Below are positions 1 through 32,460 of a DNA stretch of 32,460 bases, one piece after another. Source of the stretch: Betaproteobacteria bacterium. GTDB lineage: Bacteria > Pseudomonadota > Gammaproteobacteria > Burkholderiales > Burkholderiaceae_C. The position numbers and the translations under genes are program-made. The notes beneath the pieces were generated by a model, which worked only from the letters and a program-made list of their open reading frames with translations, was not told the DNA's origin and ran no database searches. The DNA lies in assembly GCA_010030205.1 (NCBI GenBank), contig RGQD01000015.1, positions 1-32,460 on the forward strand. The letters are read 5' to 3'. How positions within the stretch are numbered: position 1 is the first letter of the stretch; each line of letters opens with the position of its first letter.

Positions 1-953
<953 letters not shown>

Positions 954-1244
954 TTACTTGGCGACGACAGCGAAGAGGTCTTCTTCGCGCATGACCAGCA
1001 ACTCATCGCCATCGACCTTGACGGTCTGGCCCGAGTATTTGCCGAACAGCACGCGGTCGCCGACCGCAACGTTCAGGACGATGAAATCGCCCTTGTCGTT
1101 GCGCTTGCCCGGGCCGACGGCCAAGACTTCACCCTGATCGGGCTTTTCGGCGGCGTTGTCGGGGATGACGATGCCAGAGGCGGTCTTGGTTTCTTGTTCA
1201 AGACGCTTGACGATCACGCGATCGTGCAAAGGACGAAGTTTCAT
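954..1244 (-). CDS. groES: Co-chaperonin GroES
   Basis: 10-kDa heptameric lid of the GroEL chaperonin. The 96-residue product begins [18 protein letters not shown] and contains the GroES signatures [19 protein letters not shown] (mobile-loop side) and [17 protein letters not shown], ending in [10 protein letters not shown], which is full family length. A strong AAGGAG ribosome-binding site lies 6 bases before the ATG on the minus strand. It is the first gene of the groESL operon, about 100 bases downstream of the CIRCE operator. Confidence 0.98.
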
Positions 1245-1343
1245 TCGTATCTCCTTGGGAGTTCAGTCAAATGGGCACGCGGCTGAAGCGCCAGCACCCC
1301 ATCACATGCATGAAACCGAGGCCCGGCGGCGCCGGCTCGGTTG

Positions 1344-1370
1344 TTAGCACTCATCAACGCCGAGTGCTAG
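1344..1370. promoter_or_regulatory. CIRCE operator (HrcA binding site)
   Basis: TTAGCACTC (1344-1352), a nine-base spacer, then GAGTGCTAG (1362-1370). This is the canonical CIRCE architecture TTAGCACTC-N9-GAGTGCTAA with one changed terminal base. It sits immediately downstream of the -10 box of the groESL promoter, where bound HrcA would block transcription. HrcA control is inferred from the motif; hrcA itself is not in the window. Confidence 0.93.
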
Positions 1371-1376
1371 CAATCA

Positions 1377-1404
1377 ATTATAGAGCTGAAGTCCGACATT
1401 TCAA
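1377..1404 (-). promoter_or_regulatory. groESL promoter (TTGAAA-N16-TATAAT)
   Basis: On the minus strand TTGAAA (1399-1404) and TATAAT (1377-1382) are separated by 16 bases, a near-consensus sigma-70 promoter directed at groES. The base before the -35 box makes it CTTGAAA, which also equals the heat-shock sigma-32 -35 consensus. The matching sigma-32 -10 (CCCATNT-like) is only partly present. The CIRCE element lies just downstream. Confidence 0.8.
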
Positions 1405-1491
1405 GAGCTTTGATACGGGCCTTGCTTGCCAATTCCGTCGCTGTTGCGTGCGCTTGTTCCCGCACCGCATGCGGGTCAGCGCTGCCGGCAG

Positions 1492-1698
1492 TCAGTCGGG
1501 CAGCGTGTCGTCGGCCTCGGGGCTTGGCGCGACCTCGACCCGGTAGCGCTCGTTCGCCCAGGCGCCCAAGTCGACGCCGCGGCAGCGCTCGCTGCAGAAG
1601 GGGCGCCAGGCGTTCTGGGCTGCGAACAGCGCTGGCCTGCCGCAAGTCGGGCACGGCACACGGCGCGCTTCGGGCTGCACCGACTCGGTCACGTGCAA
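1492..1698 (-). CDS. yacG: DNA gyrase inhibitor YacG, zinc-binding
   Basis: Small cytoplasmic zinc protein, described in E. coli as binding GyrB and inhibiting gyrase. The 68-residue product has the four-cysteine zinc site CPTCG (C16, C19) and CSERCR (C35, C39), then the family tail GVDLGAWANERYRV. Its start overlaps the end of zapD by ten bases, so the two are translationally coupled. This is the usual coaE-zapD-yacG order in betaproteobacteria. Length and cysteine spacing fit the family. Confidence 0.92.
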   Translation of the reverse strand: MHVTESVQPEARRVPCPTCGRPALFAAQNAWRPFCSERCRGVDLGAWANERYRVEVAPSPEADDTLPD

Positions 1699-2444
1699 AG
1701 TGTCAGCTCGAACGCCATGTCGACAGCTTCTGGCCGCAAGCGCCCCTCGGCGTCGGTCCGCATCAGCCGCACTGACACCATCAGCCGGTGCCCGGTGATC
1801 TCGGGCACCAGTTCGTCGCCACCGTCGATGCGCAACCTCAGCAATTGGTAGGTTCGCCCGGCAGGCAGGCTTTGCTGGAACTGCCCGCCGTTGCTCATCA
1901 CCTTGTGTGGCACGCCGGTGTCGCGCAGCAGTTGCAGCAGGGTGTGCAGCGCTTCGGCCAGTGGCGCCAGCGTGTCAAGCCAGGTCTTCAGGTCGGCACT
2001 GCGCCGGGCCGGCAGGCGTTGCTGCCAGGCGTGGTAAGCCGGCAGATCGAAGCCACAGGTTCCGGCCGGGATGCTGATGCGGCTTCGCACACTGGCAAGC
2101 CACTCATGGCCGGCCAGTGACTGACCCGCCTTGCCCTGCTGCTGGTTCAGGCCGGTGACCGCATGGTCGATGCGCTCGATCACTGCGTCGAGCGCGGCCT
2201 GCGACACCTGTGGGTTGCTGCGATAGGCAGTGAACAGCGCTTTGTGGCGCTCGAGTTCTTTGAGCAGGTCGGGCTTGAGTTCGGCGCGCGAGGCGAGGTC
2301 GAAGATCTCGAACATCGTCACCAGTGCGAAATGGTGGTCGACCGCGGTGTCGCGGGGCACCAACTGGTCGAGCCTGTCGAACAGATGTTCGAGCCGCAGC
2401 ATGGTGCGGACGCTCTCGTTGAATGGGTGCTCGTATAAGACCAA
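1689..2444 (-). CDS. zapD: Cell division protein ZapD
   Basis: FtsZ-bundling factor acting at the Z-ring in the cytoplasm. The 251-residue protein starts VLYEHPFNESVRTMLRLE, matching the ZapD (YacF) N-terminus MILYEYPFNERIRT position for position, and has the conserved later stretch AGTCGFDLPAYHAWQQ. Because the family N-terminus lines up exactly, the start is the TTG at 2442-2444 rather than an internal ATG; only a weak GAGAG precedes it. It lies between coaE (130-base gap) and yacG (ten-base overlap). Confidence 0.93.
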   Translation of the reverse strand: MVLYEHPFNESVRTMLRLEHLFDRLDQLVPRDTAVDHHFALVTMFEIFDLASRAELKPDLLKELERHKALFTAYRSNPQVSQAALDAVIERIDHAVTGLNQQQGKAGQSLAGHEWLASVRSRISIPAGTCGFDLPAYHAWQQRLPARRSADLKTWLDTLAPLAEALHTLLQLLRDTGVPHKVMSNGGQFQQSLPAGRTYQLLRLRIDGGDELVPEITGHRLMVSVRLMRTDAEGRLRPEAVDMAFELTLCT

Positions 2445-2527
2445 GGCGCGCTCTCTCGTCAGGCGTCCACTGCATCGGGCCGCAGGCTGTGGCTTGATTG
2501 TTTCACAGCGGCCGAGTCGGACTGGCT

Positions 2528-2564
2528 TCAGGCCGGCCTGAGGCCTGGGAACAGGCCTGGGAAC
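2528..2564. repeat. 14-bp palindrome followed by a tandem 12-mer between coaE and zapD
   Basis: TCAGGCC/GGCCTGA at 2528-2541 is a perfect palindrome. It runs into two adjacent copies of AGGCCTGGGAAC (2541-2552 and 2553-2564). The group lies in the 130-base gap between coaE and zapD, which otherwise appears empty. There is no T-run on either strand, so it is not an obvious terminator. Confidence 0.75.
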
Positions 2565-2574
2565 TGGTCTGCCA

Positions 2575-3195
2575 TCAGCCCATTGCCCAGATCGCCCACA
2601 GCGAGGCTAGCTCTTCGGCCAGCGCCTCGGGCGTCAGACCGTCGTTGAAGATCACCGCATCGGCGATGGCGCGCCGGGCTTCGCGGCTGGCCTGTTGCGC
2701 GATCACGCGCTCGACTTGGTCCGACGACCAGCCTGAGCGCGCCATCACGCGCTGCACCTGGGTCTGGGCGCTGCAGTCGACCACCAGGATGCGTTCGCAG
2801 CGATGGCGCCAGGGGCTGGCCGCTGTGAGCAAGGGGACGTCGAACACGACCACCGCGCCCCGTGCATGTGCCAGGGTGGCCTGACGCATGGCCTCGTCGC
2901 CAATCATCGGATGCAGGATTTTTTCCAGCGCCTGCTTGGCCTTTGCGTCGGCAAACACCAGTTGGCGCATCCGCGCCCGGTCCAGCGCACCGTCGGCGCC
3001 TGCCACCTCTTCGCCGAAGCGCTGGCGCAGCGCCGGCATCGCGGGACCGAAAGGCGCCGTCAGGCTGTGGGCGATGGCATCGGTGTCGACCAGCGCCGCG
3101 CCGTGTGCCACCAGCAGCGCAGCGACCGTGCTCTTGCCGCTACCGATACCGCCGGTCAGGCCGACCGCACGGGCCGCTGCTGGAATGTTGTTCAT
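2575..3195 (-). CDS. coaE: Dephospho-CoA kinase
   Basis: Last step of coenzyme A synthesis: ATP-dependent 3'-phosphorylation of dephospho-CoA in the cytoplasm. The protein has the P-loop GLTGGIGSGKST near residue 20, the substrate-site motif LVDTDAIAHSLT, and HPMIGDEA and VFDVPLL further on, all typical of CoaE. I chose the ATG at 3193-3195 because it overlaps the pilD stop as ATGA. An in-frame GTG twelve bases upstream (3205-3207) would add MARA and is possible. It sits directly after pilD, as in many beta- and gammaproteobacteria. Confidence 0.95.
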   Translation of the reverse strand: MNNIPAAARAVGLTGGIGSGKSTVAALLVAHGAALVDTDAIAHSLTAPFGPAMPALRQRFGEEVAGADGALDRARMRQLVFADAKAKQALEKILHPMIGDEAMRQATLAHARGAVVVFDVPLLTAASPWRHRCERILVVDCSAQTQVQRVMARSGWSSDQVERVIAQQASREARRAIADAVIFNDGLTPEALAEELASLWAIWAMG

Positions 3196-4136
3196 AGCCC
3201 GGGCCACATTCTGTTGAGTTGGGTGCCAAAAAACAGCGCTGCCATGCCACCGCCAGCCAGGAACGGGCCGAAAGGGATGGGCGCATTGCGGCCATGGCCG
3301 CGGGCGACGATCATGAAGATGCCCACCACAGCGCCGACCGCCGACGACAGCAGGATGATCGAGGGCAGCGCCTGCCAGCCCAGCAGTGCACCCAGGCCAG
3401 CCAGCAGTTTAAAGTCGCCCTCGGCCATGCCTTGCATGCCACGCAGCAGTTTGTAGCAGAACGCCACGGCCCACAGCGACCCATAGCCGAACATCGCGCC
3501 CAGCGCGGAATCGACCAGTGTCACCGGTGTCCACTGCAGCCAGGCTGCAGCCAGTCCCAGACCGACCAAGGGCAGCGTCAGGTCATCGGGCAGCAGCGTC
3601 GTGTCGAGGTCGATGAAGGCGGCGGCTACCAGCAAGGACAGTGCCACGCAGTACACCACCGTGCCGCAAGTCGGGCCGGCCAGCATCGCTGCTGCGGCGA
3701 ACAGCGCCCCGGTGAGGGCTTCGACCAATGGATAGCGCAGCGAGATCCGTTTGCCGCAGGCCGCGCATTTGCCGCCCAGGCGCAGCCACCCGATCAGCGG
3801 GATGTTCTCGTGCCAGGCGAGTTGATGGCCGCAATGCGGGCACCGCGAGCGAGGCCGCGACAGGCTCAACGCTGGCAGTTGCGCCAACTCGCTGGCCAGC
3901 GACCGGCCTTGGCCCGCGAGTTCGGCGCATCGCGGTGCGCCGCAACCCAACACCCGGTCCATCGCGGCATCGTCCTGCAGATAGCCCGCGACATCGCCCA
4001 GCCATTCGCGCTCCAGCATCGGTGGCAGGCGATGTATCACCACGTTGAGAAAGCTGCCGATCACCAGGCCCAGCAAGCCGAACACCCAGGGCGACAGCAG
4101 CCATTGCATGAGACTGGGGTCTGTCGTCATCGCCAT
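3192..4136 (-). CDS. pilD: Prepilin peptidase / N-methyltransferase PilD
   Basis: Inner-membrane aspartyl protease that cleaves prepilin leader peptides and N-methylates the new end. The 314-residue protein begins with a hydrophobic segment containing IGSFLNVVIHRLP. It has the cytoplasmic zinc-type cysteine pairs CPHC (99, 102) and CAAC (124, 127), then multiple membrane segments. The two catalytic aspartates are expected in DLDTTLLPDDLTLPL and in the GDFKLLAGLG motif. A loop near residues 50-90 with CGAPRC is somewhat longer than in many homologues. Its ATG abuts the pilC stop codon, so pilB-pilC-pilD-coaE form one transcription unit. Confidence 0.96.
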   Translation of the reverse strand: MAMTTDPSLMQWLLSPWVFGLLGLVIGSFLNVVIHRLPPMLEREWLGDVAGYLQDDAAMDRVLGCGAPRCAELAGQGRSLASELAQLPALSLSRPRSRCPHCGHQLAWHENIPLIGWLRLGGKCAACGKRISLRYPLVEALTGALFAAAAMLAGPTCGTVVYCVALSLLVAAAFIDLDTTLLPDDLTLPLVGLGLAAAWLQWTPVTLVDSALGAMFGYGSLWAVAFCYKLLRGMQGMAEGDFKLLAGLGALLGWQALPSIILLSSAVGAVVGIFMIVARGHGRNAPIPFGPFLAGGGMAALFFGTQLNRMWPGL

Positions 4137-5351
4137 TCAGACCACCGAGCCGATCTTGAAGATCGGCAGATACATCGCGACGACGATGCCGCCGATGATG
4201 GTGCCCAGGATCACGATGATGATCGGCTCCATCAGGCTTGACAAACCCTTGACCATGTCATCGACCTCCTCTTCGTAGAACTCGGCCGCCTTGGCCAGCA
4301 TATGGTCTAGCGCGCCCGATTCCTCGCCGATCGACGACATCTGGATCACCATGTTTGGAAAAACGCCGGTGCCCTGCATCGCCGTGGTCAAGGCACTGCC
4401 GGTCGACACATCGCGCTGGATCATCCGGGTGGCCTGCGCGTAGACCGCATTGCCCGCCGCACCACCCACTGAGTCGAGCGCCTCGACCAGCGGGACTCCG
4501 GCGGCGAACATCGTCGACAGTGTGCGGGTCCAGCGCGCGACCACCGATTTGTTGATCAATACACCGAATATCGGCAGGCGTAGCAGCAGGCGGTCCATCA
4601 CCATCTGCATTTTTTCTGACCGCCGCCAACTCTGCATGAACAGGTAGCCGCCGCCTATCAGTCCACCAAAAATGAAGGGCCAGGTGGCGACGAAGAACTC
4701 CGACATCGCGATCACCAGCAGCGTGGGTGCAGGCAGGTCGGCGCCGAAGGAGCTGAACACCTCCTTGAAGGCTGGGATCACCTTGACCATGATGACCACC
4801 ACCACCACGAATGCCACCACCAGCACCGCGACCGGGTACATCAGCGCTGCCTTGATCTTGCTTTTCAGCGCCAGTGTCTTCTCCTGGTAAATCGCCAGGC
4901 GTTCGAGCAGCGCTTCCAGGATGCCGCCGGTCTCGCCCGCCTCGATCAGGTTGCAGTACAGCGCATCGAACTGCATCGGGTGCTTGCGGAACGCTGCCGA
5001 CAGACTGGTACCAGTCTCAACATCGGACCGGATGTTGCCCAGCAATTGGGTCAGTCTAGGGTTGGTGGCGCCGCGGCCGACGATGTCAAAGGACTGCAGC
5101 AGCGGTACACCGGCTTTCATCATCGTAGCGAGTTGGCGTGTGAACAGCGCGATGTCGCGCGGCTTCACGGCGCTGCCGCCACTGGTTCGGCGCTTTTTGA
5201 CCTTGGTCAGCAGGATGCCTTGGCGCCTCAGGCTGGCGCTGACGGCGGCCTCGCCACCAGCGCGGATTTCGCCGCGCAAAATCTTGCCGTTCTTGTCCCG
5301 ACCTTCCCATTCGAAGACCAGTTCTTTGATGTTTCTTGCGGCGGTCGCCAT
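4137..5351 (-). CDS. pilC: Type IV pilus inner-membrane platform protein PilC
   Basis: Polytopic membrane protein that couples the PilB and PilT motors to pilin assembly. The 404 residues contain two repeated T2SSF domains, each followed by membrane helices: the first starts around RDIALFTRQLATMMKAGVPL and the second around VVARWTRTLSTMFAAGVPLV. The final helix is MEPIIIVILGTIIGGIVVAMYLPIF, as in other PilC/GspF proteins. The ATG at 5349-5351 has a GGAG box close upstream. It lies 67 bases after pilB and runs directly into pilD. Confidence 0.96.
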   Translation of the reverse strand: MATAARNIKELVFEWEGRDKNGKILRGEIRAGGEAAVSASLRRQGILLTKVKKRRTSGGSAVKPRDIALFTRQLATMMKAGVPLLQSFDIVGRGATNPRLTQLLGNIRSDVETGTSLSAAFRKHPMQFDALYCNLIEAGETGGILEALLERLAIYQEKTLALKSKIKAALMYPVAVLVVAFVVVVVIMVKVIPAFKEVFSSFGADLPAPTLLVIAMSEFFVATWPFIFGGLIGGGYLFMQSWRRSEKMQMVMDRLLLRLPIFGVLINKSVVARWTRTLSTMFAAGVPLVEALDSVGGAAGNAVYAQATRMIQRDVSTGSALTTAMQGTGVFPNMVIQMSSIGEESGALDHMLAKAAEFYEEEVDDMVKGLSSLMEPIIIVILGTIIGGIVVAMYLPIFKIGSVV

Positions 5352-5418
5352 GCTTGCTCCGGGGCTTGCGCGGCACGGCGCCTGAATCAGGCACTGCGCG
5401 ACGATTTCAACAAGTGTT

Positions 5419-7134
5419 TCACAGGTTGGTGACGGCGATCACCTCTTCGAGCGATGTGACGCCGGCCCTTACCTTGACCAGACCCGATTGACGCAAGTCG
5501 CGCACGCCGTCAGTTCTTGCCTGGTCTGCAATGTCCATCGCCGTGCCTTCGGTCAGGATGATTCGCTGCAACGCGGCAGTGATCGGCATCACCTGATACA
5601 GCCCGACTCGTCCCTTGAACCCGTTGTTGCAAGCCGCACAGCCGACCGCACGAAACGGCTTCCAGGCGCCGTCCAGGTCTTCGGGCGCGAAGCCGGCGCG
5701 CAGCATGGCTTCGCGTGGGTAGTCGGCCGGGGTCTTGCAGTTCTCGCACAGCCTGCGCGCCAGGCGTTGGGCGGTGATCAGGATCACGCTGGAGGCGATG
5801 TTGAACGGTGCCACGCCCATGTTCAGCAGGCGCGTCAGCGTGGTTGGCGCATCGTTGGTGTGCAAGGTGCTCATTACCATGTGGCCGGTCTGGGCGGCCT
5901 TGATCGCGATGTCTGCGGTCTCGAGATCACGGATCTCGCCGACCATGATGATGTCGGGGTCTTGGCGCAGAAATGATTTGAGCGCGACCGAGAAGGTCAT
6001 GCCGGCGCGCTCGTTGACATTGACCTGGTTGACGCCGGGCAGATTGATTTCGGCCGGGTCTTCGACGGTGGAGATGTTGACGCCGGGCTGGTTCAGGATG
6101 TTTAGGCAGCTGTAGAGCGATACCGTCTTGCCTGAACCCGTCGGGCCGGTGACCAGGACCATGCCGTAGGGCCGCGTGATGGCGGCCATCAGCCGCTCTT
6201 TCTCGGCTCTCTCGTAACCCAGGGCCTCGATGCCGACCTTGGCCGATGACGGGTCGAGAATCCGGATCACGATCTTCTCGCCGAACAGCGTGGGCAGTGT
6301 GGAGACTCGAAAGTCGATCGCCTTGGCGCCGAACTTCATCCTCATGCGGCCGTCCTGCGGCACGCGCTTTTCCGAGATGTCGAGCCGGCTGATGACCTTG
6401 ATCCGCGACGCGAGCTTCTCTTTGATCGCGATGGGCGGCTGCGTGATCTCGCGCAACTCGCCGTCGACCCGGAACCGCACCCGGTAGCTGTACTCGTAGG
6501 GCTCGAAGTGCAGGTCGGAAGCGCGCATGTTGATCGCGTCGATCAGCATCTTCTGCAAGAAGCGCACCACTGGCGCGTCTTCGACCTCTGAAACCAGTTC
6601 GGCGGCCTCTGCGGCACCGGCGTCCTCGGTGACGTCGAATTCGAAGTCTTCGGCGGTCAGTGCATCCAGCGTCTCGGTGGCGGAGTGACCTCTCGCTTCG
6701 ATGATGCGTGCGAGCTTGTCGTACTCGACGATCACCCACTCGGGCGAAAGCTGGGTGGCGAACTTGATGCGCTCTACCGCTTCTTGGTCGGTCGGGTCGG
6801 CACCGCCGATGAACAGCCGATTGCCTCGCCGACCCAGCATTACAAGCTGGTATTGAAGGCTCAGCTTGGCATCGACCAAGCCTTTGGGCAGTTGACTCTG
6901 ATCGATCGCTGAAAGGTCTAGCAGCGGCAAGGCCAACGACAGCGACAGTTGATGCGCCAGATCGAAAGCCGAGACAGCGCCCGACGCAATCACCGCACCG
7001 ATGAAGCTGATCTTGCGGTCTCGCGCAGACTTGGCCAAGTCTTGCGCCGCCCTGTTGCTGAGCTTGCCGGCGTGCACCAAGACCCTCGCGACGCCTGAGA
7101 GGGATGGTTGCGGGGTGTCGACCGAGGTTTCCAA
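5419..7134 (-). CDS. pilB: Type IV pilus assembly ATPase PilB
   Basis: Hexameric cytoplasmic ATPase that powers pilus extension. The 571-residue protein has the T2SSE N-terminal domain, the catalytic core with Walker A GPTGSGKT, Asp box and Walker B region DPDIIMVGEIRDLETA, His box STLHTNDAPTTL, and the tetracysteine metal site CENC...CAAC near the C-terminus. No in-frame ATG or GTG lies between the upstream stop and the conserved N-terminus, so the start is the TTG at 7132-7134. No clear Shine-Dalgarno is visible. It heads the pilB-pilC-pilD-coaE-zapD-yacG series. Confidence 0.96.
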   Translation of the reverse strand: METSVDTPQPSLSGVARVLVHAGKLSNRAAQDLAKSARDRKISFIGAVIASGAVSAFDLAHQLSLSLALPLLDLSAIDQSQLPKGLVDAKLSLQYQLVMLGRRGNRLFIGGADPTDQEAVERIKFATQLSPEWVIVEYDKLARIIEARGHSATETLDALTAEDFEFDVTEDAGAAEAAELVSEVEDAPVVRFLQKMLIDAINMRASDLHFEPYEYSYRVRFRVDGELREITQPPIAIKEKLASRIKVISRLDISEKRVPQDGRMRMKFGAKAIDFRVSTLPTLFGEKIVIRILDPSSAKVGIEALGYERAEKERLMAAITRPYGMVLVTGPTGSGKTVSLYSCLNILNQPGVNISTVEDPAEINLPGVNQVNVNERAGMTFSVALKSFLRQDPDIIMVGEIRDLETADIAIKAAQTGHMVMSTLHTNDAPTTLTRLLNMGVAPFNIASSVILITAQRLARRLCENCKTPADYPREAMLRAGFAPEDLDGAWKPFRAVGCAACNNGFKGRVGLYQVMPITAALQRIILTEGTAMDIADQARTDGVRDLRQSGLVKVRAGVTSLEEVIAVTNL

Positions 7135-7307
7135 AGCGGGACAGTGTTCTCGCGGCGTGCCGATTTCAGCATCATCGCCTGTCGAGTCGTCGCTGTAACC
7201 CCAAGATCGGTGGCAATACCGGGCTTGTTTCTAGGCTAGCGCTCGCATCGCGAGGTCTGCAACCGGTGTTTCTGTCAGCGAGCGGATGACTGCTTGACGC
7301 AAGATCT

Positions 7308-7384
7308 TGGTCGGGGTGAGAGGATTCGAACCTCCGGCCTCTACGTCCCGAACGTAGCGCTCTACCAGGCTAAGCTACACCCCG
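7308..7384 (-). tRNA. tRNA-Pro (anticodon CGG)
   Basis: Minus-strand cloverleaf of 77 bases including the encoded CCA. The acceptor stem pairs CGGGGTG with CACCCCG. The anticodon arm is CTACG-TTCGGGA-CGTAG, giving anticodon CGG. The T arm is CCGGAGG-type with loop TTCGAAT. The discriminator base is A. It lies between ispB and pilB on the same strand as both. Confidence 0.97.
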
Positions 7385-7431
7385 ATTGGGCTTTTCACGC
7401 CGTTGCCGGTGTGGCCCGAATATCTATCTGT

Positions 7432-8409
7432 TTAGAAATTTCTCTCTACCGAGCTAGCCAATAATTCTAGCAGAGCCTTTCGCGCGCTCGTGTCGGGCAG
7501 CGCAGAAAGCGCTGCGCTGGCCTTGTCGGCTTCGGCCCTGGCGGCCTCGCGGGTGGCTTGCAGTGCGCCAGTGCGCCGCACGATGGTCAGGATGTCGTCT
7601 AGTCTTGATGTGTGCCCATGTTCGATGGCGTGTCGCATCAGTTGCCGCTCATCGTCGCTGCATCTGGCCATGGCCAACAGCAGCGGCAAGGTGGGTTTGC
7701 CTTCGCGCAGATCATCCCCGACCGTCTTGCCCATGGACAAGGCGTCTCCCTCGTAGTCGAGCAGGTCGTCAACCAACTGGAAAGCTGTGCCGAGCGAGCG
7801 GCCAAAGTCTGCGCAGGCCTCTTCCACGGCATCTCCGGCGTCTGCCAACACGGCACCCAAGCGGGCGCTGGCTTCAAACAGCTTGGCGGTCTTGTATCTG
7901 ATCACCCGCAAGTAGTCCTCCACGCTCAAGTCCGGGTCTCGCATATTCATCAACTGCAGCACCTCGCCTTCGGCGATCACATTGGTCGCTTCGGCCAGAA
8001 CCTCGAGCACGCGCATGCGGTTCACATCCACCATCATCTGAAAGGCGCGTGAGTACAAGAAATCGCCAACCAGCACGCTGGCTGCATTGCCGAACATCGC
8101 GTTGGCGGTTTGGCGGCCGCGCCGCAGCGCGGACTCGTCGACCACATCGTCGTGCAGCAGGGTGGCCGTGTGGATGAATTCGACTGCGGCGGCGAGCTCG
8201 AAACGCTCAGCGCCGGCGAAGCCTAGCGCTTCGGAGAACATCAACACCAATCGCGGTCGGATTCTCTTGCCGCCAGCGTTGACGATGTAATGCGAGATCT
8301 GGTTGATCAGCGCCACATCGGAGTTCAGGCGCTGGCCGATCACGCGATCGACTTGCAGCATGTCGGCGGCCATCGGGTCAACAGCCACAGGTTTTTGGGT
8401 TTCAATCAA
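7432..8409 (-). CDS. ispB: Polyprenyl (octaprenyl) diphosphate synthase
   Basis: Elongates farnesyl diphosphate with isopentenyl units to make the ubiquinone side chain. The 325-residue product has both aspartate-rich motifs of trans-prenyltransferases: LLHDDVVDESALRRG (D87, D88, D91) and FQLVDDLLDYEGD. It also has GGKRIRPRLVL, which binds isopentenyl diphosphate. The longest frame starts at a TTG (8407-8409); an in-frame ATG at 8371-8373 (MAADMLQVD) is a plausible alternative. It is divergent from rplU, a common arrangement. Exact chain length (C40 or other) is inferred from family, not seen. Confidence 0.93.
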   Translation of the reverse strand: MIETQKPVAVDPMAADMLQVDRVIGQRLNSDVALINQISHYIVNAGGKRIRPRLVLMFSEALGFAGAERFELAAAVEFIHTATLLHDDVVDESALRRGRQTANAMFGNAASVLVGDFLYSRAFQMMVDVNRMRVLEVLAEATNVIAEGEVLQLMNMRDPDLSVEDYLRVIRYKTAKLFEASARLGAVLADAGDAVEEACADFGRSLGTAFQLVDDLLDYEGDALSMGKTVGDDLREGKPTLPLLLAMARCSDDERQLMRHAIEHGHTSRLDDILTIVRRTGALQATREAARAEADKASAALSALPDTSARKALLELLASSVERNF

Positions 8410-8511
8410 CGTGGGTCAGCTTCAGTGCAGCGGGAATTATAGGGAGCCTGTCATCGACCTCGGGCCGGACCGCCCGTAGCTGGCGCATTGAGCGGGATCG
8501 ACAGGGACTCC

Positions 8512-8520
8512 TGCTACAAT
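8512..8520 (+). promoter_or_regulatory. Extended -10 promoter for rplU
   Basis: TGCTACAAT is an extended -10 element (TG-N-TACAAT) 69 bases upstream of rplU. No good -35 is seen at 16-18 bases, which suits the extended -10 class. It faces the ribosomal protein operon and lies in the divergent ispB-rplU gap. Confidence 0.55.
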
Positions 8521-8589
8521 CAAAGGTTCTTTCGGCCGTGCTGGTCGATGGATGAATCATTGAAACAATCGAAGGCATCGAAGGCACAT

Positions 8590-8901
8590 ATGTACGCGCT
8601 CATAAAAACCGGTGGCAAGCAGTTCAAGGTGGCTGCCGGCGAAAAAATCAAAGTAGAACAGATAGCAGCGGACGTGGGCCAAGAGATCGTGATCGACCAG
8701 GTTCTGGCAGTCGGCAGCGGCGCAGAATTGACGATCGGGACTCCCTTGGTGGCCGGCGCGACAGTGACAGCCACTGTTTTGTCGCACGGCAAGCACGACA
8801 AGGTGCGCATCTTCAAGATGCGCCGCCGCAAGCACTATCAACGGCACGGCGGCCATCGCCAGACTTACACCGAGCTGCAAATCGGCGCCATCGGCGTCTG
8901 A
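8590..8901 (+). CDS. rplU: 50S ribosomal protein L21
   Basis: Structural protein of the large ribosomal subunit that binds 23S rRNA. The 103-residue product starts [14 protein letters not shown] and includes the family signature [21 protein letters not shown] near the C-terminus. The open frame extends upstream, but the ATG at 8590 gives the universal L21 N-terminus and length. It is followed by rpmA after a 113-base gap. Confidence 0.97.
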
Positions 8902-9164
8902 GGCCCGCGGGCTGCCGCCTGGCGGTAGTCGTCCACCATGGGTGGGATCGAGTCAACCGGTCGAATCCGGCTTTGAACTGTTCCGGCCCTCGTCAATCAG
9001 GAGTTTTTTAAACCATGGCACAGAAAAAAGGCGGCGGCTCAACCCGCAACGGCCGCGATTCCCAACCCAAGATGCTGGGCGTCAAGGTCTACGGCGGTCA
9101 GGTCATCCCGGCTGGTTCGATCATCGTTCGTCACCCCGGCCTGAGCGTCTTCGACGCGGCTGTT

Positions 9165-9208
9165 GCCCCGCTTAGCCGGGGCCATGGCTTGAGCCCGGTT
9201 GCCGGGCT
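9165..9208. repeat. Two tandem GC hairpins inside the broken end of rpmA
   Basis: Hairpin one pairs GCCCCG (9165-9170) with CGGGGC (9177-9182). Hairpin two pairs AGCCCGG (9192-9198) with CCGGGCT (9202-9208). A third, the terminator, follows at 9219-9238. The series fills the stretch where conserved L27 codons should be. Confidence 0.8.
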
Positions 9209-9218
9209 GCGGTCATCA

Positions 9219-9241
9219 AGCCCCGGCCTGCCGGGGCTTTT
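9219..9241 (+). terminator. Rho-independent terminator after rpmA
   Basis: AGCCCCGGC (9219-9227) pairs with GCCGGGGCT (9230-9238), followed by a short T-run. It separates rplU-rpmA from obg. The altered rpmA frame reads through it, which is itself a sign that this reading frame is not native here. Confidence 0.85.
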
Positions 9242-9251
9242 GTGTTATTGA

Positions 9252-11574
<2,323 letters not shown>

Positions 11575-11586
11575 ACCAGGCTGAGG

Positions 11587-11912
11587 TCAGGCGGCCAGTT
11601 CGGCCTTGGCCAGCTCGATATCGATGCGCTCCGCCGCATCGGCTGTTTCGCAGGCGGCCGCCCTGGATAGCCTGCGCCTTGTTGGCCAGTGTGATCCTGC
11701 GCCGCCGATCCTGGTCCCGGTCTCATGCGCTTGCTAAAACTCGCCGGCATGAGATGTGCCCAGCTTCGCAGCGGTTCGAGGTCCTGGGGGCAGTCCTCGG
11801 CGTCACCGAGCTGCAGTCTTGGCCAGGATTTCTTCAGCGCTGCGCTGCTGCGACTGTATCGAGAGCTGTCGTATGGAGAGCTGTCGTATGGAAAAGCGGT
11901 CCACTTGGTCAT
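11587..11912 (-). pseudogene. Degraded TPR-family protein gene
   Basis: Reading the minus strand from the ATG at 11910-11912 gives MTKWTAFPYDSS...ALKKSWPRLQLGDAED, the N-terminus of a betaproteobacterial tetratricopeptide-repeat protein as I remember the family (MAKWTPFPY..., ALKKxWxRLHAGDAE). Frames then shift: HAGEF, an in-frame TAG, QAHE...RIGGAG, then ITLANKAQAI in another frame. It ends in the family-like tail ADAAERIDIELAKAELAA and TGA at 11587-11589. The central TPR region (well over 100 residues) is missing. A 15-bp tandem duplication repeats the N-terminal residues PYDSS. So there is a large internal deletion, several frameshifts and one stop. Family assignment is from memory and needs a search. 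Confidence 0.65.
11861..11890. repeat. Perfect 15-bp tandem duplication
   Basis: GAGAGCTGTCGTATG occurs twice head-to-tail (11861-11875, 11876-11890). It lies in the N-terminal part of the degraded TPR gene, where it duplicates five codons in frame. Confidence 0.95.
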
Positions 11913-11935
11913 TGCCGATCTCCTGGCAGAGGATT

Positions 11936-12706
11936 TCAGTCAGCGCTGCGGTAGGCGCCAGCGATCTCGAACAGGTGCTCGCGAGCCTGCGGCTCCAGGT
12001 AGGGCATCAGCAGGGCCAGCACATGGTAGGCGCCGCGCGATAGCGCTGCTGCCGCGCTCTCGGGTTCGAGCGCGCGGCGCGGATCGCGAACATATTCGAA
12101 GCTCAGCCAGTAGGTGAGCACGACCACCATGCTGCTGGCCACAGGCTCGGCCTCGCGGCGGTCTATGCGCATCGAGTTGCCGCGCGTCAGACCTTCGAAC
12201 ACCTGCTGCACAGCCCGCGACTTGTTCTTCAGCACGAACTGGAAATGGGTCTCTAGCCTGCGGTTCTTGCTGAGCAGGTCGTTGAGGTCGCGGTACAGGA
12301 ATCGGTACTGCCAGATCAACTCGAACAGCATGTGAAAGAACAGCCAGGCGTCCTCTACGTTGCGCACATTGTCGGCAGCCTGCAGCAAGTCGTTCAGGCC
12401 ATGCTCGAACGCCGCGAACAAGGTGTTGATCAGTTCGTCCTTGGCCGGGTAGTGGTAATACAGGTTGCCCGGGCTGATGCCCATCTCGGCCGAAATCAGC
12501 GTGGTGCTGACATTGGGCTCACCAAAGCGGTTGAACAGATCGAGCGTGACTTCGAGGATGCGTTCGGCCGTGCGGCGTGGCTTCTTGACTTGCGACTTAG
12601 GCGTTGATGCTGGCGCCGAATTGGGCGGCTCGCTATTGAGTGCCACCGATTGCAACTCGACGGGTTGTTGCGACGCTTGGTCGCCGGATGGGTTCGTTTC
12701 GCGCAT
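11936..12706 (-). CDS. TetR-family transcriptional regulator
   Basis: DNA-binding repressor type regulator, 256 residues. A polar, low-complexity N-terminal tail (about 1-43, rich in Ser, Pro, Gln) precedes the TetR HTH: RTAERILEVTLDLFNRFGEPNVSTTLISAEMGISPGNLYYHYPAKDELI. The remainder is a helical ligand or dimerisation domain. The longest frame starts at a TTG (12728-12730), but the ATG at 12704-12706 is preferred. It is divergent from the ABC transporter pair 67 bases away, with an inverted repeat over the transporter promoter. It may therefore regulate the exporter and itself; ligand unknown. Confidence 0.85.
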   Translation of the reverse strand: MRETNPSGDQASQQPVELQSVALNSEPPNSAPASTPKSQVKKPRRTAERILEVTLDLFNRFGEPNVSTTLISAEMGISPGNLYYHYPAKDELINTLFAAFEHGLNDLLQAADNVRNVEDAWLFFHMLFELIWQYRFLYRDLNDLLSKNRRLETHFQFVLKNKSRAVQQVFEGLTRGNSMRIDRREAEPVASSMVVVLTYWLSFEYVRDPRRALEPESAAAALSRGAYHVLALLMPYLEPQAREHLFEIAGAYRSAD

Positions 12707-12747
12707 GGGGTGGCAGCAATCTAGCACCAAGACACCGGCGCGGGGTT

Positions 12748-12772
12748 GATCTCGCTCCCTACAATCGAGATC
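12748..12772. promoter_or_regulatory. Inverted repeat spanning the -10 box of the ABC operon (candidate operator)
   Basis: GATCTCG (12748-12754) and CGAGATC (12766-12772) form a perfect 7-bp inverted repeat with an 11-base centre. That centre holds TACAAT (12760-12765), a good -10 box. It lies between the divergent TetR gene and the ABC operon, and size and position suit a TetR-type operator. TACAAT ends eight bases before the ATG at 12774, so the transcript may be leaderless. No -35 match is seen. Confidence 0.5.
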
Positions 12773-12773
12773 T

Positions 12774-13729
<956 letters not shown>

Positions 13730-13733
<4 letters not shown>

Positions 13734-14497
13734 TGATCAGCCTGGCGGGCGCGCGAACGCTGTTTTTCAAGGAGTTGCTGCGTTTCTGGAAGGTGGGTTT
13801 CCAGACCGTCGCCGCACCGGTGCTCACAGCGATGATGTACCTGCTGATCTTCGGCCATGTGTTGCAAGGCCGGGTCGAGGTCTTCCCCGGCGTGGGCTAC
13901 ACCAGCTTCCTGGTCCCGGGGCTGGTGATGATGAGCGTGCTGCAGAACGCTTTCGCCAATAGCTCGTCCAGCCTGGTGCAGAGCAAGATCACCGGCAACC
14001 TGGTGTTTTTGCTGCTGTCGCCGCTGTCGCACTGGGCCTGGTTCACGGCCTATGTGGGCGCGAGCGTGGTGCGCGGACTGGCCGTGGGCACAGGAGTGTT
14101 TCTGGTCACGGTGTGGTTCGCACCGCCGGCTTTTGCCCAGCCCTTGTGGATTCTGGTGTTCGCTTTGCTCGGTGCAGGCATGTTGGGTGCGCTGGGCTTG
14201 ATCGCCGGACTGTGGGCCGACAAGTTCGATCAGATGTCGGCGTTCCAGAATTTCATCATCATGCCGATGACTTTCTTGTCAGGTGTTTTCTACTCGGTGC
14301 ATTCGCTGCCCGCCTTCTGGCTCCAGGCCAGCCATCTGAACCCTTTCTTCTACATGATCGACGGCTTCAGATGCGGCTTCTTCGGCACCAGTGATGTGTC
14401 GCCCTGGCTCAGCCTGACGGTGGTGGGCAGCAGCTTCTTGTTGGTCTCGGCGCTGGCACTGCACCTGCTCAAGATCGGCTACAAGCTGCGGCCCTGA
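13730..14497 (+). CDS. ABC-2 type permease (YadH type)
   Basis: Inner-membrane subunit paired with the upstream ATPase. The 255 residues contain about six hydrophobic segments, for example VAAPVLTAMMYLLIFGHVL, FLVPGLVMMSVLQNAF, and LSGVFYSVHSLPAFW near the end. The motif IMPMTFLSGVFY and the C-terminal segment LNPFFYMIDGFRCGFFG are typical of ABC-2 permeases of the YadH/NodJ kind. It starts inside the stop codon of the ATPase gene (ATGA), so the two are coupled. Confidence 0.92.
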
Positions 14498-14545
14498 ACG
14501 CTGCGCGCTGAGGGCTGTGCTGGCCCCTCTGAGATAATCGAGACC

Positions 14546-14812
14546 ATGGCTGACCCTACTGCTGACGACGTGCGTGGCTTCATCGCCGCGGGATTGCCCT
14601 GCGAACATCTGGAGGTCGAAGGCGACGGCCATCACTTCTTTGCCACCATCGTCTCGGCTGAGTTCGCAGGCAAGAGCCGTGTGGCGCGGCATCAGAGGGT
14701 CTACACCGCGCTGGGTGACAGGATGCGGGCACAGATCCACGCGCTGTCGATGAAGACCCTGACCCCTGCCGAATGGGCGGCGTCGCCCGAGGCGCGTCCG
14801 ACCCAACACTGA
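14546..14812 (+). CDS. ibaG: BolA-family protein, IbaG-like
   Basis: Small (88-residue) BolA-fold protein; relatives bind Fe-S clusters together with monothiol glutaredoxins. Visible signature: EVEGDGHHFFATIVSAEFAGKSRVARHQRVYTALGDRM, then IHALSMKTLTPAEW. It sits directly before murA, the same neighbourhood as ibaG-murA in E. coli, which favours the IbaG subgroup. A GATAAT box (14533-14538) ends seven bases before the ATG, so a leaderless transcript is possible. Confidence 0.88.
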   Translation: MADPTADDVRGFIAAGLPCEHLEVEGDGHHFFATIVSAEFAGKSRVARHQRVYTALGDRMRAQIHALSMKTLTPAEWAASPEARPTQH

Positions 14813-14884
14813 CAAGCCGCAGCGCGGGTAGCCCTTGGCGCGAGCGCCCGGTCCCGCGAGCAGCGCTGAACCTGAGCCTGATTC

Positions 14885-16156
14885 TTGGACAAACTCCTGA
14901 TACGTGGTGGCCGCCGTCTGAACGGCCAAGTGCCGATTGCCGGCGCCAAGAACGCGGCCTTGCCAGAACTCTGCGCCGCGCTGCTGGTAGACCAGCCGGT
15001 GCTGCTGCACAACGTGCCGCAGCTGCAGGACGTCTCGACGATGCTCAGGCTGTTGCGGAGCATGGGTGTGGTCGCCGAGCGATCGGCCAGCGACGCGGTC
15101 TCATTGGACGCCAGCCAGATCACGGCGCCCGAAGCGCCCTACGATCTGGTCAAGACCATGCGCGCTGCGATCCTGGTGCTGGGCCCGCTGCTCGCGCGCT
15201 GTGGACATGCGAGGGTGTCGCTGCCCGGAGGCTGCGCGATCGGCTCTCGGCCGGTCGACCAGCACATCAAGGGCTTGCAGGCGATGGGTGCCGAGATCAG
15301 CGTCGAGCACGGTTACATCCTGGCCAAGACCGCTCGCTTGCACGGGGCCCGCATCACCACCGACATGGTCACGGTGACCGGTACTGAGAACCTGATGATG
15401 GCCGCCACGCTGGCCGATGGTGAGACCTTGCTCGATAACGCGGCCCAGGAGCCCGAAATCGGCGATCTGGCCGAACTGTTGATTGCGATGGGTGCGCGCA
15501 TCGAAGGCCATGGCAGCAGCCGAATTCGGATCCAGGGCGTGGATCGGCTGCATTCGCCGATCGCGCCGCACCGCATCCTGCCCGACCGGATCGAGGCCGG
15601 CACCTACCTGTGCGCGGTGGCTGCTGCCGGTGGCGACGTGACCTTGCTCGGTGCCGATGCACAACACCTTGAAGCGGTGATCGACAAGCTGCGCGACACT
15701 GGCGCGACGATCGCCCACGGTGCCGAGGCGGGTCAGGGCTGGATCCGCGTGCAGGCCGGTGGCAGGCCGCGTGCGGTGGGTTTTCGCACCAGCGAGTACC
15801 CGGCTTTTCCCACCGACATGCAGGCCCAGTTCATGGCCGTCGACTGCATTGCCGAGGGTGTGGCACGGATCAGCGAGACGATTTTCGAAAACCGGTTCAT
15901 GCATGTCAACGAGCTGGTCCGCTTGGGTGCGCGGATCGAGGTCGATGGCCACACCGCGCTGGTCACTGGCGTGCCCGCCTTGTCTGGCGCCACGGTGATG
16001 GCCACCGATTTGCGCGCATCGGCCAGCTTGGTGATCGCCGGTCTGGTGGCCAAGGGTGAGACCTTGGTCGACCGGATCTACCACCTCGATCGCGGCTACG
16101 ACCGGATGGAAGCCAAGCTGCGCGCCATTGGCGCCGACATCGAAAGACTCAAATGA
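14885..16156 (+). CDS. murA: UDP-N-acetylglucosamine 1-carboxyvinyltransferase MurA
   Basis: First committed step of peptidoglycan synthesis: transfer of enolpyruvate from PEP to UDP-GlcNAc in the cytoplasm. The 423-residue product starts [14 protein letters not shown] and has K23-N24 in [10 protein letters not shown]. The catalytic cysteine is in [14 protein letters not shown] (C117), so it is the fosfomycin-sensitive Cys type. The start is a TTG at 14885-14887, because a stop codon lies two codons upstream and the family N-terminus aligns there. Its stop overlaps hisG (ATGA). Confidence 0.97.
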
Positions 16157-16839
16157 CGAACGCGACCGCGGCGATCACGCTGGCGCTGTCCAAGGGTCGA
16201 ATCTTCGACGACTCGCTGCCGCTGCTGGCTGCGGCCGGCATCGAGGTGCTGGACGATCCTGAGAAGAGCCGCAAGCTGATCCTGCGCACCAGCCGACCCG
16301 ATGTGCGGGTGGTGCTGGTTCGGGCCAGCGATGTGCCGACCTATGTCGAGCACGGTGGTGCTGACCTGGGGGTCGCGGGCCTGGACGTGCTGCTCGAGCA
16401 CGGTGCCGAGTGGGCGGGCGGGCAGGGCGCTGCGGCCTTGAGCGGGCTGTACATGCCGGTGGATCTGAAGATCGCGCGTTGCCGGATGAGCGTGGCCACC
16501 CGCGCCGACTTCGATTACGCAGCCGCCGTCAAACAGGGCTCGCGCATCCGCGTGGCCAGCAAATACACCCACATCGCGCGCCAGCACTTTGCCGACAAAG
16601 GCGTCCACGTCGACCTGATCAAGCTCTACGGCTCGATGGAGTTGGCGCCGCTGACCGGCTTGGCCGACGCGATCGTCGACCTGGTCTCGACCGGCAGCAC
16701 GCTCAAGGCCAACCACTTGGTCGAGGTCGAACGCATCATGGACATCAGCGCGCGCCTGGTGGTCAACCAGGCGGCCTTGAAGCTCAAGCGCGAGCCTATG
16801 CGCAGGCTGATCGATGCGTTCGCCCGCGCCGCAGGCTGA
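16153..16839 (+). CDS. hisG: ATP phosphoribosyltransferase HisG, short form
   Basis: First step of histidine synthesis, joining ATP and PRPP. At 228 residues it is the short form, which lacks the regulatory domain and needs HisZ as partner (not in the window). Motifs: [18 protein letters not shown] at the N-terminus, [13 protein letters not shown], and the PRPP loop [12 protein letters not shown]. Its ATG overlaps the murA stop, a conserved coupling in Burkholderiales. Confidence 0.97.
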
Positions 16840-16869
16840 TCCGCCGTCATACTTCGACCCCGCCCCGCC

Positions 16870-18183
16870 ATGCCCGACATCCGCCAACTCAGCACCGCCA
16901 GCGCCGATTTCGAAGCCGAATTCCAGCGCGTGCTGCACTGGTCGGCCGAGACCGACGATGCGATCGAGCAGCGTGTGGCCGAGATACTGGCCGATGTTCG
17001 AATCCGAGGCGATGCCGCCCTGCTCGACTTCACCGCCCGCTTCGACGGTCTGAACGCGGCCAGCATGGCCGAACTGGAACTCACACGCGACGAACTGCAG
17101 CGCGCCTTCGACGCGATCACGCCGGCCCAACGCAGCGCGCTGCAAGCTGCTGCCGAGCGCGTGCGCAGCTACCACCAACACCAGCTCCAGGCCTGTGGCC
17201 TGAGCTGGCAGTATCGCGACGAAGATGGCACGCTGCTGGGTCAGAAGGTCACGCCGTTGGATCGGGTGGGTATCTACGTGCCTGGCGGCAAGGCGGCATA
17301 TCCCTCGTCGGTGCTGATGAACGCGATCCCCGCCCATGTCGCCGGGGTCGGCGAGATCATCATGGTGGTGCCCACGCCCAGAGGCGAGAAGAACCCGCTG
17401 GTGCTGGCTGCGGCCTACGTGGCGGGTGTGACCCGCGTCTTCACCGTTGGCGGTGCACAGGCGGTGGCCTCGCTGGCCTACGGCACGGCCACGGTGCCCA
17501 GGGTCGACAAGATCACGGGTCCAGGCAACGCCTATGTTGCGGCAGCCAAGCGGCGTGTCTTCGGCCGGGTCGGTATCGACATGATCGCCGGCCCTAGCGA
17601 GATCCTGGTGCTGGCCGACGGCACGACGCCACCCGATTGGGTCGCGATGGACATGTTCAGCCAGGCTGAGCACGACGAACTCGCGCAGTCCATCCTGCTC
17701 AGCCCCGACGCGGTCTACATCGCGCAGGTCAAGGCTTCGATCGACCGGCTGCTGCCCGGCATGCCGCGCCGTGAGGTGATCCAGGCCTCACTGTCGGGCC
17801 GCGGCGCGCTGATCCACACCCGGTCTATGGACGAGGCCTGCGAGATCAGCAACCGCATCGCGCCCGAGCATCTGGAGGTCAGCTCGGCCGACCCGCAGCG
17901 CTGGGAGCCCAAGCTGCGCCATGCGGGGGCTATCTTCCTGGGCGCCTGGACCAGCGAGAGCCTGGGCGACTACTGCGCCGGACCCAACCATGTGCTGCCG
18001 ACCTCGGGCACCGCACGTTTCTCGTCACCGTTGGGTGTCTATGACTTCCAGAAGCGCAGCAGCCTGATCGAAGTCAGCCAAGCCGGTGCCCAGGTGTTGG
18101 GGCCGATCGCCGCCGAACTGGCCTACGGCGAAGGGCTGCATGCGCATGCCTTGGCCGCGCAGATGAGGCTCAAGCCGGTTTGA
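16870..18183 (+). CDS. hisD: Histidinol dehydrogenase HisD
   Basis: Zinc enzyme making the last two NAD-dependent oxidations from histidinol to histidine. The 437-residue product has the family signature [31 protein letters not shown], the region [15 protein letters not shown] with zinc and catalytic residues, and the catalytic pair in APEHLEV. It starts 30 bases after hisG. The expected next gene of the histidine operon, hisC, does not follow; after 18183 the sequence turns into non-coding DNA and a pseudogene. Confidence 0.97.
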
Positions 18184-18327
18184 GCGGTGGCTGACGCACA
18201 GGCGCCGAGGTCAAGAAGGCATCGGTGAAGCACAGCCCTTCCCAGGCCCCGGGTTTGTCACCAGGAAGCGAATTCTCGGTCACAAGTTTTTTGGCATGAG
18301 GCGCTGAGCGCATGGACTGGGCCCCAT

Positions 18328-18494
18328 TTAAAGCTGATCCAGCAGACGGCTGTGCTGCTGTCGATCGGCGGGTTCCTGGCGCGTGGCCTGGGCTCATTGT
18401 GGGTCGCCGCATGGGTGCGCAGCCATGCGGCGCGAACATGGCGCATCTGATCGATTCGTGCTTGCTGGCCTGGGGGCGAGCCCTGTCTGTTTGA
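18328..18494 (+). pseudogene. SirB2-family membrane protein relic
   Basis: In frame from 18328 the sequence reads LKLIQQTAVLLSIGGFLARG then GSLWVAAWVRSHAART, and hits TGA at 18448-18450. In the neighbouring frame it continues AHLIDSCLLAWGRALSV to TGA at 18492-18494. Joined by a frameshift, this resembles the first half of a SirB2-type membrane protein (KLIHQTAV..SGFFLRG...AWVRSRAARTLPHVIDT..LLSA, from memory). The start codon is lost (TTTAAAG where ATGAAG is expected) and the second half is absent. The flanking parts of this gap (18184-18327 and 18495-18630) show no other gene I can support. Confidence 0.5.
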
Positions 18495-18630
18495 CGCCGG
18501 GTGCCCTTGCCGATCGTCGGCGTACTCGTCGGCCGCTGCCGCGCCACAATGCGGGCGATGACCGGCCTGGCGGCAGGCTCGCGCCGAAGGCGTGTCATGT
18601 CCAACGACCGACCCAACTCGGAGATCCACG

Positions 18631-20388
18631 ATGTCCACTGACTCCCGGCCCGACGCCATCCATCCCGACCAGGCCAGCGGCGGCATGGCCAAGGGCTTGA
18701 CCAATTACGGTGACCGTGGCTTCTCGCTGTTCCTGCGCAAGGCCTTTATCAAGGGTGCGGGCTACACCGATCAGGCGCTTGACAAGCCGGTGATCGGCAT
18801 CACCAACACCGGCAGCGCTTACAACCCTTGCCACGGCAACATGCCGCAGCTGATGGAAGCCGTCAAGCGCGGCGTGATGCTGGCCGGCGGACTGCCGATG
18901 GACTTTCCGACGATCTCGATCCACGAGAGCTTCGCGCAGCCCACCAGCATGATGACGCGCAACCTGATGTCGATGGACACCGAGGAGATGATCCTGGGCC
19001 AGCCGATGGACGCGGTGGTGCTGATCGGTGGCTGCGACAAGACCGTGCCGGCACAACTGATGGGCGCGGCATCGGCCGGTATCCCGGCGATCCAGCTCGT
19101 CACCGGATCGATGCTGACCGGCTCGCACCGCGGCGAGCGTGTCGGCGCCTGCACCGACTGTCGGCGCTACTGGGGGCGTTTCCGCGCCGGCGAGATCGAT
19201 GCTGAGGAAGTGGCGGGCGTCAACAACCAGCTGGTGGCGAGCGTGGGCACCTGCTCGGTGATGGGCACGGCCAGCACCATGGCCTGCATAGCCGAGGCAC
19301 TGGGCATGACGGTGCCGGGGGGCGCGTCGCCGCCGGCCGTCACCGCCGACCGCATCCGGGTCGCCGAGATGACCGGCACACAGGCGGTGCAGATGGCGCG
19401 CGACCGGCTGACGATCGACAAGGTGCTCACGGCCGAGGCTTTCGAGAACGCGATGCGCGTGCTGCTGGCCATTGGCGGCTCGACCAATTGCATCATCCAT
19501 CTGACGGCGATTGCCGGTCGCATGGGTTTTGAGGTCGACTTGAAGGCGCTCGACCGCATGGGCGCGCAAACGCCGGTGCTGCTCGACCTGAAGCCCTCGG
19601 GCCAACACTATATGGAGGACTTCCACGCTGCGGGCGGCATGGCCACGCTGCTGCGCGAGCTCAAGCCCTTGCTGCATCTGGATGCGATGACGGTCACCGG
19701 CCGCACCTTGGGCCAGGAGATGGAGCGCCACCCGGCAGCGTTTGCACAGACTGTGGTTCGCCCGGCGTCCAACCCGATCTACCCGCAAGGCGGCATCGCG
19801 GTGCTGCAGGGCAACCTCGCGCCAGGTGGCGCGATCATCAAGCAGTCGGCGGCCGACCCACGATTGATGGAACATGAAGGCCGGGCAGTGGTGTTCGAGA
19901 ACGTCCAGGACATGGCCGAGCGCATCGACTCAGCGGATCTAGACGTCACCGCCGAGGACATCATCGTGCTCAAGAACATCGGCCCCAAGGGCGCCCCGGG
20001 CATGCCCGAAGCCGGCTACATCCCGATCCCGCTCAAGCTTGCGCGTCAGGGCGTGAAAGACATCGTGCGGGTCTCCGATGGCCGCATGAGCGGCACGGCA
20101 TTCGGCACCATCGTGCTGCACGTCACGCCCGAGGCGGCGATCGGCGGGCCGCTGGCCCAGGTGCGCAATGGCGACCGCATCCGGCTGTCGGTGGCAGCGC
20201 GGGCCATTGATGTGCTGATCAGCGACGATGAACTGGCGCTGCGCCAAGCTCAAAATCCGGTGGTCGAGCCGACCGCGCCGCGCGGCTACCGCAAGCTCTT
20301 TCTGCAGACCGTCACACAGGCCGACCAGGGCGTCGATTTCGATTTCCTGCGTGCCGAGGCCATGCATGCAAGCTTGCCCAGGACCTGA
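18631..20388 (+). CDS. IlvD/Edd-family dehydratase (sugar-acid type)
   Basis: Iron-sulfur dehydratase converting a 2,3-dihydroxy acid into a 2-keto-3-deoxy acid. The 585 residues contain the three cluster cysteines in NPCHGN (C67), GGCDKTVPAQ (C135) and GTCSVMGTASTM (C208), plus SDGRMSGTAFG near the C-terminus. This cysteine pattern and the overall wording resemble the pentonate/sugar-acid dehydratases rather than biosynthetic IlvD, and no ilv genes are nearby. The ATG at 18631 is chosen over the upstream in-frame ATG at 18592 because GGAG stands seven bases before it. The gene is followed 36 bases later by an SDR. Substrate unknown. Confidence 0.9.
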   Translation: MSTDSRPDAIHPDQASGGMAKGLTNYGDRGFSLFLRKAFIKGAGYTDQALDKPVIGITNTGSAYNPCHGNMPQLMEAVKRGVMLAGGLPMDFPTISIHESFAQPTSMMTRNLMSMDTEEMILGQPMDAVVLIGGCDKTVPAQLMGAASAGIPAIQLVTGSMLTGSHRGERVGACTDCRRYWGRFRAGEIDAEEVAGVNNQLVASVGTCSVMGTASTMACIAEALGMTVPGGASPPAVTADRIRVAEMTGTQAVQMARDRLTIDKVLTAEAFENAMRVLLAIGGSTNCIIHLTAIAGRMGFEVDLKALDRMGAQTPVLLDLKPSGQHYMEDFHAAGGMATLLRELKPLLHLDAMTVTGRTLGQEMERHPAAFAQTVVRPASNPIYPQGGIAVLQGNLAPGGAIIKQSAADPRLMEHEGRAVVFENVQDMAERIDSADLDVTAEDIIVLKNIGPKGAPGMPEAGYIPIPLKLARQGVKDIVRVSDGRMSGTAFGTIVLHVTPEAAIGGPLAQVRNGDRIRLSVAARAIDVLISDDELALRQAQNPVVEPTAPRGYRKLFLQTVTQADQGVDFDFLRAEAMHASLPRT

Positions 20389-20424
20389 CAGCTCCCCAAC
20401 CCATCACCCTTCCAGGAGAATTCC

Positions 20425-21180
20425 ATGAGCACCCATCACAAGGTGGCCGTCGTCACCGGCGCCGGTACCGGCATAGGCAAGGCGGCGGCACTGGCGCTGT
20501 TGGCCGCCGGTTATCGCGTGGCGCTGGCTGGGCGTCGCTCGGCCATGCTCGAGCAAGCCTTGACCGAGGCCGACGCCGGCGACCGCGCGTTTGCGCTGGC
20601 CACCGACGTCGCTGATGCGAAGCAAGTCGATGCGCTGTTTGCCCAGACCCGGTCCAGGTTCGGCCGCGTCGACCTGCTGTTCAACAACGCCGGTATCAAC
20701 GCGCCTGGGATTGCGTTCGAGGACCTGAGCCTGGAGAAATGGCAGTCCGTCGTCGACATCAACCTCACCGGCATGTTCCTGTGTGCGCAGGCCGCATTTC
20801 GGATCATGAAGGACCAAGACCCGCAAGGCGGCCGCATCATCAACAACGGCTCGATCTCGGCCCATGCGCCGCGCCCTGACTCTGCGCCTTACACCTGCAC
20901 CAAGCACGCGGTCACCGGCCTGACCAAATGCATCTCGCTCGACGGTCGCAAGTACGACATCGCTTGCGGACAGATCGATATCGGCAACGCGCTGTCGGAG
21001 ATCTCCAAGCGCATGTCGGTCGGCGTGAAACAGGCGAACGGGCAGATTGCGATCGAAGCGATGATGGACGTGCAGAAGGTGGCCGACTCCGTGGTTCACA
21101 TGGCGGGTTTGCCGCTTGACACCAACATCCAGTTCCTGACGATCATGGCCACCAAGATGCCTTTCGTCGGACGCGGATGA
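20425..21180 (+). CDS. SDR-family oxidoreductase
   Basis: Short-chain dehydrogenase, 251 residues, Rossmann fold. Cofactor motif [10 protein letters not shown] at the N-terminus, a GRR after the second strand (suggesting NADP(H) preference), NNAG in the middle, and the active site with a serine in [10 protein letters not shown] and YTCTK (Tyr-x-x-x-Lys). An AGGAG box lies eight bases before the ATG. It follows the dehydratase in what looks like a two-gene unit, consistent with oxidising or reducing a hydroxyl on the same acid substrate. Exact reaction cannot be read. Confidence 0.92.
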
Positions 21181-21209
21181 TGCCCCAGTGATGACTGGCG
21201 CGTTGCATC

Positions 21210-22220
21210 TCAGCGCGCCTTGTCGTTCGCCCATGCCGCAAGCCGTGTGGCGTGCTCGCGGTTCAATGCCCCGAAGGGGATGCGCCCGGCCAGGATCTCG
21301 GCGACCTGGGCAATGGCTTCAGCCGATTGGCCGTCCAGCGATGGTGTCAGGCCAGCCATGTGCGGCGTCGCGATGACCCGCGGATGGGCGCTGAGCTCGG
21401 GCGAAGGCATCTGGTCAGGCGCGCGACCAACATCGATCGCGCAGCCAGCGATCTGCCCTTGTTGCAGCGCGGCTAGCAGAGCCGCTTCATCGACCAGGTT
21501 GCCGCGCGACGGGTTGACGAAATAGGCCGATGGCTTCATCAGCGCGAAGGCCTTGGTATTCATCAGGTTCTCGGTCTGGGCATTGGCCACCGCCAGGCAG
21601 ACCACGTGATCGGCCTCGGCCAGCAGCTGTGGCAGTTCGCATTGCCTGACCCTGGCGTGTTCGACCCGGGCATAAGGGTCGGTCACCAGCACCTGCATGC
21701 CAAAGGCCAGCCCCAGGTCGCACAGATAGCGGCCGATGCGGCCGTAGCCGATGATGCCCAGCGTCGCGCCCCGCAGTTCGGGACCGATCTCGGCCCGCGG
21801 CACCTGACCGGCGCGGTAGGTTGCGATCGCGCCCGAGAAGTTGCGGCCCAGGTCTATCATCGCCGCGATCGCCCATTCGGCCACGCTCGAGACGAACACC
21901 CCGCCGACATGGGTGACCAGCACGCCGTTGCGATTGGCGGCGGCGAGGTCGATGTTTCGGATGTCTACTGCGCACCGGATATAGGCTTTCAAGTCGGGCA
22001 GCGCGTCGAACAAGGCTGCATCACCGGGTGTTTCGCGGTAGGCCACCAGCAGTTCGCAGCCGCTGGCCGCGTTGATCAACTGCTCGGTCGTCCATTCGGC
22101 GCCACTGTTGTTAACGCGCAGTTGACCGAGCCGGCCCAATGCCGCCATCGCGTCATCACGGAAGTAGTTGCGCCTCACGTTGGCGGAATGGGCGAGCAGG
22201 ATGTGGGTGTCGGTTCTCAT
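21210..22220 (-). CDS. D-isomer-specific 2-hydroxyacid dehydrogenase family protein
   Basis: NAD(P)-dependent oxidoreductase, 336 residues from the ATG at 22218-22220 (an in-frame ATG at 22269-22271 would add 17). Nucleotide-binding motif GIIGYGRIGRYLCDLG, the substrate-binding arginine in NPSRGNLVDEAAL, and catalytic histidine in TPHMAG are present. The usual D-V-F-x-x-E-P segment that carries the catalytic glutamate reads DVGRAPDQMP instead. I recall this variant from other Burkholderiales proteins, so it may mark a subfamily. It is convergent with the SDR (29-base gap) and divergent from dctP, so it may share a regulatory region with the TRAP operon. Confidence 0.88.
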   Translation of the reverse strand: MRTDTHILLAHSANVRRNYFRDDAMAALGRLGQLRVNNSGAEWTTEQLINAASGCELLVAYRETPGDAALFDALPDLKAYIRCAVDIRNIDLAAANRNGVLVTHVGGVFVSSVAEWAIAAMIDLGRNFSGAIATYRAGQVPRAEIGPELRGATLGIIGYGRIGRYLCDLGLAFGMQVLVTDPYARVEHARVRQCELPQLLAEADHVVCLAVANAQTENLMNTKAFALMKPSAYFVNPSRGNLVDEAALLAALQQGQIAGCAIDVGRAPDQMPSPELSAHPRVIATPHMAGLTPSLDGQSAEAIAQVAEILAGRIPFGALNREHATRLAAWANDKAR

Positions 22221-22530
22221 GGTCAGCGCATTGTGAGGGTAAGCCGCTCGTTGCCGGTACGCCGCGGGCATTGCTTGTCCGCCTTCAACTCCGGATCGGT
22301 GTTCGCTTGCTTTTCACGCTTTCGCCTTGCAGTCGCTCGTCGTTGGCTGATCAAAGCGCCGCCAATGCGACTGCACAAGCTGAAGGTTGCCGCTGTGGCT
22401 TCGGGCTGAGCACCTGGGGGTTGATTCAATCGGCTCAGCGTGCGCGGCCACTGGGTCCCGGGCATATGCCGATTGCGTTTTTTGCGTTCAAGCGCTACAC
22501 CCCTGTCTTGACCCAACGGAGACTATCGCC
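22221..22530. other. Divergent intergenic region before the TRAP operon
   Basis: These 310 bases separate the minus-strand hydroxyacid dehydrogenase from dctP. I see no convincing gene; short frames such as MRLHKLKVAAVASG are probably chance. The region should hold the promoters for both directions, but no clear consensus box or operator stands out. A CGGAGA ribosome-binding site precedes dctP. Confidence 0.5.
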
Positions 22531-23547
22531 ATGAACCAATGTTTCGCCAAAGTCACACGCCGTTCGTTGCTGCCTGTTCTGGCAGCGATTGCGGCGCTTG
22601 TTGCGTCATCGGCCATGGCGCAAGCTCAGCGCCAATACAGCTTCGCCTACGATCAACCGCCGACCACCGCCTACGGCATCGCGGGCAACATCTTCGATGC
22701 GAAGTTGAAGGAGTTGTCTGGCGGCAAGATGAGCATCAACCAGTTCCCGGGCGCGCAGCTTGGGCAGGAGCCGGTGATGTTGCAGAAGATGCGCTCGGGC
22801 GACATCGACTTCGTGATCACCTCGACAGCCAATGCCTCGACCGTGGCGCCGCAGGCCGGCGTGTTCTCGCTGCACTTCTTGTTCCGCGACCAACAGCATC
22901 TGGCCAAGTCGCTGGCCGATCCAGGCATCTCGACGGCTTTCCGTGCGATGGTCAAGGACCAGGTCCAAGGCGCTCAGGTGCTGGGCTTGCTGACCATGGG
23001 CTTGCGCAACATGTACAGCAAGGCCGAGATCAAATCGGTGGTCGACATGAAAGGCAAGAAGATCCGTGTCCAGGCCACCAAGACCGAAGACACGCATTTC
23101 CCCGCCTATGGGGCGCAGACGGTCCACATGCCTTTTGGCGAGGTCTACACCTCGCTGCAGACGGGCGTGGTCAACATCGCCGAGAACGGTGTCAATGTCT
23201 ATCTTGCTAACAAGCATTATGAGGTTGCTCCCGTGCTGTCGCTGACCGAGCATGAGGCCAACAACAACTGCCTTTGGGTCAGCGACAAGACCTGGAACAG
23301 CTTCACCCCGGAGCAGCAGAAATGGGTCCAGGCCGCGGCTGACGAAGTCTCCAGGACCGAACCCGCGCTGGCCTTGAAGCTTGAGAAGGACTCTGCGGAC
23401 AAGCTCAAGGCGATCGGCGTCAAGGTGGTCGAGAACGTCGACAAGAGCGGTTTCATCAAACTTGCCGCGCCGATCCAGGACCAACTGGCCGCCGAACTTG
23501 GCCCGCACGCAGTGAAGATCCTGAAACTGGTTCGCGAGGTCAAGTAA
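22531..23547 (+). CDS. dctP: TRAP transporter substrate-binding protein DctP
   Basis: Periplasmic binding protein of a tripartite ATP-independent transporter, 338 residues. The signal peptide has a TRRSLLP start, a hydrophobic core, and a likely cleavage after SSAMA. The mature part has the DctP motifs GAQLGQEPVMLQKMRSGDIDF and GLRNMYSKAEIKSVVDMKGKKIRVQ, where the conserved arginine usually grips the substrate carboxylate, and FGEVYTSLQTGVVNIAENG. So the ligand is most likely an organic acid. The start at 22531 gives a proper signal peptide; the open frame extends further upstream but unsupported. First gene of dctP-dctQ-dctM. Confidence 0.95.
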   Translation: MNQCFAKVTRRSLLPVLAAIAALVASSAMAQAQRQYSFAYDQPPTTAYGIAGNIFDAKLKELSGGKMSINQFPGAQLGQEPVMLQKMRSGDIDFVITSTANASTVAPQAGVFSLHFLFRDQQHLAKSLADPGISTAFRAMVKDQVQGAQVLGLLTMGLRNMYSKAEIKSVVDMKGKKIRVQATKTEDTHFPAYGAQTVHMPFGEVYTSLQTGVVNIAENGVNVYLANKHYEVAPVLSLTEHEANNNCLWVSDKTWNSFTPEQQKWVQAAADEVSRTEPALALKLEKDSADKLKAIGVKVVENVDKSGFIKLAAPIQDQLAAELGPHAVKILKLVREVK

Positions 23548-23551
23548 TCCC

Positions 23552-24109
23552 ATGTCAGACTTTCGTGCTCTGGTCTTGCAGCGTCATCGGCGCTTGAAAT
23601 GGCAAGCCTTCGACAAGCTGGAAGCGCTGCTGATGGTGCTGTGCGGCGTGTGCATCTTCGCGTTCACGCTGTCGGTGTTCTGTGATGTGGTCACGCGCAC
23701 CCTGGGCATACCGTGGTTGTGGCTGCAGCAGCTGACCACGGGTTGTTTTGCCTGGGGCGTTTTCATCGGCATGGCAGCGGCGACGCGACGCAACGATCAT
23801 TTCTACCTGACCGAGATCACCAAACGCATGACCGGAGCGCCGCGGCAGGCGATCGAGATCATCAACCGCTTGATCGTGTTGTTCGTCGCCGCCTTGCTGG
23901 TCTGGTTTGGCTGGCAGAACGCTGTGCTCGACATGGCCAGTTACCGCATGCCTTCGCTGATTCCGCTGGCGGTGTACACCGGCATCGTGCCGGTGGCCTC
24001 TGCGCTGGTGTTCCTGTTCACGCTCGAGCAACTGATCAACGGTTGCCGCAACGGTTTCGCAGGGATTGAAGACCGCGACGACCTCCCCGCAGTGGAGACC
24101 ACAGCGTGA
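23552..24109 (+). CDS. dctQ: TRAP transporter small permease DctQ
   Basis: Four-helix inner-membrane subunit, 185 residues. Hydrophobic segments occur around LLMVLCGVCIFAFTLSVF, WLQQLTTGCFAWGVFIGMA, LIVLFVAALLVWFGW and LIPLAVYTGIVPVASALVFL. The R-R-N-D-H segment after the second helix is typical of the family. It begins four bases after the dctP stop and its own stop overlaps the dctM GTG start. Confidence 0.93.
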   Translation: MSDFRALVLQRHRRLKWQAFDKLEALLMVLCGVCIFAFTLSVFCDVVTRTLGIPWLWLQQLTTGCFAWGVFIGMAAATRRNDHFYLTEITKRMTGAPRQAIEIINRLIVLFVAALLVWFGWQNAVLDMASYRMPSLIPLAVYTGIVPVASALVFLFTLEQLINGCRNGFAGIEDRDDLPAVETTA

Positions 24110-25446
24110 GCGGCGGTGCAGTCCTGTGCCTGATGGCCGCCTTGTTCTTGCTGTTCGGCTACATGGGGGTGCCGGTAACTTTCGCGTTGATCGCCGGCGT
24201 GTTCGTGGCCACTGCTTTCACGCCGATCAGCATGCAGTCGATGGTCGGCCAACTGTTTCACGGCATCGACTCCGAGACCTTGTTGGCGGTGCCGTTCTTC
24301 CTGCTGGTGGGCGAGTTGATGGCGTCGACCGACGTGGTGCAGCGAATGATCCGTTTGTCGCAGACGCTGGTCGGCCACCTGCGAGGCGGTCTGGCGCAGG
24401 TGGTGACATTGTTTTCGATGTTCTTCGCCGGCATTTCGGGTTCGTCGACTGCCGACGTGGCGGTGCTCAGCCGCACGGTCGCGCCCGAGATGGACAAGGA
24501 AGGTTACGACCGCGCGTTCACCGCAGCGCTGATCGCTTCGGCCTCGACGATGGCCAACCTGATCCCGCCGAGCATCATGGCGGTGGTCTATGGCGCGACC
24601 GGCAATGTCTCGATCGGTGGGCTGTTCTTGGCCGGGGTGGTGCCGGGCGTGCTGATCGGCATCGGCCTGATGATCTACAGCTTCTTTTGGGGGCCTGTGG
24701 GCATCAAGAAGTCCCGCGCGCCATTTTCCGAAGTGATGTCCGCCGCGCGCGGTTCTGCGCTGCCAATGATCATCCCGGTGATCATCATGGGCGGCATCCT
24801 CACCGGTTGGTTCACACCCACCGAGGCCGGCATGATCGCCGCTGTCTACATCCTGCTGGTGCTGATCCCGGTGCTGCGCCCTGGCCATTGGCGTGAACTG
24901 CCGCGCGACTTCATGTACGCCGGGCTGTTGTACTCGTTGCCGCTGGCCGCGGTGGCTGCGGCATCGGCTTTCGGCTGGATGGTGGCCTATCTGCGCGGGC
25001 CCGACATCGTCGCGGGCTACATCACAGGCATTGCTGGCACCGACCCGGCGATGATCATGTTCCTGCTGGTGCTGCTGTTCATCATCGTCGGTGACTTCAT
25101 CGACGCCGTGCCGGCGATCATCATCTTCATGCCCATCATCAACAAGCTCACCGAACTGGGCAATATCAACGCGCTGCACATGGGCGTGGTGCTGATCACC
25201 ACGCTGGTGTTCGGGTTGATCACACCACCGTATGGCTTGTCCTTGCTGGTGGCATCGAAGTATGTCGGCGTTGGATTTGGCAAGGCGGTGGTGCGATCGC
25301 TGCCGCTGTACGTGGTGTTTCTGGCGACGATCGCCTTCGTCGTGCTGTGCCCCAAGGTCGTGCTGGCGCTGCCAAAGATGTTCCTGCCCGAATCGGTGGG
25401 TTGCTTCAAGTCGCCCACTGGTGCGGGTTACATCTGCCCGCCTTAG
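24106..25446 (+). CDS. dctM: TRAP transporter large permease DctM
   Basis: Sodium-coupled transport subunit of the TRAP system, 446 residues with about twelve hydrophobic segments. Family motifs include VPFFLLVGELM, FFAGISGSSTADVAVLSRT, ASASTMANLIPPSIMAVVYGA and FTPTEAGMIAAVYILL. The start is GTG at 24106-24108, overlapping the dctQ stop as GTGA, with no ATG in a sensible place. The C-terminus carries an unusual short tail with two cysteines (GCFKSPTGAGYICPP). Followed after 29 bases by the dioxygenase gene. Confidence 0.95.
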   Translation: MSGGAVLCLMAALFLLFGYMGVPVTFALIAGVFVATAFTPISMQSMVGQLFHGIDSETLLAVPFFLLVGELMASTDVVQRMIRLSQTLVGHLRGGLAQVVTLFSMFFAGISGSSTADVAVLSRTVAPEMDKEGYDRAFTAALIASASTMANLIPPSIMAVVYGATGNVSIGGLFLAGVVPGVLIGIGLMIYSFFWGPVGIKKSRAPFSEVMSAARGSALPMIIPVIIMGGILTGWFTPTEAGMIAAVYILLVLIPVLRPGHWRELPRDFMYAGLLYSLPLAAVAAASAFGWMVAYLRGPDIVAGYITGIAGTDPAMIMFLLVLLFIIVGDFIDAVPAIIIFMPIINKLTELGNINALHMGVVLITTLVFGLITPPYGLSLLVASKYVGVGFGKAVVRSLPLYVVFLATIAFVVLCPKVVLALPKMFLPESVGCFKSPTGAGYICPP

Positions 25447-25475
25447 CGTCGTTTGCCATTGCCAGGATCGCCACC

Positions 25476-26372
25476 ATGCAAGCTACCGATAGTTCCACAG
25501 CCGCAGCGTTTGGCCTGCGTTCGCTGAGCCCCAGTTTGGGCGCCGAGATCACGGGCCTGGATCTGGGGCAGCCGGTTTCGCCCGCGGTGTTCAAGCAGTT
25601 GTACGCGGCGTTCTTGCGCTACCAGGTGCTGCTGTTTCCGCCGATGGACGTGCCGCCGGCCGCGCAGGTCGCCTTCGCCAAGCACTTTGGCGAGGTGCAG
25701 GTGCATGTGATGGCGCAGTACCACGCCGATGGCTTTCCCGAGCTGTATCGCCTGTCCAATGTCGATGCTGATGGCCGCCTCAAGGGCGAGCATCCGGACA
25801 TGGGCACGCTGGCCTGGCACACCGACGGCTCTTGGCAGCGCATCACAGGCCAAGCCACGATCATCTACGGTGAGGTCATTCCGCCGGCCGGCGGCGAAAC
25901 GCATTTCTGCGACATGTACGGCGCCTATGAGCGCTTGGACGACAGTTGGAAAGCGCGTATCGAGAACCTGCGCGCCATTCACAACCTCGACTTCTCGCGC
26001 ACCCGCCGGCATGGCAAGGACTTGATGACCGAGGCGCAGCGCCTGGCCAAGCCGCCGGTCGACCAGCCTGTGGTGCGAATCCATCCCGAGACTGGTCGCG
26101 CTTGCCTGTTCCTGGGTGACCACGCCGAGTACATCGCCGGCATGGACTACGACGAGGGACGCGCGCTGATCGAGGCCTTGAATGTCCTCGCCATCCACCC
26201 CGACCTGAGCTACGAGCACCGATGGACGCCCAGGCAATTGATCCTATGGGACAACCGTTGCGTGTTGCACCGCGCTACCGACTACGACTCGCTCAACCAG
26301 GCGCGCGTGGTGCGGCGCTGCACGGTGTTGGGCGAGGCACCGCAGGGCTTGAAGCCCATGATGAGGAGTTGA
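25476..26372 (+). CDS. TauD/TfdA-family Fe(II)/2-oxoglutarate dioxygenase
   Basis: Non-haem iron dioxygenase, 298 residues, that would hydroxylate a substrate while decarboxylating 2-oxoglutarate. The iron triad is H115 and D117 in WHTDGSW and H265 in CVLHRATDYD; an arginine near 280 (RVVRR) is placed for 2-oxoglutarate. The open frame extends 43 codons upstream across the end of dctM, but MQATDSST at 25476 fits the family start. It sits between dctM and the RraA-like gene in one direction with tiny gaps. TauD-like proteins act on sulfonates, phenoxy acids and other acids, so the substrate is open. Confidence 0.9.
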   Translation: MQATDSSTAAAFGLRSLSPSLGAEITGLDLGQPVSPAVFKQLYAAFLRYQVLLFPPMDVPPAAQVAFAKHFGEVQVHVMAQYHADGFPELYRLSNVDADGRLKGEHPDMGTLAWHTDGSWQRITGQATIIYGEVIPPAGGETHFCDMYGAYERLDDSWKARIENLRAIHNLDFSRTRRHGKDLMTEAQRLAKPPVDQPVVRIHPETGRACLFLGDHAEYIAGMDYDEGRALIEALNVLAIHPDLSYEHRWTPRQLILWDNRCVLHRATDYDSLNQARVVRRCTVLGEAPQGLKPMMRS

Positions 26373-26374
26373 GC

Positions 26375-27025
26375 ATGATCGAGGAAATTCCGACCATTCG
26401 AGTCCAAGCTTTTTCGCGACCCGATCCAGCCCTGTTGGCGCAGCTGCTGATGACGCCGACCGGGTTCTTGGTCGACGCGATGGGTGGCGTGGGCGCGCTG
26501 GATTTCAAGCTCGCCCCGGCGATTGCCGAGCAGTTTGCCTTTTGCGGCGTGGCCTTGACTTGCCATGCCGGGCCGGCTGACAACCTGGCCTTGATACAAG
26601 CGCTGGCCGAACTTCAGCCTGGCGATGTGCTGGTGGCCGCAGCCGACGGCTTTACCGGCTGCGCGATCACCGGAGACTTGGTCCTGGGCATGGCCAAGAA
26701 CTGTGGCGCCGTTGGATTTGTGACCGATGGCTGTGTGCGCGACCTGGTGGGCATTCGCACCGTCGGTCTGCCGGCATGGTGTGCTGGCGTGACACCGAAT
26801 TCCCCGCACCGCAATGGTCCCGGTAGCGTTGGATTTCCGGTCAGTATCGCCGGCCACCGGGTCTGCAGCGGCGACGTCATCGTGGCCGATCTGGACGGGG
26901 TGGTGGTCATCCCGCAAGACCAATTGGCGCAGGTGGCAGCCAAACTGCCCGCGATTCGAGCCGCGGAAGCTGCCGCCGACGAGGCGGTGCGACTGGGCGC
27001 GCGGCGCCCTTCATTCCTCAAGTAG
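26375..27025 (+). CDS. RraA-like protein (HMG/CHA aldolase family)
   Basis: 216-residue member of the RraA / 4-hydroxy-4-methyl-2-oxoglutarate aldolase family. The metal and substrate motif is present: GDLVLGMAKNCGAVGFVTDGCVRD, with the Arg-Asp after DG as in active aldolases, and later VSIAGHRVCSGDVIVADLDGVVVIP. In a catabolic operon, aldol cleavage or oxaloacetate decarboxylation is more likely than RNase E inhibition. ATG at 26375 follows a GAGGAG box; it starts two bases after the dioxygenase stop. The reaction in this operon is inferred. Confidence 0.88.
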   Translation: MIEEIPTIRVQAFSRPDPALLAQLLMTPTGFLVDAMGGVGALDFKLAPAIAEQFAFCGVALTCHAGPADNLALIQALAELQPGDVLVAAADGFTGCAITGDLVLGMAKNCGAVGFVTDGCVRDLVGIRTVGLPAWCAGVTPNSPHRNGPGSVGFPVSIAGHRVCSGDVIVADLDGVVVIPQDQLAQVAAKLPAIRAAEAAADEAVRLGARRPSFLK

Positions 27026-27043
27026 TCAATCCACGGTTCTGCG

Positions 27044-28222
27044 ATGAGCACTCCCGACCGCTTGCGCCGTGATGGCTTCAGTGTCGAAGCGCTGCGCCGA
27101 TTGGCGCGTGAGCGATTGCCGAAACCGATTTTCGACTTCATCGATGGCGGTGCCGAAGGCGAGGATACGCTGCGCGAAAACGAGTCGAGTTTTCAAGACT
27201 GGTCGATACTGCCCCGGCCACTGAACGGTGCTGCGGCTCGGGACCTGTCGATCGACCTGTTTGGTCAGCGCTTGTCCAGTCCGATCCTGATCGGCCCCAC
27301 CGGACTGGCTGGGCTTTTCTGGCCGCGCGGCGAAATCGTGTCAGCCCAGGCTGCTCAACAGCATGGCACGGTGTATTGCCTGAGCCACGGATCGGTGTGC
27401 ACTTTGGAGTCGCTGGCAGCGGAACACGGCGGACAGCGCTGGATGCAGATCTTCATCTACAAAGACCGCGGTTTTACCCGTGAGTTGACGGCCCGCGCCC
27501 AGGCCAGCGGCTACCAAGGGCTGGTGCTGACGCTGGACAATCAACTCATCGGCAAGCGCGAGAGAGACATCGTCAATCGATTCACGATTCCACCCCGATT
27601 CGGCCCCTCTCAGATGCTGGCGTTTGCGCGCAAGACCGCCTGGTGGTGGGCCATGCGGCAAGAGCTGGCGAGCCTGACCTTCGGCAATTACGTGCGTGCT
27701 GACACACCAGAGTCGGCAGCGCAGTTGGCTGGCAAGATGGGGTCCTTGCTCGACCCGGGCATGACTTGGCAGGATGTTGATGCGGTCAGGTCGCAGTGGC
27801 GAGGGCCGTTGTTGCTCAAAGGTGTGCTCCACCCGCAGGACGCCATCGAGGCGCAGCGCCACGGTGTGGACGGGATCATCGTGTCAAACCATGGCGGTCG
27901 CCAACTCAACGGTGCATCGGCCAGTGTCCGCGCATTGCCGGCGGTGGTCCAAGCGCTTGGCGGTCAATTGCCTGTGCTCTTGGATGGCGGCATTCGCCGC
28001 GGCAGCGATATTTTCAAAGCACTGGCCCTGGGTGCAACAGCGGTCATGCTGGGCCGGCCTCATCTTTGGGGGCTGTCTGTGGCGGGAGAGGCCGGTGTCG
28101 CTCATGTCTTGAGCCTGTTGAGCGCTGAACTTGACCTGGTCATGGGCCTGTCTGGTGTGCAAGACATCGCTCAGATCCGGGCAGCTGGTCTCTTGGTGCG
28201 CAACGAGGCGGCCGCGAACTGA
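27044..28222 (+). CDS. FMN-dependent 2-hydroxyacid dehydrogenase (lactate/mandelate type)
   Basis: 392-residue TIM-barrel flavoprotein oxidising an L-2-hydroxy acid to a 2-keto acid. FMN and active-site motifs: IGPTGLAGLFWPRGE, LTLDNQLIGKRERD, SNHGGRQLNG with catalytic H283 and R286, and LLDGGIRRGSDIFKALALGA. At F137 (in WMQIFIYKD) the family usually has tyrosine, which could shift chemistry or substrate. A hydrophobic, Trp-rich stretch (about 188-215) occupies the place of the membrane-associating loop of mandelate dehydrogenase. Last gene of the block, 18 bases after the RraA-like gene. Confidence 0.92.
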   Translation: MSTPDRLRRDGFSVEALRRLARERLPKPIFDFIDGGAEGEDTLRENESSFQDWSILPRPLNGAAARDLSIDLFGQRLSSPILIGPTGLAGLFWPRGEIVSAQAAQQHGTVYCLSHGSVCTLESLAAEHGGQRWMQIFIYKDRGFTRELTARAQASGYQGLVLTLDNQLIGKRERDIVNRFTIPPRFGPSQMLAFARKTAWWWAMRQELASLTFGNYVRADTPESAAQLAGKMGSLLDPGMTWQDVDAVRSQWRGPLLLKGVLHPQDAIEAQRHGVDGIIVSNHGGRQLNGASASVRALPAVVQALGGQLPVLLDGGIRRGSDIFKALALGATAVMLGRPHLWGLSVAGEAGVAHVLSLLSAELDLVMGLSGVQDIAQIRAAGLLVRNEAAAN

Positions 28223-28423
28223 GCCAATGACGGGCAAGCGATTGTTCCTGCGTAGCTCCGGCGACATGTTGGTTGCATGGCGGCCAAAAGCAACAAAGCC
28301 TCGTTTTGTGGACGGGGCTCGGTGCATGAGTCAACTGCTAGGCTAGGCGCGTCCGACGCACGGCGTTTGCAGCGTGCCTGCGATTCAACCGAACCGATTG
28401 CGGCGCACGGCCAAAGACGCATA

Positions 28424-28482
28424 ATTTAATTCTGAGCCTTTAGCCGCACGCCGCAACATTGCGGTTGGCTCATTCGTTAGGA
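28424..28482 (+). other. attC-like imperfect hairpin upstream of the PNPOx gene
   Basis: ATTTAAT (28424-28430, 6 of 7 to RYYYAAC) and GTTAGGA (28476-28482, 6 of 7 to GTTRRRY) flank nested inverted repeats TGAGCC/GGCTCA and CCGCAA/TTGCGG. The layout resembles an integron attC site: two simple sites, an imperfect stem with bulges, a terminal GTTAGG core. Degenerate and unproven. Confidence 0.35.
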
Positions 28483-28519
28483 CTCATATTTGGCGTCCCG
28501 CCGTCCTACAGGAGCAATC

Positions 28520-29128
28520 ATGGAAAACACGCCGCTTTATCACGATGGTATGCGACAACTGCAAGACATCCGTGAGACCCGAAGCTTGGCAGATCGGTTG
28601 GAACAAGTTACCGTTCGAAGTGGGTTTACAGAAGAAGACCGACTGTTCATAGAAGGTTCTTCGATGGTCTTCGTGGCAACTGCAGATAGCCATGGCCATC
28701 CCGATTGCTCCTACAAGGGTGGCCTACCCGGCTTCGTCCGGGTACTCGATAAATGTAATCTTGCATTTCCAGATTATGACGGCAATGGCATGTACCGAAC
28801 TTGGGGTAACGTTGTTGTTAATCCAAATATCGGATTGCTGTTTCTGGACTTCGATAAATCAAAAAGAATCCGCGTCAACGGAACGGCAACGGTTACAGAA
28901 GACGATCCATTGCGGCAAGAGTTTCCGGGTTCTGTTTTAATTGTTAGGGTTACTGCGAGCTATATTTTTCCTAACTGCCCGCGCTACCTTCACAAGTTGA
29001 AGCTTACAGAACATTCGGTCTACGCCCCCAAAGCGGATTACAAGCCGCCTGCGCCCGCTTGGAAAAAGTTTGAGGCCTTCCGGGACGCGCTCCCTGATCG
29101 CGACAAAGATGCAAATGATCAATCTTGA
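28520..29128 (+). CDS. Pyridoxamine 5'-phosphate oxidase-family flavoprotein
   Basis: 202-residue FMN-binding split-barrel protein. Signature parts: MVFVATADSHGHPDCSYKGG, FPDYDGNGMYRTWGNVVVNPNIGLLFLDF, and RVTASYIFPNCPRYLHK. It is of the general PNPOx-like group, not PdxH itself, and its substrate is unknown. The ATG at 28520 follows AGGAG with a five-base spacer. By eye the codon use is clearly more A+T-rich than the flanking catabolic genes, and it stands alone between two attC-like hairpins. This suggests acquisition, possibly as an integron cassette. Confidence 0.88.
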   Translation: MENTPLYHDGMRQLQDIRETRSLADRLEQVTVRSGFTEEDRLFIEGSSMVFVATADSHGHPDCSYKGGLPGFVRVLDKCNLAFPDYDGNGMYRTWGNVVVNPNIGLLFLDFDKSKRIRVNGTATVTEDDPLRQEFPGSVLIVRVTASYIFPNCPRYLHKLKLTEHSVYAPKADYKPPAPAWKKFEAFRDALPDRDKDANDQS

Positions 29129-29168
29129 GTTCAGTGCGCATGGCGAGTGGCGCAAACTAGCGAATGGG

Positions 29169-29224
29169 CCCTAACCGGTCAGGCAATCGAACCCGGCGCA
29201 ACGTGCCGGTCAGCTTCGCTAAGC
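29169..29224 (+). other. attC-like hairpin downstream of the PNPOx gene
   Basis: CCCTAAC (29169-29175) and GCTAAGC (29218-29224) each match six of seven positions of the attC simple sites. Between them CCGGCGC (29193-29199) pairs with GTGCCGG (29203-29209), loop AAC, one G-T wobble. Read with the upstream site it would bound a single-gene cassette of about 740 bases. The rest of the gap to 29307 shows nothing else. Alternative: a weak terminator. Confidence 0.3.
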
Positions 29225-29307
29225 ATCAGAGGCGTGGCTGTGCAAACATGTCCTATGTCGTGGGCGTTGACGCACAATTGGTACTGCCGGAAAAATACTG
29301 ATTGATA

Positions 29308-31170
29308 TCAAAAGGTATCAGAAATATATCTTCCGATCAGCTTGCTACCAAGAATATTGAGATGATTTTTATCTCGATATAAAACTGACTCATCATTGGT
29401 CATGGCGCATTTTGTATCGGTGCACAGCGGTGTGTCGACATCGGTGTAGACTACATCATACTCTTTGCTTAATTTTTCCAGCAATGAATGATATGCACCG
29501 CTTTGACGCTTGGCTTCATCTATTGTGATGTAGCAAGAAGATGACAATTTTTTGGAGGGCAGCGTATACACGCAATAGCCTGGATTTTGATGGAAACTTG
29601 GAACATTGCCTACAAGTGAAACGGTCTTGCCAGCGTCTTTCAATGTCTTTATCGTTGCCGCAAATCCTTCGTACAAGCCAGAAGCTGTTGCATCAAGTCT
29701 CAGCAAGTAATACATCGTGAGAACGATGTGCTGTGGTTTGTGATTGTTGAGGAGTTCATTGAAAATGTTGTTGAATTGAGGGTTGCTGATGTAGGGATCG
29801 CCGTCCAATATGTAAAATGCAATATTTATATTTGGTTTGTATTCGGCAAGTCCCAGGAATAAGTGCTCGGCGTGACTATCTCCCAGTAAGACGACATCTG
29901 GAACACCTTTCTTTGATTGCTTGCAGCGCAAGTAACCTTGCCAGCTTAAGGCCTGCTTGGCAATGGCGTTGGGTTCGCAGTCGTAATAGTTGTCATCAAT
30001 ATATTTATGAAACTCAGCATGACCGACATCGCCGACCAACTGCCGATTGAAGCGATGCTCAAAGCCTTTGTTATAGCCCAAGCTTCCAAAATATATCAAA
30101 AATATTGATAATATTAGGGCTAACAAAAAAATACTTTTCCTTGTAAATCTGAGCTTATCCCTGAATGGTAGCTCGACAAATCGCCAGCTAAAGTATGCGA
30201 GAGTTAGAGCGGCAGCTGATAGAAGAGCAAAAACATGCCAACTGGGTTCGCCCAAGATCCTGTGCCTGGCCATCGCAAACAGTGGTTGATGCCAAAGGTA
30301 TGCGCTGTAGCTTATCAGTCCTAGACCAACAAAAACTCTATTACCAATGAACTTCCCAGCAGTTGTTGCCGGCGTAGCGAACAGAATTATCATCGCAGTT
30401 CCAACGGTCGGTGCTAGCGCGTAAAATCCAGGGAACGGTGTTAATTTATTGTAAATAAAAACTGAAAAAATGATCAAAGCAAGACCCAGCCATCCAAATA
30501 TCTCACGGAGCGGTCGACTAAACTCAAAGCGATCGGCTTGAGACAAGTAGAAGGCCGTGAAAGCACCCAGCAACAATTCCCAGCCGCGTGTTGGCAGTAG
30601 AAAAAAGGCTGTGGCTGGTTTGGCAACTGAACTCCACTGCGCTGCAGCCAAGCTTGCAGTAAAAATAATCGCTAGTAAGACTAATATTCGTTGCTTGCCA
30701 ATTCGCCAAGAAATCATCAGAAACAGCGGGAAGATAACATAGTATTGTTCTTCGACTGCGAGGCTCCAGGTGTGTAACAGCGGCTTCAGTTCGCTCGCGG
30801 TGTCAAAGTAACCACTCTCATTCCAAAATAAAAAATTCGATGCAAAGAGTGACACCGCCACCAGACTTCGTGAAAAGTCTTTCATATCGCTTGGCAACAA
30901 CCAGTGCCAAGCAAAAGGTATGCATACAAGCACAACGAGAAATAATGCAGGCAAAATGCGCCTGGCACGTCTTTCGTAAAAATTAACGATAGAGAATGTT
31001 CCGAGCTCAAGCTCGGCTAAAATTATCGAGGTGATTAAGTAACCGCTGATGACGAAGAAAATATCTACGCCGACAAAGCCGCCGCTAAAAACCTCAAAGC
31101 CTGCGTGAAACAGAATGACTGGTAGTACCGCCAGGGCCCTGAGTCCGTCAATCTCGCGCCTGTAATTCAT
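29308..31170 (-). CDS. OafA/YrhL-type membrane acyltransferase with C-terminal SGNH domain
   Basis: 620-residue inner-membrane protein predicted to acylate (often O-acetylate) a surface polysaccharide. The N-terminal acyltransferase-3 domain starts YRREIDGLRALAVLPVILFHAG, with the conserved RxxAxxxVxxxH pattern, and contains about ten membrane helices (FISGYLI- and LLHTWSLAVEEQYY-type motifs). The C-terminal SGNH hydrolase-like domain has VVLLGDSHAEHLF and the Asp-His pair in YRDKNHLNILG. The ATG at 31168-31170 gives the family N-terminus; an upstream TTG adds five residues. Strongly A+T-rich codon use by eye compared with the rest of the window, so horizontally acquired. Confidence 0.93.
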   Translation of the reverse strand: MNYRREIDGLRALAVLPVILFHAGFEVFSGGFVGVDIFFVISGYLITSIILAELELGTFSIVNFYERRARRILPALFLVVLVCIPFAWHWLLPSDMKDFSRSLVAVSLFASNFLFWNESGYFDTASELKPLLHTWSLAVEEQYYVIFPLFLMISWRIGKQRILVLLAIIFTASLAAAQWSSVAKPATAFFLLPTRGWELLLGAFTAFYLSQADRFEFSRPLREIFGWLGLALIIFSVFIYNKLTPFPGFYALAPTVGTAMIILFATPATTAGKFIGNRVFVGLGLISYSAYLWHQPLFAMARHRILGEPSWHVFALLSAAALTLAYFSWRFVELPFRDKLRFTRKSIFLLALILSIFLIYFGSLGYNKGFEHRFNRQLVGDVGHAEFHKYIDDNYYDCEPNAIAKQALSWQGYLRCKQSKKGVPDVVLLGDSHAEHLFLGLAEYKPNINIAFYILDGDPYISNPQFNNIFNELLNNHKPQHIVLTMYYLLRLDATASGLYEGFAATIKTLKDAGKTVSLVGNVPSFHQNPGYCVYTLPSKKLSSSCYITIDEAKRQSGAYHSLLEKLSKEYDVVYTDVDTPLCTDTKCAMTNDESVLYRDKNHLNILGSKLIGRYISDTF

Positions 31171-31186
31171 GATGTAAATGACCAAA

Positions 31187-31222
31187 ACAAACCACCCCGC
31201 CTAGAGAGGTGGGGTGGTTTGT
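31187..31222. terminator. Strong bidirectional hairpin terminator upstream of the acyltransferase
   Basis: ACAAACCACCCC (31187-31198) pairs perfectly with GGGGTGGTTTGT (31211-31222) around a 12-base loop. T-rich tracts follow in both directions. It lies just upstream of the acyltransferase start and would stop minus-strand transcription arriving from the tRNA side. Confidence 0.7.
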
Positions 31223-31424
31223 TGTTGCATTCGCCGCATTGCGAGCCCTGCGGGTTGCGGAGGACTCTAGTTAGCGCGGACGAGTTTGAAGTTGTGCGGA
31301 TTGTGACTCCTATCATCAGCTGTTTGGTTCGTTGAGTGGCTGGCATTTTCCCAGGCATGCTTTGCACTCCTTAGTAGCAGCGATCCCGTGCCAACAGCGT
31401 AAGTATGCGAGCGGCAAACTAAAA
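31223..31424 (-). other. Short spacer with a possible small minus-strand relic
   Basis: An AAGGAG box is followed eight bases later by an ATG (near 31358) reading MPGKMPATQRTKQLMIGV. That frame runs on through the terminator hairpin at 31187-31222, which argues against it being a whole gene. In the adjacent frame ADDRSHNPHNFKLVRAN ends at TAG (31267-31269), so a frameshifted small gene is possible. I cannot name a family. Confidence 0.25.
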
Positions 31425-31461
31425 AAAGACCACCTGTCGCTATGAACGCCAGGTGGTCTTT
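31425..31461 (-). terminator. Terminator of the disrupted tRNA-Met
   Basis: AAAGACCACCTG (31425-31436) pairs with CAGGTGGTCTTT (31450-31461). On the minus strand it is followed by a run of seven T. It stands eight bases beyond the tRNA CCA end and is best explained as the original terminator of that tRNA gene, left with the displaced fragment. Confidence 0.85.
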
Positions 31462-31468
31462 ATGGGTT

Positions 31469-31513
31469 TGGTAGGCCGTGTAGGACTTGAACCTACGACC
31501 AAAGGATTATGAG
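31469..31513 (-). other. Displaced 3' part of tRNA-Met(CAT): attachment-site scar
   Basis: The minus strand reads anticodon loop CTCATAA (anticodon CAT), stem side TCCTT, variable loop, T arm GTAGG-TTCAAGT-CCTAC, acceptor side ACGGCCT, A, CCA. The 5' half of the tRNA is absent: the five bases beyond the loop do not pair with TCCTT, and no D arm or 5' acceptor follows. Breaking at the anticodon loop and keeping the 3' end is the classic trace of integrase-driven insertion into a tRNA gene. Because the native terminator is still on the low-coordinate side, the inserted element should lie to the right. Confidence 0.8.
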
Positions 31514-31829
31514 AAGTTTGACCCTGAAAAAAGATATACATATCAAATACTTAGCTCGCATTAACAGCGGTGTGCAAGATTATGTGCAACTTAAGTCGCG
31601 CAGATTTCTGGGTTGGTCAGTGTCACACAAGAAATAAGCACCTACCACCCAGACCATCCACCCAGCCGACCAAGCTAACCGACATCTTCGGCGACTTCCG
31701 ACCTTTGGCAAGCTATGGGGCCAGACCTCCACATCGCAGTAGCTTAACCACCACAGCCGAGCCGATGCCAGCATCATCAGATGCGATCACGAGCTTTCCG
31801 TCGTTCATGTCGTGGATGGCGATCAAGCA
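31514..31829. other. Presumed inside edge of the integrated element
   Basis: No convincing long gene. On the minus strand a 31-codon frame (31713-31808, MNDGKLVIASDDAGIGSAVV...) follows the 129-residue gene closely, without a Shine-Dalgarno. A longer overlapping frame (31580-31777) has poor composition. The part next to the tRNA scar is A+T-rich. Confidence 0.3.
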
Positions 31830-32219
31830 TCAAGCCGCAGCAACCGCAGGCCTGACCTGTCGCGACTTGACGACCTGGGCCTGCGCTTTCACCAACTGCT
31901 GTCGTGCTCGCTCTTGCTTCTCACGCTGGGCCAGCTGGCGCTTCTGATCGGTGAGTGCTTTGAGCTTGAGTTGGTCGGCGGAAAGTGGGCCAACAGCAGC
32001 GCCAGCAGTGGCTTCGGTCTGAAACTTTGTCACCAGGATCAAGCTGGAGACGCTGTTACGACCATAGAGATGGTCAAGTAGCTGTCTGGCGTGCTGGGCG
32101 CTCTCAGCGTGGATAGCAGTCTTGATGGTCGTCGTGGATGCGTTGGCGCTGGCGCTGGATGGCACACGGACTGTGGCTGCGTACAGCTTGAGTGGGGAGA
32201 TGACTTCTTTGATCAGCAT
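31830..32219 (-). CDS. Hypothetical small protein, possible mobile-element gene
   Basis: 129 residues. The N-terminal half (MLIKEVISPLKLYAATVRV, then TAIHAESAQHARQLLDHLYG) looks like a compact folded domain. The C-terminal half is a charged, probably helical or coiled region rich in Lys, Gln, Arg and Ala (LKALTDQKRQLAQREKQERARQ). Small proteins with a similar start occur, as far as I recall, on integrative and conjugative elements, but I do not recognise a function. A weak AAGAG stands immediately before the ATG. It reads toward the tRNA scar. Confidence 0.55.
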   Translation of the reverse strand: MLIKEVISPLKLYAATVRVPSSASANASTTTIKTAIHAESAQHARQLLDHLYGRNSVSSLILVTKFQTEATAGAAVGPLSADQLKLKALTDQKRQLAQREKQERARQQLVKAQAQVVKSRQVRPAVAAA

Positions 32220-32348
32220 CTCTTATTTAGCTCTCGGGCTGGGCTGGACTTGGTCAAGGGGCGCATGGGCTGGGCTCTGGTTGCTCTGGATCAGGGTAAA
32301 CACTCTGAAAAGTTCAGTTCTAACACTTTACACGCATGGCGCATTGGG
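32220..32348 (-). other. Gap between the two terminal minus-strand frames
   Basis: A stretch without a supported gene. A small inverted repeat CTGAA-AAG-TTCAG is present. No clear promoter for the 129-residue gene was found. Confidence 0.3.
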
Positions 32349-32460
32349 CTACCGGCCGCCAGCGCCAGAGGTGTTCGTGCCAGCTATAGCCGCTAGGCCG
32401 GCTGCACCGGCCAAGCTCGCCGTGGTCCAGCTATCGACTTTGAACAACTGGCCGTTGATC
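32349..32460 (-). CDS. C-terminal tail of an unidentified protein (cut by the right edge)
   Basis: The last 37 codons in view read INGQLFKVDSWTTASLAG then LAAIAGTNTSGAGGR and TAG (32349-32351). The hydrophobic Ala/Gly stretch could be a membrane segment. It has the same strand as the 129-residue gene and would be its upstream neighbour in the element. Too little is visible to name it, and a chance frame cannot be excluded. Confidence 0.35.
   Translation of the reverse strand, partial: INGQLFKVDSWTTASLAGAAGLAAIAGTNTSGAGGR

Follow-up and report, generated by a model that had tools for sequence, protein, structure and literature searches.

Two bodies of earlier work bear on the locus described here. 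Local assembly errors that are left in drafts assembled from metagenomes have been reported to place incomplete or incorrect protein-coding genes in databases, and lack of read support is named as a test for them in the part of that report drawn on here (PMC7111523). For ribosomal protein L27, deletion in Escherichia coli has been described, in excerpts of two sources, as causing slow growth and 10,000-fold fewer CFU at saturation (PMC12871816, a preprint) and as making growth six times slower (PMC4647459, citing earlier work). Since L27 of E. coli can be deleted at heavy cost, survival is not in itself an argument against a real deletion of its gene.

The window, by which we mean the whole stretch of 32,460 nucleotides that was analysed (C47:1-32460), belongs to a draft genome whose 906 contigs total 5,480,979 bases. 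This draft was 97.06% complete with 6.9% contamination, and is thus both fragmented and mixed. The named records nearest to its Obg include Albitalea, Ideonella, Mitsuaria and Rubrivivax, in a list from which the window's own record may be missing. The gene order at the locus was rplU-rpmA-obg, as in relatives and as it would be around a functional bL27 gene (Table 1). The upstream neighbour, which we take from its position and sequence to be rplU encoding L21, was 95% and 92% identical to the 104-aa ORF of two relatives (G007 and G020, respectively), and residues 3-332 of the downstream Obg covered the TIGR02729 profile from 1 to 328 of 329.

Table 1. Coordinates of the features at the rplU-rpmA-obg locus of the window.
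Feature	Coordinates	Strand	Evidence
rplU (L21), intact, upstream neighbour	8590..8901	+	104-aa ORF of relatives aligns at 8590-8898
rpmA 5' remnant, L27 codons 1-39, frame intact	9015..9131	+	Alignment with 16 relatives; Pfam PF01016 1-47 of 79
Junction zone (TCGTCA)	9128..9133	+	1-6 nt common to both sides; 128 bp missing
rpmA 3' end, VTPA-stop, last four codons, out of frame with the remnant	9130..9144	+	GTCACCCCGGCCTGA versus GTCACCCCGGTCTGA and variants in relatives
rpmA-obg spacer, stem-loops 9165-9182 and 9184-9216	9145..9217	+	Folding and alignment of relatives
Intrinsic terminator	9218..9239	+	18-nt stem-loop core identical in 13 of 14 genus relatives
obg/cgtA, intact, downstream neighbour	9279..10367	+	TIGR02729, 4.5e-137

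As the sequence-only reading had proposed, the 78-aa ORF at 9015-9251 begins as L27 and departs from the family after residue 39-42. Its N-terminal half alone scored 58.3 bits against Pfam PF01016, above the gathering score of 20.5, while the match covered positions 1-47 of 79 and fell short of the whole domain; against NCBIfam TIGR00062 it reached 56 bits, below the curated cut-off of 90.35. We consider it highly probable (roughly 0.93), judging from the DNA and protein comparisons below, that the shortening of rpmA to half its length arose as an error in the draft sequence. In the living cell L27 would then be of normal size, about 85 residues, and the missing DNA would have been lost when two stretches of sequence were wrongly joined.

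The nature of the loss was apparent from an alignment of the rpmA DNA with that of 16 relatives, 14 from the genus and 2 from the family. The window DNA tracked rpmA through codon 39 and then skipped to the gene's final four codons with their stop. These end codons read GTC ACC CCG GCC TGA here, and GTC ACC CCG GTC TGA or variants thereof in relatives (VTP(A/V)-stop). From the ATG to the old stop the 14 genus relatives have 258 bp and the window has 130 bp, a loss of 128 bp. Since three does not divide 128, translation misses the old stop and the ORF runs into the spacer and terminator. The earlier view that the rest of L27 is in no frame was not confirmed: the last four codons and stop are present in another frame, and it is the sequence from codon 39/40 up to them that has been lost.

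Such a loss could also be a real, very recent out-of-frame deletion of rpmA in a lineage that grows slowly or is doomed; slippage between short direct repeats would be one way to produce it. Consistent with this, the sequence common to both sides of the junction would be up to 6 nt long if codon 39 had been CGT, as in 2 of the 14 genus relatives; it would be 1-3 nt with CGC or CGG at that codon, which the remaining 12 have. E. coli without L27 is, moreover, viable but sick according to the material seen from both sources (PMC12871816, PMC4647459). The 39 remaining codons differed from the 14 genus relatives at 7-15 synonymous and 2-4 non-synonymous positions, and the same codons differed among those relatives by a mean of 8.3 synonymous and 1.9 non-synonymous changes. 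No further decay in the form of substitutions or extra frameshifts was seen in the remnant near the break, which argues against a real deletion, although a very recent one would look alike. The loss is clean and its flanks are undecayed, as would be expected of a local assembly error. No relative with a full locus has the same loss, and separate explanations would be needed for the losses in tuf, rplW and rpsC that are described below. Taken together, we regard a recent deletion as very unlikely.

The remainder of the ORF gave a similar picture. What had been described as 39 unrelated residues are the end codons of rpmA read out of frame, followed by the spacer. Folding was in agreement with the earlier observation that this tail passes through two stem-loops and the terminator, with energies of -18.5 kcal/mol (9145-9185, z -1.4), -20.3 kcal/mol (9183-9216, z -3.6) and -17.6 kcal/mol (9216-9248, z -3.2). 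In the 3' ends and spacers of the 14 genus relatives the length over which the same frame was open ranged from 5 codons to 54 or more, the latter figure being a lower bound as the frame was still open where the examined stretch ends in 2 of the 14. An open tail is thus unremarkable and to be expected in such GC-rich DNA. This bears on the suggestion of a functioning minimal L27, made of 39-42 family residues and a new tail of 36-39 residues. In its favour, the ORF is open to 9251 and the N-terminal residues, which reach the peptidyl transferase centre in known ribosomes according to the abstract of PMC12871816, are intact. The profile coverage of 47 of 79 positions, the missed NCBIfam cut-off and the composition of the tail, which is made up of the 3' end of rpmA with its spacer and terminator and lies where chance open frames occur in relatives too, all speak against it; no such form was seen in relatives. 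We therefore found no support for this suggestion and give it next to no credence.

The repeat CCCCGGCCTG, present at the break and in the terminator, had been taken as a hint of a recombination or assembly mechanism. This 10-mer occurred twice in the window versus 0.29 expected, and 4 of 100 shuffles also reached two copies. One copy consists of the T-P-A-stop codons of rpmA and the other lies in the conserved terminator, while CCCCGG was found at the stop codon in 7 of the 14 genus relatives; by these comparisons each copy has an ordinary origin of its own. Recombination or collapse between the copies was rejected on these grounds, and because the DNA between them remains, the repeat cannot be the mechanism of the break. 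Likewise, of the idea of a mis-assembly collapsed across the hairpins, we retain the mis-assembly and not the collapse: the break lies upstream of the hairpins and terminator, and the spacer that holds them is normal.

The truncation was absent wherever the same interval could be compared with relatives. Of 21 genomes in the genus, 19 had an L27 match, among them the present one, and in all 18 others it spanned the profile from position 1 to 75-79. No match was obtained in G001, a genome of 61% completeness, or in G017, where the best match to obg begins at the first base of its contig. A pattern search of 80 obg loci from named records recovered an L27 gene in 72, each of at least 84 residues (72/72); among the eight loci that gave none by pattern, two (L048 and L080) carry less than 150 bp before obg. 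In the family sample 391 of 399 genomes, again including this one, had an L27 match and 8 had none. Four of these eight genomes without a match over the cut-off are at least 90% complete (G092, G310, G371 and G380). Judged by the best E-value column only, 389 of the 391 matching genomes were rated full-length, the exceptions being this genome (7.9e-15) and G044 (1.9e-17), with all others at about 1e-32 or better. The match of G044 stops at the last base of its contig. Across these sequence sets the truncation is thus not shared with relatives, as an assembly error would predict.

A truly broken copy, accompanied by an intact second rpmA elsewhere in the genome, had also been proposed. A draft that is fragmented and 97% complete could have left such a copy unassembled, and extra L27 copies do occur in drafts: among seven genomes re-examined, G385 had two matches over the cut-off, and G194 carries an intact L27 on contig C141 together with a frameshifted second copy (L146:3665-3903, G194:C69, minus strand). 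A search of the whole draft gave one L27 match and no second. The C-terminal half of L27 found nothing in this draft, while the same search was positive in 6 of 7 other genomes; the exception was G017, in which L27 as a whole has no match either. For window DNA from 8582 to 10367 there was a single full match in the draft, the remaining ones being short and weak. In this draft a second rpmA was hence not found, and we consider its existence hardly credible. A split rpmA gene was also rejected, with no C-terminal half located in the draft.

The most informative evidence came from another contig of the same draft, C99 (L145; 9,000 bp), which carries the S10-spc operon region. In its tuf gene, around 888/889, EF-Tu is short by 123 bp, or 41 codons in frame, compared with G012 and G007, the two relatives that reach the point of loss. 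In rplW, around 3172, L23 is short by 49 nt that include its last residues and stop, and the frame enters the L2 gene; the distance from the L23 core to L2 is 221 nt here versus 270 nt in all three relatives compared (G012, G007 and G020). In rpsC, at 5359-5371, the distance from the S3 start to the L16 start is 729 nt versus 855-909 nt in 8 of 8 relatives, which corresponds to a loss of 126-180 bp that includes the S3 stop and sequence ahead of the L16 start. As a result S3 and L16 (rplP) form a single ORF of 381 residues from the S3 Met, while in the 8 relatives they are kept apart by a stop and 12-13 nt. Nine of 11 other genes on C99 (S10, L3, L4, S19, L22, L14, L24, L5 and S14) aligned lengthwise with three relatives, except for the first residues of some ORFs, where the start was chosen by the analyst. 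L29 and S17 were split or showed small gaps or partial length relative to some relatives, L2 had near-complete profiles in a check against Pfam only, and the end of the contig truncates S8. Another contig of this region, C294 (L170), has an unaligned stretch at 1794-2027 that is 115 nt shorter than in G012.

Implausible losses thus recur at tuf, rplW and rpsC, elsewhere in the draft, as would be expected of assembly error. Because these three clean losses on C99 of the same draft resemble that in rpmA, an assembly error is the most likely explanation of the latter: evolution would hardly produce four clean losses in the core translation genes of a single draft, whereas bad joins easily would. 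The forms of EF-Tu (from the tuf copy on C99) and S3-L16 would probably be worse than a loss of L27. With a genome of normal size, it is very unlikely that all four losses are real, and a free-living Rubrivivax relative with a truly trimmed translation apparatus, comprising a half L27, an S3-L16 fusion and altered EF-Tu and L23, strikes us as highly improbable. Candidate culprits of the bad join may be the assembler, the scaffolder or a chimeric read at a thinly covered place, and conserved DNA common to co-occurring relatives could tangle assembly at translation genes. It should be noted that translation genes received the closest scrutiny of all genes.

Several observations run counter to assembly error. 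First, the losses vary in size (128, 123, 126-180 and 49) and in their junctions: the overlap is 1-6 nt at rpmA, none at tuf and, by eye, little or none at S3. Since sizes and junctions differ among the four losses, no single mechanism is demonstrated. An artefact of fixed size was rejected, as three losses looked alike in size but that in L23 is 49 nt. Chimeric reads formed through microhomology, known from formalin-fixed tissue (PMC8674242, seen in part), were considered as a cause in library chemistry and offer a loose analogy only. Second, a degenerate gene at 11.6-12.0 kb of the window points to some decay in the organism itself. It lies at 11590-11960 on the minus strand, between a proB-like and a TetR-like gene, and shows a loss at 11662-11666 that amounts to 461 bp relative to five of seven relatives and to 483 and 503 relative to the remaining two. 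Its remnant carries further small indels, and five relatives have an open frame that starts with MAKWTAFPYD. This looks like real gene decay.

Controls were taken elsewhere in the draft and along the window. The error does not look uniform, in that no clean internal gap of the rpmA kind was seen in 30 ORFs selected among the 72 on 9 contigs, out of 20 contigs sampled. Twenty of these ORFs had a family match, and this control is weak in that several of the 20 span their best profile only partly (for example methionine synthase and two ORFs that lie at the start and near the end of a contig, respectively) and in that a family scan is less sensitive than DNA comparison. A run of errors along the whole contig was not seen, with Pfam matches in 19 of 20 window ORFs. 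The sole exception, ORF 191-727, lies opposite a gene beside groES that by eye we presume to be groEL. In the first 18 kb, rpmA was the conserved gene that breaks, as judged from the three relatives listed of the five computed, and the remaining conserved genes of the window keep their frames.

Several differences in length were observed besides. The region upstream of rplU is 46-72 nt short relative to 3 of 7 relatives, and obg is 144 nt short relative to G012 alone. In the gene at 16870-18183, 51 nt are missing at 17378 compared with 2 of 7 relatives (G007 and G020), which may be either natural length variation or another loss. Conversely, the rplU-rpmA spacer (8902-9012) is 75-82 nt longer than in all seven relatives, the obg-proB spacer (10321-10483) is 95-114 nt longer than in 6 of 7, and the groES-groEL spacer (790-953) exceeds by 131-139 nt that of the three relatives with an alignment across it. 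The extra groES-groEL stretch as a misplaced piece was discarded, as it had no match elsewhere in the sequences compared.

As biology, the truncation of rpmA is most likely without importance. Its value is as a warning, since a draft rated 97% complete nevertheless has at least four core translation genes broken by clean losses. When a ribosomal protein appears to be lost or fused in one such draft, the other ribosomal genes and the reads should be checked first.

Compared with known systems, the locus resembles bL27 (rpmA, PF01016, TIGR00062) in residues 1-39, in the rplU-rpmA-obg order and in the terminator after the gene, and differs in that the stretch from codon 39/40 to the last four codons is absent and the end is out of frame. 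The E. coli rpmA deletion strains show, in the portions of PMC12871816 and PMC4647459 used here, that life without L27 is possible and costly; they are laboratory deletions of one gene, whereas here we are dealing with a draft that has losses in several translation genes. There is a likeness, too, to the local assembly errors of metagenomes, which, as far as the excerpted text of PMC7111523 describes them, share with this draft the wrong joins within contigs, the incorrect genes and the fragmentation. In contrast to those errors, size and junction type vary among the four sites found here, and the wrong joins are deduced from sequence comparison.
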